Shown piece by piece: positions 1-64,000 of a DNA stretch of 64,000 nucleotides. Below the pieces are notes generated by a model. The model worked only from the letters and a program-made list of their open reading frames with translations. It was not told the origin of the DNA and did no database searches. How positions within the stretch are numbered: the first letter of the stretch is position 1; each line of letters begins with the position of its first letter. Both the position numbers and the translations under genes were made by a program. This stretch comes from Hydrogenophaga sp. (GTDB lineage Bacteria; Pseudomonadota; Gammaproteobacteria; Burkholderiales; Burkholderiaceae_C): positions 1 through 64,000 of the forward strand of contig NZ_JADMKB010000132.1 of NCBI RefSeq assembly GCF_018780075.1, given 5' to 3'.

Positions 1-199
1 GCCGGACCGCGGCGGCGATCTGATCGGGCTGGGTGACGTCGAGCTGCAGGGCCTGAACGCCGGGCAGGGTCACGGTCGAAGGATCGCGGGCCGCGGCGTA
101 GACCTTGCGGGCGCCCCGTGCCAGCAGTTCGCGGGCAAAGGCCAGGCCGATGCCACGGTTGGCACCCGTGATCAGGACGACAGCGTTTTCAATGTTCAT
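1..199 (-). CDS. Short-chain dehydrogenase/reductase, N-terminal part only (runs off the window)
   Basis: Reading the minus strand from the ATG at 199 gives MNIENAVVLITGANRGIGLA and then about 46 more residues to the window edge. The glycine-rich TGANRGIG motif is the NAD(P)-binding signature of classical SDR enzymes, followed by an LDVT segment typical of the adenine-binding loop. The catalytic Tyr-Lys pair lies beyond the edge, so substrate and activity cannot be judged. A palindrome at 267-280, matching those before the neighbouring dehydrogenase and TetR genes, lies about 70 bp upstream, so this gene probably belongs to the same TetR regulon. Family assignment is firm; substrate is unknown. 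Confidence 0.85.
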   Translation of the reverse strand, partial: MNIENAVVLITGANRGIGLAFARELLARGARKVYAAARDPSTVTLPGVQALQLDVTQPDQIAAAVR

Positions 200-266
200 G
201 AGAGGCTCCAGAAAGAAGAAGGGACAGAAAAAGAACGGGACAGGAAGGGAGGGACAGGGAAATCAC

Positions 267-280
267 ATGACGACCGTCAT
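267..280. promoter_or_regulatory. Putative TetR operator, copy 1
   Basis: The sequence ATGACGACCGTCAT is symmetrical at 12 of 14 positions and is followed by ATGTA. It nearly matches ATGATGATCATCAT (1408-1421) and ATGATGCGCATCAT (2043-2056). It lies 68 bp upstream of the truncated SDR gene. Assignment to the TetR protein at 1451-2056 is inferred from the shared motif and position. Confidence 0.6.
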
Positions 281-333
281 ATGTAGAGGTCTGAAAAAGG
301 CGCGAAGCTGCGCCTGGGTTCAGGGGGAACGGT

Positions 334-1335
334 TCAGCGGACCTTGATGACCACCTTGCCCTTGGCGCGGCCGCTGTCGACGTAGGCCATGGCTTCGTTG
401 GTGGCGTCGAAGGGGAAGACCCGGTCGATCACCGGGCGGATGGCGCCCGATTCAATGAGTTGCGCGATCTGCTTGAGCTGGCTGGCGTTGCCCCTCATGA
501 ACAGGAAGCTGTAGTGGACCCCGAGGCGCTGGGCTTGCCGGCGAACGCCGAAGCTCAGCGCTTTGAAAATCTGTTTCACCAGCCACGAAGCCTTGATGTC
601 CTCCCCGAACTGCGGGTCGACTGGCGCGGTGATGGACACGACGTGGCCGCCGGGCTTGACCACGCCCAGGGACTTCTTCAAGGTCTTTTCGTCCTGGCTG
701 TTCAGCACCACGTCGTAGTCGCGCAGTTGCTCTTCGAACGCTTCCTTCTTGTAGTCGACGACGACATCGGCTCCCAGGCCCTTGACCAGCGGGACGTTCC
801 CGGTGCTGGTGGTGGTGGCCACCGTGGCGCCCAGGTGCTTGGCCAGCTGGATCGCGAACGTGCCCACGCCGCCGGAGCCCGCCTGGATGAAGACCTTCTG
901 ACCTTTGCGGAGCTTGGCCTTTTCGACCAGCGCCTGCCATGCCGTCAAACCCACCAGGGGGATGGAGGCGGCCTCCTCCATGCTGATGTTCCTGGGCTTG
1001 AGCGCCACCGTGTCTTCATGGGCCGCCACGAGTTCTGCAAAGGTCCCGATGCGCAGGTCATAGGGCCTGGCGTAGACCTCATCGCCCACCTTGATTCGGC
1101 TGACGCGCGAGCCGACACGCACCACGACGCCGGCCACGTCGTGCCCGAGCACGAACGGCGGTCGGTACGGCAGGATGAGCTTGAACTCGCCGTTTCGAAC
1201 CTTGACGTCGATCAGGTTGACTGCAGCCGCGTGGACCTCGATCAACACCTCGTCGGCACGCAGTTCAGGCTCAGGCACATCGGCGGCCCGCAAACGTTCT
1301 TGTTTGCCGTAGCGGTCGAGGATGAAAGCTTTCAT
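334..1335 (-). CDS. NADP-dependent oxidoreductase, zinc-independent medium-chain dehydrogenase (quinone oxidoreductase-like)
   Basis: This 333-residue protein has an N-terminal GroES-like domain (about residues 1-125, with GHDVAGVV at 64-71) and a Rossmann domain with GSGGVG at 153-158. Conserved zinc-ligand cysteines of classical alcohol dehydrogenases are absent, which places it with quinone oxidoreductase/enoyl reductase-type MDR proteins. Such enzymes reduce quinones or alpha,beta-unsaturated carbonyls with NADPH in the cytoplasm. A perfect 14-bp palindrome 73 bp upstream suggests control by the adjacent TetR protein, as expected for a detoxification gene induced by its own substrate. The substrate is not deducible. 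Confidence 0.9.
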   Translation of the reverse strand: MKAFILDRYGKQERLRAADVPEPELRADEVLIEVHAAAVNLIDVKVRNGEFKLILPYRPPFVLGHDVAGVVVRVGSRVSRIKVGDEVYARPYDLRIGTFAELVAAHEDTVALKPRNISMEEAASIPLVGLTAWQALVEKAKLRKGQKVFIQAGSGGVGTFAIQLAKHLGATVATTTSTGNVPLVKGLGADVVVDYKKEAFEEQLRDYDVVLNSQDEKTLKKSLGVVKPGGHVVSITAPVDPQFGEDIKASWLVKQIFKALSFGVRRQAQRLGVHYSFLFMRGNASQLKQIAQLIESGAIRPVIDRVFPFDATNEAMAYVDSGRAKGKVVIKVR

Positions 1336-1407
1336 GGCTTCTCCTTGTTGTTGTCAGATTCAGCACCCCAACCGGTGGCGGTGGCGCCGGTTGATGGAAA
1401 ATATCGA

Positions 1408-1421
1408 ATGATGATCATCAT
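1408..1421. promoter_or_regulatory. Putative TetR operator, copy 2
   Basis: ATGATGATCATCAT is a perfect 14-bp palindrome between the TetR gene and the dehydrogenase gene, followed by ATGTAAA much as copy 1 is followed by ATGTAGA. Its position in the upstream region of the dehydrogenase gene fits a repressor site. Confidence 0.65.
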
Positions 1422-1450
1422 ATGTAAAGTCAAAAAAAGAGACGTTGTTG

Positions 1451-2056
1451 TTACGCCCCTGAGGGGGTCAGTTGCTTCAATGTGGCGCTGCACAGCGCCT
1501 CCGACAACGCAGCATCGTCCACGGCGCGGGCGATCATCAAGGTGCCCACCATGGTGGCCACGGTCACCAGAGCGCTTTCATGGGCGCCTGGCTGCCCCCA
1601 ATCCGGCGATTGGCGCGCAACCAAATCGATCATTTCCTTGATGCGGCGTGTGGCCGCCCGGCGCACTTCGGGCGCTTGACGGGGCATCTCGGAACCCAAG
1701 GCAGCCACCGGGCAGCCCGTCTCGATGCCCACAAGGTGCTCTTTCGAGAGGTAGACCTGTATCAAGGCCTGCAAAGCCTTCTCAGCGGGCGCAGCGGCGA
1801 CGACACGGGCCCCGAAGGCATTGGACTCGGCACCTGCGCGGTCCGCCGCCTCGGCCAACATGGCCTCTCGGGAGGCGAAGTGGGCGTAGAAGGCGCCATG
1901 CGTCAAGCCGGCCTCCTTCATGATGTCGGCCACACCCGTGCCGTCGTAGCCGCTGCGCCGGATGGCGCGTGCAGCTGCCTGCACGATGCGCTCGTGGGAG
2001 GCCTCCTTGGCGGCGGCTCGGACATTGACAGGTGACTTTCGCATGATGCGCATCAT
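1451..2056 (-). CDS. TetR/AcrR family transcriptional regulator
   Basis: The 201-residue protein has an N-terminal helix-turn-helix of the TetR type (ADIMKEAGLTHGAFYAHF, about residues 44-61) and a divergent C-terminal ligand domain. The length is normal for the family. Three in-frame ATGs occur at 2056, 2053 and 2044; none has a clear Shine-Dalgarno sequence, and the first 14 bp are themselves a perfect palindrome that looks like the operator. The start is therefore uncertain, and the ATG at 2044 would leave the palindrome upstream of the gene. It probably represses itself, the dehydrogenase and the truncated SDR. Confidence 0.88.
   Translation of the reverse strand: MMRIMRKSPVNVRAAAKEASHERIVQAAARAIRRSGYDGTGVADIMKEAGLTHGAFYAHFASREAMLAEAADRAGAESNAFGARVVAAAPAEKALQALIQVYLSKEHLVGIETGCPVAALGSEMPRQAPEVRRAATRRIKEMIDLVARQSPDWGQPGAHESALVTVATMVGTLMIARAVDDAALSEALCSATLKQLTPSGA
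2043..2056. promoter_or_regulatory. Putative TetR operator, copy 3, overlapping the tetR start codons
   Basis: ATGATGCGCATCAT is a perfect 14-bp palindrome covering the candidate tetR start codons, with a CATAAT -10-like hexamer directly upstream on the minus strand (2058-2063). Binding here would block tetR transcription, so autoregulation is likely. Confidence 0.6.
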
Positions 2057-2330
2057 ACATTATGCGAGCCGACGATGCAAGGGTTGAACTGGAGGACATC
2101 GTCAGGACCCTTCAACCTGGAGCCGAACCCGACCGAGACTCGGGTCTTCGATGTTGGTCAGGCCGATGATGGCCGGCGATGTCGAGGCCACGCTCGGACT
2201 CAGCCCGCACAGCCTCCGTGCGTACGGATGTAGGTGATGTCGGTCATCTAGGATTGGTTGGGCAGGGATGTCGTGAACTGACGTTGCAGATGGTTGGGAG
2301 CGACCCAAGCAGCCCCCTCGTGCAACCAAC

Positions 2331-3260
2331 TCACCTGAACTGCCCGGGGGCGGTCCCCCCCAGCACATTGCCGGCGGCACCAAACGCGGGAATCTTTGAA
2401 AACACATCGGTCATGAAGTCCATGAACACGATGGCCCGTTTCGAAAGCAGCCTGTTGGCCACGTAGATGATCTGAATCGGCACGAGTGGCGGCGCGTATT
2501 CCGACAGCACCAACTGCAAGCTGCCGTCTTTGAGCCCCTCGGCGAACAGCCACGCCGGTCCGTGTGCAATCCCCAATCCGGCGGTCACACTGGCTCGAAC
2601 GGCCTCGGGTGAGTTGACCCGCAGCCTGCCGGATACCGGGACTTCGGTGTCTCGAAAGCGCCATGTCGCACCGGAGGACAACAGGGTGTAGATCAGGCAA
2701 TCGTGCTCGCGCAGGTCATCCGGGACGAGGGGGATACCTCGCCTGGCGAGATAGTCCTTGCTGGCGACACACACCCGCTCGAACATACCGATGCGCCGGG
2801 CGCGCAGTGCGCTGTCCTCCAGGTGTCCGATGCGGATCGCCAACTCGGTCCCTTCGTCCACCAGGTTCACGTAGCGGTCGTTGATCTGCAGATCCAGCGT
2901 CAATCTGGGGTATCTCTCCAGAAAAGTCGGCACCTGTGGCATCACAAAGGCATGGGCCAGTGCGGTCGGACAGGCCACGCGCAAGAGTCCCGAGGGATCG
3001 ACGGTGTCCCTGAATGAGGATTCCGACTCGTCCACGGCATCCAGGATTCGCCGGACGTCGGCGTAGTAGCGCTCGCCCTCCGGCGTCAAGGACAGCTTGC
3101 GGGTGGACCGGTGCAGCAGCCGCGTTTGCAGGTGTTCTTCCAGCGCGGCCACATAGCGGCTGACGTTGGGTTGCCCCAGGCCCAGGTCGCGCCCCGCAGC
3201 AGAAAAACTCCCTGTCTCCACGGCGCGGGCGAAGCAGGTCATCAAGAGCAGTCGGTCCAT
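2331..3260 (-). CDS. LysR family regulator, CrgA-like
   Basis: The protein begins MDRLLLMTCF, where the ATG at 3260 is preceded by AAGGA at good spacing; an upstream ATG at 3278 has no such site. The LysR winged helix lies in residues 1-60 (FSAAGRDLGLGQPNVSRYVA) and is followed by a periplasmic-binding-protein-like effector domain. The protein is about 309 residues, normal for the family. It is divergent from the SDR gene at 3388 with 127 bp between, so it very probably controls the SDR and glutathione transferase genes. The inducer is unknown. Confidence 0.9.
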   Translation of the reverse strand: MDRLLLMTCFARAVETGSFSAAGRDLGLGQPNVSRYVAALEEHLQTRLLHRSTRKLSLTPEGERYYADVRRILDAVDESESSFRDTVDPSGLLRVACPTALAHAFVMPQVPTFLERYPRLTLDLQINDRYVNLVDEGTELAIRIGHLEDSALRARRIGMFERVCVASKDYLARRGIPLVPDDLREHDCLIYTLLSSGATWRFRDTEVPVSGRLRVNSPEAVRASVTAGLGIAHGPAWLFAEGLKDGSLQLVLSEYAPPLVPIQIIYVANRLLSKRAIVFMDFMTDVFSKIPAFGAAGNVLGGTAPGQFR

Positions 3261-3387
3261 GTTTTCCTTCTTATTCATGCCAATGATGCATGAAACATAT
3301 TCAGAAGTCAGATCTTATGCAACTAAAGGCATGGATGCACATTACTCCCAGGCGACCGCGGTTGGTCGTCATCCAAAGGAGAACTTC

Positions 3388-4140
3388 ATGTCCCGCCTGC
3401 AAGGCAAACGCACCCTCATCACTGGCGGCACCAGCGGCATCGGCCTGGAAACCGCCAAGCAGTTTCTGGCCGAAGGCGCCCGCGTCATCGTGACCGGTGT
3501 CCATCCCGATTCGATCGCGAAGGCCCAGGCCGAACTCGGCTCCGAGGTCCCGGTGCTGCGCGCGGACTCGGCCAGCGTCGCCGCGCAGAAAGAACTGGCA
3601 CAAGCCGTCCAGGACCACTACGGCCAGCTGGACGTCGCCTTCCTCAATGCCGGCGTGTCCGTCTGGCGGCCCATCGAGGAATGGACGGAAGACATGTTCG
3701 ACCGCTCGTTCGGCATCAACGTCAAGGGACCTTACTTCCTGCTCCAGGCCCTGCTGCCGGTGTTCGCGAATCCCGCTTCCGTGGTGCTCAACACGTCCGT
3801 CAGCGCCCATACCGGCGCGGACCGCTCGTCCGTCTATGCCGCCACCAAGGCGGCATTTCTGAACATGTCGAAGACGCTCTCGACCGAATTGCTCGGGCGC
3901 GGCATCCGTGTCAACGCGGTCAGTCCCGGTCCGGTCGAGACGCCGCTGTACGACAAGGCCGGCATCCCCGAGGCCTACCGCGAGCAGGTCAACAAGGCGA
4001 TTGTGTCGACCATCCCGCTCGGCCGCTTCGGCACGCCCGAAGAGGTGGCCAAGGCCGTGCTGTACCTGGCCTCCGACGAATCCCGCTGGACCGTGGGCTC
4101 GGAAATCGTGGTGGACGGCGGCCGCCTGCTCAACCGCTGA
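3388..4140 (+). CDS. SDR family oxidoreductase
   Basis: The ATG at 3388 follows AAAGGAGAA and gives 250 residues, the standard classical SDR length. The cofactor motif TGGTSGIG is at 12-19, NAG at 87-89, the catalytic Ser at 137, and the Tyr150-x3-Lys154 pair in SVYAATK. The protein is therefore an intact NAD(P)-dependent alcohol/ketone oxidoreductase. It is divergent from the LysR gene and is followed 63 bp later by a glutathione transferase gene, which suggests a small detoxification unit. The substrate is unknown. Confidence 0.92.
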   Translation: MSRLQGKRTLITGGTSGIGLETAKQFLAEGARVIVTGVHPDSIAKAQAELGSEVPVLRADSASVAAQKELAQAVQDHYGQLDVAFLNAGVSVWRPIEEWTEDMFDRSFGINVKGPYFLLQALLPVFANPASVVLNTSVSAHTGADRSSVYAATKAAFLNMSKTLSTELLGRGIRVNAVSPGPVETPLYDKAGIPEAYREQVNKAIVSTIPLGRFGTPEEVAKAVLYLASDESRWTVGSEIVVDGGRLLNR

Positions 4141-4203
4141 TTGCGCAATGTGTGCGGTGCGTCAACGACCGTGGCCACCGCACCACCACTTTGAAAGAGC
4201 TTC

Positions 4204-4878
4204 ATGACCGAGACCCAACTCACCCTCATCAGCCATCCGCTGTGCCCCTTTGTCCAGCGGGCGGCGATCGTGCTGCTGGAAAAGGGCGTTCCCTTTGACA
4301 GGATCAATGTCGATCTGGCGGCCAAGCCTGGCTGGTTTCTGGAAATCTCGCCCACTGGCAAGGTTCCCGTGCTCCGGGTGCGGCAGCATGATGGTACGGA
4401 AGCCATCATTTTCGAGAGCATGGCGATCTGCGAATACCTTGAGGAGTCGCAGGGCGGCACACCGATGTATCCGCTTGATGCGCTGGCCCGTGCCCGCCAC
4501 CGGGGCTGGGTTGAGTTCGGCACGGCAACTCTCGCCGACGCTTGGCAGTTTCTCAACGCCACCGACCGTCCGTCTGCGGATGCCAAGCAGGCGGCGTTCC
4601 GACACCGCCTCCAACAACTGGAGGCGGCGCTTGGGTCGGGGCCCTATTTCAACGGTGCCGCCTTGGGCATGGTGGACGCCGTTTGTGCACCCATCTTTCG
4701 CTACTTCGACATCCTCGATCCGGCGGTGTCGCGCTCCATCTTCGAGAACTTGCCACGCGTGTCAGCGTGGCGGAACGCGCTGGCGCTGCGCCGCAGCGTC
4801 ATCGACGCCGTGGGGAGCGACTATGCGGAGCGATTCAGAAACCACCTTCGTGACCACGCGGCGCTGCTCGCCAACTGA
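4204..4878 (+). CDS. Glutathione S-transferase family protein
   Basis: This 224-residue protein has a thioredoxin-fold N-terminal domain starting with LISHPLCPFVQRAAI, the cis-proline motif TGKVPVL, and the glutathione-binding FESMAICEYLEE segment, followed by an all-helical C-terminal domain. The cysteine in the CPF segment suggests an omega- or beta-like class. It conjugates or reduces substrates with glutathione in the cytoplasm. It lies downstream of and co-oriented with the SDR. The stop at 4878 is 10 bp from the stop of the convergent LysR gene. Confidence 0.88.
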   Translation: MTETQLTLISHPLCPFVQRAAIVLLEKGVPFDRINVDLAAKPGWFLEISPTGKVPVLRVRQHDGTEAIIFESMAICEYLEESQGGTPMYPLDALARARHRGWVEFGTATLADAWQFLNATDRPSADAKQAAFRHRLQQLEAALGSGPYFNGAALGMVDAVCAPIFRYFDILDPAVSRSIFENLPRVSAWRNALALRRSVIDAVGSDYAERFRNHLRDHAALLAN

Positions 4879-4888
4879 CCCGTAGGAT

Positions 4889-5773
4889 TCACGGCTCCGT
4901 GGCCCGCAACTCGTCGTGCAGCCAATCCACCAGCTTCACCACATCGGGTCTGCGGCTGAGGTGCGGAGCGGTCCAGATCGAGAGCCGGTTGGGGCCGCGC
5001 ACAAAGCCCATGGGCGCCACCAGGGTGCCACTCATCAGATCGTCCCGCACCAGCATGCGGGGCACATTGGCCATGCCCAGACCGCAGCGGGCGCCCTGGA
5101 TCAGCAGGTAGAAATGGTCGAACGACTGGTCGACCCGCAACGCCTGATCTGGTTGCGTACTGCAGCGGGCCCAGTCTGCCCAGGCCGTCGGTCGGGTGCG
5201 CGAGACCATGAGCCGTGCCCGTGCGAGGTCCTCGAACGACCCGATGCGTTGCTGCCGCAGGTACTCCGGCGAACACACCGGCCCGATCCACTCATGCGCC
5301 ACATCCGCGCGCACGGCGTCCTTGGGCGGCTCGATCGATGACAGGCGAATGGCCACGCTGACGTTGTCGTGAGCGAAGTCGATCGGCCCATGGCTCATGT
5401 TGAAGCGCAGCTCCACCTCTGGGTTGTCTTCCTTGAAGCGGCCCAGCCTGGGAATGAGCCAGTACATCATGATCGACTCCGAACACGCCAGGGTGAGCGG
5501 GCCCGGCTTCAGTTGCTCAACGCTGGACTGGATCAACCCGAAGGCCTTCGAGAGGCCCTCCGCCAGGCGCTGCCCTTCGCCGGTCGGCGTGGCTCCCTGC
5601 GCCGTGCGCTGCAGCAGCGCCAGACCCAGCGTGTCTTCCAGCATCCGGACATGGCGGCTGACCGCGCCATGCGTGACCGACAGCTCTTCAGCCGCAGCGC
5701 TGAAGCTGCGCAGACGTGCCGTCGCCTCAAAGGCTCGCAAGGCATTGAGCGAAAGTCGATGGGACGGGGTCAT
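4889..5773 (-). CDS. LysR family regulator, GcvA-like, probable regulator of the RuBisCO-like operon
   Basis: The start at 5773 (MTPSHRLSLNALRAFEATAR) is preceded by GGAGAG; an ATG at 5842 has no such site. The helix-turn-helix FSAAAEELSVTHGAVSRHV and the sequence pattern resemble GcvA-type LysR proteins, with an effector-binding C-terminal domain. The protein is about 294 residues. It is divergent from the RuBisCO-like gene at 5909 with only 135 bp between, so the sugar-acid operon is its likely target. Confidence 0.9.
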   Translation of the reverse strand: MTPSHRLSLNALRAFEATARLRSFSAAAEELSVTHGAVSRHVRMLEDTLGLALLQRTAQGATPTGEGQRLAEGLSKAFGLIQSSVEQLKPGPLTLACSESIMMYWLIPRLGRFKEDNPEVELRFNMSHGPIDFAHDNVSVAIRLSSIEPPKDAVRADVAHEWIGPVCSPEYLRQQRIGSFEDLARARLMVSRTRPTAWADWARCSTQPDQALRVDQSFDHFYLLIQGARCGLGMANVPRMLVRDDLMSGTLVAPMGFVRGPNRLSIWTAPHLSRRPDVVKLVDWLHDELRATEP

Positions 5774-5840
5774 GAGGGCACTCTCCAACCTAGGGTCAAC
5801 CCGGATGTTGTGTGAGTTCAAGTCACAGCTCGGAGAAATC

Positions 5841-5877
5841 ATATCGTTTTACACAAAGGAAGAGGGCCTATATCGTT
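5841..5877. promoter_or_regulatory. Direct repeat ATATCGTT in the LysR/RuBisCO-like intergenic region
   Basis: The octamer ATATCGTT occurs at 5841-5848 and again at 5870-5877, about 29 bp apart, between the divergent LysR gene and the RuBisCO-like gene. Repeats of this spacing could be LysR contact points, but nothing in the sequence proves it. Confidence 0.3.
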
Positions 5878-5908
5878 CAGTCCAGTTTCCAAATTAACTC
5901 ACAGCCAG

Positions 5909-7183
5909 ATGACCAAGACCCCTCCCCGCGCCGAGTTCACCGCGCGCTACTTCGTCGAAAGTTCGGTCGCCTCCGAGAAGGTCGCGCAGGTCATCGCTGG
6001 CGAACAATCCAGCGGCACCTTCCTCGCACTGCCCGGTGAGACGGACGAGCTCAAGGAGCGCTCACGCGCCCGTGTCACCCGCATCGAGCCGCTCGCTCCG
6101 GCGCTGCAGCCCACGCTGCCCAGCGCGTACGTTGATCGCCACCCGCACGGTGGTGTGTTTCATCGGGCCGAGATCGACATCGCATTCCCGGTGGCGAACG
6201 TCGGCGCCAGTCTGTCCAGCCTGTTGGCCACGGTGGCAGGCAACCTGTATGAGTTGGGCGAGGTCACCGGTTTGCGCCTGTTGGACCTGGAACTGTCTCC
6301 CGACCACGCCGCCCAGTTCGCCGGCCCGGCCTTCGGCATTCCCGGCACCCGCCGGTTGGCCGGGGTCCATGGCCGGCCGCTGATCGGCACCATCATCAAG
6401 CCCAGCATCGGCCTCACGCCCGGCCAGACCGCCGAACTGGTCGACCAGCTGTGTGCGGCCGACATCGACTTCATCAAGGACGATGAGCTGATCGCCGATC
6501 CGCCCTATGCGCCATTCGACGAACGCCTGCGGGCTGTCATGCCGGTGTTGCAACGCCACGCCGACCGCCTGGGCCGGATGCCGATGTACGCGATCAACAT
6601 CTCCGGTTCGATCGACGAGATGCTGCGACGCCACGACGCAGTGCTCGCTGCGGGCGGCACCTGCGTGATGGTCAGCATCAACTGGGTCGGCTTCGCCGGC
6701 GTGGAGCACCTGCGCCGCCACGCACAGCTGCCGATCCACGGCCACCGCAACGGCTGGGGTGCGCTCACGAGGCACCCGGGACTGGGCTTCTCGTTCAAGG
6801 CATACCAGAAGCTGTGGCGCCTGGCGGGCGTGGACCACCTGCATGTCAACGGCATCCGCAGCAAGTTCTGTGAGTCGGATGACTCGGTCATCGCGTCGGC
6901 CCGTGCCTGCCTGACCCCATGGGCAGGGGTGCAGGCTCTGATGCCGGTGTCTTCGTCGGGCCAGTGGGCGGGCCAGGCACCGGACCTGTACTCGGCCCTG
7001 GGCACGGTGGACCTCATGCACCTCGCCGGTGGCGGAATCATCGGTCACCCAGACGGCATCGCTGCGGGCATGGCCAGCATGCGCGAGGGCTGGGAGGCGG
7101 CGGTGGCCGGCGTGGGCCTGAACACCTACGCCGAAACGCACCCCGCACTCAAGCGTGCATTGGTGCACTTCTCTGGTCGGTAA
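5909..7183 (+). CDS. RuBisCO-like protein, putative 3-oxo sugar-acid phosphate decarboxylase or related enzyme
   Basis: This 424-residue protein aligns by motif with the RuBisCO large subunit. GTIIKPSIGL (K164) corresponds to the catalytic KPK loop, but its second Lys is Ser. FIKDDE (K190, D192, E193) keeps the carbamylated-Lys metal site. Also present are HR at 279-280, DHLH (H312), K319, and the phosphate-binding GGG at 374-376. Retention of the metal and phosphate sites argues for an active enzyme rather than a carboxylase. It is the first gene of an operon with a DUF1537 kinase. In the described D-apionate pathways a RuBisCO-like OiaX or a transcarboxylase/hydrolase acts on 3-oxo-isoapionate 4-phosphate made by the DUF1537 kinase OiaK, so a similar decarboxylation is the best guess. 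No methionine-salvage genes are nearby. Confidence 0.85.
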   Translation: MTKTPPRAEFTARYFVESSVASEKVAQVIAGEQSSGTFLALPGETDELKERSRARVTRIEPLAPALQPTLPSAYVDRHPHGGVFHRAEIDIAFPVANVGASLSSLLATVAGNLYELGEVTGLRLLDLELSPDHAAQFAGPAFGIPGTRRLAGVHGRPLIGTIIKPSIGLTPGQTAELVDQLCAADIDFIKDDELIADPPYAPFDERLRAVMPVLQRHADRLGRMPMYAINISGSIDEMLRRHDAVLAAGGTCVMVSINWVGFAGVEHLRRHAQLPIHGHRNGWGALTRHPGLGFSFKAYQKLWRLAGVDHLHVNGIRSKFCESDDSVIASARACLTPWAGVQALMPVSSSGQWAGQAPDLYSALGTVDLMHLAGGGIIGHPDGIAAGMASMREGWEAAVAGVGLNTYAETHPALKRALVHFSGR

Positions 7184-7186
7184 GTG

Positions 7187-8596
7187 ATGACCTCGACGGA
7201 CAAGCCCCAAACCCTGAAGCTCGCCTTCTACGGCGATGACTTCACCGGTTCCACCGATGCCCTGGAAGTCCTGGCCTTTGGCGGGCTGCGCTGCGCGCTC
7301 TTCCTGTCGGTGCCAACGCCGTTGCAGATGGCCGCGCTGGGCGGCTTCGACGCCATCGGCGTGGCCGGCGCCAGCCGGGCGATGTCGCCGGACGAGATGG
7401 ACGCGGAGTTGCCCGACGTACTGAGCGGGCTCGCCGCCCTGGCGCCGCAGATCGTGCACTACAAGGTGTGCTCCACCTTCGACAGCGCGCCGACCGTGGG
7501 CAACATCGGCCGGGTCATCGAGCTTTCGCGGTCGGCCTTCCCGCAGCCCGTGGTGCCCATCATCGCCAGCACGCCGGCGCTGGGCCGCTACTGCCTGTTC
7601 GGTCACCTGTTTGCGCGGTCGGGCACCGATGACGAGGTCTACCGCATCGACCGCCACCCGATCATGAGCGTGCACCCGGTGACGCCGATGCAGGAATCCG
7701 ACGTGGCCCGTCACCTGCAGAAACAGGCGCCGCTGGCCATCGGCAACGTGCCGCTGACCTGGCTCGACACCGCGTCACCCGCCGCACTGGCGGAGCGCAT
7801 CGCCGACATGGCGCCGTCCCGGCAAGCGGTGGTGATCGACGGCCTGAGCCCCGAACACCTGACCGCGACGGGCAACTGCCTTCAGCACATGGCCTCTGCG
7901 CTGGGTGCGCCGCTCTTCGTCGTCGGTTCGTCGGGCGTCGAGTACGCGTTGACGCAGTCCTGGCAGCATGAAGGCGCCGCTCCGTCGGCCGATCCCTACG
8001 GGACCTTCGATGCCGTCGACCAGGTGCTGGTCGTGTCGGGCAGCGCCTCGAAGCTCAGTGCCATGCAGATCGAAGCGGCGCTGGACGCCGGCTTCCGCGA
8101 GGTGGCGATCGATGTGGAGGCGCTGACCATCGGTCCGGACACCGCTGCGGCCGAGGCGCGCCTCGTGAGCGAGGTCGTCAGCGCGCTGGCCAGTGGCGCC
8201 AGCGTGGTGATGCACACCGCCCGCGGCCCGTCCGACCCGCGGGTGGCCCGGTTGATCCAGGGCCTACAGGCCCAAGGCTGCAGCCTGGAGCAGGCGCGCC
8301 ACCAGAGCGGGCGCATGGTCAGTGAACGGCTGGGGATCGTGGTGGACGCCATCGTTCGTCGCCACCGGCTGCGCCGCCTGGTGCTGTCGGGGGGCGACAC
8401 GTCCAGCCGCATCACGCAGGCCCTCGGCCCCGACGCACTGGAGATTCGCGCCCGCCTGGCGCCCGGCGCACCGCTGTGTGCCGCGCTGTCGTCGGCGCCC
8501 CACCTGAGCGGACTCGAACTGGCCCTCAAGGGCGGGCAGATGGGCGCTCCCGATTACTTCGTCCGTGCGCTGCGGGGCAGCGCAGCGTCCACCTGA
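7187..8596 (+). CDS. Four-carbon acid sugar kinase family protein (DUF1537), OiaK-like
   Basis: The protein (about 469 residues) opens with FYGDDFTGSTDALEV, the N-terminal signature of the DUF1537 sugar-acid kinase family. It carries VLSGGDTSS and LKGGQMGAPDYF in the C-terminal nucleotide-binding domain. Members phosphorylate D-threonate, 3-oxo-tetronates or 3-oxo-isoapionate with ATP. A GTG at 7184 and an ATG at 7187 follow the stop of the RuBisCO-like gene directly, so translation is probably coupled. The product is expected to feed the RuBisCO-like enzyme. The exact substrate cannot be read from the sequence. Confidence 0.88.
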   Translation: MTSTDKPQTLKLAFYGDDFTGSTDALEVLAFGGLRCALFLSVPTPLQMAALGGFDAIGVAGASRAMSPDEMDAELPDVLSGLAALAPQIVHYKVCSTFDSAPTVGNIGRVIELSRSAFPQPVVPIIASTPALGRYCLFGHLFARSGTDDEVYRIDRHPIMSVHPVTPMQESDVARHLQKQAPLAIGNVPLTWLDTASPAALAERIADMAPSRQAVVIDGLSPEHLTATGNCLQHMASALGAPLFVVGSSGVEYALTQSWQHEGAAPSADPYGTFDAVDQVLVVSGSASKLSAMQIEAALDAGFREVAIDVEALTIGPDTAAAEARLVSEVVSALASGASVVMHTARGPSDPRVARLIQGLQAQGCSLEQARHQSGRMVSERLGIVVDAIVRRHRLRRLVLSGGDTSSRITQALGPDALEIRARLAPGAPLCAALSSAPHLSGLELALKGGQMGAPDYFVRALRGSAAST

Positions 8597-8638
8597 CGCA
8601 TGGATCCATTCACACAAAACCACCTAGGAGACGTTCTC

Positions 8639-9412
8639 ATGCCATCCACCAACACACCACAGCGCGTCGCGGTCGTCACCGGCGGCGCCATGGGCATCGG
8701 CGCCGAAGTCTGCCGGCGCCTGGGCGCTGCGGGCTTCACCGTCGTCGTCGCCGACCGCGACCAGACCGCCGCCGAGACCACCGCGGCCCATCTGCGCGCC
8801 GAGGGCGCAGTCGCCGAAGCGCAGGCCATCGACGTCGGAGATGCGGCATCGGTCGACAGCGCCTTCGCCGCCATCGAGCAGCGACACGGCCGCTGCGACG
8901 TCCTGGTCAACTCGGCCGGCATCGCCAAGGTCTATCCCTTCCTGGAGTTTCCGGACGACAACTTCGCGGCCACCATGGCCGTCAACGTCACCGGCACCTT
9001 CCTGTGCAGCCAGCGCGCAGCGCGCCTGATGGTGCGCAACCAGTGGGGCCGCATCGTCAACATCGCCTCGGTGGCGGGCATGCGCGCCGTCGGCTCCGGA
9101 CGCACGGCCTACGGCACGTCCAAAGGCGCGGTGATCGCGCTGACCCGCCAGATGGCGGTCGAGCTGGCCGAGCACGGCGTGACGGCCAACGCGGTGGCGC
9201 CCGGCCCGGTGGACACGCCGATGACCCGCGCGCTGCACACCGACCAGTTCCGTCAGGAGTACTGCAAAGCCATCCCGATGAACCGGTACGGCACGCCCGG
9301 CGAGATTGCCGCGGCCGTGATGTACCTGGTATCCGAAGACGCCGGCTACACCAGCGGCGTCACCTTGCCGGTCGACGGGGGCTTTCTCTCGTCCGGCGCC
9401 CGCGGTTTGTAA
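8639..9412 (+). CDS. SDR family oxidoreductase, putative sugar-acid dehydrogenase
   Basis: The ATG at 8639 is preceded by TAGGAG, giving 257 residues. TGGAMGIG is at 14-21, NSAG at 91-94, Ser144, and Tyr158-x3-Lys162 (TAYGTSK), so all classical SDR catalytic residues are present. In this operon it would oxidise a hydroxy sugar acid to the 3-oxo acid that the DUF1537 kinase phosphorylates. This replaces the D-apionate oxidoisomerase of the described apionate route, for which no homologue is seen here. Confidence 0.88.
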   Translation: MPSTNTPQRVAVVTGGAMGIGAEVCRRLGAAGFTVVVADRDQTAAETTAAHLRAEGAVAEAQAIDVGDAASVDSAFAAIEQRHGRCDVLVNSAGIAKVYPFLEFPDDNFAATMAVNVTGTFLCSQRAARLMVRNQWGRIVNIASVAGMRAVGSGRTAYGTSKGAVIALTRQMAVELAEHGVTANAVAPGPVDTPMTRALHTDQFRQEYCKAIPMNRYGTPGEIAAAVMYLVSEDAGYTSGVTLPVDGGFLSSGARGL

Positions 9413-9435
9413 ACCATCCACTCAAGGAGACAGCA

Positions 9436-10458
9436 ATGAACATCATGAAACTCAAGACCCTCTCTGCCGGCTTGCTCGGCGCACTGCTCGTGGCCGGCGC
9501 GACCGGCGCCATGGCGGCGGACATCAAGGAACGCACGATCAAGTACGCCGTCATCTACGACATCAAGCACCCGCACGGCCTGGGAGCGCAGAAGTTCGCC
9601 GATCTGGTGGCCCAGCGCAGCGACAACAAGATCAAGGTCAAGGTCTTTCCCAACGCGACATTGGGTGGTGAGGTCGCGATCATCTCGGCGATGCAGGGCG
9701 GCACCGTGGAAATGTCGGCCGTGGCGACGTCGCAGCTCGTCGGCGTGATCAAGGACTTTGCCGCGCTGGATCTGCCCTTCCTGTTCAGCAACGAGAAGGA
9801 GGTCGATCGCGTTGTCGAAGGCCCCGTCGGCAAGACCTTCCTCGACAAGATGCCGGTGAAGGGCCTGGTCGGCCTGTCCTTTTTCGAGCACGGCTTCCGC
9901 AACCTGACCAACAGCCGGCACCCGGTGACGAAGCTCGAGGACATCCAGGGGCTGAAGATCCGTGTGGAGCAGAACTCCGTCGCGATCGACACCTGGAACA
10001 CGCTCGGCGCCAACGCGGTGCCCATGCCCTTCCCCGAGCTGTACGGCGCGCTGGAGCAGAAGGCGGTGGACGGCCAGGAGAACCCCTACAGCACGGTCGA
10101 CAGCGCCAAGTTCTACGAAGTGCAGAAGTACCTGAGCGTCACCAAGCACAAGTACACCCCGCTGGTCGTGACCCTGAGCAAGAAGTTCTGGGACCAGCTC
10201 TCCGCCGACGAGAAGAAGCTCATCCAGGATGCGGCCGTCGAGGCCGCCGTGTACCAGCGCAAGGCCAACCGCGACCTCAGCGAGCAGTACCTCCAGTCCC
10301 TGAAGAAGGTCGGCATGCAGATCAACGAGATCCCCGCCGCGGAGCTGGTGCGCATGCGCGCCAAGGTGCAGCCGGTGGTGGACAAGTACAGCGCGCAGAT
10401 CGGCGGCACGCTGGTCAAGGACCTCTTCGGCGAGATCGAGAAGGCTCGCAAGCCCTGA
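9436..10458 (+). CDS. dctP: TRAP transporter substrate-binding protein, DctP family
   Basis: This 340-residue periplasmic protein has a Sec signal peptide ending near GAMA/AD (residue 28) and the DctP fold. The conserved LEDIQGLKIRVEQN segment carries the arginine that anchors a carboxylate ligand, so the substrate is an organic acid. AAGGAGA precedes the ATG at 9436. It is followed by the DctQ and DctM genes, so the operon encodes its own high-affinity uptake system, presumably for the acid that the upstream enzymes degrade. Confidence 0.92.
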   Translation: MNIMKLKTLSAGLLGALLVAGATGAMAADIKERTIKYAVIYDIKHPHGLGAQKFADLVAQRSDNKIKVKVFPNATLGGEVAIISAMQGGTVEMSAVATSQLVGVIKDFAALDLPFLFSNEKEVDRVVEGPVGKTFLDKMPVKGLVGLSFFEHGFRNLTNSRHPVTKLEDIQGLKIRVEQNSVAIDTWNTLGANAVPMPFPELYGALEQKAVDGQENPYSTVDSAKFYEVQKYLSVTKHKYTPLVVTLSKKFWDQLSADEKKLIQDAAVEAAVYQRKANRDLSEQYLQSLKKVGMQINEIPAAELVRMRAKVQPVVDKYSAQIGGTLVKDLFGEIEKARKP

Positions 10459-10603
10459 GCCATCAGCCCGGTCGGTCCACGGCGCACGGGTATCGAACCA
10501 CCCGCGCGCGGTGCCCGGCCGTGCGACCGCAGCGAACCTGCCCACCAGGCAAAGCCGTTCGCTGGCGGCCCAACAGATCGCTGACCCAAAGGAGACAAAC
10601 CCA

Positions 10604-11200
10604 ATGACCCAGGTCCTCGATGGCTTCTGTCGAGTTCTCGAATTGCTGATGGCAGCGGCTCTGGCCGTGATGGTCGTGCTGGTGTTCGGAAACGTTGTCC
10701 TGCGCTACGGCTTCAACTCGGGCATCACGGTGTCGGAGGAGGTCTCGCGCTGGCTGTTCGTCTGGCTGACGTTCCTCGGCGCCATCGTCGCGATGCGCGA
10801 TCACGCGCACCTCGGCAGCGACATGCTGGTCTCGCGCCTGCCCGTCATCGGCAAGAAGATCTGCCTCGTCATCGGCCACCTCCTGATGCTCTACATCACG
10901 TGGCTGCTGTTCAGTGGCGCGCTGGCGCAGGCGCGCATCAACCTCGACGTGCAGGCGCCGGTCACCGGTGCCTCGATGGCGATCCTGTACTTCGCTGGCA
11001 TCGTCTTCGCGGTCGTTGCCGCGCTGTTCCTCGCCTATGAACTCTGGCTGGTGCTGACCGGCCAGCTCAGCGACGAGGAGCTTGTGATGGTCAAGGAGTC
11101 CGAAGAGCAGGAGGAGCTGGAGGCGCTGCAGGCCGAACTGGCCCGCGAGCACGCCGAGACACCCGCGCATCTTCAACCGTCCGCCGGAGCCCAAAAATGA
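10604..11200 (+). CDS. dctQ: TRAP transporter small permease, DctQ family
   Basis: The ATG at 10604 follows AAAGGAGA and gives 198 residues with four predicted membrane helices, the DctQ topology. The charged C-terminal tail is rich in Glu and Ala (about residues 155-198), longer than in many DctQ proteins. The 3' end overlaps dctM by 4 bp. It pairs with DctM to form the inner-membrane symporter. Confidence 0.9.
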   Translation: MTQVLDGFCRVLELLMAAALAVMVVLVFGNVVLRYGFNSGITVSEEVSRWLFVWLTFLGAIVAMRDHAHLGSDMLVSRLPVIGKKICLVIGHLLMLYITWLLFSGALAQARINLDVQAPVTGASMAILYFAGIVFAVVAALFLAYELWLVLTGQLSDEELVMVKESEEQEELEALQAELAREHAETPAHLQPSAGAQK

Positions 11201-12477
11201 CGATTGCCGTTTTCCTCGGGGCGCTGATGGGCGCCATGGCGCTGGGCATCCCGATCGCCTTCGCGCTGCTGGCCACCGGCGTCGCGCTGATGGTCCACCT
11301 CGACATGTTCGACGCGCAAATCCTCGCGCAGAACGTGATCAACGGCGCCGACAGCTTCCCTCTGCTCGCGATCCCGTTCTTCATGCTGGCCGGCGAGATC
11401 ATGAACGTCGGCGGACTCTCGCAGCGCATCGTCAACTTCGCGCTTGCGCTGGTCGGCCACGTCAAGGGCGGCCTCGGCTACGTCACGATCCTGGCGGCGA
11501 TCCTGCTGTCGGCGCTGTCGGGCTCTGCGGTCGCCGACGCCGCCGCGCTGACCGCTCTGCTGCTGCCGATGATGGTGCGGGCCGGTCACGACAAAGCGCG
11601 CTCGGGCGGCCTGATCGCCGCAGCGGGTGTCATCGGGCCGGTCATCCCGCCCTCCATCGGCTTCGTCATCTTTGGCGTGGCGGCCAACGTGTCCATTTCC
11701 AAGCTGTTCCTGGCCGGGATCTTCCCGGGCATCCTGATCGGCCTGGCGCTGTGGATCACCTGGATGATCCTGGTGCGCAAGGAGAAACTTGTTCCGCCGC
11801 CGCGCAAGTCGGGCCAGGAGATGGTCCGCGCGCTGTTCGACGCGTCGTGGGCGCTGATGTTGCCAGTGATCATCCTCGTCGGCCTGCGTTTCGGCGTGTT
11901 CACGCCGACCGAGGCCGCCGTCGTCGCCGCGGTCTACGCGCTGTTCGTCTCGACGGTGATCTACCGCGAGCTGAAAGCCCGGCAGCTCTATGCGATCTTC
12001 GTGACGGCGGCCAAGACGACCGCGGTCGTGATGTTCCTCATTGCCGCGGCCATGGTCTCTGCCTGGCTGATCACGGTGGCCGACCTGCCGAGCAAGATCG
12101 CCGTCCTGCTGGAGCCGTTCATGGGCAACCAGACGCTGCTGCTGATCGCGATCATGGTGCTGTGCATGATCGTCGGCACGGCGATGGACATGACGCCGAC
12201 GATCCTGATCCTGACGCCGGTGCTGATGCCGATCGTCAAGCAGGCAGGCATCGACCCGGTCTACTTCGGCGTGCTGTTCATCATCAACAACTCGATCGGT
12301 CTGATCACCCCGCCGGTCGGCACGGTGCTCAGCACCGTCGCTGGTGTCGGGCGCATGAAGATGGACGAAGTGACGCGCGGCGTCTTGCCTTTCATGCTCG
12401 CCGAGTTCGTGATCCTGCTGTTGATGGTGCTGTTCCCTCAACTGGTGACCGTGCCTGCAAAGTGGTTCATCGGCTGA
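11197..12477 (+). CDS. dctM: TRAP transporter large permease, DctM family
   Basis: This 426-residue hydrophobic protein has about 12 membrane segments and DctM hallmarks such as the AIPFFMLAGEIMN segment near residue 58 and NNSIGLITPPVGTVL near residue 365. It is the ion-coupled transport subunit. It overlaps dctQ by 4 bp, so the two are translationally coupled. It is the last gene of the sugar-acid operon. Confidence 0.95.
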   Translation: MTIAVFLGALMGAMALGIPIAFALLATGVALMVHLDMFDAQILAQNVINGADSFPLLAIPFFMLAGEIMNVGGLSQRIVNFALALVGHVKGGLGYVTILAAILLSALSGSAVADAAALTALLLPMMVRAGHDKARSGGLIAAAGVIGPVIPPSIGFVIFGVAANVSISKLFLAGIFPGILIGLALWITWMILVRKEKLVPPPRKSGQEMVRALFDASWALMLPVIILVGLRFGVFTPTEAAVVAAVYALFVSTVIYRELKARQLYAIFVTAAKTTAVVMFLIAAAMVSAWLITVADLPSKIAVLLEPFMGNQTLLLIAIMVLCMIVGTAMDMTPTILILTPVLMPIVKQAGIDPVYFGVLFIINNSIGLITPPVGTVLSTVAGVGRMKMDEVTRGVLPFMLAEFVILLLMVLFPQLVTVPAKWFIG

Positions 12478-12964
12478 CGACTTGACTTGCTACCTGAGCA
12501 ACCGAACAGGCTCTTCCTGTGTGGGTACTTGCGGCAAAAAGACAAAAACAGCAACGCTGGTGATGGCACCCTGCGAGCGCGGACTGCGTCGACCTGACGC
12601 TCGCCCGCTTTCGGAAGACAGCCGCCATTCAGGCTTAGATCCTGAATGGCGGCTGTCGCTGCATACCGTCCCTTGAATTCCTAGACCAGGTGCGCCTGCA
12701 GCTCTTACTCCATGCAAGCTGCCATCGGTCTGCGCTGTCAAGCTGCTTGACAGATTGCGGCTGAATTGCAGGACGCTTCCTGTGCCGCCTTCTCCTGTTT
12801 GTTCCTGCCTCCCGGTCGCATTTCTCGGCTACTGGCCAAAGGGGTCGGACGGTCCGACCCTTTCAGGTCGAACAGAAGAGAGAAGGATAGGATTGATGGC
12901 AGGATAGGCTGTGCGCCAGCAAATGGCTGCCAAGCAGCAGTGTCATCAAGGGAGGAAATCAAGA
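12478..12964. other. Non-coding interval between the TRAP operon and the nuclease-helicase island
   Basis: No convincing gene is seen in these 487 bp. The interval holds a 17-bp perfect inverted repeat (12617-12657) and a second hairpin near 12838-12863 with GGGTCGGA/TCCGACCC arms around a 3-nt loop flanked by AAA/TTT. The sequence looks less codon-structured than its neighbours, as expected at the edge of an inserted segment. Confidence 0.5.
12617..12657. repeat. Perfect 17-bp inverted repeat, REP-like
   Basis: GACAGCCGCCATTCAGG at 12617-12633 is repeated exactly in inverse at 12641-12657 around a 7-nt loop. No T-run follows on either strand, so it is not a standard intrinsic terminator. 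It resembles dispersed palindromic elements of proteobacterial intergenic regions; copy number in the genome is unknown. Confidence 0.6.
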
Positions 12965-13843
12965 ATGGCGAGACGCAAGAGAACAAGCACGGCCGACGAC
13001 CTGCTGGAATTGGTGGCGATGCTGCCCTGGTGGGCCGGCGTGCTGCTGGCGCTGGTGAGCTACTTCGTGCTTCACAACATTGCATCCCAACCGGTGGTAG
13101 CGCCCTCGCAGCCCGGTCAAATGGGCGCTATGGTCACGCGATCCATCTGGAAATCGCTGGCCATGGCGGGCCAGTACATCCTCCCTTTCATTTGCTTGCT
13201 GGGTGCGGGCACGTCTGCCTGGCGGCGGCGTGAGCGAAAGAACCTGGTGGCTGATGTGGCCAGGAGCAAGGCGACCGACGCGCTGGATGGCATGAGCTGG
13301 CGCGAGTTCGAAATGCTGGTGGGGGAAGGGTTTCGGTTGCAGGGCTACCAGGTGGTAGAAACCGGGGGCTGCGGTGCCGACGGCGGCGTGGATCTCGTGC
13401 TCACCAAGCCGGGCAAAAGTGGCGGCGAAAAATTCCTCGTGCAGTGCAAGCAGTGGCGCGCCTACAAGGTTGGCGTGGACGTGGTGCGCGAGCTGTACGG
13501 TGTGATGGCCGCCAAGGGCGCCACCGGCGGGTTCGTCGTGACCTCGGGAAAGTTCACCGATGAGGCGATCAGCTTTGCGAGCGGTCGCAACGTGGCGCTG
13601 GTCGATGGGCCGAAGCTGCACGGCCTGTTGCGGCAAGCCCAGGCGGGTGCCGAGCGCTCGCCAGCCCAGAAACCTGCTGTCCCGGTGGCTCGCTCCCCTG
13701 CTCCGTCAACTCAGGCTCTGACTTGTCCCCTGTGTGCGAAACCCATGGTTCGGCGCACCGCCAAACGCGGCGCCAATGCCGGCAACGAGTTCTGGGGCTG
13801 CACCGGCTACCCGACCTGCCGTGGCACACGCCAGATCAACTGA
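12965..13843 (+). CDS. Membrane-anchored Mrr-type restriction endonuclease with C-terminal topoisomerase-like zinc finger
   Basis: GGAGG precedes the ATG at 12965 and gives 292 residues. Two hydrophobic segments (about 18-38 and 66-83) form a membrane anchor. An Mrr_cat nuclease domain follows (about 105-225), with the D-QxK active site visible as GADGGVD (D139 or D143) and LVQCKQW (Q160, K162). After a Pro/Ala linker, C254, C257, C279 and C285 form a topoisomerase I-type zinc finger. Proteins of this build cut DNA, some of it modified. The helicase gene begins 14 bp downstream, so the two probably work together. Not to be read as a complete restriction-modification system, since no methylase is present. 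Confidence 0.88.
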   Translation: MARRKRTSTADDLLELVAMLPWWAGVLLALVSYFVLHNIASQPVVAPSQPGQMGAMVTRSIWKSLAMAGQYILPFICLLGAGTSAWRRRERKNLVADVARSKATDALDGMSWREFEMLVGEGFRLQGYQVVETGGCGADGGVDLVLTKPGKSGGEKFLVQCKQWRAYKVGVDVVRELYGVMAAKGATGGFVVTSGKFTDEAISFASGRNVALVDGPKLHGLLRQAQAGAERSPAQKPAVPVARSPAPSTQALTCPLCAKPMVRRTAKRGANAGNEFWGCTGYPTCRGTRQIN

Positions 13844-13857
13844 TCCCAAGGACAACG

Positions 13858-16800
13858 ATGGCATTGCCCGATGGTCTCTATGACCTGTTGTTGACCGAGG
13901 GGTTGGCTCGATCGTTGGCAGACCTCGATCCGTCACGGGCCGATGTGTCGGCGCTCAAGGGTGGGGCAGCTGAGTTCCTGGCCGATGTCATCACCCGTCA
14001 GCTCTCGACCATCCTCGACGATGTGTCTGGCGACGAGGCCGAGAAAGCCAAACGACAACTTGAACTGGTCAATGAACTGCTGTTGATGCTTCGTCAGCGG
14101 CTCGCAGGAAGCAGTGCGGGTGGCACCTTTGCGTCTGGTGAAGTGGTTGACCTGGTGGCGCCGCCGCTGCGGGTCCTGAGGGCTGTGCAGCGCGACCAGC
14201 AGTTCCCCGTGTCGCCGGAGATCGGGCTAGGCGTGCCCTGGCTGTTCACGGCTGGCAAAGGCTCACCCTCGCTGCTCCAGGAGATTCGTCGCGAGCTGGC
14301 ATCGAGCGATCAAGTGGACATCCTGGTCAGCTTCATCACCGTCTCCGGCGTGCGCAAGCTGCAGGATGTGCTGCAGCAGATCACGGCCAAGGGTGCGCAG
14401 CAGGATGGAGAGACGCAACCGAAGACCCGGCTGCGCATCCTCACCACCACATACACGGGTGCGACCGAGGCTCGCGCGCTGGACGAGCTCGCCCGTCTGC
14501 CCGGGTGTGAAGTTCGCGTGTCACTGGATGGCCGACGCACCCGTCTGCATGCCAAAGCCTGGCTGTTCCAGCGAAAGACCGGCTTTGGTTCGGCGTATGT
14601 CGGCAGCGCCAACCTCTCGGGAGCTGCTCTTACCGGCGGGCTGGAGTGGACGGTCAAGCTGACCCAGCGCGCGCAAGAAGCCCTGTTTACCCGCGCCGTG
14701 GCCCACTTCGAGACGCTGTGGGCGGACAGCGAGTTTCAGCGCTACGACCCGGACAACGTCGAACACAGACAAGCCCTGGCGGCTGCGCTGGGCCGCGAGT
14801 CGTTTGGCGGCGAGCCGGCGGCCACCATCAGTTTCTTCGACCTGCAGCCCAAGACCTACCAGCTGGAAATGCTGGAGCAGCTGACCAACGAGCGCGCGCA
14901 CGGTCGAACCCGAAACCTCCTGGTGGCGGCCACCGGCACGGGCAAGACGGTGGTGGCGGCGTTTGACTATCGGAACACCTGCCGTATCGAGGGTGGGCGC
15001 CCTCGCCTGCTGTTTGTGGCCCACCGAGAGGAAATCCTGCGCCAGGCCATGCGCACCTACCGCGAGGTGCTGCGCGATCCCGAGTTCGGCGACCTGCTCA
15101 CCGGGAGCCACCAACCCGAACGCTGGGGCCATCTGTTCGCCACCATCGACAGCGTCACCAGCCGCGACCTGGTGGCCACCGTCGGTGCCGACAACTGGCA
15201 CACGGTGGTGGTGGATGAATGCCACCGCCTGGCGGCCGATCGGTTCGACGTATTCGCCAGGGCCGTTCGTCCCAGCGTGTTGCTCGGGCTGACGGCGACG
15301 CCTGAGCGCAGCGACGGTCAACCCATCGCGCCGTATTTCGATTCGCGTCCCGACGGGAGCCCTGCGGTCGAGCTGCGGCTGTGGCACGCGCTGGACCTGC
15401 AGCTGCTGGCGCCGTTCGAGTACTACGCATGCGACGACGCCACCGATTTTTCGGAAGTGCCTTGGGACAGGCCAGGGGAACGCGAGGCGGTGAACAACCT
15501 GGTCACAGGCAACGACGTGCGCGCCAAACTGGTCATCAATGAATGGCGTCGTCTGGCTTCCGATGCGCGGCAGTCTCGGGCCATCGTTTTCTGTGTGTCG
15601 GTGGCGCACGCAGAGTTCATGACCGATTGGTTCAACCGCGCCGGTCTGCCAGCAGCCTGCGTGGTTGGCACGACAGCATCCGAAGAACGGCGACGTGCGC
15701 CGCAACGCCTGCTCAGCGGCGAGCTGTGCGCGTTGGTCACGGTGGATCTCTACAACGAGGGCATCGACTTGCCGATGGTGGACACGCTGCTGTTGCTGCG
15801 CCCCACTCAGAGCCCGGTGCTGTTCCAGCAACAGATCGGCCGTGGTCTGCGTTTGGCCCCCGGCAAGGAGAGTTGCCTGGTGCTCGACTTCGTCGGGCAA
15901 CACCGGGCCGAGTTTCGGTTTGACCGACTCTTGTCGAGCCTGACCGGCCTGTCGCGACGCGAACTGGTGGACGGCGTTGAGAACGGCTTCGGCAGCTTGC
16001 CGCCCGGATGCCACATCCACCTGCAGCGCCAGACGCGAGAACAGGTGCTGCAAGGCCTGCGATCCCTGACGTCCCAGAACTGGCGCCGTCTGAAGACCGA
16101 GCTGCAGACCTATGCGGCGCTGCGTGGCCGATCGTCGATTCAACTGGCCGACTTCCTGCACGACCAGGCACTGGAACTGGAAGACATCTACCGCGCCGGT
16201 ACCGGACAAGGTCGTAGCGGCTGGACATCGCTCAAGCGCGATGCGGGCTTGATCGTCGCAGAGCCAGAACCTGAAGAGGACTACTTCAGCCGCCGCTTTG
16301 GCGATCTGCTGCATGTGGACGATCCACGCCGGCTCGATGTGATGACTGCTGTGGGTTCGCGCCAAGGGAGTTCACCAGCACTTAGTGCTGAGGAGGCGCT
16401 GGGCGTGCAGATGCTGGCCTATCAGATCGATGGACGCCACGAACAGGCAGCGGGGTATGAAGCCTTCCTGGCACGCTTGGAGGGTCACCCAACCATCGCT
16501 GCCGAGCTGGTGGAACTGTCCGCCCTTCTGCAGGCCCGCAGCACCTTGGGCGCGCATCCTGTGCCTGGACTCGAAGACACGCCCTTGTGCCTGCATGCGG
16601 GCTACGGTGCGCGCGAAATCCTCACTGCGGTGCGCTGGCTGACGGCGTCGCGCCGCGTGCCGTTCCAGGCCGGCACACTGTCTTTGCTCAGCCGCCAGAC
16701 CGAGCTGCTGTTCGTCACGCTCGACAAGAGCGAGGGCTACCACGACCGCATCGCGTATCACGACTACGCGATCAGCGCCGAGCGCTTTCACTGGCAGTCC

Positions 16801-17034
16801 CAGAACAGCGCAGGCCCAGACACGCCTGGCGGTCGGCGCTATCTCGAAAGCGCGACCAACGGATGGCAGTTCCAGCTCTTCGTGAGACCGCGCAAGGGCG
16901 AGGCCTACCGCGCCTGCGGCCCGGTCACGCTGGAGTCGGCCGAGGGTGACCGACCGATGAGCATCGTCTGGAAGTTGGAGACGCCGTTGCCAGCGCGGCT
17001 GTTCCGAGAGTTCAGTGTGCTGCGCGGGGTGTAG
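13858..17034 (+). CDS. PLD-nuclease/SF2 helicase (DUF3427-type), putative defence protein
   Basis: This 1058-residue protein starts at 13858 after AAGGACAACG. It contains a phospholipase D-like domain with LHAKAWLF near residue 231 and GSANLSG near 249. An SF2 helicase core follows, with Walker A ATGTGKT near 359 and DECH near 452, then the second RecA domain with QQIGRGLRLAPGK, and a C-terminal region like DUF3427. Helicases of this architecture are often found in mobile or defence islands. It is directly downstream of the Mrr-type nuclease and adjoins a tRNA gene, which supports horizontal acquisition. The specific function is unknown. Confidence 0.87.
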   Translation: MALPDGLYDLLLTEGLARSLADLDPSRADVSALKGGAAEFLADVITRQLSTILDDVSGDEAEKAKRQLELVNELLLMLRQRLAGSSAGGTFASGEVVDLVAPPLRVLRAVQRDQQFPVSPEIGLGVPWLFTAGKGSPSLLQEIRRELASSDQVDILVSFITVSGVRKLQDVLQQITAKGAQQDGETQPKTRLRILTTTYTGATEARALDELARLPGCEVRVSLDGRRTRLHAKAWLFQRKTGFGSAYVGSANLSGAALTGGLEWTVKLTQRAQEALFTRAVAHFETLWADSEFQRYDPDNVEHRQALAAALGRESFGGEPAATISFFDLQPKTYQLEMLEQLTNERAHGRTRNLLVAATGTGKTVVAAFDYRNTCRIEGGRPRLLFVAHREEILRQAMRTYREVLRDPEFGDLLTGSHQPERWGHLFATIDSVTSRDLVATVGADNWHTVVVDECHRLAADRFDVFARAVRPSVLLGLTATPERSDGQPIAPYFDSRPDGSPAVELRLWHALDLQLLAPFEYYACDDATDFSEVPWDRPGEREAVNNLVTGNDVRAKLVINEWRRLASDARQSRAIVFCVSVAHAEFMTDWFNRAGLPAACVVGTTASEERRRAPQRLLSGELCALVTVDLYNEGIDLPMVDTLLLLRPTQSPVLFQQQIGRGLRLAPGKESCLVLDFVGQHRAEFRFDRLLSSLTGLSRRELVDGVENGFGSLPPGCHIHLQRQTREQVLQGLRSLTSQNWRRLKTELQTYAALRGRSSIQLADFLHDQALELEDIYRAGTGQGRSGWTSLKRDAGLIVAEPEPEEDYFSRRFGDLLHVDDPRRLDVMTAVGSRQGSSPALSAEEALGVQMLAYQIDGRHEQAAGYEAFLARLEGHPTIAAELVELSALLQARSTLGAHPVPGLEDTPLCLHAGYGAREILTAVRWLTASRRVPFQAGTLSLLSRQTELLFVTLDKSEGYHDRIAYHDYAISAERFHWQSQNSAGPDTPGGRRYLESATNGWQFQLFVRPRKGEAYRACGPVTLESAEGDRPMSIVWKLETPLPARLFREFSVLRGV

Positions 17035-17222
17035 CGACAGTCTGGCAAGAAATTGCCGTTCGTCGGCGAAATGAAGTCGATAGCGCGAAGCCGCACAGGC
17101 AACGGCTCATCGTTGCTTGACCACCACAAAACCAAGACTTGAGAAGTCTCAGCCGCCGGGATGGTGATTCCTGTCGTCCTGGGCGTTTTCTGGTCCGTTG
17201 AAGATCTCACAGCACTGCGGCT

Positions 17223-17243
17223 GTTTACCCCAACGTTTACCCC
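17223..17243. repeat. Tandem GTTTACCCC repeat beside tRNA-Pro
   Basis: GTTTACCCC occurs at 17223-17231 and 17235-17243, a 12-bp period. It sits between the helicase gene and the tRNA-Pro terminator. It may be a scar of an element that used the tRNA as integration site, but no integrase gene or copy of the tRNA 3' end is visible. Confidence 0.35.
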
Positions 17244-17256
17244 ATAGGCTCTGGAA

Positions 17257-17293
17257 AGAAAAACGGGTTAGCTCATTTCTGAGCTAACCCGTT
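17257..17293 (-). terminator. Intrinsic terminator after tRNA-Pro
   Basis: A 14-bp perfect stem (17262-17275 with 17280-17293) has a 4-nt loop. On the minus strand a T-rich tail (TTTTCTTT) follows, directly downstream of tRNA-Pro. Confidence 0.85.
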
Positions 17294-17301
17294 GATTTTA
17301 A

Positions 17302-17378
17302 TGGTCGGCGTGGCGGGATTCGAACTCGCGACCCCTTGCACCCCATGCAAGTGCGCTACCAGGCTGCGCTACACGCCG
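17302..17378 (-). tRNA. tRNA-Pro (anticodon GGG)
   Basis: A 77-nt cloverleaf with a CGGCGTG/CACGCCG acceptor stem and encoded CCA. The anticodon arm CTTGC-ATGGGGT-GCAAG gives anticodon GGG, and the T-arm contains GTTCGAATC. It marks the right edge of the nuclease-helicase island. Confidence 0.97.
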
Positions 17379-17413
17379 ACAAGCCTTAGATTATAGCCAG
17401 CAATTGGGGCAAT

Positions 17414-17866
17414 TCAGACCTGAAGGCTCAGAAGCTCACGAATTTCCATGAGTTCGCGGCGCATCCCGATCAACGCTGATGCTGGAATGGCAAAAGGGAC
17501 CTCGTCGACAGGCACGTCAACGACGTCATCACCCGCACCAACGGCCTCTCCGAAGTCAACCACATCGACCGCGTCCTCCTCGTCAGTCCGCCGCCGGTCG
17601 CGTTCGGACTGCACCATCTCCTGCAGCTTGTTGCGAGCGCCGCTGATGGTGAAACCCTGGTCGTACAGCAGTTCACGGATGCGCCGGATCATGAGTACTT
17701 CATGGTGCTGGTAGTAGCGGCGGTTGCCACGGCGCTTCATCGGCCGCAACTGGGTAAATTCCTGCTCCCAATACCGCAGCACATGCGGTTTGACACCACA
17801 CAGTTCGCCCACTTCACCGATGGTGAAGTAGCGCTTGGCTGGTATGGGTGGGAGGTTTTTTTCCAT
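17414..17866 (-). CDS. MerR family transcriptional regulator (ihfA-linked)
   Basis: This protein of about 150 residues has an N-terminal MerR winged helix (YFTIGEVGELCGVKPHVLRYW) and the GNRRYYQ wing motif. The C-terminal part is acidic and lacks the cysteines of metal sensors. A TTG at 17875 would add three residues; the ATG at 17866 is preferred. It sits downstream of ihfA, the usual arrangement after pheT-ihfA in proteobacteria, but a hairpin at 18012-18039 separates it from ihfA. The regulated target is unknown. Confidence 0.9.
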   Translation of the reverse strand: MEKNLPPIPAKRYFTIGEVGELCGVKPHVLRYWEQEFTQLRPMKRRGNRRYYQHHEVLMIRRIRELLYDQGFTISGARNKLQEMVQSERDRRRTDEEDAVDVVDFGEAVGAGDDVVDVPVDEVPFAIPASALIGMRRELMEIRELLSLQV

Positions 17867-18011
17867 GAAAATCAAAGCGGTACAAACCGAACCTTGAAAT
17901 TTACTCTAACAATGGCTGGTCCGCACAACGAGGCACAAATTTCTGTAAGCACTGTTGTGATTGTGACAAGAAGTAAAAGAACGCCTCGCTCGCGTCGTTG
18001 TCACTCCAACA

Positions 18012-18039
18012 AAAAACGGTGACAAAAGTCACCGTTTTT
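18012..18039. terminator. Intrinsic terminator between ihfA and merR
   Basis: AAAAACGGTGAC and GTCACCGTTTTT form a 12-bp perfect stem with an AAAA loop. The A/T tracts on both sides make it usable in both directions. It would end the pheST-ihfA transcript. Confidence 0.85.
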
Positions 18040-18068
18040 CTTATATCTGTCCCTGAAGGGGATTGCCA

Positions 18069-18395
18069 TCAGCTTCCAATCACGGCAGTCTGAACCTGCT
18101 CCTTGAGTTTGGGGCTGGCGTGGAAGGTGACCACGCGACGGGCCTGAATTGCCACGGGTTCACCCGTGCGGGGGTTGCGACCCGGTCGGGGCGCCTTTGT
18201 GCGAATCTGAAAATTGCCAAAACCCGAAATCTTCACGTCGGTGCCCTCCACCAGGCTGTCGGTGATCAGATCAAAAAACGCGTCAATCATGTCTTTCGAT
18301 TCGCGTTTGTTCAGACCGATCTGGTCAAACAGCAACTCCGCCAGTTGGGCTTTGGTCAGCGCCGGGGTTTCCAGGCTTTCGACGGCAAGTTCCAT
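18069..18395 (-). CDS. ihfA: Integration host factor subunit alpha
   Basis: This 108-residue protein of the HU/IHF family has the DNA-bending arm motif with [10 protein letters not shown] (about residues 73-82), including the conserved proline. It forms a heterodimer with IhfB and bends DNA in transcription, replication and recombination. It lies 38 bp downstream of pheT on the same strand, the conserved proteobacterial order. The N-terminus [17 protein letters not shown] is about nine residues longer than E. coli IhfA. Confidence 0.97.
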
Positions 18396-18433
18396 GAAAA
18401 TTCTCCTCGTTTGTTCTGAGATTCAACGCCAAC

Positions 18434-20860
18434 TCAACGCAACCGGGCGCTCACACAGCGGGACAGCGCATCGAGTGCGTCTTTGACCACTGTCTCGATT
18501 TCTTCTTCAGTCAGTGTAGCGTCGTCGCGGTTGAGCGTCAGTCGCACCGCCAGACTCTTCTCGTCTGCAGCCAAGCCGCCGGACAAGGATCCATCGGCCA
18601 GCCGCTTGGGTCGGTACACGTCGAACAGCACCACGTCGCGCAGCAAGCGGCCGCCGCCCGAGCGGATCGCATCCACGACGGAGGCATGCGTCACCGACTC
18701 CTTGACCACAATGGCGAGGTCGCGCTCCACCGGCTGGTGGCGGCTCACGGTCTGGAACACCGGAACATCGCGCAGGAGCACGGCGTCGAGCGCCAGTTCG
18801 AACATCACCGGCGCTTGCGTGAGGTCGTAGGCTTGGCGCCATTTCGGATGCAGTTCACCCACATGACCGACACAACGATCGCCCAGCCAGACGCTGGCAC
18901 AGCGACCAGGGTGCATCGCGGGGTGCTCTGCGGGCTTGAAACCCGGCTGCAGCGGCGCCAGCAGCGTTTGCACATCGCCTTTCACGTCGAAGAAATCGGC
19001 GCCACGTTCGGCGCTGCCCCACTGAAGGCTGTCCACACTTCCGTAGGCCAGACCGGCCACGCGCATGGGCTGATCGAATCCGGCCACGCTGGTGTCGCTG
19101 TCTGGCACCGAGGCGTCCTTGCGGAACACGCGGCCCAGTTCGAACAGGCGCACGCGCTGAGCCTTGCGGTCCAGGTTGAACTTGAGCACCGCGATCAGAC
19201 TGCCGAGCAGCGAGGAGCGCATCACGCTCATCTGGCTGGCGATCGGGTTGAGCAGCTTGATCGGGTCGGCGTTGCCAGCCAGCTCGTGCTCCCAGCGCTC
19301 CTCCACGAAACTGAAGTTGATGGTTTCCTGATATCCCAGCTGCGCCAGTTGCCGACGCACGGCGAAGGGGCCACGCTTGGCCTCGGCGCGCAGCTTGGCG
19401 GTGATGGGCGCCAGCGGCGGGTTCGTGGGCAGTTGCTCGTAGCCGATGACGCGCGCCACCTCTTCGATCAGGTCTTCCTCGATCTGCAGATCGAAACGGA
19501 ACGCTGGCGGAGCCACGGTCACCCTGCCCTCGCCTTCGGTCACGTCCAGGCCCAGGCGGCGCAAAGCGCCCGCACACTGCGCTTGCGTGACCGGCATGCC
19601 GATGACCTTGGCCGCACGCGCGACGCGCAGGGTGACCGGCTTGCCTTCTGGCAGCGCCAGTGTCTGATCGTCCAACGGACCTGCCTGACCACCACAAATG
19701 TCCAGCACCAGCTGCGTGATGCGTTCCACGTGTTCGACGGTCGTGGACGGATCCACACCGCGTTCAAAACGGTGACCAGCGTCGGTGCTGAAGTTGTAGC
19801 GGCGCGAGCGGCCGGCGATGGCCTTGGGCCACCAGAAGGCAGCCTCGATGAAGATGTTCTGGGTGTCGTCGGACACCGCCGTCGCATCGCCGCCCATGAT
19901 GCCGGCCAGCGACTCGACCTGCTGGTCGTCCGCGATCACGCCGACCTCGGCGTCCACCGTGATGGTGTTGCCATTGAGCAGCTTGAGCTGTTCGCCCTCG
20001 CGGCCCCAGCGCACCTGCAGGCCACCGTGGATTTTGTCGAGGTCAAAGATGTGCGAGGGGCGGCCCAGCTCAAACATCACGTAGTTGGAGATGTCCACCA
20101 GCGGCGAAATGCTTCGCTGACCGCAGCGCGCGAGCCGCTCGATCATCCAGGCTGGCGTCTGCGCCTTCGTGTTCACGCCGCGCACCACGCGTCCACTGAA
20201 ACGGCCGCACAGGTCGGGTGCCTGCACGCTCACCGGCAGGCGGTCCGTCACCTGCACGGGGACTTTGGGGAACTCGGGCTGCAGCAGCGGCGTGTCGGTC
20301 AATGCCGACACCTCGCGCGCGATGCCGTACACGCTCAGGCAGTGCGCCAGGTTGGGTGTGAGCTTGAGCGTGAACAGCATGTCGTCCAGAGCCAGCTGCT
20401 CGCGGACGTTGCGGCCGATCACGGCGTCATCACCCAGCTCCAGCAGGCCATTGCTCTCATCGGAGATCTGCAGTTCCTTGGCCGAGCACAGCATGCCCTG
20501 GCTTTCGATGCCGCGCAGTTTGCCGAGCTTGATCTCGAAGGCTTTGCCATCTTCACCCGGTGGCAGCAGGGCACCCACAGTGGCGCAGGGAATCTTGATG
20601 CCGGCGCGGGCGTTTGGCGCACCACAGACGATGCTCAGCGGAGCACCTTGCCCCACGTCCACCTGGCACACACGCAGGCGGTTGGCATTGGGGTGTTGTT
20701 CAGCGCTCAGGATCTGGCCCACCACCACGCCCGTGAAAGCAGGCGCAAACGGGCGCAGTTCTTCGACCTCCAGACCGGCCATGGTCAGGGTGTCGGCCAG
20801 ATGCTGACTGGTCAGGGAAGGGTTGCAGAAGGCACGCAGCCAGGATTCGGGGAATTGCAT
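18434..20860 (-). CDS. pheT: Phenylalanine--tRNA ligase beta subunit
   Basis: This 808-residue subunit shows the N-terminal EMAP-like tRNA-binding domain (GVVVGQIL near 44), the B3/4 and B5 domains, and a C-terminal FDX-ACB anticodon-binding domain ending in LTLNRDDATLTEEEIE. With PheS it forms the alpha2-beta2 synthetase that charges tRNA-Phe and edits Tyr. It follows pheS by 36 bp. Confidence 0.98.
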   Translation of the reverse strand: MQFPESWLRAFCNPSLTSQHLADTLTMAGLEVEELRPFAPAFTGVVVGQILSAEQHPNANRLRVCQVDVGQGAPLSIVCGAPNARAGIKIPCATVGALLPPGEDGKAFEIKLGKLRGIESQGMLCSAKELQISDESNGLLELGDDAVIGRNVREQLALDDMLFTLKLTPNLAHCLSVYGIAREVSALTDTPLLQPEFPKVPVQVTDRLPVSVQAPDLCGRFSGRVVRGVNTKAQTPAWMIERLARCGQRSISPLVDISNYVMFELGRPSHIFDLDKIHGGLQVRWGREGEQLKLLNGNTITVDAEVGVIADDQQVESLAGIMGGDATAVSDDTQNIFIEAAFWWPKAIAGRSRRYNFSTDAGHRFERGVDPSTTVEHVERITQLVLDICGGQAGPLDDQTLALPEGKPVTLRVARAAKVIGMPVTQAQCAGALRRLGLDVTEGEGRVTVAPPAFRFDLQIEEDLIEEVARVIGYEQLPTNPPLAPITAKLRAEAKRGPFAVRRQLAQLGYQETINFSFVEERWEHELAGNADPIKLLNPIASQMSVMRSSLLGSLIAVLKFNLDRKAQRVRLFELGRVFRKDASVPDSDTSVAGFDQPMRVAGLAYGSVDSLQWGSAERGADFFDVKGDVQTLLAPLQPGFKPAEHPAMHPGRCASVWLGDRCVGHVGELHPKWRQAYDLTQAPVMFELALDAVLLRDVPVFQTVSRHQPVERDLAIVVKESVTHASVVDAIRSGGGRLLRDVVLFDVYRPKRLADGSLSGGLAADEKSLAVRLTLNRDDATLTEEEIETVVKDALDALSRCVSARLR

Positions 20861-20896
20861 GAAACGACTCAGTACGTGGGCAAGCGGCGCAAGTGA

Positions 20897-21949
20897 TCAA
20901 GCGAACTGACGCAAGAAACGGATATCGCCGTCGAAGAAGAGGCGCAGGTCGTTCACGCCATAGCGCAGCATGGTCAGGCGGTCCGGCCCCATGCCGAAGG
21001 CGAAGCCGATATAGCGTTCGGGGTCCAGACCCATGTTGCGCACCACATTCGGGTGCACCTCACCGGAGCCCGCCACCTCCAGCCAGCGACCGGCCAACGG
21101 GCCGCTCTGAAACTGGATGTCGATCTCGGCACTGGGTTCGGTGAACGGAAAAAAGCTGGGACGGAAACGCAGCACCAGGTCGTCGCTTTCGAAGAACGTG
21201 CGGCAGAAATCGGTGAACACGACCTTCAGGTCCTTGAAGCTCACGTTCTCGCCGATCCACAGGCCTTCGCACTGATGAAACATGGGCGAATGCGTGGCAT
21301 CGCTGTCCACACGGTAGGTGCGGCCCGGCGCAATGACGCGGATCTCGGGCATGGGCAAACCAGCGTCCAGCGCGGCGCGGTGTCGCTTGACGTGCTGAAC
21401 CGCATGACGGATCTGCATGGGGCTGGTGTGGGTTCGCAACAAGTTCGGCGCTTTATCGCTGCCGCCTTCCACGTAAAAAGTGTCGTGCATCGAACGCGCC
21501 GGGTGATCCTCAGGCGTGTTCAATGCAGTGAAGTTGAACCAGTCGGATTCGATCTCGGGGCCTTCGGCGACCTCAAAACCCTGTGAACTGAAGATGGCCT
21601 CAATGCGCTCCAGCGTCAGGCTCACAGGATGCAGGCCACCCTGCCCGCGCTGACGGCCAGGCAGGCTCACGTCCAGCGCTTCGGCCTTGAGTTGGGTTTC
21701 GAGTTCGGCATCCGCCAGCGCCTGGCGACGATCGTTCAGCGCCGCCTCAATGGCCTGCTTGGCCACGTTGATCGCCGCACCGCGGGTCTTCTTTTCTTCG
21801 ACCGGCAGGGCCGCCATGCCCTTCATCAGCTCGGTGATGCGGCCCGACTTGCCCAGATACAGGGCCTTGGTGTTTTCCAGATCGGCCGGGGTGGCGGCTT
21901 GCGCGAAGCCAGCGCGGGCGCTGTCAACCAGTGCGTCCAACTCGTTCAT
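20897..21949 (-). CDS. pheS: Phenylalanine--tRNA ligase alpha subunit
   Basis: This 350-residue class II synthetase subunit has an N-terminal coiled-coil tRNA-binding region (1-100). Motif 2 is visible in the [16 protein letters not shown] area, and motif 3 as [14 protein letters not shown] near the C-terminus. It provides the catalytic site that activates Phe. Upstream lies a strong terminator after rplT (21972-22023) but no Phe-rich leader peptide. Confidence 0.98.
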
Positions 21950-21971
21950 GTGTGTTCAGGATTGGGCAAAA

Positions 21972-22023
21972 CAAAAAAAGGGGTTGAGAGCACCGAGGGA
22001 ATCCCTCAAGCCTCAACCCCTTT
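21972..22023 (-). terminator. Terminator or attenuator between rplT and pheS
   Basis: A 12-bp stem (21977-21988 with 22012-22023) encloses a smaller inner hairpin and is followed by seven T residues on the minus strand. It lies between the rplT stop and the pheS start. It could simply end the infC-rpmI-rplT transcript or attenuate pheST. No Phe-rich reading frame precedes it. Confidence 0.8.
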
Positions 22024-22077
22024 GAGCGACGGGAAACCACTTTCACCCTTGCGGGCAACCGTGGCCTCCGCCGTGAA

Positions 22078-22437
22078 TCAAGCGGCCAGCTTGGCTTTGA
22101 CTTGCTCCACGATGCTGTTGAAAGCAGCAACGTCGTTGACGGCCAGATCGGCCAGGACCTTGCGGTCGATCTCGATCTGGGCCTTCTTCAGGCCGTTGGC
22201 GAACTGGCTGTACGTCAGGCCGCAAGCACGTGCACCGGCGTTGATACGCGCGATCCACAGCTGACGAAAGACGCGCTTCTTGGTACGGCGGTCGCGGTAG
22301 GCGTATTGCCCAGCCTTCATCACCGCCTGTTTGGCGATGCGGAAGACGTTACCGCGGCGACCGCGAAAGCCCTTTGCAAGGGCGAGAACTTTTTTGTGAC
22401 GGGCGCGTGCCGTTACACCACGTTTGACGCGAGGCAT
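22078..22437 (-). CDS. rplT: 50S ribosomal protein L20
   Basis: This 119-residue basic protein has the conserved L20 N-terminus [16 protein letters not shown] and internal [12 protein letters not shown]. It binds 23S rRNA early in 50S assembly and in other bacteria represses its own operon. The order infC-rpmI-rplT is conserved. Confidence 0.99.
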
Positions 22438-22461
22438 GTGTAGCTCCTTGTTCGTCGTTGA

Positions 22462-22665
22462 TCAAATGCCCATGCCGGGCAGCATCTGCGCCATGTGACC
22501 CATATTGGTCTCATGGACAGTCACCGCACCACGCAGATGGCGCTTGTTCTTGGTGGTCTTCTTGGTCAGGATGTGACGTTTGAAGGCTTGACCGCGCTTG
22601 ACGGTGCCACCGGGACGAACGCGAAAACGCTTCTTCGCGCTGCTCTTGGTCTTCATTTTGGGCAT
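22462..22665 (-). CDS. rpmI: 50S ribosomal protein L35
   Basis: The start at 22665 ([16 protein letters not shown]) follows AAAAGGAGC and gives 67 residues, close to the 65 of E. coli L35. A longer in-frame extension upstream has no conservation and is rejected. The gene sits between infC and rplT. Confidence 0.98.
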
Positions 22666-22844
22666 CTTCATGCTCCTTTTCATTTGTGCTCGTGAGGCGC
22701 CGCGAACCTTCCGCGGACTTGTTGGCCCCGAGCCACTTTTGATGAAAAGCCTTTCGGCTTCCCAATTCGGCACCACAGCTTCCACCGCAGGCCTCGAACC
22801 GGCAGGAGACTACCCTGCCCGTCCAATCTTGTTACTGCACGGTC

Positions 22845-23453
22845 TCAAGACGCCGAAGACTCGGTGCTTTGCACTGGAGTCTCAGCCTTGGGCGCGCCAC
22901 CACCAGCTTTCTTGCGCCCTGGTGCGATCATCATGATCATCTGGCGCCCTTCGAGCTTGGGAAACTGCTCGATCACGATCGAATCGGCCAACTCATCGCG
23001 GATGCGGTTGAGCAAGGCCAGCCCGAGTTCCTGGTGCGTGATCTCGCGCCCGCGAAAGCGCAGCGTGATCTTGCATTTGTCGCCATCATCCAAGAAGCGC
23101 CGAATATTGCGCATCTTGATGTTGTAGTCACCGTCGTCGGTGCCCGGGCGGAACTTGATTTCCTTGATCTCGATGACCGTCTGCTTGGCCTTGGCTTCCG
23201 CTGCCTTTTTCTGCTCCTGGTACTTGAACTTGCCGTAGTCCATCAGGCGACACACAGGCGGCACAGCGGTCGCAGCGATTTCAACCAGATCCACGTCCAG
23301 CTCACCGGCCATGCGCAGCGCTTCCATCAGACTGACGATGCCCAGCGGCTCGTTCTCGGGGCCGTTGAGGCGAACCTCTGGGGCCATGATTTCACGGTTC
23401 AGTCGGTGTGCGCGCTCTTCGCGTTGGCGGCGGTCGCGAAAGTTGGTAGCTAT
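22845..23453 (-). CDS. infC: Translation initiation factor IF-3, probable AUA start
   Basis: The protein matches IF-3 ([18 protein letters not shown], then the KPGTDD-like [10 protein letters not shown] region). No ATG, GTG or TTG lies at the expected N-terminus. AAGGA followed by 7 nt precedes the codon ATA at 23453, in frame with ATNFRDRRQ, so translation probably starts at AUA, giving 202 residues. Rare start codons (AUU in E. coli) are the known basis of IF-3 autoregulation, since IF-3 discriminates against them. The C-terminal Ala/Gly/Ser tail after residue 180 is longer than in E. coli. The gene lies 109 bp downstream of thrS. Confidence 0.93.
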
Positions 23454-23562
23454 GGTGAATTCCTTTGTGTGGGCAGAAATGACAGATGGGCAACCCCTCG
23501 GTCGCCCCATTGCATCTGCGATGTGCGCAGCAGCCGCAAGGGGATCAACCGGATGTTTGAGA

Positions 23563-25470
23563 TCAAACCTTGGATGAAACGTCTGCCGCAATCAATCTGG
23601 AAAAGTCTTCCAGCGGCATGACACCGAGGTCTTTGTTACCTCGCGCCCGCACAGCCACGGCGCCAGCTTCTTTCTCTTTGTCGCCCACGACAAGGATGTA
23701 AGGCAGCTTTTGCAACGCGTGCTCCCGTATTTTATACGTTATTTTCTCGTTGCGCAGGTCGGTCATGACCCTAAGCCCTTGATTTTGCAGCGATTTGACA
23801 ATTTCGCGACAGTAATCGGCCTGCGAGTCGGTGATGTTGAGCACCGCGACCTGCACCGGCGCCAGCCAAACGGGCAAGGCGCCGGCGTGCTGCTCGATCA
23901 GGATGCCGATGAAACGCTCCAAGCTGCCCACGATGGCGCGGTGCAACATGATGGGGCGGTGGCGTGAGCCATCCTCTCCCACGTACTCGGCATCCAGGCG
24001 CTCGGGCAGATTCGGGTCCACCTGAATGGTGCCGCACTGCCACGGACGACCCAGCGCGTCTTTCAGCGTGTACTCGATCTTCGGACCGTAAAAGGCCCCC
24101 TCACCCGGCAAATATTCGAAATTGCAGCCGGAGGCCTTCAAGCCCTCTGCCAATGCGGCCTCGGCACGGTCCCAGCTTTCTTCTGTGCCGATGCGCTTTT
24201 CTGGCCGGGTGGACAGCTTGTAAATGATGTCGGTGAAGCCGAAGTCCTTGTAGACCTTTTGTAGCAGTGTGGTGAAAGCCACCACCTCAGCCTGAATCTG
24301 ATCCTCGGTGCAGAAGATGTGGCCGTCGTCCTGGGTAAACGCGCGCACCCGCATGATGCCGTGAAGCCCGCCCGAGGGCTCGTTGCGATGGCACTGGCCG
24401 AACTCGCCAAAACGCAGCGGAAGATCACGGTAGCTCTTAATGCCCTGCTTGAAGATGATGATGTGACCCGGACAGTTCATCGGCTTCAAGGCGTAATCGC
24501 GCTTTTCCGACTCGGTCACGAACATGTTCTCACGGTACTTGTCCCAGTGGCCGGTCTTCTCCCACAAGCCCTGATCCAGGATCTGCGGACCCTTGACCTC
24601 CTGGTAACCGTTGTCGCGATACACCTTGCGCATGTACTGCTCAACCTCTTGCCAAACCGTCCACCCCTTGGGGTGCCAGAACACCGTCCCTGGCGAGTAT
24701 TCGTCAATGTGAAACAGATCCAGCTCACGACCCAGCTTGCGGTGATCGCGCTTCTCCGCCTCTTCCAGCATCGTCAGGTACTGCTGCAACTCGTCTTTGG
24801 TCGCCCAAGCCGTGCCGTAGATGCGCTGCAGCATCTCGTTGCGATGATCGCCGCGCCAGTAGGCACCGGCCACTTTCATCAGCTTGAAATGCTTGAGCTT
24901 GCCGGTGCTGGGCACGTGCGGGCCACGACACAGGTCTTCAAAAGCGCCTTCGCGGTACAGCGACACGTCTTCGTTGCTCGGGATGCTGGCGATGATTTCG
25001 GCCTTGTAGTGCTCACCCAGGCCTTTGAAATAGGCAACAGCCTCATCGCGTGGCAGCACGCGACGCACGACCGGCTCATCCTTGCCCGCCAGCTCGGTCA
25101 TGCGTTTTTCGATCGCCACCAAATCTTCGGGCGTGAAGGGGCGTTTGTATGAAAAGTCGTAAAAGAAGCCGTGCTCGATCACAGGACCGATGGTCACCTG
25201 GGCGTCGGGAAACAGCTCTTTCACCGCATATGCCAGCAAGTGGGCTGTGGAGTGACGGATGACCTCCAGGCCATCGGCGTCCTTGGCGGTGACGATGGAC
25301 AGCGGGCTGTCGGAAGTGATCAGAAAACTGGTGTCCACCACCTTGCCATTGATCTTCCCAGCCAAGGCGGCCTTCGCCAGCCCGGCGCCGATGGAAGCAG
25401 CGACCTCAGCCACTGTGACCGGACCGGGAAATTCGCGTTGTGAACCGTCGGGAAGCGTGATGTGAAGCAT
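23563..25470 (-). CDS. thrS: Threonine--tRNA ligase
   Basis: Starting at 25470 ([14 protein letters not shown]), this 635-residue protein has the TGS domain (1-60), the editing domain with [10 protein letters not shown] near 77, the class II catalytic core with motif 2 ([15 protein letters not shown]), and the anticodon-binding domain at the C-terminus. It charges tRNA-Thr and clears Ser-tRNA-Thr. Its start codon lies only 14 bp after a terminator hairpin preceded by a Thr-rich leader peptide, so it is probably controlled by transcription attenuation. Confidence 0.98.
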
Positions 25471-25483
25471 GGGAAGTCCAGAA

Positions 25484-25510
25484 ACAAAAAAGCGCGGCAA
25501 GGGCCGCGCT
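25484..25510 (-). terminator. Attenuator terminator in the thrS leader
   Basis: An 8-bp GC stem (AGCGCGGC/GCCGCGCT, 25491-25498 with 25503-25510) with a 4-nt loop is followed by a run of T on the minus strand. It lies between the leader peptide and the thrS start codon, where a constitutive terminator would make no sense. An alternative pairing UCGCGC (near 25544-25539) with GCGCGG of the stem could act as antiterminator. Confidence 0.85.
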
Positions 25511-25554
25511 GAAGATGGAGAAGAAAAGGAACGGGCAGGCGCGAACTGCAGACC

Positions 25555-25596
25555 TCAATAAGTCAAAGACATCGTCTTCGTAGTTCGCGGTGTCAT
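25555..25596 (-). CDS. Threonine-rich leader peptide of thrS (13 residues)
   Basis: The minus strand reads MTPRTTKTMSLTY followed by TGA. Five of 13 residues are Thr (positions 2, 5, 6, 8, 12). An AAGG lies about 11 nt before the ATG. The codons CCG CGA ACT (octamer CGCGAACT, 25589-25582) are fully complementary to AGTTCGCG at 25547-25540 just after the stop, which allows a pause hairpin. A ribosome stalled at Thr codons would free the second arm. The design matches the leader peptides of classical amino-acid attenuators. Confidence 0.8.
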   Translation of the reverse strand: MTPRTTKTMSLTY

Positions 25597-25647
25597 AACC
25601 AGACTTGCCTTTCTCACTCTTGCATGATCTAAAGCGGTAATTTTCCC

Positions 25648-25676
25648 ATAAAAATGCGTTCACCCCACTGCGTCAA
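25648..25676 (-). promoter_or_regulatory. Sigma70-type promoter of thrS
   Basis: TTGACG (25671-25676 on the minus strand) and TTTTAT (25648-25653) are spaced by 17 bp. The expected transcription start near 25641 places the leader-peptide ATG about 45 nt downstream. Confidence 0.6.
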
Positions 25677-25949
25677 TGCATCAGTCGTCACTCCATCTAC
25701 CGACCGATACAGATTCTTCAAACGTCGTGAACCGAAAACGCCACCACAAGCTGGCCGCGAAACGAAGCGAGTCACCCGTGTTCAAGGCGATGCCATCTGA
25801 TTTTCCACAAGATGCCCAAGTTGCCTGAGGTCAGCAAGCTGACCCTGCGCCCGATCCAGTACCGCTTGGAAGCAGAGATTTCCGGCCCCTCTAAGATCGT
25901 CATCGAATCCCATTGCCAGCAAAGTTCGGTGGGGTGGCCCAGCCTCGCG

Positions 25950-26135
25950 TTTGAGGCTTTGTCCAACGTCGATGGCCAGACACTCCCGTGTGAACAGATC
26001 GACCACCGTCAGCGTCCGCAACTCAAGCCTATCGAACAACGCATCAGCGACGAAGTCCGTGCTCCAGATTTCGTTCATGGCGTGCGCCAGTTGCTTGGGC
26101 TGACGCAGCTGTGCTGCCTTGTTGCGCCAATAGCT
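25950..26135 (-). pseudogene. Remnant of an IS3-family transposase (OrfB fragment)
   Basis: About 62 residues are readable, beginning SYWRNKAAQLRQ and continuing MNEIWSTDFVADALF and LTVVDLFTRECLAIDV. This matches the rve integrase core of IS3-type OrfB around the first two catalytic Asp residues. Homology stops after GQSLK, and no OrfA, third catalytic residue or terminal repeats are recognisable. The rest of 25677-25949 holds no recognised gene. It is a decayed insertion between thrS and the DUF4189 lipoprotein gene. Confidence 0.75.
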
Positions 26136-26255
26136 GACGCCCCCGGATGATCATAGGCACGTTGTGAATGCCGGAGCGCCCGAGCCTGGCTTGTCCAAGC
26201 AGGAGTGGGCAAACCCGCCCCAACCTGAACCCGGTTGGCCCCGAAAAGGCGAAAA

Positions 26256-26280
26256 AAAACCGAGGAGCTCTCGGGTTTTT
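26256..26280 (-). terminator. Probable intrinsic terminator after the DUF4189 lipoprotein gene
   Basis: CCGAG and CTCGG arms flank a short loop and a run of T follows on the minus strand, 31 bp after the stop of the lipoprotein gene. The stem is short. Confidence 0.6.
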
Positions 26281-26310
26281 TGCTTCAAGCCACCACAGGC
26301 GGCCAGCGCG

Positions 26311-26706
26311 TCAGTTGCACTGCGTTTCCAGCCAACCGGGGATTTCACACGAAACCCCGCCCTTGGCAATGCACTGGGACAAGGCGCGGGAATCAGCAAC
26401 CTCTTTGGAGCTCGCGCTGCCCACCCCCCACACGCCATTGCCAGCAGCCCACGCAGCCGAACCGCAGGTCCCGTTGCCGGAAAACTCCAGGACCACAGCA
26501 CAGCCTGCGCCACTGTCGTCCGCGCATTTGTCGACCACATCGCTGTTGGCTTCAGGCTGTGACGTGTAGTTGACCACGATCGCCCCATAACCGTTCGACG
26601 TGTTGACGGCAATGGCACCCCTTGCAGTCGTGTCACCACCGCCACCACAAGCCGCCAAAGCCGCCGCGATGGACAGCGCAGACACCCATTTCCAATTGAT
26701 CAACAC
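26311..26706 (-). CDS. DUF4189 domain lipoprotein
   Basis: AGGAGA with 8-nt spacing precedes a GTG at 26706, giving 131 residues. A lipobox (ALAAC, C20) follows a hydrophobic stretch, so the mature protein is an anchored lipoprotein starting CGGGGDT. The remainder contains VNTSNGYGAIVVNY and WGVGSASSKEVADSRALSQC, the pattern of DUF4189, a Cys-containing domain of unknown function. C-terminal cysteines (CADDSGAGC, SC, QC) could form disulfides in the periplasm. It stands alone, with its own terminator. The function is unknown. Confidence 0.75.
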   Translation of the reverse strand: MLINWKWVSALSIAAALAACGGGGDTTARGAIAVNTSNGYGAIVVNYTSQPEANSDVVDKCADDSGAGCAVVLEFSGNGTCGSAAWAAGNGVWGVGSASSKEVADSRALSQCIAKGGVSCEIPGWLETQCN

Positions 26707-26979
26707 TTGAATCTCTCCTGTTTGTGACGGGCGGGCATGCCAGCCCAGATCGGCAAATACGCCAACGGCGTCTAGTCTATCGCCGGGCAACAACGCTGCC
26801 TGTATGAAATTGGCGACACACGCCAGCCCCCGTCGTGGTGCGCGCGGCAACGGTTGTGCGCCGCAATGCTCACAAAAACGGAATGGCCCCTGGAGCACCG
26901 CAGCGCTCAGGGGCCATATCGCAAGTTGCTGCACAGGACGCGCCAGCGGACCAGCGCACACCCGCAGCAGCGCGCTATC

Positions 26980-28311
26980 TCAGTGGAACTGCTCTTCTTC
27001 GGTCGAGCCGGTGAGGGCCTTCACACTGGAAGAACCACCCTGGATCACGGTGGTCACGTCGTCAAAATAACCCGCGCCCACCTCCTGCTGGTGCGAGACA
27101 AAGGTGTAGCCCTTGTCGCGAGCGGCGAATTCCTGCTCCTGCACCATCTCCGTGTAGTGCTTCATGCCTTCACCACGGGCGTAAGCGTGGGCGAACTGGA
27201 AGGTGTTGAACCAGTTGATGTGAATGCCGGCCAGCGTAATGAACTGGTAGCGGTAGCCCAGAGCGGCCAGGTCTTCCTGGAAGGAAGCGATCTGCTTGTC
27301 ATCCAGGTTCTTCTTCCAGTTGAAAGAAGGCGAGCAGTTGTAGGACAGCAGCTTGCCAGGGCAGGCGGCTTGCACAGCCTGCGCGAATTCGCGGGCAAAG
27401 CCGATGTCGGGCACGCCGGTCTCGCACCACACCAGGTCGGCGTAGGGGGCGTAGGCCACACCGCGGCTGATGGCTTGCTCCAGGCCATTCTTGACACGGT
27501 AGAAGCCTTCTTGCGTGCGCTCACCGGTCAGGAACGGCTTGTCGTTGGCGTCGTGGTCGCTGGTGATCAGGTTGGCGGCTTCAGCATCGGTACGGGCCAA
27601 CACGATGGTGGAAACACCCATCACGTCGGCAGCGAAGCGGGCAGCGATCAGTTTTTCGCAAGCCTCCTGCGTGGGCACGAGCACCTTGCCACCCATGTGG
27701 CCACACTTCTTCACGGCGGCCAGCTGGTCCTCGAAGTGAACGCCAGCGGCACCGGCGGCGATCATGTTCTTCATCAGTTCGAAGGCATTGAGCACGCCAC
27801 CGAAACCGGCTTCAGCATCGGCCACGATGGGCAGGAAATAGTCCACGAAATCGCTGGAGCCTGGCTCGATGCCACGGCCCCACTGGATTTCGTCGGCGCG
27901 CTTGAAGGTGTTGTTGATGCGGCGGACCATGGTCGGCACCGAGTCGTAGGCGTACAGCGACTGGTCGGGGTACATGGTCTCGCTGGTGTTGCCGTCGGCG
28001 GCGACCTGCCAGCCCGACAGATACACGGCTTCCAGACCAGCCTTGGCCTGCTGCATGGCCTGGCCGGCGGTGATGGCACCGAAGGCGTTGACGTAGCCCT
28101 TCTTGGCGCCGCCGTTGACCTTGTCCCACAGCTTTTCGGCGCCGCGCTTGGCCAGCGTGTGCTCGATCTGCATGCTGCCGCGCAGCCGCACGACGTCAGC
28201 GGCAGAGTAGCCGCGCTTGACACCCTTCCAGCGGGGGTTGGTGGCCCAGTCTTTTTCCAGGGCGTCGATCTGCTGTTGGCGGCTGAGTTGTTCGGTAAGG
28301 GACTGGGGCAT
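26980..28311 (-). CDS. aceA: Isocitrate lyase
   Basis: GGAGAG precedes the ATG at 28311 ([14 protein letters not shown]), giving 443 residues. The signature [15 protein letters not shown] contains the catalytic Cys. The enzyme splits isocitrate into succinate and glyoxylate, the first step of the glyoxylate shunt, needed for growth on acetate; an acetyl-CoA synthetase gene is also in the window (51020). Malate synthase is not nearby. Two palindromes lie 78-121 bp upstream of the start and probably bind its regulator. Confidence 0.98.
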
Positions 28312-28612
28312 TTGAACTCTCCATGAGGTTGAAAGAAGGGGGCTGGCAGCGCCCGCCTGCAAACGGGATGCTGATGGGCCTACTTTAAGTCTTATAGAAG
28401 ACTTTTTAAAGCTCTTATGTCTTATATAAGACAAAAAAAGTTTTGTTTTAAATCAACAAGATTTAAGCAGAATGCCGCATTATGGAATAATTTTTCTTGT
28501 ATCAAGAAAATTTCTTGCAACGCAACATTTCCGTTTTTCATATTAAGAAAACATGTTCTCTCATGCCGAAAGTGGGCGGCCCTGAAACCCTGATGAGGCA
28601 TGATCGCCCCCC
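28312..28612. other. AT-rich regulatory region between aceA and the DMT exporter gene
   Basis: This 301-bp divergent region is markedly more AT-rich than its surroundings. Besides the two palindromes described separately it contains TTTTCTTG-TAT-CAAGAAAA at 28492-28510 and a TTGC-AAC-GCAA motif near 28513-28525. No gene is seen. Confidence 0.55.
28389..28432. promoter_or_regulatory. Paired palindromic operators upstream of aceA
   Basis: GTCTTATAGAAGAC (28389-28402, one mismatched pair) and GTCTTATATAAGAC (28419-28432, perfect) start 30 bp apart, about three helical turns, so they lie on the same face of the DNA. This is the typical layout of a cooperative repressor or activator site. The cognate regulator is not identified in the window. 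Confidence 0.7.
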
Positions 28613-29554
28613 ATGACCGATCCGAGCAACACCTCCCCGCATGGCCCACGGTGGATGGCCTACCTGAGTTTGGCTCTGAGTATGTCGCTGGTCGGCGGCT
28701 ACGTTGCGCTGTCGAAACCGCTGGTGGCGGTGTTCCCCGTGTTTCTGCTGGCCTGGCTTCGTTTTGGCATCGGCGGTGTGGCCATGCTCCGCTGGCTGCT
28801 CAAGCCGCCGGACGAACCTGCCTGGAGCCCACACACCCGGCGCCTGCTCTTTCTCGAATCCTTCCTGGGCAACTTCCTTTTCTCCATCTGCATGCTGTTC
28901 GGTGTCGGCCTGACCACCGCCGTGGCCGCGGGGGTGGTGATGTCGTCCATCCCCGCTGTGGTCGCGGTGCTGAGCAGGGTGTTCCTCAAGGAGCGCATCG
29001 GCAAGCGCACCATGGGCGGCATCGTCTGTGCCGCCATCGGGATCGGGCTGTTCTCGCTGCAGAAAGACGCCAACACCCATGCAGCGGGGCGCCCCGGGCC
29101 GCTGGGTCTGGATCTTCAGGTGTGGGGCAACCTGCTGGTGTTTGCCGCCGTGGTGTGCGAAGCGTCCTATGTGGTCATTGGCAAGCGACTCACGGAAGGC
29201 CTGGGTCCCAAACGCATCTCGGCCATCATCAATCTGTGGGGCTTTGCGCTGGTCACGCCACTGGGCATCTGGGCCGCGTGGCGCTTCGATTTCGGCGCCG
29301 TGCGTTTTGACATTTGGGGTCTGCTGGTGTTTTATGCGCTGGCTGCGAGCGTCTGGACGGTGTGGCTCTGGATGACCGGACTGAAAACCATTCCAGCCTC
29401 CAAGGCCGGTGTGTTTGCCGTGATGCTGCCCATCAGCGCGGCAGCCATCGGCGTGGTTTTCATGGGTGAGCGGCTCACGCCCCTTCAACTGCTGGCGTTC
29501 GGCATCGCCCTGTTGGGCTTGTTGCTTGCCACCTTGCCCAGCCGAAAGGCCTGA
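28613..29554 (+). CDS. EamA family (DMT superfamily) exporter
   Basis: This 313-residue membrane protein has about ten transmembrane helices in two EamA repeats, with the GVGLTTAVAAGVVMSSIPAV and GLKTIPASKAGVFAVMLPI repeats at equivalent places. Members export amino acids, purines or other metabolites. No clear Shine-Dalgarno site precedes the ATG at 28613. It shares its upstream region with aceA. The substrate is unknown. Confidence 0.88.
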   Translation: MTDPSNTSPHGPRWMAYLSLALSMSLVGGYVALSKPLVAVFPVFLLAWLRFGIGGVAMLRWLLKPPDEPAWSPHTRRLLFLESFLGNFLFSICMLFGVGLTTAVAAGVVMSSIPAVVAVLSRVFLKERIGKRTMGGIVCAAIGIGLFSLQKDANTHAAGRPGPLGLDLQVWGNLLVFAAVVCEASYVVIGKRLTEGLGPKRISAIINLWGFALVTPLGIWAAWRFDFGAVRFDIWGLLVFYALAASVWTVWLWMTGLKTIPASKAGVFAVMLPISAAAIGVVFMGERLTPLQLLAFGIALLGLLLATLPSRKA

Positions 29555-30226
29555 TCAGGCACACCACAGCCCGGTGGGGTTGGTGATGCCCATCCAGAGC
29601 GCCCAGCCCGAGGTGGCCGCCAAGGCCAGCCCAGCGAGGCGAATGCCCCAGGCACCCGAACGGCCACCACGCAAACGCAGCAAGAGCCACGGCCCGGCGG
29701 TCAAAGAGATGGAGGTGCCCGCCGAAAAGAGCGCCATGATGAGTGCGCCCTCCATCGCGTTGGCGGAGAGCGAGGCGACCAACAACGCCGAGTACAGCAA
29801 GCCGCAAGGCATCAAGGCCCAGGCCACACCCAGCACCACAGGCGCCTTGCCGCCGAGCCGGCCGAGCACGGGGCGCACCTTGCGCCAGACATTCTGACCC
29901 AGCCCCTCCAGCCACGCGGGCTGCCTGGCCTGCCAGATCAGCACTGCACCCAGCAGCAACGCCGCCACATGAAACATCGTCCAGACCGGACGGATGACGG
30001 CCGTGTTGGTGCCCAACCAGGCCAGCCCCTGCACGGACCCGGCAGCAAACGCACCAAAGAGCGCGTAGCCCAGCATGCGGCTGGCCTGAAACGACCACAG
30101 CGCTTGCGTGCTGCGCTCACCTGCGGCGCGGCCAATGCCCGCACACGCGGCCCCACACATGGCCACGCAGTGCGGGCCACCGGCCAGCCCCATGAACAGG
30201 GCCGTGATCGCCATGGAAGTCTGCAT
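29555..30226 (-). CDS. TauE/SafE-like membrane protein of the cbb3 cluster
   Basis: This 223-residue protein has about six membrane helices, starting with AITALFMGLAGGPHCVAMCG. The GPHC..MC cysteine motif is typical of the CcoH/DsbD-like sulfite exporter family proteins that accompany cbb3 oxidase genes and are suspected to take part in copper or haem handling for the oxidase. It sits near hemN, fnr and the cco genes. The exact role is unproven. Its stop abuts that of the convergent exporter gene. Confidence 0.8.
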   Translation of the reverse strand: MQTSMAITALFMGLAGGPHCVAMCGAACAGIGRAAGERSTQALWSFQASRMLGYALFGAFAAGSVQGLAWLGTNTAVIRPVWTMFHVAALLLGAVLIWQARQPAWLEGLGQNVWRKVRPVLGRLGGKAPVVLGVAWALMPCGLLYSALLVASLSANAMEGALIMALFSAGTSISLTAGPWLLLRLRGGRSGAWGIRLAGLALAATSGWALWMGITNPTGLWCA

Positions 30227-30347
30227 CTCGGAACTCTAGCAGGCGGAAAAGAAATGGGCGCTGGAAGTCCACACAAGCGCCATGCGTGTGGAGCGCTTGA
30301 CCGCGCTCGCAGCGAGCATGGACCGCGGCGCCAACGACCGCTTCAAG

Positions 30348-31727
30348 TCAGATGATTTTGGAGAAGCGGGCCCGGTCCTGATCCACTTGAAGGTTCTTGT
30401 CAAACACCATCGCAATGGCGCGCACCAGATACCAGCCTGTGGCAGTGACCTGCACACCCGACTCGTCAATGCTCACCAGCCCCTGCTCGGCAAAGCCGGC
30501 CAAGACTTCCAGTTCGCGGGCAAAGTACTTTTTGCAATCGATGAGATGCCCCAGGTTGATGGGCTCGTACTGCAACTGCCCCTGACACATCAAGGACATG
30601 ATGACGGACCTGCGCAGCAGGTCGTCGCGCGTGAGCGCCAGGCCGCGAACGATCGGCAACCGGCCCTGATCCAGCGCGTCGTAGTAGTCCTCGATCGTCT
30701 TGGCGTTCTGGCTGTAGGTCGCGCCGATGCGTCCGATGGCCGACACACCCAGGGCGATGAGATCGCAGTCGGGCTGCGTGCTGTAGCCCTGGAAATTGCG
30801 GTGCAGGCGCCCCTGCCGCTTGGCCACCGCCAAGGCATCGGTGGGCAGTGCAAAGTGATCCATCCCGACATACACGTAGCCGGCTTCGCTCATGGCATCC
30901 AGCGAGGCCGAGAGCATGGACAGCTTGTCCCCGGGGCTGGGCAGTTCTGCCGCGATGATGCGGCGCTGCGGCTTGAAACGCGAAGGAAGGTGGGCGTAGG
31001 CGTACAGCGCAATGCGGTCCGGGCGCAGCTGGTTGACCTGTGCCAGCGTGCGGGAAAACGACTCCGGCGTTTGCAGCGGCAGGCCGTAGATCAGGTCCAC
31101 GTTCACCGATTCGAAGCCGATCTTGCGGGCGGTCTCCACCAGCTCAAACACCTGTTCGGCGGGCTGTACCCGGTGCACGGCCTTTTGCACCGCAGGATCG
31201 AAGTCCTGCACGCCAAAGCTCAAGCGATTGAACCCAAGTCGCGCGAGGGTCTGCAAACGCTGGCCTGTCACCGTGCGGGGATCCACCTCGATCGAGTACT
31301 CCCCCCCCGGCACCAGCGTGAAGTTGCGACGGATCATCGCCATCAGGTCTTCGAGCTCGGCATCCGACAGGAAGGTCGGCGTCCCGCCACCGAGGTGCAG
31401 CTGGGACACGCTGTGGCCCTTTCCGAAGTGCTGCACTTGCAGATCGACCTCGCGTGAAAGGTAGCGCAGGTACTCCGCCGCCCGCTCGTGGTGCTTGGTG
31501 ATCACCTTGTTGCAGGCACAGTAGTAACAAACCGATTCGCAAAACGGCACGTGCACGTACAGCGAGAGCGGCAAGGCCATCGAGCCCGCCCGCCGCTGCT
31601 CCAGGGCCTGGATGTAGTCGGCTTCGGTGAAGGCTTCCACAAACCGATCAGCCGTCGGGTACGACGTGTAGCGCGGTCCAGGGACATCGAACCGCTTGAG
31701 CAATTCGTCAGAAATGGCGTGACTCAC
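30348..31727 (-). CDS. hemN: Oxygen-independent coproporphyrinogen III oxidase
   Basis: GGAGAA precedes a GTG start at 31727, giving 459 residues. It has the radical SAM motif CESVCYYCAC (CxxxCxxC) and the HemN C-terminal domain. It converts coproporphyrinogen III to protoporphyrinogen IX without oxygen, supplying haem under microaerobic conditions. A perfect FNR box lies 54 bp upstream of the start, centred about 41 bp from the expected transcription start, which suggests activation by FNR. Confidence 0.96.
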   Translation of the reverse strand: MSHAISDELLKRFDVPGPRYTSYPTADRFVEAFTEADYIQALEQRRAGSMALPLSLYVHVPFCESVCYYCACNKVITKHHERAAEYLRYLSREVDLQVQHFGKGHSVSQLHLGGGTPTFLSDAELEDLMAMIRRNFTLVPGGEYSIEVDPRTVTGQRLQTLARLGFNRLSFGVQDFDPAVQKAVHRVQPAEQVFELVETARKIGFESVNVDLIYGLPLQTPESFSRTLAQVNQLRPDRIALYAYAHLPSRFKPQRRIIAAELPSPGDKLSMLSASLDAMSEAGYVYVGMDHFALPTDALAVAKRQGRLHRNFQGYSTQPDCDLIALGVSAIGRIGATYSQNAKTIEDYYDALDQGRLPIVRGLALTRDDLLRRSVIMSLMCQGQLQYEPINLGHLIDCKKYFARELEVLAGFAEQGLVSIDESGVQVTATGWYLVRAIAMVFDKNLQVDQDRARFSKII

Positions 31728-31780
31728 AGGCAATTCTCCAATGCAGAAGTTGAATGTGCCCCAAGCGCCCACCCGAGCCC

Positions 31781-31794
31781 TTGATCAAGATCAA
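31781..31794. promoter_or_regulatory. FNR box between hemN and fnr
   Basis: TTGATCAAGATCAA is an exact match to the FNR/ANR consensus TTGAT-N4-ATCAA. It lies between the divergent hemN (start 31727) and fnr (start 31904) and could serve both. Confidence 0.88.
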
Positions 31795-31903
31795 GGGCGC
31801 ATGACGGCCAAGGGTTTCTGCTGACTGACGCCAGCGAAACGAATGGGTACATCGACAGCGGCGACACCCATGCGTTAAGCTTCGGCCCAATTGCGGGATA
31901 TTT

Positions 31904-32623
31904 ATGGACATTCAAAGCATCAAAGTCGCCTGTTCCAGCTGCAATTTGCGGGAGCTGTGCTTGCCCATGGGCCTGAACCCCAACGAAATGGACAAGCTTG
32001 ACAACGTCATTTCAGCCCGTCGGCGCGTCAAACGGGGCTCGGCCTTGTTCAACACCGGCGACAAGTTCACCTCCCTCTACGCCGTCCGTTCGGGTTTCTT
32101 CAAAACCTGCGTGACCACCGCCGATGGCCGGGACCAGGTCACCGGTTTCCAGATGACGGGCGAAATCATCGGCCTGGACGGCATCGTGAGCGATCGCCAC
32201 TCGTGTGACGCCATCGCACTGGAGGACGCCGAGGTCTGCATCATGCCTTTCGATCAGGTCGAAGAGTTGTCCCGTGAGTTCACCACCTTGCAGCACCATG
32301 TGCACAAGATCATGAGCCGCGAAATCGTGCGAGACCACAGCGTGATGCTGCTGCTGGGCAGCATGCGCGCCGAGGAACGCCTGGCGGCGTTCCTGCTCAA
32401 CCTGGTGCAGCGCCTGCATGCCCGAGGCTTCTCTCAGTCCGAGTTGGTGCTGCGCATGACGCGCGAAGAAATTGGCAGCTATCTGGGCATGAAGCTGGAA
32501 ACGGTCAGCCGCACGTTCTCGAAGTTTGTCGAGGAAGGCATCATTGAAGTCAAGCAACGCTACGTGCACATCAAGGACACCGAAGCGCTCAAGCTGATCG
32601 TGAATCCACAGACCTGCCGCTGA
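31904..32623 (+). CDS. fnr: FNR-type oxygen-sensing transcriptional regulator
   Basis: This 239-residue Crp/Fnr protein has N-terminal cysteines C10, C13 and C19 plus C101, the four ligands of an oxygen-labile 4Fe-4S cluster. A cyclic-nucleotide-binding fold follows, then a helix-turn-helix with REEIGSYLGMKLETVSRTFS. The E-x2-SR recognition pattern fits TTGAT half-sites, and FNR boxes are found before hemN, ccoN and the ccoI/usp pair. It is therefore probably the activator of the microaerobic genes around it. Confidence 0.96.
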   Translation: MDIQSIKVACSSCNLRELCLPMGLNPNEMDKLDNVISARRRVKRGSALFNTGDKFTSLYAVRSGFFKTCVTTADGRDQVTGFQMTGEIIGLDGIVSDRHSCDAIALEDAEVCIMPFDQVEELSREFTTLQHHVHKIMSREIVRDHSVMLLLGSMRAEERLAAFLLNLVQRLHARGFSQSELVLRMTREEIGSYLGMKLETVSRTFSKFVEEGIIEVKQRYVHIKDTEALKLIVNPQTCR

Positions 32624-32640
32624 TTTCACCGTTCATAAGA

Positions 32641-32670
32641 AAACCCCGCCGGACCGCTCCGGCGGGGTTT
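32641..32670 (+). terminator. Intrinsic terminator after fnr
   Basis: A 13-bp perfect GC-rich stem (32641-32653 with 32658-32670) with a 4-nt loop is followed by TCTTTT. It lies between the convergent fnr and 32690-32983 genes and can act in both directions. Confidence 0.9.
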
Positions 32671-32689
32671 TCTTTTGGGCTTTTCAATG

Positions 32690-32983
32690 TCAGCGACAGG
32701 CGCCGTTTTGTGCGCAGTCTTTGGGTCGTGCGGCCTCGGGCACCGGGCATCGGTTGACCTCGAAGGGTGACATCGACAACAGGGTGGTCAGCGCACTGGA
32801 CGCCATGGTGACGCCCCAAAACACAAAAAACGCCAAGGTGTAGACGGCCTGGCGGGAAAGCCCCAGCGGGTTGCCAAACCAGTGCAGATCACCCGGGTCC
32901 ACCATCGCAAAAACGATCATCTCCAGCACCCCAGCCAACAGAAAGGCCGGCCAGGCAATCCACATCCAGCGCTGTGACCACAT
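32690..32983 (-). CDS. Small two-helix membrane protein of unknown function
   Basis: GAGGAGA precedes the ATG at 32983. The 97-residue protein begins MWSQRWMWIAWPAFLLAGVL. Two membrane helices (about 8-27 and 46-68) are separated by a loop with DPGDLHWFGNPLGL, and the short tail contains three cysteines (NRCP, DCAQNGACR). I do not recognise it. It lies at the end of the ccoN-to-fixH run and is probably co-transcribed, so a role linked to the oxidase or its metal supply is possible. Confidence 0.7.
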   Translation of the reverse strand: MWSQRWMWIAWPAFLLAGVLEMIVFAMVDPGDLHWFGNPLGLSRQAVYTLAFFVFWGVTMASSALTTLLSMSPFEVNRCPVPEAARPKDCAQNGACR

Positions 32984-33056
32984 GTTCTTGTCTCCTCAGT
33001 GTGTGTGAAAGTCGGGTCCAGAAGGTCTTGGCGGCCAGTTCCCCGGCCTGAGCACG

Positions 33057-33359
33057 CTATTTGGCCGGAGGAGGCTCTGGCAGAGGTGAGGCCGCGTGGT
33101 TGCGCGCCTGTTGCGCGGGCTGCAAGGTTTCCAGCGCTTTGGCTTTGGCCTGTCCCTCCAGGGCATGCGCGGCTTTCAGGTCTCGCTCGAAATCGGCCTT
33201 GTTGAGCACCGGATCAGCGCCCTTGACCGCGATGATGGCCGTGGCGATGGCAGCGACCACCACCACGAGTGGTCCACCCACCACGAGCCACATGTGGGGC
33301 ACTTTCCACCATGGGATGGGCAGCGAGGGCTGGGCGGGGCGGGTGTTGGAGGGGTTCAT
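33057..33359 (-). CDS. FixH-like small membrane protein
   Basis: The 100-residue protein has one strong membrane helix (about 22-45) preceded by PWWKVPHMWLVVGGP. Its place directly after ccoG is that of fixH/ccoH in other proteobacteria. It is shorter than typical FixH, whose periplasmic domain would normally extend about 100 residues after the helix, so this is a reduced form. FixH family members aid cbb3 oxidase assembly. Assignment rests mainly on position. Confidence 0.65.
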   Translation of the reverse strand: MNPSNTRPAQPSLPIPWWKVPHMWLVVGGPLVVVVAAIATAIIAVKGADPVLNKADFERDLKAAHALEGQAKAKALETLQPAQQARNHAASPLPEPPPAK

Positions 33360-33394
33360 GCGTGGGTGGTCGATGTGGAATGGCGGGTGTCACT

Positions 33395-34855
33395 TTACCG
33401 GGGGATCAGGAACGCGGCTTTTTCTTTCACCTGAGACACATCATCCCCTGTCGAGCGGACATCGAACTGAATGGGATGAGAACCGCTGGAAGCGGCCCCG
33501 GGGGGCACCTGCACCCGAATGACGGCAGAACGCACTTCGGTGGGCAGCACCTCCACCTCGCTCTCGGAAGCGATGGTGATGCCAGGCAGCCCGGTGACAG
33601 CGATCACATAGCGCTGCGTGGACTCGGTGGCGTTCATGACCTGCAACCTGAACACGTTCTCGATGCGTCCTTGCTCCACCATGCGGGCCAGCGTGCCCCG
33701 GTCACGGATCACGTCCACCTTGAGCGGGGTGCGCAGGTACAGACTCACCATCACGGCGGTCGTGATGGCCATCAGGATGCCGGTGTAGACGAGCACGCGC
33801 GGGCGCAGACCTCGACGGACCATCTGTGCCGTCGTCCAGCCATTGGCCATGCCGTTCTGCGTCGCGTACTTGACCAGTCCGCGGGGATAGCCCACCTTGT
33901 CCATCACCTCGTCACACACGTCAATGCAGGCGCCGCACCCAATGCACTCGTATTGAAGGCCCTTGCGGATGTCGATGCCAGTCGGGCACACTTGCACACA
34001 CAGCGTGCAATCGACACAGGCGCCCAAGCCCAGCGCCTGGGGATCGGCTTTCTTGGAGCGTGGTCCCCGCGGCTCACCCCGTTTCTCGTCGTAGGTGACG
34101 ATCATCGTGTCCTTGTCAAACATCGCGCTCTGGAAGCGGGCATAGGGGCACATGTACTTGCACACCTGCTCGCGCATGAAGCCGGCGTTGCCATAGGTGG
34201 CAAAGCCATAAAAAAAGATCCAGAAGGTTTGCCAGGGCCCCAGGGAAGCGGCCAGGGAAACCACAGCCAGCTCGCGAATCGGCGTGAAGTACCCGACGAA
34301 GGTGAAGCCCGTCCAGAGGGAAAACAGAATCCAGAGCGCGTGCTTGAGCCACTTCTTGCCCAGCTTCTGAGCGGACAGTTCGGCTTTGTCCAGTCGCATG
34401 CGGGCGGACCGATCCCCTTCGACCTTCTTCTCGATCCAGAGGAACACCTCGGTGTACACCGTCTGGGGGCAGGCGTAGCCGCACCACAGGCGACCGGCCA
34501 CGGCCGTGAAAAGGAACAAGGCGAGCGCCGAGATCACCAGCAACCCGGTCAGGTAGATGAAGTCCTGCGGGTACAACACCAGGCCAAAAATGTAAAAGCG
34601 GCGGGCTTCAAGATCAAAGAGCACCGCCTGCCGCGCGTTCCACTCCAGCCATGGAAGGCCATAAAACACGATCTGGGTGATCCAGACGGTGAGCCAGCGC
34701 CACTTGGAGAACAGGCCCGACACGGATCGGGGGTAGATCTTCTGCCTCGAGGCGTAAAGGGAGACCATCTCCTCATCTTCCGCGGCGCCGCCCTGGGGGT
34801 TGCCTGCAGAAACGGGAACCATGGGTTTGTTGGCGTCGGAAGAAGCGGTACTCAC
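33395..34855 (-). CDS. ccoG: Cytochrome c oxidase accessory protein CcoG
   Basis: A GTG start at 34855 gives 486 residues. After several membrane helices come the ferredoxin-like motifs CVDCTLCVQVCPTG and CIGCGACIDVCDEVMD, which bind two 4Fe-4S clusters, and a C-terminal Ig-like FixG domain. CcoG/RdxA proteins reduce Cu(II) to Cu(I) for the CuB site of cbb3 oxidase. The gene lies between ccoP and the fixH-like gene. Confidence 0.96.
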   Translation of the reverse strand: MSTASSDANKPMVPVSAGNPQGGAAEDEEMVSLYASRQKIYPRSVSGLFSKWRWLTVWITQIVFYGLPWLEWNARQAVLFDLEARRFYIFGLVLYPQDFIYLTGLLVISALALFLFTAVAGRLWCGYACPQTVYTEVFLWIEKKVEGDRSARMRLDKAELSAQKLGKKWLKHALWILFSLWTGFTFVGYFTPIRELAVVSLAASLGPWQTFWIFFYGFATYGNAGFMREQVCKYMCPYARFQSAMFDKDTMIVTYDEKRGEPRGPRSKKADPQALGLGACVDCTLCVQVCPTGIDIRKGLQYECIGCGACIDVCDEVMDKVGYPRGLVKYATQNGMANGWTTAQMVRRGLRPRVLVYTGILMAITTAVMVSLYLRTPLKVDVIRDRGTLARMVEQGRIENVFRLQVMNATESTQRYVIAVTGLPGITIASESEVEVLPTEVRSAVIRVQVPPGAASSGSHPIQFDVRSTGDDVSQVKEKAAFLIPR

Positions 34856-34926
34856 AACATGCCTATATCAGTAAATAACACCAAAAGGGACCGCCTTTCG
34901 GCGACCCCTTCTCGATCAGGCGCGAA

Positions 34927-35835
34927 TCACTTCGCGGGCTTGTTGGACATGCCCCAGACGTAGGAGGCCAACACATTGATCTGGCTCTCGTTCAGCTTGC
35001 CGGCCTGAGCGGGCATCTGGTTGGTGAAGCCATTGTTCACGGCGCGCACGATGGCGTCTTCGCCCCAGCCGTGCAACCAGATTCCATCGGTCAGGTTGGG
35101 AGCGCCCATGGCCTGGGTGCCTTTGCCATCCTGCCCGTGACAGGCCGCGCAGGCCGCAAACTTGCCCTTGCCTTGTGAGGCGCGCACCGCATCGTGCGGG
35201 CTGCCTGACAGGCTGAGCACGTAGTTCGCCACGTCGCGCACATCTTCAGCGGTGCCCACAGCGGCAGCCATGGGCGGCATCACGCCGATGCGACCGTTGG
35301 TGAGCGTGGTCTTGATCACGTCGGGCGAGCCGCCGTGCAGCCAGTCGCCGTCGGCCAAGTTGGGGAAGCCCTTCGCGCCGCGTGCATCGGAACCATGGCA
35401 CTGAGCGCAGTTGTTCATGAACAAGCGTTCGCCGATGGCCATCGCGGTGGCATCGCCGGCGAGTGCTTCGGGCTTCATGTCCTGGAACTTGGCATAGATG
35501 GGCGCGATGGCCTTTTCCACTTTGGCCACTTCGGCGGCATGCTGGCCCTGTGACGTCCAGCCCAGAACGCCCTGGAACTTGCCAAAGGTCGGGTAGAGCA
35601 CGCCGTAGACCAGCGCGAACACCACGGTCAGGACGAACAGATAGACCCACCACTTGGGCAAGGGGTTGTTCATCTCTTTCAGGTCACCGTCCCAGACGTG
35701 CCCGGTCGTGTTGTCGCCGTGTGTCGCGGCCTTGGTGGTGCCGCTGATCCAGAGCAGGACCAGGCAGGCAATGATGCTGACGAGTGTCAGACCGCCCACA
35801 TAGAGATGCCAGAATTCACTTGTAAAGTCGCTCAT
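34927..35835 (-). CDS. ccoP: Cytochrome c oxidase cbb3-type, subunit III (dihaem)
   Basis: This 302-residue protein has an N-terminal FixP domain with two membrane helices (LTLVSIIACLVLLWI and WVYLFVLTVVFALVYGVL) and two CxxCH haem-binding sites, CAQCH and CAACH. It passes electrons from soluble cytochrome c to CcoO and CcoN. It follows ccoQ by 27 bp in the classic NOQP order. Confidence 0.97.
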   Translation of the reverse strand: MSDFTSEFWHLYVGGLTLVSIIACLVLLWISGTTKAATHGDNTTGHVWDGDLKEMNNPLPKWWVYLFVLTVVFALVYGVLYPTFGKFQGVLGWTSQGQHAAEVAKVEKAIAPIYAKFQDMKPEALAGDATAMAIGERLFMNNCAQCHGSDARGAKGFPNLADGDWLHGGSPDVIKTTLTNGRIGVMPPMAAAVGTAEDVRDVANYVLSLSGSPHDAVRASQGKGKFAACAACHGQDGKGTQAMGAPNLTDGIWLHGWGEDAIVRAVNNGFTNQMPAQAGKLNESQINVLASYVWGMSNKPAK

Positions 35836-35862
35836 GATGTTTCTCTGTTGGGGTGCTGCGGG

Positions 35863-36000
35863 TTAGTCGTCGTGGAGGGGCAGCCGCGCCGCCTCTTCAA
35901 AACCGGCCTGGTTCCGTTTGGACCAGGCCCAGACCACGATGCCCACAAAGGTCAGCATGCTGACCACCGTCACGATGCTGCGCAGGTCGTTGATGTCCAT
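35863..36000 (-). CDS. ccoQ: Cbb3-type oxidase subunit CcoQ
   Basis: A 45-residue protein begins MDINDLRSIVTVVSMLTFVG and is short and single-helix, like other CcoQ/FixQ subunits. The helix runs about residues 9-26, and a WAWSKRNQAGFEEAARL tail follows. It stabilises the interaction of CcoP with the core. It lies between ccoO and ccoP. It is absent from ordinary gene-length cutoffs because it is so short. Confidence 0.93.
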   Translation of the reverse strand: MDINDLRSIVTVVSMLTFVGIVVWAWSKRNQAGFEEAARLPLHDD

Positions 36001-36014
36001 GATGGTGTCCTGCG

Positions 36015-37037
36015 TTATTGAATGCTGACTTCCACCCGGCGGGCTTCGGGGTTGGCACCACCGCCCTCGGTCGCGGTGGGCTTCACCAGCTCCACCTGAG
36101 CAGCGTCTGCGCCCAGGGCCACGAGGGCGTCGCGCACCGCAAAAGCGCGCTTCTTGGCCAGCTCCTGGTTGGTGGCGAGGTCGCCGGTCGAGTCGTGGAA
36201 ACCGCTCACCTGCAGCTTCTTGCCGTCTTTGGCGGCCTTGGCCGCGTCGGCCAGGGCCTCCGAACCGCCTTGTGCCAGGTCGGCCTTGCCCGAGGCAAAG
36301 TAAAACTTGACCATGCCGTTTTCCACCACCACCCGAGCGTCGTCACCAGCGGCAGGGGCTGCAGCAACCACAGGTGCCGTGGCCGCAGCGGGTGCCGCGG
36401 CGGCCGCGACCGGCGCCGCCGTGCGGGCGGTTCCGAGCACCTGCAGGTACGCGATCACCGCTTCCATCTGCGTCTTGCCCTTGGTGTCTTCCACCGACTT
36501 GGCGATCTCTTCGTCCGAGTAAGGTGCACCCAGGGTGCGCAGCACCTGCATGCGCTTGGGCATGGACTCTGCGTCCACCGTCTTCTCGCCCAGGAAGGGG
36601 TAGGCCGGCATGTTGGACTCGGGCACCAGATCACGCGGGTTGTTCAGGTGGATGCGGTGCCATTCGTCGCTGTAGCGGCCACCCACGCGGTGCAGGTCGG
36701 GACCCGTGCGCTTGGAACCCCACTGGAACGGGCGGTCGTACACAAACTCGCCCGCCACGGAGTACGGGCCATAACGCAGCGTCTCGGCCTGGAAGGGACG
36801 GATCATCTGCGAGTGGCAGTTGTAGCAACCCTCTCCCACATAGACATCGCGACCCGCCAGCTGCAGCGCGGTGTAGGGCTTGAGGCCCTCGATCGGCTGG
36901 GTGGTGGATTTCTGGAAAAACAGGGGAACGATTTCGACCAGACCACCGACCGCCACCACCAGCGTGATCAAGACGATCATGAGGAAGTTGTTGGTCTCGA
37001 TCTTGGCGTGGCCGACAGGAGTTTCGTGTGAAGACAT
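36015..37037 (-). CDS. ccoO: Cbb3-type oxidase subunit II fused to an OmpA-like domain
   Basis: GAGGAG precedes the ATG at 37037 ([20 protein letters not shown]), giving 340 residues. Residues 1-205 are ordinary CcoO: one membrane helix (19-39), haem site CYNCH (71-75) and probable Met ligand M143. An Ala/Pro-rich linker (207-231) follows, then about 100 residues resembling an OmpA C-terminal domain, with GFHDSTGD (D282) and [16 protein letters not shown] (R297) at the positions that contact peptidoglycan in OmpA proteins. CcoO is normally about 200-240 residues. The extra domain could tether the oxidase to the cell wall. Confidence 0.93.
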
Positions 37038-37050
37038 GTTGTTTTGCTCC

Positions 37051-38496
37051 TCAGGCATGAGCCGGGTTGACGGCGAGCACAGGCACATCCTGCACCCTGC
37101 CCTGACGGGTCGTCATGATCACGTTCCACAGCATGATGACCATGCCGCCCAGGTACAGCAGACCACCCAGCAGGCGGATGACATAGAAGGGGAAGGTGGC
37201 CTTGACCGATTCAACGAAGGTGTAGGTCAGGCTGCCGTCGGGGTTGACCGAGCGCCACATCAGGCCCTGCATCACGCCGGCGATCCACATCGCGGCGATG
37301 TACAGCACGATGCCGATGGTGGCCACCCAGAAGTGGACTTCAATCGCGGGCACCGAATACATCTTCTTCTGGCCGTACAGGCGCGGAATCAGGTAGTACA
37401 GCGAACCCATGGACACCAGGCCCACCCAGCCGAGCGCGCCGGAGTGCACGTGGCCCACGGTCCAGTCGGTGTAGTGCGACAGCGCGTTGACGGTCTTGAT
37501 GGACATCATCGGGCCTTCGAACGTGGACATGCCGTAGAACGACAGGGACACGATCAGGAAGCGCAGGATGGGGTCGTCACGCAGTTTGTGCCAGGCGCCC
37601 GACAGGGTCATGATGCCGTTGATCATGCCGCCCCAGCTGGGGGCCAGCAGGATCAGGGAGAACACCATGCCGACCGATTGCGTCCAGTCGGGCAACGCGG
37701 TGTAGTGCAGGTGGTGAGGACCCGCCCACATGTAGGTGAAGATCAGCGCCCAGAAGTGGACGATGGACAGGCGGTACGAGTAGACCGGGCGCTCGGCCTG
37801 CTTGGGGATGAAGTAGTACATCATGCCCAGGAAGGCGGCCGTCAGGAAGAAGCCCACGGCGTTGTGCCCGTACCACCACTGGATCATCGCGTCCTGCACG
37901 CCGGCATAGGCCGAGTAGGAGTGCGTGGCACCGGTCGGGATGGCCAGGTTGTTGAAGATGTGCAGCAGGGCAATGGTGATGATGTAGGCACCAAAGAACC
38001 AGTTGGCCACGTAGATGTGCTTCACCTTGCGGGTGCCGACCGTGCCGAAGAACACGATCGCATACGACACCCACACCACGGTGATCAACAGGTCAATCGG
38101 CCAGATCAGTTCGGCGTATTCCTTGCCCTGGGTCAGCCCCAGGGGCAACGACACGACGGCCCCCACGATCACCGCGTTCCAGCCCCAGAAGGTGAGCCAG
38201 GCGAGCTTGTTGGAAAACAGGTTGGTGTGGCAGGTTCGCTGCACCACGTAGTAGCTGGTCGCAAACAGGACCGACCCACCAAACGCAAAAATCACCGCGT
38301 TGGTGTGCAAGGGGCGAAGACGGCCGTAGGTCAGCCATTCAATGCCCATGTTGAGCTCGGGCCAGGTCAACTGGGCCGCAATGATCACCCCCACCAGCAT
38401 GCCGACCACGCCGTAGATCACGGACATGATGGCAAACCCGCGGACCACACTGTCGTTATAGACCGCCGGCTGGCTGGTCTTTGATGTCACGGACAT
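37051..38496 (-). CDS. ccoN: Cytochrome c oxidase cbb3-type, subunit I
   Basis: GAGGAG precedes the ATG at 38496, giving 481 residues with about 12 membrane helices. Haem and CuB ligands are visible as [41 protein letters not shown] and [14 protein letters not shown]. This is the catalytic oxygen-reducing, proton-pumping subunit of the high-affinity terminal oxidase. It heads ccoNOQPG. An FNR box lies 58-71 bp upstream. Confidence 0.98.
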
Positions 38497-38553
38497 ACAC
38501 AACTCCTCATTAATGTCACCGGGCAAGTGTCCACATGTAACCTCACAGGTGCC

Positions 38554-38567
38554 TTGACTTAAGTCAA
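38554..38567 (-). promoter_or_regulatory. FNR-like box upstream of ccoN
   Basis: TTGACTTAAGTCAA is a perfect palindrome matching the FNR consensus apart from the C/G at the fifth position of each half-site. It lies about 41 bp before the expected ccoN transcription start and overlaps the last bases of ccoS. Confidence 0.8.
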
Positions 38568-38701
38568 TCGCCCCTCAGAACACGCTCACCTTCACGATCG
38601 ATGTTGTCAAACTGGCCTGCGTTGAGCGCCCACCAGAAGATGCCGATGATGATGAAAACCAGCACCACCGACACGGGGATCAGCAAATACAAAACGTCCA
38701 C
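38564..38701 (-). CDS. ccoS: Cbb3-type oxidase assembly protein CcoS
   Basis: The minus strand from a GTG at 38701 (after GAGGGACTTACC) encodes 45 residues beginning [20 protein letters not shown], with one membrane helix, then [20 protein letters not shown]. This is the CcoS pattern. CcoS is needed for cofactor insertion into cbb3 oxidase. It lies between ccoI and ccoN. The stop codon overlaps the FNR-like box of ccoN. Confidence 0.92.
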
Positions 38702-38740
38702 GGTAAGTCCCTCGAAAAAAATAGGTGGGCCCCACCCCGG

Positions 38741-41191
38741 TCAGGGGGTGGCAGCCATAGCGTCCGGTGAATGGAGGTCCGGCACAGGCCCCATGTCGCG
38801 GGTCAGTCGCAGCGCGTTGGCGATCACCAGCAACGAACTGGCCGCCATGCCCAGACCCGCCAGCCAGGGGGGCATCCAGCCGACCAGCGCCAGCGGCACG
38901 CTGACCAGGTTGTAGATCGCCGCCCAGGCGAGGTTCTGCCGCACGATGCGCATGGTGGAGCGTGCCTGCCTGAGCGTCAACACCACGTCCATGACCTTGC
39001 CACCTTGAATGACATAGTCCGACTGGGCCTGCGCCAGCGGTGCGGCATGGCCCAGCGCGAACGAGGTGTCGGCCCTGGCGAGCACCGGGCCGTCGTTCAG
39101 ACCGTCGCCCACCATCGCCAGACGGACACCGCGCGCCTGCAAGGCCACCACCTCGGCCAGCTTCTGCTCGGGTGACGCACCGGCGATCACATGCTCCACA
39201 CCCACGGCCTGAGCCACCTCCCGCGCCGCGCTCTCACGGTCGCCGGACAACAGCCAGGTGGCCAGGCCCATGCTGCGCAGCGCAGCCACCGCGGCCTGCG
39301 CGTCGTCCCTCAGGCCCTCCTGCAGCTCGAAACTCGCCAGCCAGCCATGGCCATCGGCCAGGTGAACCCGCGAACCGCCCTTGTCGCCCTGTGGCCCACG
39401 CCGGACCTCCAGCCCGCAAAAGACGGCCGATCCGAGCCTCGCTTCGCCGCCGTTGTCCCAACGGCCCTGCATGCCCTGCCCGGCCGCTTCTGTCACCTCG
39501 ACCGGCGCGGGTCGTGCCGGCGGCAGCCCCGCCGCGCGAGCCGCCTCGACCAGTGCCCGCGATACCGGGTGCAGCGACCCTGCCGCCAGAGCGGCCGCCA
39601 GTGCCAGGGCCTGGTCGCGAGCCACGCCATCCCGCAGGGTCATGCCGCGGAGCACCAGGCGGTCGTGCGTCAGGGTCCCGGTCTTGTCGAACACCACGGC
39701 GTTGATCCCCGCCAGGTTCTCGAACGCCTGCAGGCGCCGCACCAGGATGCCGCGCCGCGCCAGCGCACCGGCGGCGCTCAGCATGGCCGCCGGCGTGGCC
39801 AGCGACAACGCGCACGGACAGGTCACGATCAACACCGCCACCGCGACCGCCAGGGCCTTGGTGTGATCGATCTGCCACCAGTACCAGAAAGCCAGGGCCG
39901 CCGCCGCCAGCACCAGCGCGAGGAACGGCGCAGCGATGCGGTCTGCCAGGACGGCCAGCCGGGGCTTTTCGGTCGAGGCTTTTTCCATGAGCGCCACGAT
40001 CTGCGCAAACCGCGTGTCACGGCCCAGCCGGATCACCGTCAGCAAGACAGGCCCGGCCAGGTTGAAACTGCCGGCCACCACCGCGTCGCCCGCGTTGCGG
40101 GTCACGGGGTGGGATTCGCCCGTGAGCAGGGCTTCATCGACCGTGGCCGACGCACTCAACAAGTCACCGTCGCCCGGGAAGGCCTGACCGGCCTGCACGC
40201 GGACCACGTCGCCCACCAGCAGCCGGCGCACCGAGACGGTCTCAAACACGCCCTCGCCCTTCTGCCGGTCGCAGACTTCAGGCAAGCGGTTCATCAGCGC
40301 ATCCAGCGCACCCGCGGTGCGATCGCGGGCCTTGAGCTCCAGGTAGCGGCCACCCAGCAGGAAAAACACGAACATCGTCAGCGAGTCGAACCAGACCTCC
40401 TGCCCCCAGGGGCCAGTCGGATCGAAAGTGGCCGCGGAACTCGCCAGAAAAGCCACGAGGATGCCGATGGACACCGGTGTGTCCATGCCCACACGACCGA
40501 GCCGCAGGTCGCGCCACGCGCCCCTGAAAAACGGTCCGCTGGCGAAAAAAACCACCGGGACGCTCAGGATCCAGCTGGCCCAGCGCAGCAGCTGGTCGAT
40601 GTCGGCCGGGATCTCGCCCGGCACCGTCACGTAGGCCGGGAACGCGTACATCATGACCTGCATGGCACAGAAGCCCGCCACGAACAGGCGCCACAGCGCC
40701 TGCCGGGTTTCCTTCAGCCGCTCGCTGATGGACAGGGCCTGCTGCAAGGGCAGCAACCGGTAGCCGGTTTGTCCCACGGCCTGCGCGAGGCTGGAAATGC
40801 GGGTCAACGAAGGGTCCCAACGCAAGGTGAGGCGCCGGGTGGCGGCGTGCACCTGGGCGAACTGCACACCGGGCAGGTCCTGCAAGGCGCACTCCACCGT
40901 GTCGGCGCAGGCAGCGCAGTACATGCCCTGCACCATCAGCACCGATTCGGCGACCGGGCGACCGTCAATTTCTGAAAATTCGGTGAAATCCTGCTGCTCG
41001 ACCGGGTCGTCGAGGACCAGGAAATCGTCGGTCACCGTCAACGGACCCCGGTGGATTCCGAACAGATCAGGCTCCGCGCCCGCCCCGCCCGCCGCCACAG
41101 GCTCAGACTGGGAGAGCCCAAGCAATGACCCCACCGGGGGCGCGGTGACGGCCTCGTTCATGCCGCGAGGGTAATTCAGGTCAGGTTCCAT
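38741..41191 (-). CDS. ccoI: Copper-translocating P-type ATPase, CcoI/FixI type
   Basis: This 816-residue P1B-type ATPase has an N-terminal metal-binding site GMYCAACAD (C92, C95), the membrane motif CPC (458-460), the phosphorylation site DKTGTLTHD (D502), and GDGLNDGPVLARAD near the end. CcoI exports copper to the periplasmic side for cbb3 assembly. The ATG at 41191 has no Shine-Dalgarno site and lies only 5 bp from the FNR box; the in-frame ATG at 41161 is an alternative. It precedes ccoS by 39 bp. Confidence 0.95.
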   Translation of the reverse strand: MEPDLNYPRGMNEAVTAPPVGSLLGLSQSEPVAAGGAGAEPDLFGIHRGPLTVTDDFLVLDDPVEQQDFTEFSEIDGRPVAESVLMVQGMYCAACADTVECALQDLPGVQFAQVHAATRRLTLRWDPSLTRISSLAQAVGQTGYRLLPLQQALSISERLKETRQALWRLFVAGFCAMQVMMYAFPAYVTVPGEIPADIDQLLRWASWILSVPVVFFASGPFFRGAWRDLRLGRVGMDTPVSIGILVAFLASSAATFDPTGPWGQEVWFDSLTMFVFFLLGGRYLELKARDRTAGALDALMNRLPEVCDRQKGEGVFETVSVRRLLVGDVVRVQAGQAFPGDGDLLSASATVDEALLTGESHPVTRNAGDAVVAGSFNLAGPVLLTVIRLGRDTRFAQIVALMEKASTEKPRLAVLADRIAAPFLALVLAAAALAFWYWWQIDHTKALAVAVAVLIVTCPCALSLATPAAMLSAAGALARRGILVRRLQAFENLAGINAVVFDKTGTLTHDRLVLRGMTLRDGVARDQALALAAALAAGSLHPVSRALVEAARAAGLPPARPAPVEVTEAAGQGMQGRWDNGGEARLGSAVFCGLEVRRGPQGDKGGSRVHLADGHGWLASFELQEGLRDDAQAAVAALRSMGLATWLLSGDRESAAREVAQAVGVEHVIAGASPEQKLAEVVALQARGVRLAMVGDGLNDGPVLARADTSFALGHAAPLAQAQSDYVIQGGKVMDVVLTLRQARSTMRIVRQNLAWAAIYNLVSVPLALVGWMPPWLAGLGMAASSLLVIANALRLTRDMGPVPDLHSPDAMAATP

Positions 41192-41195
41192 GGGA

Positions 41196-41209
41196 TTGAT
41201 TTAAGTCAA
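41196..41209. promoter_or_regulatory. FNR box between ccoI and usp
   Basis: TTGATTTAAGTCAA fits the FNR consensus with one changed position. It is centred about 71 bp before the usp start, consistent with an FNR class II promoter and a leader of about 30 nt, and 5 bp before the annotated ccoI start. Confidence 0.8.
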
Positions 41210-41273
41210 CCACCCACGGGCGGTCATTGCGTAGCCTAATGCTTCTTCAACAACAACCCACAGGAGAAGAGAC

Positions 41274-41717
41274 ATGTACAAGCGCATTCTGGTGGCCACC
41301 GACGGCTCCAAACTGTCCAACATGGCGGTTGACCACGCCATTGCCCTGGCCGACATCACCGGCGCCGAAGTGATCGCTCTGAAAGTGGTTCCCCGCTACC
41401 CGCAGACCTACTTTGAAGGTGGCGTCGCCCTGGCGGCGGCTGAGGTTGCCCGCATCGAGAAACAATGGAACGACGATGCCATGGAAGCCGTCAACGCGGT
41501 GAAGGCCGCGGGCCAGAAAGTGGAAGTGAAGGTCAAGCCGGTGACGGTGAAGTCCGATCTGATCGCAGAAGCCATCATCGCGGCGGCCAAGCGCAACAAG
41601 GTGGACCTGATCGTGATGGCCTCGCACGGCCGCAAGGGCATCAAGCGCCTGCTGCTGGGCAGCGAGACGCAGCAGGTGCTGACGCACTCGCACATCCCTG
41701 TGCTCGTGCTCCGTTAG
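41274..41717 (+). CDS. Universal stress protein, UspA family
   Basis: CAGGAGAAGAGAC precedes the ATG. The 147-residue protein has the UspA fold with MYKRILVATDGSKLSNMAVD at the N-terminus and the ATP-binding GRKGIKRLLLGSETQQVLTH motif near the C-terminus. It responds to stress or starvation, and the upstream FNR box suggests induction at low oxygen. Confidence 0.92.
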   Translation: MYKRILVATDGSKLSNMAVDHAIALADITGAEVIALKVVPRYPQTYFEGGVALAAAEVARIEKQWNDDAMEAVNAVKAAGQKVEVKVKPVTVKSDLIAEAIIAAAKRNKVDLIVMASHGRKGIKRLLLGSETQQVLTHSHIPVLVLR

Positions 41718-41844
41718 TCCCCCCGCGCCGCCTTCGGCGTCACCCCCCAAGGGGCAACGCGAGTGGCCCGGCGAAGCCGGTTCCACCGCGTTCTGGGTCT
41801 TGTTCATGCGCTCCGGATGGCATGCCGCAGCACGTTTTTTGTTT

Positions 41845-43386
41845 TCAGGCGAATTCGCCTTTGTATTGATCTCGCAGCAGGTTCTTCTGCACCTTGCCCA
41901 TGGTGTTGCGGGGCAGTTCGTTGACCACCCAGCAGCGTTTGGGGATCTTGAAATTGGCGAGTTGGGACTTGAGCACGCCGATCACCTGGTCCGGGTCCAC
42001 GGCGGCGCCGGGTTTGGGGATGATCACCGCGACGCCGACCTCGCCGAAGTCCGGGTGCGGCACCCCCACCAGCGCGCTCTCGGCCACGCCAGGCATGTCG
42101 TTGATGTAACCCTCGATCTCGGCCGGGTAGACGTTGTAGCCACCGGAGATGATCAGGTCTTTGCTGCGACCGACGATGACAACGTAACCCTGTTCGTCCA
42201 CGCGCCCCACGTCGCCGGTCTTGAAGAAACCGTCGGCCGTGAACTCCTCGGCCGTTTTTTCCGGCATGCGCCAGTAGCCCTTGAACACGTTGGGCCCACG
42301 CACCTGGATGCCACCGATCTCGCCCTGTGCAACGGTCTGGTCGCCATCACCGACCACCCTCAGCTCCACGCCCGGCAGCGGAAAGCCCACCGTGCCTCCG
42401 CGTCGCTCGGTCTGCCCCGGGTAACGCGGGTCGTCGCCGCAAGGGTTGGACGTGAGCATGACCGTCTCGCTCATGCCGTAGCGCTCCAGAATCGTGTGGC
42501 CGGTGCGGACCTGCCACTCGGTGAAGGTTTCGATCAGCAACGGTGCCGAACCCGAAATGAACAGCCGCATGTGGCGGGCCTGCGCGGGCGTGAGCGTGGG
42601 CTCGGCCAGCATGCGCACGTACAGCGTGGGCACACCCATGAACACGGTGGCCTCGGCGAACTTGGCGATCGCCCGCTTCGGGTCGAACTTCGAGAACCAG
42701 ATCATCTTGCTGCCGTTGATCAGCGCACCGTGGATGGCCACGAACAGGCCGTGCACGTGGAAGATCGGCAGCGCGTGGATCAGCACATCGTCGGGTCGCC
42801 AGCCCCAGTGGTCGCGCAGCACCCGCGCGTTGCTGAGCATGTTGCCGTGCGTGAGCATGGCGCCCTTGCTGCGGCCGGTGGTGCCGCTGGTGTACAGGAT
42901 GGCAGCCAGGTCGTCGCTGCCCCTCACTGCGGGCGTGTGGCGGTCGCTCATGTGCGCAGCACGGTCCAGCAGGCTGCCGGTGCGGTCGTCACCCAGCGTG
43001 AAGACGAATGCCGTGCCGGCGGTGAAGGCGATCTTGCTGACCCAGCCGTGGTTCTTCGGGCTGCACACCACGACGGCCGGTTCGGCGTTGCCGATGAAAT
43101 ACTCGATCTCGGCGCTCTGGTAAGCGGTGTTGAGCGGCAGGAACACATGGCCCGCGCGCAGCGTGGCCAGGTACAGCACCATGGCCTCGACCGATTTTTC
43201 CACCTGCACCGCGATGCGCGAGTGGGCCGGCAGGTCGAGCGAGTCGATCAGGTTGGCCACCATGGCGGTCGCGCGGTCGAGATCGCACCACGAATAGACC
43301 AACCCGTCGTCGGTCTCCACGGCGGTGCGGTCGAGGTCGGCGGGAAAGGCATCGCGCAAGGCGACGAACAGGTTGTGGTTGCTCAT
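41845..43386 (-). CDS. matB: Malonyl-CoA synthetase (malonate--CoA ligase)
   Basis: This 513-residue adenylate-forming enzyme has YTSGTTGRSKGAMLTHGN (ATP-binding P-loop motif), YGMSETVMLTSNP, and RNTMGKVQKNLLR with the catalytic Lys near the C-terminus. It is encoded with a malonyl-CoA decarboxylase and a GntR regulator, the arrangement of the rhizobial matRAB cluster, so malonate is the likely substrate. It converts malonate, ATP and CoA to malonyl-CoA, AMP and PPi. Confidence 0.9.
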   Translation of the reverse strand: MSNHNLFVALRDAFPADLDRTAVETDDGLVYSWCDLDRATAMVANLIDSLDLPAHSRIAVQVEKSVEAMVLYLATLRAGHVFLPLNTAYQSAEIEYFIGNAEPAVVVCSPKNHGWVSKIAFTAGTAFVFTLGDDRTGSLLDRAAHMSDRHTPAVRGSDDLAAILYTSGTTGRSKGAMLTHGNMLSNARVLRDHWGWRPDDVLIHALPIFHVHGLFVAIHGALINGSKMIWFSKFDPKRAIAKFAEATVFMGVPTLYVRMLAEPTLTPAQARHMRLFISGSAPLLIETFTEWQVRTGHTILERYGMSETVMLTSNPCGDDPRYPGQTERRGGTVGFPLPGVELRVVGDGDQTVAQGEIGGIQVRGPNVFKGYWRMPEKTAEEFTADGFFKTGDVGRVDEQGYVVIVGRSKDLIISGGYNVYPAEIEGYINDMPGVAESALVGVPHPDFGEVGVAVIIPKPGAAVDPDQVIGVLKSQLANFKIPKRCWVVNELPRNTMGKVQKNLLRDQYKGEFA

Positions 43387-43406
43387 GGGTGGATCGGAAA
43401 AATCGT

Positions 43407-44174
43407 TCAGAAAATCGGGGGGCGTTTGGCCAGGAAGGCGGCAATGCCTTCCCGGTGTTCGGCGCTGTCGGCGTAATCGTAGGCGGTGGCCAGCAGGGCT
43501 TCGGCGTTCTGCCCATGGGACAGCGCGCGCAAGGCCTGCTTGTTCATCCTGGCGGCCTGCGGCGCCAGGCGCGTCATGCGCAGCACCCGCTGCAAGGCCT
43601 CGGCGGGCACATCGGCATCGTGCAGCACCCCCTGCAGGAAGCCGCGCACCAGCATCGTGGGCGCGTCCAGCACCGCGGCTTCCAGCAGCATCTGCCGCGC
43701 CGTGGCCAACCCCACCTCGCGCACGACCAGTTCGGCCTCGCGCGGGGCCATGGGAAAGCCCAGCTTGGCGATGGGTGCACCGAAACGCGCGCCCTGCCCT
43801 GCCACACGGACGTCGCAGCAGCTGGCGATTTCGACCCCGGCGCCCATGCAGTTGCCTTCGATCTGCGCGACGATGGGCAGGTCACAGGCCAGCATGGCCG
43901 AGAGGCCACCCCAGACGTCGCTTTCATGGAAGTCGCGCAGGCCCTCGGGGTGGAAACGGAAGTCCGTGTACTCGGCGATGTCACCGCCCGCACAGAAATG
44001 CCCGCCCTCGCCCGCCACCCGCACGGCGCGCACGTCGCTGCGCTGCTGCAGCTCGTTGAACACCTGCCGCAGTTCACGCCACATCGCTCGCGACATGGCG
44101 TTGAACTTGGCCGGGTTCGACAAGGTCACCAGCGCGGCAGCGCCATCGATCAGCAGACGGACGTGGCCTGACAT
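43407..44174 (-). CDS. Enoyl-CoA hydratase/isomerase family protein
   Basis: Starting at 44174 (MSGHVRLLIDGAAALVTLSN), this protein of about 255 residues has the crotonase fold with EGGHFCAGGDIAEY for the oxyanion hole and EGNCMGAGVEIASCC. It lies between matB and the Bug protein gene in the malonate cluster, which suggests a role in handling an acyl-CoA related to malonyl-CoA, but no such role is part of the basic malonate pathway. Confidence 0.85.
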   Translation of the reverse strand: MSGHVRLLIDGAAALVTLSNPAKFNAMSRAMWRELRQVFNELQQRSDVRAVRVAGEGGHFCAGGDIAEYTDFRFHPEGLRDFHESDVWGGLSAMLACDLPIVAQIEGNCMGAGVEIASCCDVRVAGQGARFGAPIAKLGFPMAPREAELVVREVGLATARQMLLEAAVLDAPTMLVRGFLQGVLHDADVPAEALQRVLRMTRLAPQAARMNKQALRALSHGQNAEALLATAYDYADSAEHREGIAAFLAKRPPIF

Positions 44175-44194
44175 CGGGTGTCTTGTCGGAGGAC

Positions 44195-45181
44195 TCAGTC
44201 CAGCTTGGCGCCCGAGGCCTTGACCACCTGCGCCCATTTTTTCAGTTCGGCCTTGATGAATCCGTCGAACTGCGCGCCGGTGAGGTTGGGGAAGTCGGCA
44301 CCTTGTGAGGCCCAGACGGCCTTGGCTTCGTCGGTCTGGGCGGCCTTGCGGATTTCCTCAATGGCGCGGGCCTGTGCATCGGCCGGTGAGCCCTTGGGCG
44401 CCCACACACCGTACCAGGTGGTCACGTTGTAGTCGGGCAGGCCCACCTCGGCCGCGCTGGGCACATCGGGGAAAGCCGGGTTCCGTTTGTTGCCGGAGAC
44501 CATCAGCGCCTTGATGCGGCCACCCTTGATGTGGGCCGCCGAAGAGCCCAGGCCATCGAACATCATGTCCACGTTGCCCGCGATCAGGTCGTTGAGCGCC
44601 GGGCCAGCGCCGCGGTAGGGAATGTGGGTGATGAACGTCTTGCTCTGCAGCTTGAACAACTCGCCAGCGAGGTGGTGCGAGGTGCCACCACCGGCCGAAC
44701 CGTAGTTGAGCTTGCCGGGGCTGGACTTGACCTGTTCGAGAAACGCCTTGAAGTCCAGGTTGCCGAATTTCTTGGCGTTCACCACCAGCACCTGCGGCAC
44801 GCTGGCCACCTGGATCAGTGGCACCAGATCACGCTCCAGGTCGTAGTCCAGCCTGGGGTACATGCTGGGCGCTATGGTGTGATGCACCGCGCCCATGAAC
44901 AGGGTGTAGCCGTCGGGCGTGGCCTTGGCCGCGATGCCCGCCCCCAAGGTCCCGCCAGCGCCACCGCGGTTGTCGATCACCAGCGCTTTGCCCGACAGCT
45001 TGGCAAACTGGGCGGCCATCGGACGGGCAAAGGCATCGGTGCCACCGCCGGCCGGGAACGGCACGATCATGGTGACCGGCTTGCTCGGCCAGCTGGACTG
45101 GGCGTGGCCCATCGTGCTGTACAGCGTGGCGCCGACCATCGCCGCTCGCAGGACGTCTCGTCGGTTCAGACCTTGTTGCAT
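44195..45181 (-). CDS. Tripartite tricarboxylate transporter substrate-binding protein (TctC/Bug)
   Basis: AGGAGA precedes the ATG at 45181 (MQQGLNRRDVLRAAMVGATL), giving 328 residues. The RRD motif and signal region resemble a Tat or Sec signal peptide. The Bug fold is recognisable from VPFPAGGGTDAFAR and the GSAGGGTSHHLAGELF ligand loop. Such proteins bind carboxylates in the periplasm. No tctA or tctB membrane genes are adjacent, so it is an orphan binding protein, common in Burkholderiales. Its place suggests malonate as ligand. Confidence 0.9.
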   Translation of the reverse strand: MQQGLNRRDVLRAAMVGATLYSTMGHAQSSWPSKPVTMIVPFPAGGGTDAFARPMAAQFAKLSGKALVIDNRGGAGGTLGAGIAAKATPDGYTLFMGAVHHTIAPSMYPRLDYDLERDLVPLIQVASVPQVLVVNAKKFGNLDFKAFLEQVKSSPGKLNYGSAGGGTSHHLAGELFKLQSKTFITHIPYRGAGPALNDLIAGNVDMMFDGLGSSAAHIKGGRIKALMVSGNKRNPAFPDVPSAAEVGLPDYNVTTWYGVWAPKGSPADAQARAIEEIRKAAQTDEAKAVWASQGADFPNLTGAQFDGFIKAELKKWAQVVKASGAKLD

Positions 45182-45216
45182 GGGGTTTGTCTCCTGTTGT
45201 GGTTGGGATGGCAGCG

Positions 45217-46545
45217 TCAAAGGTAAAGATCCTTGATCGCCGTGGCTATCGGGATTTTTCCCTGCGTGAGCGCGGCCCGGTTCTTGTCAAGCCGCTTGGG
45301 ATCGTAGAGGTAGTTCACCATCAGGCCATAGGACTGCTTGAAGCCCTTGGCCGACGGGTCGCCGGCCCAGTTGAGACGCTCAACGCGCGCGCCGTTGCCC
45401 AGGTGGAAACGCGCCACCGGGTCCAGCGGTTTGCCGTCCTGCAGCTCCATGCCCAGGTAACGTGCGGCCCAGCCCAGCAAAGCCAGGCGCTCTGGGGCCT
45501 TTTCCCCCAGCTCGGCCGCGTTGTCCCAGGCCTTGAGCAAATCAGCGGGCGCCGCCTTGTTCAGCCAAGTGCGCAGCCCCGGTATCGGCGAGAGCGTGGC
45601 GAAGGTCTTGAGGCGGGGGAACTCCTGGTGCAGGGTCTCGACCACGCGCTTGATGAGCGAGTCGCCGAAGCTCACGCCACGCAGGCCCGCCTGCGTGTTG
45701 CTGATGGAATAGAAGATGGCGGTGGTGGCTCGGTCCAGATCGGCCGGCGCGGCGGCTTCGTCGAGCAGCGGGGTGATGCTGGTCGCGATCTCGTTGACCA
45801 GCGCCACCTCCACGAAGATCAGCGGCTCGCCCGGCAGGCGCGGGTGGAAAAACCCGTAGCAGCGGCGGTCGCTGTCGAGCCGGTTCTTCACGTCGTCCCA
45901 GCTGCGGATGTCGTGCACCGCTTCGTACTTGATGAGCTTTTCCACCAGCGATGCGGGCGAGTCCCAGCTGATGCGGCGCAGCTCCAGGAAACCCACATCG
46001 AACCAGGTGGAAAACATGTACTCCATTTCGACATCCAGCGCCCGCAGACGCCGGTCGGTCTTCAATTGGGCCTGCATCTCGGCGCGCAGGTTCACCAGAA
46101 AGGCAATGCCCTCCGGGTGGGCGCTGAAGCGCTGCAGCAAGCGCCGCCGCGGCGACACCGTGGCGCGGCGGTAGAGCACCTCGGCGGCGGCCTCGTCGGG
46201 TGTGCCCACGGTGGCCAGGTAGGTCTCCTGCGCCGCCTTCACCTGCGCCGGGTCGGCCACGAAACGTTCGCTCATGAGCAGCCAGAGATCGCGCCGGTGC
46301 GCAGGCGTTGCGCTGGCGTACCAGTCCACCACCGCCTGGGCCCGGCGCCCGCCCTCCACCTCGCTCACCAGCGGGTCCACGATGGCTTTGAGCTCGTCGA
46401 GCTTGTGGCGCAATGCGCGCGGCGACATGGCCTCCTCACCCTGCCGCAACCGGGCCTGCAAGCGCTCCTGCGTCGAACGCGTCACCGCTGGGGACGGCGC
46501 ACGCAGGCGGGACACACGCTGGACGATCCATTCGGTGGTGTTCAT
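45217..46545 (-). CDS. matA: Malonyl-CoA decarboxylase
   Basis: This 442-residue protein matches the malonyl-CoA decarboxylase family, with FVEVALVNEIATSI and a helical N-terminal domain, and the conserved C-terminal AVERLNWAGDPSAKGFKQS-like segment where a Ser/His pair acts. It makes acetyl-CoA and CO2 from malonyl-CoA. The first 4 bp overlap the GntR gene stop, so the two are coupled. Together with MatB it turns malonate into acetyl-CoA. Confidence 0.9.
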   Translation of the reverse strand: MNTTEWIVQRVSRLRAPSPAVTRSTQERLQARLRQGEEAMSPRALRHKLDELKAIVDPLVSEVEGGRRAQAVVDWYASATPAHRRDLWLLMSERFVADPAQVKAAQETYLATVGTPDEAAAEVLYRRATVSPRRRLLQRFSAHPEGIAFLVNLRAEMQAQLKTDRRLRALDVEMEYMFSTWFDVGFLELRRISWDSPASLVEKLIKYEAVHDIRSWDDVKNRLDSDRRCYGFFHPRLPGEPLIFVEVALVNEIATSITPLLDEAAAPADLDRATTAIFYSISNTQAGLRGVSFGDSLIKRVVETLHQEFPRLKTFATLSPIPGLRTWLNKAAPADLLKAWDNAAELGEKAPERLALLGWAARYLGMELQDGKPLDPVARFHLGNGARVERLNWAGDPSAKGFKQSYGLMVNYLYDPKRLDKNRAALTQGKIPIATAIKDLYL

Positions 46546-47210
46546 GCCGAAATCCTCGACGTCTGGTTGCGGGCCAATTCGCGCAACGCCACGCGCTGGC
46601 GGGTCAGGTGAGTGCGCATCGCCGCTTCGGCACCCTCGGCGTCGTGCGCCTTGAGGGCGGCGTACACCGCCATGTGCTCCGACAGGCTCTGCTCAAGCCG
46701 ACCGGGCGCATGCAGCTGCTGCAGGCGGGCGAGTTTGACGATCTTGCGCAGGTCACCGATCACCTGCGACAGCCAGCGGTTGTTCGCCAGCAGGATGATG
46801 GCCTCGTGGATCGCAAAGTTGGTGTCGTAGTACTCGGTGATGCGCTTGGCCTTGGCGCTGCGCTGCAGCCGGTCGTGCAGCTGCTCCAGCGCGGCCAGAT
46901 CGGCATCCGTCGCGTTGTTTGCGGCCTCGAAAGCGCAACGCCCTTCGAGCAAGGCGATCACGGGGAAGATCTCGTCCAGATCGCGTTCGGTGATCTCGCT
47001 CACGAAGCATCCCCGGCGCGGCTCGTGGCGCAGCAAGCCCTCCGCCGTCAGCACCTTGAGCGCTTCGCGCAAGGGCGTTCGGGAGATGGCCCACTCGCTG
47101 CACAAGGCCGGCTCGTCGATGAAGCTGCCAGGCGCCAGTTCGCCCGCAAAGATGCGCTCGCGAAGCCTCGCGGCCACTTCGTCATGCAGGGAGTTGAGCA
47201 CCAGTCGCAT
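46542..47210 (-). CDS. matR: GntR family regulator (FCD type), putative malonate regulator
   Basis: The 222-residue protein has an N-terminal winged helix (EWAISRTPLREALKVLTAEG) and a C-terminal FCD ligand-binding domain with helical repeats. In rhizobia the equivalent MatR represses the mat genes until malonate binds. TGTAATTACA, a perfect palindrome at 47222-47231, lies 12 bp before the start and is a likely operator. The gene heads the malonate operon. Confidence 0.9.
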   Translation of the reverse strand: MRLVLNSLHDEVAARLRERIFAGELAPGSFIDEPALCSEWAISRTPLREALKVLTAEGLLRHEPRRGCFVSEITERDLDEIFPVIALLEGRCAFEAANNATDADLAALEQLHDRLQRSAKAKRITEYYDTNFAIHEAIILLANNRWLSQVIGDLRKIVKLARLQQLHAPGRLEQSLSEHMAVYAALKAHDAEGAEAAMRTHLTRQRVALRELARNQTSRISA

Positions 47211-47221
47211 TCGTGATTATC

Positions 47222-47231
47222 TGTAATTACA
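47222..47231. promoter_or_regulatory. Putative GntR operator upstream of the malonate operon
   Basis: TGTAATTACA is a perfect 10-bp palindrome just before the GntR start codon, in an AT-rich stretch that may hold the promoter. Confidence 0.55.
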
Positions 47232-47369
47232 AATAATATTAATGCGGTACTCACATTCCGAAACGGGTGTTTACCCGAAGGCCCTGCCTTCACAGATGAA
47301 CGGCGGGATGGCCATGTGGTGCCCCGCCCGGTGGCCAGCCGCCGCCCTCGCGTCAACGCTCGCGGCGAC

Positions 47370-48173
47370 TCAAGTGCGCCGGCCGCACCACCACCACAGC
47401 GCTGCCCCACCCAGGATCATGGGCACACACAGCCACTGCCCCATGCTCATGCCCAGCGAGAGCAGGCCGAGATGGGCGTCGGGTTCGCGGAAGAACTCGG
47501 CAATGAAGCGGAACACGCCGTAGCCGAACAGGAAGGCCGCGCTCACCCGCCCGGTCGCGCGCGGCTTGCGCGCGTACAACCACAGCAACACGAAGAGCAA
47601 CACCCCTTCCATGAGGAACTGGTACACCTGAGATGGATGGCGCGGCAGCTCGCCCGCGCCGCGAAACACCATGCCCCAGGGCAGCGACGGGTCGGCCACG
47701 CGGCCCCAGAGTTCGCCGTTGATGAAGTTGCCCACGCGACCGGCCGCCAGCCCGGTGGGCACACAGGGCGCCACGAAGTCCATCACCTGCAGCCAGGGCC
47801 GCTGGCGGCTGCGTGCGTACCAGACCATGGCCACCAGCACCCCCAGCATGCCGCCGTGGAAACTCATGCCGCCCTGCCAGACCGCAAAGATTTCCAGCGG
47901 ATGGCTCAGGTAGTAGGCGGGTTTGTAGAACAGGCAATAGCCGATGCGTCCACCGAGCACCACGCCCATGACGCCGAGAAAGAGGATGTCCTCCACATCT
48001 CGCGCGGTCCAGGGGCTCGGCGCCGTGATGGACGCATAGGGCTGGTGCTTCAGCCGCGCACGGCCCAGCAGCACAAACAAGCCAAACGCCGCGAGGTAGG
48101 TCAGCCCGTACCAGTGGATGGCGATGGGGCCGAGTTGCAGGGCGACAGGATCGATGGTGGGATGGATCAACAT
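47370..48173 (-). CDS. lgt: Prolipoprotein diacylglyceryl transferase
   Basis: The start at 48173 ([20 protein letters not shown]) gives 267 residues with seven membrane helices and the Lgt signature [16 protein letters not shown]. It attaches diacylglycerol to the lipobox Cys of prolipoproteins in the inner membrane. An ATG 33 bp upstream is rejected because its extension has no Lgt similarity. Confidence 0.96.
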
Positions 48174-48242
48174 GGCTGTGGATTGTGCACGCGGCCAACA
48201 AAGCACCGCACTGACGAGGTCAACGGGCGGCCAGAAGACAAA

Positions 48243-48260
48243 CAGCCCCCGAAGGGGCTG
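48243..48260 (-). terminator. Intrinsic terminator after ilvD
   Basis: A 7-bp stem CAGCCCC/GGGGCTG with a 4-nt loop is followed by TGTTTGTC on the minus strand, 25 bp after the ilvD stop. Confidence 0.7.
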
Positions 48261-48284
48261 CCTGGTGGCCGGGCCAGTGGGGCT

Positions 48285-50144
48285 TCAGTCGCCCAGCAGC
48301 GACAGGTCGCGCACCGCACCCTTGTCGGCCGAGGTGGCCAGCAAGGCATAGGCTTTGAGCGCCGTCGACACCTTGCGCGGGCGCGGCAACACGGGCTTCC
48401 AGCCCTTGGCGTCCTGCTCGGCGCGGCGTTTCGCCAGCTCTTCGTCGCTCACCAGCAGGTTGATGCTGCGGTTGGGGATGTCGATGCGGATCCTGTCGCC
48501 GTGCCGCACCAGACCGATCGCACCACCCGCCGCCGCTTCGGGCGAGCAGTGACCGATAGACAGGCCGGAGGTGCCGCCGGAGAAGCGGCCGTCGGTCAGC
48601 AGCGCGCAGGCTTTGCCCAGACCCTTGGACTTGATGTAGCTGGTCGGGTAGAGCATCTCCTGCATGCCCGGGCCACCCTTGGGGCCTTCGTAGCGCACGA
48701 TGACCACGTCCCCGGCCTTCACGTTGTCGGCCAGGATCTGTGCCACCGCCTCATCTTGCGATTCGGTCACGAAGGCCGAGCCCTCGAACACCAGGATCGA
48801 TTCGTCCACACCCGCGGTTTTCACCACGCAACCGTCCACCGCGATGTTGCCGTGCAGCACCGCCAGGCCACCCTCTTGCGAGAAGGCGTGCTCGCCCGAA
48901 CGGATGCAGCCCTCGGCACGGTCCACGTCCAGACTGGGCCAGCGCGTGGCCTGGCTGAAAGCGACCTGCGTCGGGATGCCGGCCGGGCCGGCCATGTAGA
49001 AGGTCTTGACCTCTTCGGACGGGTTGCGGGCGATGTCCCACGCGTCCAGGGCGTCCTTCATCGTCTTCGCGTGAATGGTGGGCACGTCGGTGTGCAGCTT
49101 GCCAGCACGGTCCAGCTCCCCGAGGATGGCCATGATGCCGCCCGCGCGGTGCACGTCTTCGATGTGGTACTTGTTGGTGTTGGGCGCCACCTTGCACAGC
49201 TGCGGCACGACGCGCGAGAGGCGGTCGATGTCGGCCATGGTGAAGTCGATCTCCGCTTCCTGAGCGATCGCCAAAATGTGCAGGATGGTGTTCGTCGAGC
49301 CGCCCATGGCGATGTCGAGCGTGATCGCGTTCTCAAACGCCTTGACACCCATCGAACGCGGCAGCACCGATTCGTCGTCCTGCTCGTAATAGCGCTGACA
49401 CAGCTCAACCGCAAGGCGGCCGGCGCGCTTGAAGAGCTGCTCGCGGTCGGCGTGCGTGGCCACCACCGTGCCGTTGCCGGGCAGGGAGAGGCCCAACGCC
49501 TCGGTCAGGCAGTTCATCGAGTTGGCGGTGAACATGCCCGAACAAGAACCGCAGGTCGGGCAGGCCGAACGCTCGACCTCGGCGAGATCGGCATCGCTCA
49601 CTTTGTCATCCACGGCCATCACCATCGCGTCCACCAGGTCGAGCTTCTTGAACTCCATCACATGGGTTTGCGGGTTGGCCAGTCGCACTTTGCCGGCCTC
49701 CATCGGACCGCCCGACACGAACACCACCGGGATGTTCAGCCGCATCGCGGCCATCAGCATGCCGGGGGTGATCTTGTCGCAGTTGGAGATGCACACCAGC
49801 GCGTCGGCGCAATGGGCGTTGACCATGTACTCCACCGAGTCGGCGATCAGGTCGCGGCTGGGCAGTGAATACAGCATGCCGTCATGTCCCATGGCGATGC
49901 CGTCGTCCACCGCGATGGTGTTGAACTCCTTGGCCACACCGCCCGAGGCCTCGATCTCGCGTGCCACCAGTTGGCCCAGGTCTTTCAGGTGCACGTGACC
50001 GGGCACGAACTGGGTGAAGCTGTTGGCGATGGCAATGATGGGTTTGCTGAAATCGCCGTCCTTCATGCCGGTGGCGCGCCACAGCGAGCGGGCGCCGGCC
50101 ATGTTGCGGCCGGCGGTGGAGGTCTTGGAACGGTAAACAGGCAT
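48285..50144 (-). CDS. ilvD: Dihydroxy-acid dehydratase
   Basis: This 619-residue protein has the IlvD signatures [10 protein letters not shown] and [15 protein letters not shown], which hold Fe-S cluster ligands, and the C-terminal [20 protein letters not shown] motif. It dehydrates 2,3-dihydroxy acids in Val, Leu and Ile synthesis. Before the ATG the minus strand reads only ACCCACCCACACACC, without a Shine-Dalgarno sequence. Confidence 0.98.
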
Positions 50145-50255
50145 GGTGTGTGGGTGGGTGTGAGGTCAGAAAACAGAGAATCGATTATCCCGCACCCCAA
50201 CGGGAGTCAGAGCCCGCAGCCCCACGGGGCGCAAGGGCTACAGACGGGTGGCGGA

Positions 50256-50495
50256 TCAGCGGCGCTTGGTCCGGATCCCCAGGGCGGCGCGCTGCTTGTC
50301 GATACGCTCCTGTTTTTTCTGGTCCATCTTTTCCATTTCCTTGCGTTTGGTGTAGCCCGTGGCATCGGCCCAGGCCCACCAGACCACCGCCAACGCAAAC
50401 GGCGACAGCACCCACAACCACGAAAGCCCGGCAACGAATCCGATCTCCAGGTACTTCAACACCATCAGGGCAATGCCCAGAATCAGCAAATACAT
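50256..50495 (-). CDS. Small Trp-rich membrane protein (TIGR04438-like)
   Basis: GGAGA precedes the ATG at 50495, giving 79 residues (MYLLILGIALMVLKYLEIGF). Two membrane helices with several Trp (LSWLWVLSPFALAVVWWAWA) are followed by a highly charged tail. It matches a conserved small Trp-rich protein found in Burkholderiales; its role is unknown. Confidence 0.8.
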   Translation of the reverse strand: MYLLILGIALMVLKYLEIGFVAGLSWLWVLSPFALAVVWWAWADATGYTKRKEMEKMDQKKQERIDKQRAALGIRTKRR

Positions 50496-50619
50496 CACAG
50501 TCTCCGGTAAAGGTCCGATAAAGCTTGGCAAGTTCCTGTAAACACCGAGGGACGTCTCGGCCAACTCGCTAAAATCGCGTCCTGTGAGATGCTCACGACA
50601 CCCCCACGAGGACAACACC

Positions 50620-50925
50620 ATGAAACGTGCTTTGATGATTATGGCTGCGATGGCCGCCATTTCCGCCCCCGCCATGGCGGACCAAGCCCTGGCCACTGCC
50701 AAGAACTGCATGGCTTGCCACGCCACAGACAAAAAGCTGGTGGGCCCTGCCTACAAGGACGTCGCCAAGAAATACGCTGGCGATGCCAAAGCCGCCGACA
50801 TGCTGGCCGCGAAGATCATGAAGGGTGGCGTGGGTGTCTGGGGTGCGATCCCCATGCCCGCCAATGCGCAGGTCAATGACGCCGATGCCAAGAAGCTGGC
50901 GGCCTGGGTGCTGAGCCTGAAGTAA
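50620..50925 (+). CDS. Class I cytochrome c (c551/c552-like)
   Basis: GAGGAC precedes the ATG. The 101-residue protein has a Sec signal peptide (1-20, ending AMA/D), the haem site CMACH and the axial Met region WGAIPMPANAQV. It is a soluble periplasmic electron carrier of the cytochrome c551 type, a possible donor to cbb3 oxidase. Confidence 0.95.
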   Translation: MKRALMIMAAMAAISAPAMADQALATAKNCMACHATDKKLVGPAYKDVAKKYAGDAKAADMLAAKIMKGGVGVWGAIPMPANAQVNDADAKKLAAWVLSLK

Positions 50926-50945
50926 TCACGGTTCGCGCTCTAAAG

Positions 50946-50976
50946 AAAAACCCCGCTGGAGTCCAGCGGGGTTTTT
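50946..50976. terminator. Bidirectional terminator between cytochrome c and acs
   Basis: AAAAACCCCGCTGG and CCAGCGGGGTTTTT form a 14-bp perfect stem with a 3-nt loop and a T-run on either strand, between convergent genes. Confidence 0.92.
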
Positions 50977-51019
50977 TGTTGCCTGGCGTCTTTCGATGCC
51001 AGGCACGGGGTCAGCACAA

Positions 51020-53014
51020 TCAGTTGTTTTCAGACAATTGATCGAGGATGGCCGGGTTCTCCAGGGTGGAGGTGTCCTGCGTGATCGCTTCGCCCTTGGC
51101 GATCGAGCGCAGCAGGCGGCGCATGATCTTGCCCGAGCGGGTCTTGGGCAAGTTGTCACCGAAGCGGATGTCCTTGGGCTTGGCGATCGGGCCGATCTCC
51201 TTGCCCACCCAGTCGCGCAGCACCTTGGCAATCGCCTTGGCTTCGTCACCCGTGGGGCGCGAGCGCTTGAGCACCACGAAGGCCACGATGGCTTCACCGG
51301 TCAGGTCATCAGGGCGCCCCACCACGGCGGCTTCAGCCACCAGATCGGTCTTGCCCACCAGCGCCGATTCGATCTCCATCGTGCCCATGCGGTGCCCCGA
51401 CACGTTCAGCACGTCGTCGATGCGGCCCGTGATGCGGAAGTAGCCACGATCCACACTGCGCACCGCGCCGTCTCCGGCCAGGTAGTAGCCTTTGAGTTCG
51501 TCAGGGAAGTAGCTCTTCTTGAAACGCTCGGGGTCGCCCCAGATGGTGCGGATCATCGACGGCCAGGGTTTCTTGACGACCAGGATGCCGCCCGCACCGT
51601 TGGGCACATCGTTGCCGGTTTCATCGACGATGGCGGTGGTGATGCCCGGCAACGGCAGCGTGCAGGAGCCTGGCACCAGCGGCGTGGCTCCTGGCAGCGG
51701 GGTGATCATGTGACCACCGGTCTCGGTCTGCCAGAAGGTGTCCACGATGGGGCAACGCTCGCCACCCACGTGCTTGTAGTACCACATCCAGGCTTCGGGG
51801 TTGATGGGCTCACCCACCGAACCGAGCAGGCGCAGGCTGCTCAGGTCCGAGCGCGCCGGGTGCACCTTTTCATCGCCTTCGGCGGCCTTGATCAGCGAGC
51901 GGATCGCCGTGGGAGCCGTGTAGAAAATCGTGCACTTGTGTTTCTCGATCATCTGCCAGAAACGACCGGCGTTCGGGTAGGTGGGCACGCCTTCAAACAC
52001 GATCTGAGTGGCACCAGCGGCCAGTGGGCCGTAGGCCACGTAGGTATGGCCCGTGATCCAGCCGATGTCGGCGGTGCACCAGAACACATCGCTGGGCTTC
52101 AGGTCGAAGGTCCAGTTCATCGTGAGGTTGGCCCACAGCAGGTAGCCACCGGTGCTGTGCTGCACGCCCTTCGGGGTGCCGGTAGAACCGGACGTGTAGA
52201 GCACAAACAGCGGGTGCTCGGCGCTCACCATCTCGGCGGGGCAATCGGTGGAGGCGGCGGCCATCACCTCGTGCATGAAGCTGTCGCGGCCTGCCACCAT
52301 GTTGACGGCGGTGGGCGTGCGCTGGAACACGATCACGTCCTTCACGCACTCGCATCCACCCATGGCGATGCCTTCGTCCACGATGGCCTTCAGTGGCAGT
52401 TCCTTGCCACCGCGCAACTGGTAGTTGGCGGTGATGACCGCCACGGCGCTGGCGTTCTGGATGCGTTCCTGCAGCGCCTTGGCCGAGAAACCACCGAACA
52501 CCACGCTGTGGGTGGCGCCGATGCGGGCGCAGGCCTGCATGGCCACCACGCCTTCAATGGTCATGGGCATGTAGATGACGACGCGGTCGCCCTTCTTCAC
52601 ACCGCGGGCCTTCAAAGCATTCGCAAATTGCGACACCTTGGCCAGCAGTTCCTTGTAAGTGACCTTGGTCACCTCACCACCGTCGGCCTCGAAAATGATG
52701 GCGGTCTTGTTCTCGACCGGCGTGCCCATGTGGCGATCCAGGCAGTTGTACGAGGCGTTCAGCTCGCCATCTTCGAACCACTTGTAGAAAGGCTTGTTGG
52801 ACTCGTCGAGCACCTTGGTGAACGGCTTGCTCCAGGTCAGGGTTTCACGGGCACGCTTGGCCCAGAAGCCTTCGAAGTCGTTCTCGGCCTCGGCGCACAG
52901 CGCGTTGTACGCGTCCATGCCGGAAATGCAAGCCTCTTTGCGGAAGGCTTCGCTGGGTTCAAAAACACGGTTTTCAACCAGGGTCGATTCAATGGACGAC
53001 GACGGCGTTGACAT
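51020..53014 (-). CDS. acs: Acetyl-CoA synthetase
   Basis: GAGGAGA precedes the ATG at 53014 ([16 protein letters not shown]), giving 664 residues. [36 protein letters not shown] and [14 protein letters not shown] (with the acetylatable Lys) are typical of Acs. It makes acetyl-CoA from acetate, ATP and CoA and complements isocitrate lyase for growth on acetate. Confidence 0.98.
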
Positions 53015-53206
53015 GGGCAAGTCTCCTCTTGGGGGTGTGATGACAGTGAACCTGGCGAATGTGCGCAAAGGCTCTTACGAGCCGCTTACTGGTGCAAGAG
53101 CCCCCCAGCGGGGACATCGCGCGCGCGCAGCGACATTGTGAGGGAGACCTACAATCGCGCTCAAGCTTTCCCGCGCCAGCGGCCCTCCATTCTTGACAGC
53201 CATTCG

Positions 53207-53806
53207 ATGAGCCACCCACCCAAAACCAACAGCAACCTGCAGGCTCTGCCCAACCTGATTTTCGCCAGCCGCTGGCTGCAGTTGCCGCTGTACCTGGGCC
53301 TGATCTTGGCGCAGGGCATCTATGTGTTCCATTTCTGGGTGGAACTGGTCCATCTGATCGAGGCCGCATTCGGCAACAAGGATGCCCTTGCCGCCCTGGT
53401 CAAGAGCATTGGCTACAAGGAATCCTTCGAGGTCACCTCGCTCAACGAGACCATCATCATGCTGGTGGTGCTGGCGCTGATCGATGTGGTGATGATCTCC
53501 AACCTGCTGATCATGGTGATCGTGGGTGGCTACGAAACCTTCGTGAGCCGCATGAACCTGGAAAGCCACCCCGACCAGCCCGAGTGGCTCAGCCATGTGA
53601 ACGCGTCGGTGCTGAAGGTCAAACTGGCCACCGCCATCATCGGCATCTCGTCGATCCACCTGCTCAAGACCTTCATCAACGCCGCCAACTACGACGAAAA
53701 GGTGCTGATGTGGCAGACCATCATCCATGTGGTGTTCCTGCTCAGCGCCATGGCCATCGCGGTGACCGATCGACTGATGAGCAAACCCGTTGGCAGCGAC
53801 CACTGA
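53207..53806 (+). CDS. UPF0114/YqhA family membrane protein (TIGR00645)
   Basis: Starting at 53207 (MSHPPKTNSNLQALPNLIFA), this 199-residue protein has about four membrane helices and the family pattern ASRWLQLPLYLGLILAQG and LLIMVIVGGYETFVSRM. The function of the family is unknown. Confidence 0.9.
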   Translation: MSHPPKTNSNLQALPNLIFASRWLQLPLYLGLILAQGIYVFHFWVELVHLIEAAFGNKDALAALVKSIGYKESFEVTSLNETIIMLVVLALIDVVMISNLLIMVIVGGYETFVSRMNLESHPDQPEWLSHVNASVLKVKLATAIIGISSIHLLKTFINAANYDEKVLMWQTIIHVVFLLSAMAIAVTDRLMSKPVGSDH

Positions 53807-53828
53807 ACCCCCAGCAACGGATTCCCGG

Positions 53829-53853
53829 AAGCGGCCCTCGTGGCCGCTTTTTT
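53829..53853 (+). terminator. Intrinsic terminator after the UPF0114 gene
   Basis: AAGCGGCC and GGCCGCTT form an 8-bp stem with a 5-nt loop followed by TTTTG, between the UPF0114 gene and the convergent fumC. Confidence 0.88.
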
Positions 53854-53873
53854 GTTCTGGTGCCTGATCAAGC

Positions 53874-55259
53874 TCAGCGGCCGACCATCCGCTGTGGCAC
53901 CACCCAGCGGTCAAAGTCCTCCGCCGAGACGTGCCCCAGCGCCAAAGCGGCCTCGCGCAGAGTCAAACCCTCACGGTGCGCCTTCTTTGCGATCTGTGCC
54001 GCCCGGTCGTAGCCGATGTGCGGGTTCAGCGCGGTCACCAGCATCAACGACCGCTCCAGCAGCTCGGCGATGCGTTCGCGGTTGGGCTCGATGCCGACCG
54101 CGCAGTGCGCGTTGAAGCTCGCCATGCCATCGGCCAGCAGGCGCACGCTCTGCAGGAAGTTGTGCGCCACCATCGGGCGGAACACGTTGAGTTCGAAGTT
54201 GCCCGAGGCCCCGCCAATGTTGATCGCCACATCGTTGCCCATCACCTGACAGCACAACATGGTCAGCGCCTCGCACTGCGTCGGGTTGACCTTGCCCGGC
54301 ATGATGGACGAGCCGGGTTCATTTTCTGGAATGGACAGTTCGCCCAGCCCGCTGCGCGGACCACTCGCCAGCCAGCGCACGTCGTTGGCGATCTTCATCA
54401 GGCTGGCCGCCAGGCCTTTCAAGGCGCCGTGTGCATGCACCAGCGCATCACAACTGGCGAGCGCTTCGAACTTGTTGGGCGCGCTCACCAGCGGCAGCCC
54501 GGTGTGGCGGGCCAGCTCGGCCGCCACCTGATCGGCAAAGCCCGGCGGTGCGTTGAGCCCGGTACCCACGGCCGTGCCGCCCAGCGCCAGCTCGCACAGG
54601 TGAGGCAGCGCGGCGCGCACATGGCGCTCCGCATGTGACAGCTGCGCCACCCAGCCCGAGATCTCCTGCCCCAGCGTGAGGGGGGTCGCGTCCTGCAGGT
54701 GGGTGCGGCCGATCTTCACGATGTCGTCAAAGGCCACCGCCTTCGCGGCCAGGGTCTCGCGCAAACCCGCCAAGGCCGGCAGCAGGCGCTGCGTCAGCCC
54801 CTCCACCGCCGCCAGCTGCATGGCGGTGGGGAACACGTCGTTGGACGACTGGCTGCGGTTCACGTCGTCGTTCGGGTGCACCCGCCGGTCTGCGCCCTTC
54901 GTGCCGCCCAGCAACTCGCTGGCGCGGTTGGCCAGCACCTCGTTCAGGTTCATGTTGCTCTGGGTGCCCGAACCGGTCTGCCAGACCACCAGCGGAAATT
55001 CGCCGCTGTGCCGCCCAGCGATCACCTCGTCGGCCGCCGCCACGATGGCCTGCGCCGTGCCCGCATCCAGGCCCGCCAGCGACGGGTTCACCACCGCGCA
55101 GGCCCGCTTGACCTGCGCCAGCGCGCGGATCAGCTCCACCGGCAGGCGCTCGCCGGAGATGTCGAAATGTTCGAGCGAGCGCTGGGTTTGCGCGCCCCAC
55201 AGGCGGTCGGCGGGCACCTCGATCGGCCCCATGCTGTCGGATTCGGTCCGGGTGTTCAT
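53874..55259 (-). CDS. fumC: Class II fumarate hydratase
   Basis: GGAGG precedes the ATG at 55259, giving 461 residues. [19 protein letters not shown] and the superfamily signature [16 protein letters not shown] are present. It interconverts fumarate and malate without an Fe-S cluster, so it stays active under oxidative stress. It is divergent from the class I fumarase gene at 55392; the 132 bp between may hold both promoters. Confidence 0.97.
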
Positions 55260-55391
55260 GCTTGGCCTCCAGTCGTCAGCCGTTGAAAGGCTGGGCCTGT
55301 CAAAATAACGGGCTGATCCCACCGTAGCAGACCTTGCGCCGCGCCACCAGCGCGGCACGCCTTGTCCACGTCCCCACCATTGCCCCACGCC

Positions 55392-56945
55392 ATGACCACG
55401 AGCATCCGCCAGAACGACCTGATCGAATCCGTCGCCGCCGCCCTGCAGTACATCAGCTACTACCACCCGGCCGACTACATCGCCCACCTGGCCCGCGCCT
55501 ACGAGCGCGAGCAAAGCGCCGCCGCCAAGGACGCGATCGCGCAGATCCTGACCAACAGCAAGATGAGCGCCACCGGCCACCGCCCGATCTGCCAGGACAC
55601 CGGCATCGTCAACGTGTTCCTGAAGGTGGGCATGGACGTGCGCTGGGAAGGCTTCACCGGCAGCCTGGACGACGCCATCAACGAAGGCGTGCGCCGTGGC
55701 TACAACCACCCCGACAACACGCTGCGCGCCAGCGTGGTGGCCGACCCGCAGTTCGCCCGCAAGAACACCAAGGACAACACGCCGGCCGTGATCTTCACCG
55801 AGATCGTGCCCGGCAATACGGTGGAAGTGACCGTGGCCGCCAAAGGCGGTGGCTCCGAAAACAAGTCCAAGATGGTCATGCTCAACCCGGGCGACAACGT
55901 GGTCGACTGGGTGCTGAAGACCGTGCCCACCATGGGCGCCGGCTGGTGCCCGCCCGGCATGCTGGGCATCGGCATCGGCGGCACCGCCGAAAAGGCCGTG
56001 CTGATGGCCAAGGAAAGCCTGATGGACGACCTGGACATGTACGAACTGCAGGCCAAGGCCTCCAAAGGCGAGAAGCTCAGCAAGGTCGAAGAAATGCGCC
56101 TGGAGCTGTTCGAGAAGGTCAACGCGCTGGGCATCGGTGCGCAGGGCTTGGGTGGTCTGACCACCGTGCTCGACGTCAAGATCAAGATGTACCCCACGCA
56201 CGCGGCCAGCAAGCCCGTGGCGATGATCCCCAACTGCGCCGCCACCCGCCACGCGCACTTCGTGCTCGACGGCAGCGGCCCGGTCTACATCGACCCGCCG
56301 AGCCTGGACCTGTGGCCCGACGTGGCCTGGACGCCCGACTATGTGAAAAGCAAGAAGGTCGACCTCAATGCGCTCTCCGCCGCCGAGGTGGCGAGCTGGA
56401 AGCCCGGCGACACCTTGCTGCTGAACGGCAAGATGCTCACCGGCCGCGATGCCGCGCACAAGCGCATCCAGGACATGCTGGCCAAGGGCGAGAAGCTGCC
56501 GGTGGACTTCACCAACCGCGTCATTTACTACGTCGGCCCGGTCGATCCGGTCAAGGGCGAGGCCGTGGGCCCGGCCGGCCCCACCACCGCCACCCGCATG
56601 GACGGCTTCACCGAGATGATGCTGGCCCAGACCGGCCTGATCGCCATGGTCGGCAAGGCCGAGCGCGGTCCGGTCGCCATCGAGGCCATCAAGAAACACC
56701 AGTCGGCCTACCTGATGGCCGTGGGCGGTGCCGCCTACCTGGTGTCCAAGGCCATCAAGACCGCGAAGGTGGTCGGCTTTGCCGACCTGGGCATGGAAGC
56801 CATCTACGAATTCGACGTGGTCGACATGCCGGTCACGGTGGCGGTGGACGCCGGCGGCACCAGCGCCCACATCACTGGCCCGGCCGAGTGGAGCAAGCGC
56901 ATCGCCTCCGGCGAGTTCAAGGGCATTCCGGTGGGCGCTGCTTGA
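55392..56945 (+). CDS. fumA: Class I fumarate hydratase, Fe-S dependent
   Basis: Starting at 55392 ([20 protein letters not shown]), this 517-residue protein has [17 protein letters not shown] and [13 protein letters not shown], the three Cys regions that ligate the 4Fe-4S cluster of class I fumarases. It carries the same reaction as FumC. The stop codon overlaps the TTG start of murI. Confidence 0.96.
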
Positions 56946-57769
56946 ACCAGGGCAGCCACACCGTCGGGGTGTTCGACAGCGGGGTCGGGGGCCTGAGCGT
57001 GCTCCGGGCCCTGCTCGCCGAAATGCCGCGGGCGCACTTTGTCTACCTCGCCGATGGCGCTCACGCGCCTTACGGCGAACGCAGTGCCGAGCAAGTGGCC
57101 GAGCGCGCGCACCGCATCACCCGGCGCCTGCGCGACAGCTTTGGCATCGACGCACTGGTCGTGGCCTGCAACACCGCCACCGCACTGGCCATTGAAGGCC
57201 TGCGCGAGCAACACCTGGGCTGGCCCATCGTCGGGGTGGAACCGGCGCTCAAGCCGGCAGCGGCCCTCACGCACACCGGCCATGTGGGCGTGATCGGGAC
57301 GCGGGGCACCGTGGAGAGCGCCCGTGTCGCCCGATTGCGCGATCGGCTCCAGAGCGAGGCCCTCACGCCCCTGCACTTCAGCCTCCAGGCATGCGACGGC
57401 CTCGCCGACGCCATCGAGCGGGACGACCAACCCGCCATCCAAGCGCTGAGTCAGCGCTACATCGGAGCGCTGCTTTCCCAGACAAGCACCTTGGCCCCGA
57501 TGGACACGTTGGTGCTGGGTTGCACCCACTACCCTTTCGCCTCAGAAATCTTGCAGGCGCTCTGTGGTCCGAACGTCACGATGGTGGAAACCGGTGCGCC
57601 CGTGGCGCGACGCACGCGCCAGGTGCTGGAAGCCTTGCCCCGCCTTGAAACCCGGCCGGTCGTTGCCCCGGGTGTCACGCTGCTCTCGACGGGAGACCCT
57701 GAACCGCTGGCACGCGCCGCGCGGCGCTGGCTGGGTCTGGACGTTGCGGGTCAACACCTGGCCTGCTGA
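56942..57769 (+). CDS. murI: Glutamate racemase, TTG start overlapping fumA
   Basis: The frame reads [20 protein letters not shown]. The TTG at 56942 overlaps the fumA stop (TTGA) and gives 275 residues, close to the family norm. The next possible start lies inside the conserved GVFDSG motif, too late. Both catalytic cysteines are visible in [10 protein letters not shown] and VLGCTHYPF. It makes D-glutamate for peptidoglycan. Overlap suggests translational coupling to fumA. Confidence 0.92.
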
Positions 57770-57781
57770 TCCCTGTACCGC

Positions 57782-59080
57782 TCAATCGGTGGCCAAGGCG
57801 GCCCGGCGACCACGCGCCATGTTCACCGGCTGGAGCAACACCAGACCCACGGCAAACAACACCGCGGTGGATGCGATGGCCAGTCGCTGATTGCCATCGG
57901 TGGCCCAGGTGATCGCGCCGTAGGTCAAAGGTCCGATGATGCTGGCCAGGCGCGTCGCGAAGGTCCAGAGACCATAGAACTCGGCCAGTTGAGCTGGCGG
58001 CGCGAAAAGCCCCGCCATGGCGCGCCCGGACGACTGGCTGGATCCCATGCACAGTCCGGCAATGACGGCGGCGTACCAGAAACCGCCTTTGGTGGTGGTG
58101 AGCGCCGCAATGACGCAGGTCGCCATCCACCCGACCAGCGTGATGCCCAGGGCCAGCTTGTGACCGATGCGATCCTGCCAGTAACCGAACGCAAAGGCCC
58201 CCAGCGCAGCGGCGATGTTCAGCACAAAGATCAGCACCATCGTTTCCTGCTGCGCGAAGCCAATGACCTGCTCAGCGTAAATGGCCGCAAGAGCGATCGT
58301 GACCGCCACCCCGCCCTGATAAGCCACCGCGCAGGCCAACAGCCACATGTAGTCCTTGTAGTGCTTGGCACGTCGGTAGGTGCCGAGCAAACGCCGCCAG
58401 GCAGACCCCAGGTTGCCCGCCGGCTGGTTTTGGCTGGGGATCGTGCGCTCTCGCAGCAAGCCGAATGTGAACAAGGAAGCCACCGCGAACAGCGTCGCGG
58501 TGAGCAGCATGGTCAGCGGCACAAATTGCTCAGCGGTCTTTCCTGCGGCCTGAGACTGCAGCACGATCACCAAGCTCAAGCCCAATGCCAACATGCCCCC
58601 CAGGTAACCAAAACTCCAGCCCCAGCCACTGACACGGCCCATGGAATCGGGCCGAGCCAGTTCAGGCAGAAACGCGGCGATCAGCGACTCGCCCCAAGAG
58701 AAGAAAACGTTGGACACGATGACCAACCCGATGGCCAGCGCCACGCCGCCCGGCGCCACCAGTGAGAGCGCCGCCGTGCTCACCACACAACCCAAGGTCG
58801 TGAGCACCAGCAGGCGCTTCTTGGCGCCATGCCGGTCGGCCCACGCACCGATGGCCGGCATGCTCAACATGACGATCGCGTGCGAGGCACTGAGCGCAGC
58901 CGTCCACGCAAACGTTGCCCAAGGAGCGCCACCCGCCACGGCACCCACGAAGTAGGCCGCAAAAACGGCCGTGAGCACGACCGTGGTGTAACCCGAGTTG
59001 GCGAAGTCGTACATCGCCCACCCCAACAGCTCGCGCTTGCGAACCCCTGGGTTGAGGGCGTCGGTAGAAAACACCGTCAT
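57782..59080 (-). CDS. MFS transporter, UMF1/Atg22-like family
   Basis: The 432-residue protein has about 12 membrane helices. The start LLGWAMYDFANSGYTTVVLT is the hallmark of the UMF1 family related to yeast Atg22. The substrate is unknown; some members export amino acids or other metabolites. Its stop is 13 bp from the murI stop (convergent). Confidence 0.85.
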   Translation of the reverse strand: MTVFSTDALNPGVRKRELLGWAMYDFANSGYTTVVLTAVFAAYFVGAVAGGAPWATFAWTAALSASHAIVMLSMPAIGAWADRHGAKKRLLVLTTLGCVVSTAALSLVAPGGVALAIGLVIVSNVFFSWGESLIAAFLPELARPDSMGRVSGWGWSFGYLGGMLALGLSLVIVLQSQAAGKTAEQFVPLTMLLTATLFAVASLFTFGLLRERTIPSQNQPAGNLGSAWRRLLGTYRRAKHYKDYMWLLACAVAYQGGVAVTIALAAIYAEQVIGFAQQETMVLIFVLNIAAALGAFAFGYWQDRIGHKLALGITLVGWMATCVIAALTTTKGGFWYAAVIAGLCMGSSQSSGRAMAGLFAPPAQLAEFYGLWTFATRLASIIGPLTYGAITWATDGNQRLAIASTAVLFAVGLVLLQPVNMARGRRAALATD

Positions 59081-59155
59081 CCGGATCCTATTCGGAGGTT
59101 GCTGGAACGCGCCCGCCCTGATGGTGGCGCGCCTCGGACAAACGAAGCCTGGGCG

Positions 59156-59779
59156 TCAATGGAGGTGCCGGGGCTTGCGCCCACCACCATGACCGGACGA
59201 TCCTCCATGCCCGCGGGGTGGTTTCCCAAGCTGCATGGAGCTCACAAGCGCATCAAAGCGCTCCGTGAACAACCCGTCGATGGCAGCCACCACGCTGCCC
59301 AGCTCCGAGGCGTCAAAGTGCCGCTCCATGACGTGCACGACATCTTCCACCAGCAGGTCGCGCTGAGCCTGCATGATCGCCGCCGGCGTCGGACCGACAA
59401 AACACATCATGAAGTCGTCACGCGCCTCTTCTTCCGACGCCCCATCCTCTTCGTCGAACTCCGTGTCGTAGAACGACACCTCCAGGGGAGCCCCTGAAGC
59501 CGCAATGTCATTCAGCCCCATGCAGGCCTCTTCGATCACCTGCCGGAAATCTTCGTCACCCGGTACTGTCCAGCACATCTGGAGCAGGTGCGCCTCGGCA
59601 TCGAACCGGATGCCGGGCTCATCTTCGTAGGTGCTCTCGGCGGCGGCGGCCAGCGAACGCGCGCCAGCGTACTGCCAGAGCGGCTTGAGCGCATCCTGAA
59701 TCTGGCTGTAGGCCACATCCTCGCGCAGGGGCACATCCCCATGCACATGGATTTCAAAAGGCGCGTTGTATCGGGTCAT
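59156..59779 (-). CDS. Hypothetical protein, conserved acidic
   Basis: The 207-residue protein begins MTRYNAPFEIHVHGDVPLRE. The middle is rich in Asp and Glu (DTEFDEEDGASEEEARDDF), and the C-terminal tail is rich in Gly, His and Arg (GHGGSSGHGGGRKPRHLH). No membrane helix or catalytic motif is seen. I do not recognise a characterised family. It precedes the tRNA-Leu gene, and its codon pattern is like that of its neighbours, so it is probably real. Confidence 0.7.
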   Translation of the reverse strand: MTRYNAPFEIHVHGDVPLREDVAYSQIQDALKPLWQYAGARSLAAAAESTYEDEPGIRFDAEAHLLQMCWTVPGDEDFRQVIEEACMGLNDIAASGAPLEVSFYDTEFDEEDGASEEEARDDFMMCFVGPTPAAIMQAQRDLLVEDVVHVMERHFDASELGSVVAAIDGLFTERFDALVSSMQLGKPPRGHGGSSGHGGGRKPRHLH

Positions 59780-59822
59780 GGAAACTCACTGTAGCGACGA
59801 AAACCGCAAAAGCCTAGAGGTG

Positions 59823-59911
59823 TGGTGCCTCGAACCGGAATCGAACCGGTACGGCCTGTTAAAGCCGGCGGATTTTAAGTCCGCTGTGTCTACCAATTTC
59901 ACCATCGAGGC
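59823..59911 (-). tRNA. tRNA-Leu (anticodon TAA)
   Basis: An 89-nt class II tRNA with a GCCTCGA/TCGAGGC acceptor stem and encoded CCA. The anticodon arm GCGGA-CTTAAAA-TCCGC gives TAA, and a long variable arm follows, typical of Leu. Confidence 0.97.
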
Positions 59912-60018
59912 CACCGGTGATTGTCGCAGGTTCACTCGGACACCTTTGGCCAGGGTTGCGGCCAAGGCACGCGCCCAGGAAGCTTTGACTGCCGAAGGCA
60001 CGCCGGCGATGGAACAAT

Positions 60019-60045
60019 AAAAAGGGAAGCACTGCTTCCCTTTTT
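60019..60045 (-). terminator. Terminator after first tRNA-Gly
   Basis: AAAAAGGGAAGC and GCTTCCCTTTTT form a 12-bp stem with a 3-nt loop. It lies between tRNA-Gly (60052) and tRNA-Leu and is nearly the same as the hairpin after the second tRNA-Gly. Confidence 0.88.
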
Positions 60046-60051
60046 TGATAT

Positions 60052-60127
<76 letters not shown>

Positions 60128-60149
60128 ATTGCCTGACACCAGTTGTGAC

Positions 60150-60223
60150 TGGAGGCGCGACCCGGAGTCGAACCGGGCTAGACGGATTTGCAATCCGTTG
60201 CATAACCGATTTGCTATCGCGCC
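60150..60223 (-). tRNA. tRNA-Cys (anticodon GCA)
   Basis: A 74-nt tRNA with a GGCGCGA/TCGCGCC acceptor stem and encoded CCA. The anticodon arm ACGGA-TTGCAAA-TCCGT gives GCA. It lies between the two tRNA-Gly copies. Confidence 0.97.
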
Positions 60224-60264
60224 CAAAACGCCGGATCGGGAAACCCCTCTCCACCGCCATCGAC

Positions 60265-60293
60265 AAAAAAGGGAAGCCGGGCTTCCCTTTTTT
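60265..60293 (-). terminator. Terminator after second tRNA-Gly
   Basis: AAAAAAGGGAAGC and GCTTCCCTTTTTT form a 13-bp stem with a 3-nt loop, downstream of the tRNA-Gly at 60300 on the minus strand and before tRNA-Cys. Confidence 0.88.
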
Positions 60294-60299
60294 TGAAAC

Positions 60300-60375
<76 letters not shown>

Positions 60376-60463
60376 AAACTTCCGACGTTTGGTGATGTTC
60401 GTCGGAAGCTGAAATTCTAGCTTAGAAAACGCCCTCTTTTCAAGCCCCCTCAACTTTTTTGAA

Positions 60464-62896
60464 TCAGTGCTTCACGGCGTCTGGCGCCGTCGCCGGAGCG
60501 CGCACGGCGGCCGCAGCCAGTTGTGCCGCCACTTCTTCGTCGGTCAATGGAACAGGCATGCGCTCGAGCGCGATGGACAACACCTTGTCGATCCACTTCA
60601 CTGGAACAATCTCCAACCCCTGCTTCACGTTGTCCGGAATCTCGGCCAGATCTTTCACGTTCTCTTCGGGAATGATCACGGTCTTGATCCCGCCGCGCAG
60701 CGCGGCGAGAAGCTTCTCTTTCAATCCACCGATCGCTGTCACCTCACCACGCAAGGTGATCTCACCGGTCATGGCGACATCGGCACGCACGGGAATCCCC
60801 GTGAGCGAAGACACCAGCGCCGTGGTCATGGCAGCACCTGCGCTCGGACCGTCTTTCGGCGTCGCGCCATCGGGCACATGGATGTGGATGTCGCGCTTGT
60901 CGAACTGCTCGTCCTTGATGCCGAGCGAACGGGCGCGACTGCGCACCACGGTGCGAGCGGCTTCCACCGACTCCTTCATCACATCGCCCAGCGAACCGGT
61001 GCGCGTGATCACGCCCTTGCCCGGCATGATCGCCACCTCAATGGTCAGCAGATCCCCGCCCACTTCGGTCCACGCCAGACCCACCACCTGACCCACCTGG
61101 TTTTGCGCTTCGGCGCGGCCGTAGCTGTACTTGCGCACACCCAGAAAATCGTTGAGGTTGTCCGCGTCCACCACCACTGTGGGCGTGTATTTTTTGAGCA
61201 GAAGACCCTTCACCACCTTGCGGCAGATCTTGCCGAGTTCGCGTTCCAGCGAACGCACGCCCGCCTCGCGGGTGTAGTAGCGGACGATGTCGCGCACCGC
61301 TTCATCTTTGACGTTCAACTCACCCTCGCGGATGCCGTTGTTCTTCAACTGCTTGGGCAACAGGTAGCGGATCGCGATGTTGGTTTTTTCGTCCTCCGTG
61401 TAGCCCGACAAGCGAATCACTTCCATGCGGTCCAGCAGCGCTGGAGGGATGTTCATCGAGTTCGACGTGGCCACGAACATCACGTCCGACAGGTCGAAAT
61501 CAACCTCAACGTAATGGTCACCAAAGGTGTGGTTCTGCTCGGGATCAAGCACCTCCAGCAACGCGCTGGACGGGTCACCACGGAAGTCGGTGCCCAGCTT
61601 GTCGATCTCATCCAGCAGGAACAGCGGGTTGCGCGTGCCCACCTTGCTCAGGCTTTGCAGCACCTTGCCAGGCATGGCGCCGATGTAGGTGCGGCGATGG
61701 CCACGAATTTCTGCCTCGTCCCGCATGCCACCCAGCGCCATGCGCACGTATTTGCGACCCGTGGCCTTGGCCACCGACTGGCCCAGAGAGGTCTTGCCCA
61801 CTCCGGGTGGGCCCACCAGACACAGGATGGGCGCCTTGACCTTGTCCACGCGCTGCTGCACCGCGAGGTATTCAAGGATTCGGTCCTTGACCTTGTCCAG
61901 TCCGTAATGATCCTCGTTGAGCACTTCTTCGGCGTGCGCGAGGTTGTGCTTGATCTTGGTCTTCTTGCTCCAGGGCAACGCGACCAGCGCGTCGATGTAG
62001 TTGCGCACCACAGTGGCTTCGGCCGACATGGGCGACATCAGCTTGAGCTTCTTGAACTCGGCATCGGCCTTCTTGCGCGCTTCGGCGGGCATCTTGGCGG
62101 CCTTGATCTTCTTCTCGATCTCTTCGATGTCGGCGCCCTCTTCGCCTTCACCGAGCTCTTTCTGGATCGCCTTGACCTGTTCGTTCAGGTAGAAGTCGCG
62201 CTGGTTCTTCTCCATCTGGCGTTTGACGCGGCCACGGATCTTCTTGTCCACATTGAGGATGTCGACCTCGCGCTCCAGCTGCTCAAAGAGGTTCTCCAAG
62301 CGCTTGTTGACCGGATCCAGATCCAGCACCACCTGCTTGGACTCCAGCTTCAACGGCAGATGCGCCGCGATGGTGTCGGCCAGCCGGCCCGGGTCATCGA
62401 TGCTGGAGATCGAAGTCAGGATTTCCGAAGGGATCTTCTTGTTCAGTTTGACGTACTGATCAAACTGCTGCATCACCGCACGGCGCAGCGCTTCCAGCTC
62501 GTTCGATTGCGTGGCCAGCTTTTCCTGGGCTGGATCGACAGGCGCCACGTTCGCCACAAAATGGCTTTCACCATCGTGGATTGCCAGCACCTTCGCACGC
62601 TGCACGCCCTCGACCAGCACCTTCACGGTGCCATCGGGCAGCTTCAGCATCTGCAAGATGGTGGCAACACAGCCCATTTCGAACATGTCGTCCACCGCGG
62701 GTTCGTCTTTGGCCGCGGCCTTTTGCGCCACCAGCATGATGCGGCGCTCGGCCTCCATGGCCGCCTCCAGCGCCTTGATGCTTTTGGGTCGTCCCACAAA
62801 CAGCGGGATCACCATGTGCGGGAAGACCACCACGTCGCGCAACGGCAACAGGGGCAGGTCTACGGGCGTGCTGGGCAAGGGAATTTGTCCGGACAT
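60464..62896 (-). CDS. lon: ATP-dependent protease Lon
   Basis: This 810-residue protein has the N-terminal LON substrate domain, a AAA+ module with GPPGVGKTSLG (Walker A), and the C-terminal protease domain with the catalytic Ser in PKDGPSAGAAM and a Lys downstream. It degrades misfolded and short-lived regulatory proteins. It is located downstream of clpX on the same strand, as in many proteobacteria. Confidence 0.98.
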   Translation of the reverse strand: MSGQIPLPSTPVDLPLLPLRDVVVFPHMVIPLFVGRPKSIKALEAAMEAERRIMLVAQKAAAKDEPAVDDMFEMGCVATILQMLKLPDGTVKVLVEGVQRAKVLAIHDGESHFVANVAPVDPAQEKLATQSNELEALRRAVMQQFDQYVKLNKKIPSEILTSISSIDDPGRLADTIAAHLPLKLESKQVVLDLDPVNKRLENLFEQLEREVDILNVDKKIRGRVKRQMEKNQRDFYLNEQVKAIQKELGEGEEGADIEEIEKKIKAAKMPAEARKKADAEFKKLKLMSPMSAEATVVRNYIDALVALPWSKKTKIKHNLAHAEEVLNEDHYGLDKVKDRILEYLAVQQRVDKVKAPILCLVGPPGVGKTSLGQSVAKATGRKYVRMALGGMRDEAEIRGHRRTYIGAMPGKVLQSLSKVGTRNPLFLLDEIDKLGTDFRGDPSSALLEVLDPEQNHTFGDHYVEVDFDLSDVMFVATSNSMNIPPALLDRMEVIRLSGYTEDEKTNIAIRYLLPKQLKNNGIREGELNVKDEAVRDIVRYYTREAGVRSLERELGKICRKVVKGLLLKKYTPTVVVDADNLNDFLGVRKYSYGRAEAQNQVGQVVGLAWTEVGGDLLTIEVAIMPGKGVITRTGSLGDVMKESVEAARTVVRSRARSLGIKDEQFDKRDIHIHVPDGATPKDGPSAGAAMTTALVSSLTGIPVRADVAMTGEITLRGEVTAIGGLKEKLLAALRGGIKTVIIPEENVKDLAEIPDNVKQGLEIVPVKWIDKVLSIALERMPVPLTDEEVAAQLAAAAVRAPATAPDAVKH

Positions 62897-62980
62897 TTTT
62901 TAACCTCTACAAGGTTTCGGTGAAACAACGCGATGGCCTCGCATCAGCCAGCGCGTTGCACACCCACACAGCGCACGCGC

Positions 62981-64000
<1,020 letters not shown>

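Follow-up and report, generated by a model that had tools for sequence, protein, structure and literature searches.

D-Apionate is degraded through the oia pathway, whose enzymes are ApnO, OiaK and OiaX/OiaC. Related chemistry occurs in the 3-oxo-tetronate (otn) pathways, where a DUF1537 kinase phosphorylates a 3-oxo acid and the decarboxylase is of the aldolase type. We take Pfam family PF16896 to be the apionate oxidoisomerase (ApnO) type. The source for the oia pathway is Carter et al. (2018), as cited in PMC6302742. Another sugar-acid route tied to 3-phosphoglycerate (3-PGA) and glycolate ends with a RuBisCO-like protein (RLP), namely the D-hamamelose pathway of Ochrobactrum anthropi (Kim, Lim & Lee, 2018), known here from citing papers (PMC8914248, PMC10176493); it may overlap with the route described below. 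Only a handful of RLPs have known reactions, according to PMC10176493.

We analyzed a 64,000-nucleotide stretch of Hydrogenophaga DNA (the window). Gene calls come from a codon-model script, not curated annotation, with families assigned by Pfam. The features of the locus are:

4889..5773 (open reading frame to 5842), minus strand: divergent LysR-family regulator, 294 aa; HTH_1 and LysR_substrate (94 bits)
5811..5849, plus strand: operator-like site, TGTGA-N7-TCACA-N13-ATATCGTTT
5909..7183, plus strand: RLP of probable OiaX/OiaC type, 424 aa; RuBisCO_large, 249 bits
7184..8596, plus strand: DUF1537-type kinase of probable OiaK type; PF07005/PF17042 (SBD_N/NBD_C), 175/118 bits
8639..9412 (open reading frame from 8600), plus strand: SDR dehydrogenase, here SDR1, 257 aa; PF13561/PF00106, adh_short_C2 215 bits
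9436..10458, plus strand: TRAP solute-binding protein DctP; PF03480, 307 bits
10604..11200, plus strand: TRAP small permease DctQ; PF04290, 86 bits; AGGAG ahead of ATG 10604
11197..12477, plus strand: TRAP large permease DctM; PF06808, 407 bits

The original prediction had this order and these places right: LysR on the minus strand, then RLP, kinase, SDR and DctPQM on the plus strand. The kinase starts at GTG 7184 or ATG 7187. SDR1 more likely starts at 8639, preceded by AGGAG, than at 8600, and DctM overlaps DctQ by 4 bases. We place the LysR start at 5773 because homologues are 294 aa long (L003, L004, L006) and the operator-like site overlaps the longer reading frame; a LysR homologue also lies divergently next to the RLP in many close loci. 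The prediction was equally correct about missing enzymes. Pfam finds no aldolase, isomerase or lactonase family among the six plus-strand genes, and the lack of an apionate oxidoisomerase homologue extends to the whole host genome (G000, 96.7% complete), with 0 PF16896 matches, as in another genome of the same genus (G040).

The RLP and kinase appear to be kin to OiaX and OiaK, as proposed. Their best families are NF042437 (OiaX, 483.7 bits) and NF042436 (OiaK, 397.9 bits), far above MtnW or OtnK though below the curated cut-off of 700 in both cases. Ten related RLPs also score below 700 with the OiaX model (409–548), five of them PF16896-linked (L060, L062, L067, L048, L037), as do eight related kinases with the OiaK model (415–577), PF16896-linked ones included. 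The nearest solved chain to the RLP is 3nwr (458 bits).

Three other assignments were rejected. Methionine-salvage enolase MtnW, clustering with which would have refuted the prediction, shares the RuBisCO superfamily, but the RLP reaches only 183.1 and 146.7 bits against cut-offs of 409 and 513.6. For a catalytic RuBisCO, we take the catalytic residues to be K175, K177, K201, D203, E204, H294 and K334. The RLP keeps all of these except K177, which is replaced by S166; this position is S or N in 104 of 104 RLP rows and K in 15 of 15 RuBisCO rows. RuBisCO H298 corresponds to W283. The third rejected candidate, 3-oxo-tetronate kinase (OtnK), fails on score (OxoTetrKin, 196.6 bits against a cut-off of 350), and its pathway on the lack of an aldolase family noted above. 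The locus resembles the otn pathways in the predicted action of a DUF1537 kinase on a 3-oxo acid, but has an RLP in place of the aldolase-type decarboxylase.

The gene grouping is more than chance: RLP–kinase adjacency recurs in most related loci, and SDR1 and RLP co-occur genome-wide. Across 399 genomes of the order, SDR1 is found in 15, RLP in 27 and both in 13 (Fisher 2e-15, not corrected for kinship). SDR1 is also present in 39 of 48 genomes chosen by their RLP, and all 10 plasmid records with SDR1 at 58% identity or more carry the RLP too. SDR1 is a dedicated partner of the RLP. Neighborhood counts defined SDR1 by at least 55% identity to the SDR of the window, genome searches by an E-value limit; the latter scored only part of the many SDR candidates, 6 per genome in the 399-genome sample and 18 per genome in the relatives. 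The 48 genomes cover 49 of the 50 loci whose RLP identity is at least 61%; L055 (62%, partial) was grouped with the 29 more distant ones. L075 and L076, which come from the assembly of L081, were excluded. Members of the SDR1–RLP group occur in Burkholderiales, Pseudomonas, rhizobia and Azospirillum, and a related form of the gene set in dozens of other bacteria.

The TRAP genes lie outside the conserved core. A same-genus genome (L132) has DNA about 92% identical to the window from about 4891 to about 9400, the end of the SDR, followed by an unrelated TRAP set.

Next to related RLP–kinase pairs, SDR1 and the PF16896 enzyme substitute for each other. Among 147 relatives, PF16896 occurs in 6, SDR1 (at least 60% identity) in 6 others and both in 0, with the RLP in all 12; over the 18 RLP-bearing relatives, the exclusion has p = 0.054. 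Exclusion is not general: 9 of the 48 RLP-chosen genomes have both enzymes, and one locus (L141) has both in a single cluster. The SDR1/PF16896 label switches at least four times on the RLP tree and at least three times on the kinase tree. The RLP tree was built from rows of at least 380 aa and at least 40% identity and from a single RuBisCO, 105 rows in all, excluding duplicates L002, L083 and L084; a few identical rows remain. For the comparison of the two groups, 50 rows were labeled (32 SDR1, 18 PF16896), with rows having both partners counted as SDR1, and 54 were unlabeled (14 racemase, 40 other). No alignment column separates the groups in the RLP under the criterion used; two do so in the kinase.

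Loci of both kinds also share a predicted operator. The 39-bp site at 5811–5849, upstream of the RLP, has 0 mismatches, and 45 of 49 loci with RLP identity of at least 66% carry it with at most 4 of 19 mismatches (L092 was dropped because its upstream DNA is missing). The 5.39-Mb genome contains one site at two or fewer mismatches and window shuffles contain 0; low-mismatch entries in the background are probably random stretches overlapping real sites. The site is common to SDR1, PF16896 and Zn-ADH loci.

Because the SDR replaces the PF16896 enzyme under a shared operator and the RLPs are not separable by column, kinase and RLP probably act on 3-oxo-isoapionate or a closely similar compound. 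This refines the original prediction, which had offered either an acid other than apionate or a variant with an SDR first step: its OiaX/OiaK kinship, its SDR–kinase–RLP set and its missing oxidoisomerase are supported, and the SDR first step gains support from SDR1 occupying the place of the PF16896 enzyme in sister operons. Compared with the oia pathway, the locus has an RLP and a kinase whose best matches are OiaX and OiaK, though below the cut-offs, and its RLP–kinase adjacency and operator are common with PF16896-bearing close relatives. It differs in that the host genome lacks PF16896 and has a dedicated SDR instead, the acid would be imported by TRAP and the operon has no apiose dehydrogenase or lactonase.

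The most likely role of the gene set is the uptake of a sugar acid and its degradation by means of a RuBisCO relative. We consider a single-operon sugar-acid catabolic module, a dehydrogenase-first variant of the oia route, the best explanation and a fairly probable one as a whole. DctPQM would take up a polyhydroxy acid, in the most likely case a 2-C-branched one. By direct oxidation of the C3 hydroxyl with NAD(P)+, SDR1 would yield a 3-oxo acid (3-oxo-isoapionate or something closely similar), which would make the oxidation-plus-rearrangement of apionate oxidoisomerase unnecessary. The DUF1537 kinase would phosphorylate the terminal hydroxyl (C4 in isoapionate). Using the RuBisCO metal site and loop-6 lysine, the RLP would decarboxylate the product to an enediolate, then probably recarboxylate the neighboring carbon and hydrolyze it to 3-PGA and glycolate (or an analogue). 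LysR would control the operon through the one operator. One published reading counts against this account: a paper on rhizobial rlp mutants (PMC8914248) assigns its RLP to CO2 fixation and to growth independent of biotin, roles that our account does not explain.

A minority of loci have neighboring genes that point tentatively to a beta-keto intermediate and to 3-PGA as a product. BKACE (PF05853) adjoins SDR1 in L141, L143, L144 and L145, and of 53 places with SDR1, 9 have a pyruvate kinase call nearby, two of them weak. glcDEF lies near one locus only (L141); the host genome encodes a GlcD homologue (61%). Escherichia coli gcl and garR queries found only 24–31% neighbors, in five places, and the first neighborhood set, with loci labeled by BLASTP, contained none of glcDEF, hyi, glxR, garK or garL. 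Gene labels in the loci are best BLASTP matches to a small reference set. It is possible, if doubtful, that the RLP is instead a plain, OiaC-like decarboxylase yielding erythrulose phosphate or a homologue and not 3-PGA, which would be compatible with the other readings. The best NCBIfam model for the RLP is described as a decarboxylase, and both activities are reported in the RLP group (PMC6302742, on Carter et al., 2018). The pyruvate kinase and glcDEF neighbors argue the other way, as does the absence of a tetrose-phosphate enzyme among the six plus-strand genes.

The transporters bear on the shape of the imported acid. DctP4 proteins, a type 58% identical to 4oan, lie close to SDR1 in 25 of 53 places, although 5 of the 12 SDR1 places opened away from the RLP have no DctP4-type neighbor. 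The ligand of 4oan is presumably a modeled 2-acetolactate, which has the same carbon skeleton as the predicted branched substrate. In PMC5812351, 2-acetolactate appears as one of the new TRAP ligands; the literature searched contained no mention of 4oan or RPB_2686. DctP4 near SDR1, its kinship to 4oan and this skeleton together suggest a branched acid. For two DctP groups, AlphaFold models were poor (mean pLDDT 47.1 and 46.3). A PDB search with the Delftia-type DctP gave no match at E ≤ 1e-60 and one with the Rhodoferax type matched only 4pc9/4pcd. Foldseek supplied only entry titles and identities of chains already found by sequence search. The window DctP itself is nearest to 4p47 (O. anthropi) and 7bbr (the sugar-acid-binding DctPAm of Advenella); since this is kin to an aldonate-binding protein and not the DctP4 type, a straight-chain or C6 acid would suit too.

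That kinship would fit one such C6 acid, D-hamamelonate (2-carboxy-D-arabinitol). SDR1 would oxidize C3, the kinase phosphorylate C5 and the RLP decarboxylate, then oxygenate or hydrolyze to 3-PGA and glycolate or glycerate; such a route would be the published O. anthropi D-hamamelose pathway. The RLP end-point reported for that route (PMC8914248, citing Kim, Lim & Lee, 2018) and the pyruvate kinase and glycolate genes near SDR1 fit as well, and rhizobial loci L115, L117, L151 and L152 have the order LysR–RLP–kinase–SDR1. We nevertheless regard this reading as unlikely: the window operon has no lactonase and no sugar dehydrogenase besides SDR1, and no column in the test sets the RLPs of SDR1 loci apart from those of PF16896 loci, which points to substrates of equal size.

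Still less probable is that SDR1 is an analogous D-apionate oxidoisomerase, oxidizing C2 with subsequent rearrangement, so that only an enzyme was replaced in plain D-apionate catabolism. The complementary distribution in relatives would fit, as would the similarity of the window operon to L037/L045 (RLP 70–72%, kinase 55–56%, LysR 55–56% and DctPQM 49–50, 56–57 and 69–71% identity, operator common), which have a PF16896 protein in the operon, though at a slightly different place, instead of the SDR1 of the window. However, an SDR would need to catalyze hydroxymethyl migration, and the presence of both enzymes in the 9 genomes and in the L141 cluster suggests two entry reactions.

Least probable is oxidation of an aldose at C1 followed by use of the resulting acid: SDR1 just exceeds the subfamily cut-off of NF005559 'glucose 1-dehydrogenase' (221.2 against 215), but with 231 models matching at E ≤ 0.001 this hit is unspecific, the transporter is TRAP, a type that imports acids as a rule, the operon has no lactonase and SDR1 adjoins a beta-keto-acid enzyme in four loci.

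Under the dehydrogenase-first reading, an ordinary dehydrogenase in place of another first enzyme may provide a so far uncharted way into a known route, with an RLP group paired with a different first enzyme under the same operator in close relatives. A more specific and tentative proposal is that SDR1 would be the first isoapionate (2-C-hydroxymethyl-tetronate) 3-dehydrogenase or a 2-C-methyl-tetronate dehydrogenase, providing a second entry to RLP transcarboxylation by direct oxidation with no rearrangement. Loci that also have Zn-alcohol and aldehyde dehydrogenases would then use branched polyols (such as apiitol or 2-C-methylerythritol), converting them to 3-phosphoglycerate and glycolate (or acetate). 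The question of RLP substrates narrows to three purified-enzyme assays with a small panel of acids. Should the route end in 3-PGA by carboxyl transfer, it would be a catabolic use of the second half of the RuBisCO reaction, independent of apionate.

The original prediction described seven genes here, a co-directional operon of a RuBisCO-like protein (RLP), a DUF1537 kinase, an SDR and the TRAP transporter genes DctP-DctQ-DctM with a divergent LysR gene, and window ORFs and profile searches recovered all of them as described. Preferred starts and an operator-like site are as follows.
5773, - strand: best start of the LysR gene, leaving a divergent promoter region of 135 bp
5811-5849, between LysR and RLP: operator-like site, TGTGA-N7-TCACA-N13-ATATCGTTT
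8639, + strand: SDR start, preferred over the mechanical ORF start upstream; AGGAG ahead
10604, + strand: DctQ start, preferred over the mechanical ORF start upstream; AGGAG ahead

Upstream of the operon (2331-4878) lie LysR, SDR and GST-like genes, kept beside it in L006 and partially conserved in L028, L029 and L043. Directly downstream (12911-17034) is an Mrr-type endonuclease-like gene (PF04471), followed by a large ORF of ~1060 aa whose sequence resembles a helicase on visual inspection. The host genome (5.39 Mb, completeness 96.7%, with the window as contig 67) has a second RuBisCO-family gene on contig 125 (RuBisCO_large, 465.7 bits), placed with catalytic RuBisCOs by its active-site positions.

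The window RLP scores 483.7 bits against the model for OiaX, the RLP of the D-apionate route (NF042437), 250.9 against a type III RuBisCO model and 183.1 and 146.7 against two methionine-salvage models. For the kinase, the OiaK model (NF042436) gives 397.9 bits and the 3-oxo-tetronate kinase model 196.6. Both fall under the curated 700-bit cut-offs of the OiaX and OiaK models, which says little about function because all related proteins tried (10/10 RLPs and 8/8 kinases, including PF16896-linked ones) miss them too. In alignment, and in RuBisCO numbering, the RLP retains equivalents of N123, K175, K201, D203, E204, H294, R295, H327, K334, S379, G381, G403 and G404, with S at the K177 position and W at the H298 position. 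The former is a general RLP change (S or N in 104/104 RLP rows, K in 15/15 RuBisCO rows); at position 298 the same 15 RuBisCO rows split between H (9) and N (6).

Related loci came from a genome-contig scan, which kept 80 of 112 confirmed RLP loci, and from searching 147 relatives. At RLP identities of 64% or more to the window protein, the kinase is nearly always next and a LysR gene usually divergent; the third enzyme varies. The commonest is orthologous to the window SDR (SDR1; at least 55% identity in neighbourhood counts). At L026, L036, L037, L039, L040 and L045 there is a PF16896 protein, a type we take to be the apionate oxidoisomerase ApnO, and in four Rhodoferax loci (L010-L013), which lack SDR1, the enzyme is a threonine-dehydrogenase-like Zn-ADH. 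In many loci from Bacteroidota and planctomycetes an Asp/Glu-racemase-family protein (PF01177 match at L063) follows the RLP-kinase pair instead, which is another module variant; L063, L066, L070, L071, L078 and others often add a conserved protein of ~440 aa. Caballeronia/Paraburkholderia-type loci (L014, L017-L021, L023, L025, L114) have an extra Zn-alcohol dehydrogenase, aldehyde dehydrogenase and second SDR, as would suit a prior oxidation of a primary alcohol to the acid. A 131-132 aa protein occurs near PF16896 genes in L026, L036, L037, L039, L045 and L141; the L026 copy (L026:5099-5497) has no Pfam or NCBIfam match. Kinase kinship does not follow RLP kinship (RLP 90% and kinase 58% at L003; 73% and 79% at L068), and kinases have likely been exchanged between modules.

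SDR1 is a dedicated partner of the RLP. It occurs at 61% identity or more in 39 of 48 genomes chosen by an RLP of at least 61% identity, and in none of 29 genomes whose RLPs are mostly more distant, where the sole SDR match at E <= 1e-50 is 42% identical. Among 399 genomes sampled evenly across the order (limits E <= 1e-88 for SDR1, E <= 1e-100 for RLP), 15 had SDR1, 27 had RLP and 13 had both (Fisher p = 2e-15, uncorrected for kinship). The cases of SDR1 without RLP are G651, where a kinase-DctP4-DctQM5-SDR1 cluster (L150; DctP4 and DctQM5 are TRAP gene types of related loci) begins 135 bases from the contig end, so the RLP may be cut off, and G636, where SDR1 lies beside a TRAP set (L149). 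The two genes are on separate contigs in 8 of the 13 genomes with both: five inside long contigs (G103, G116, G126, G712, G742) and three on contigs of 7-8 kb, where assembly possibly broke the operon (G138, G573, G612). All 10 plasmid records with SDR1 of at least 58% identity also carry RLP. Among 12 opened SDR1 places away from RLP (L122, L123, L125-L131, L147-L149), DctP4 and DctQM5 genes adjoin SDR1 in five (L123, L128, L130, L147, L149), L131 has DctP4, L122 has a 35% DctP4-like fragment, and L125, L126, L127, L129 and L148 have no genes of these types.

SDR1 and PF16896 can take each other's place beside related RLP-kinase pairs. Window-type RLP is found in 18 of the 147 relatives: PF16896 is in 6 of these, SDR1 (at least 60%) in 6 others and both in none (p = 0.054 for mutual exclusion alone), and no relative without RLP has either. 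The exclusion is not absolute, because 9 of the 48 RLP-chosen genomes carry both; 3 have PF16896 without SDR1 (12 with PF16896 overall), 30 have SDR1 alone and 6 neither (the four Rhodoferax genomes, and two whose RLP has an SDR of 44-50% nearby). With 32 rows labelled SDR1 and 18 PF16896, the label changes at least 4 times on the RLP tree (105 rows, quick method) and at least 3 times on the kinase tree (96 rows). Under a criterion of different majorities (at least 80% of SDR1 rows, at least 70% of PF16896 rows), the groups are told apart by no column of the RLP and by two of the kinase (L51/F, S291/T). From the label switches and the RLP without a separating column, the same RLP-kinase chemistry seems common to both first steps.

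The operator-like site recurs with at most 4 mismatches in 19 positions at 45 of 49 loci with RLP of at least 66% identity: 25/27 with SDR1, 5/6 with PF16896, 4/4 with Zn-ADH (the Rhodoferax loci, 2-3 mismatches) and 11/12 with none of these in view. It is absent from 66 more distant loci and from shuffled window sequence; the exact dyad is nevertheless present at L115 and L152, with the second box missing. We infer that LysR binds there. The host genome has one site at 2 or fewer mismatches, and its regulon is probably this one operon.

The TRAP set is exchangeable. The window and L132, of the same genus, are ~92% identical from ~4891 to ~9400, with unrelated TRAP genes beyond; the SDR/DctP junction is a sharp module boundary at which the set was swapped between these two genomes. 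L009 matches the DctQ-DctM stretch (81% DNA identity) and DctP (86% protein identity). In Foldseek alignments the nearest structures to the window DctP are 4p47 (O. anthropi, 42%) and 7bbr (sugar-acid-binding DctPAm, 40%). The DctP4 type, to which the window DctP does not belong, neighbours SDR1 at 25 of 53 places and is 58% identical to 4oan, presumably modelled with 2-acetolactate, which shares its carbon skeleton with 3-oxo-isoapionate. The new TRAP ligands listed in PMC5812351 include 2-acetolactate and six-carbon aldonates.

Other neighbours hint at products. At 9 of 53 SDR1 places a pyruvate kinase is called no more than 9.5 kb away (a fragment at L043, just 39% identical at L061), and also at Bradyrhizobium L113, where the local SDR is 40% identical. 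A beta-keto acid cleavage enzyme (BKACE) is beside or one gene from SDR1 at L141, L143, L144 and L145, consistent with a beta-keto compound as the SDR1 product. L141 unites kinase, PF16896 protein, dehydratase, TRAP, BKACE and SDR1 in one cluster, with glcDEF nearby and the RLP just past the end of the locus DNA examined. The window's host genome has a GlcD homologue at 61%. Loci L036, L037, L038, L045, L123, L141 and L144 (PF16896- or SDR1-type) carry different combinations of BKACE (PF05853), an alpha/beta hydrolase and an IlvD/EDD dehydratase, possibly a second sugar-acid branch.

Hamamelonate is the main rival substrate, since PMC8914248 and PMC10176493 cite a hamamelose pathway that depends on an RLP and is connected with 3-PGA and glycolate. 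The former also links the rlp product to CO2 fixation and describes Rhizobium etli and R. phaseoli rlp mutants that did not regain full growth under conditions that helped the wild type, a result the SDR1 account leaves unexplained. Titles and abstract openings of the apionate, hamamelose and RuBisCO-like/DUF1537 literature, covered mostly outside subscription journals, name no SDR variant.

The simplest account is that SDR1 would perform a plain C3 oxidation, yielding the same 3-oxo acid that the PF16896 enzyme presumably reaches by oxidation and rearrangement, and that kinase and RLP would do identical work in both modules. The RLP common to both modules and the ligand clue from DctP4 suit isoapionate-type (2-C-branched) acids as substrates.
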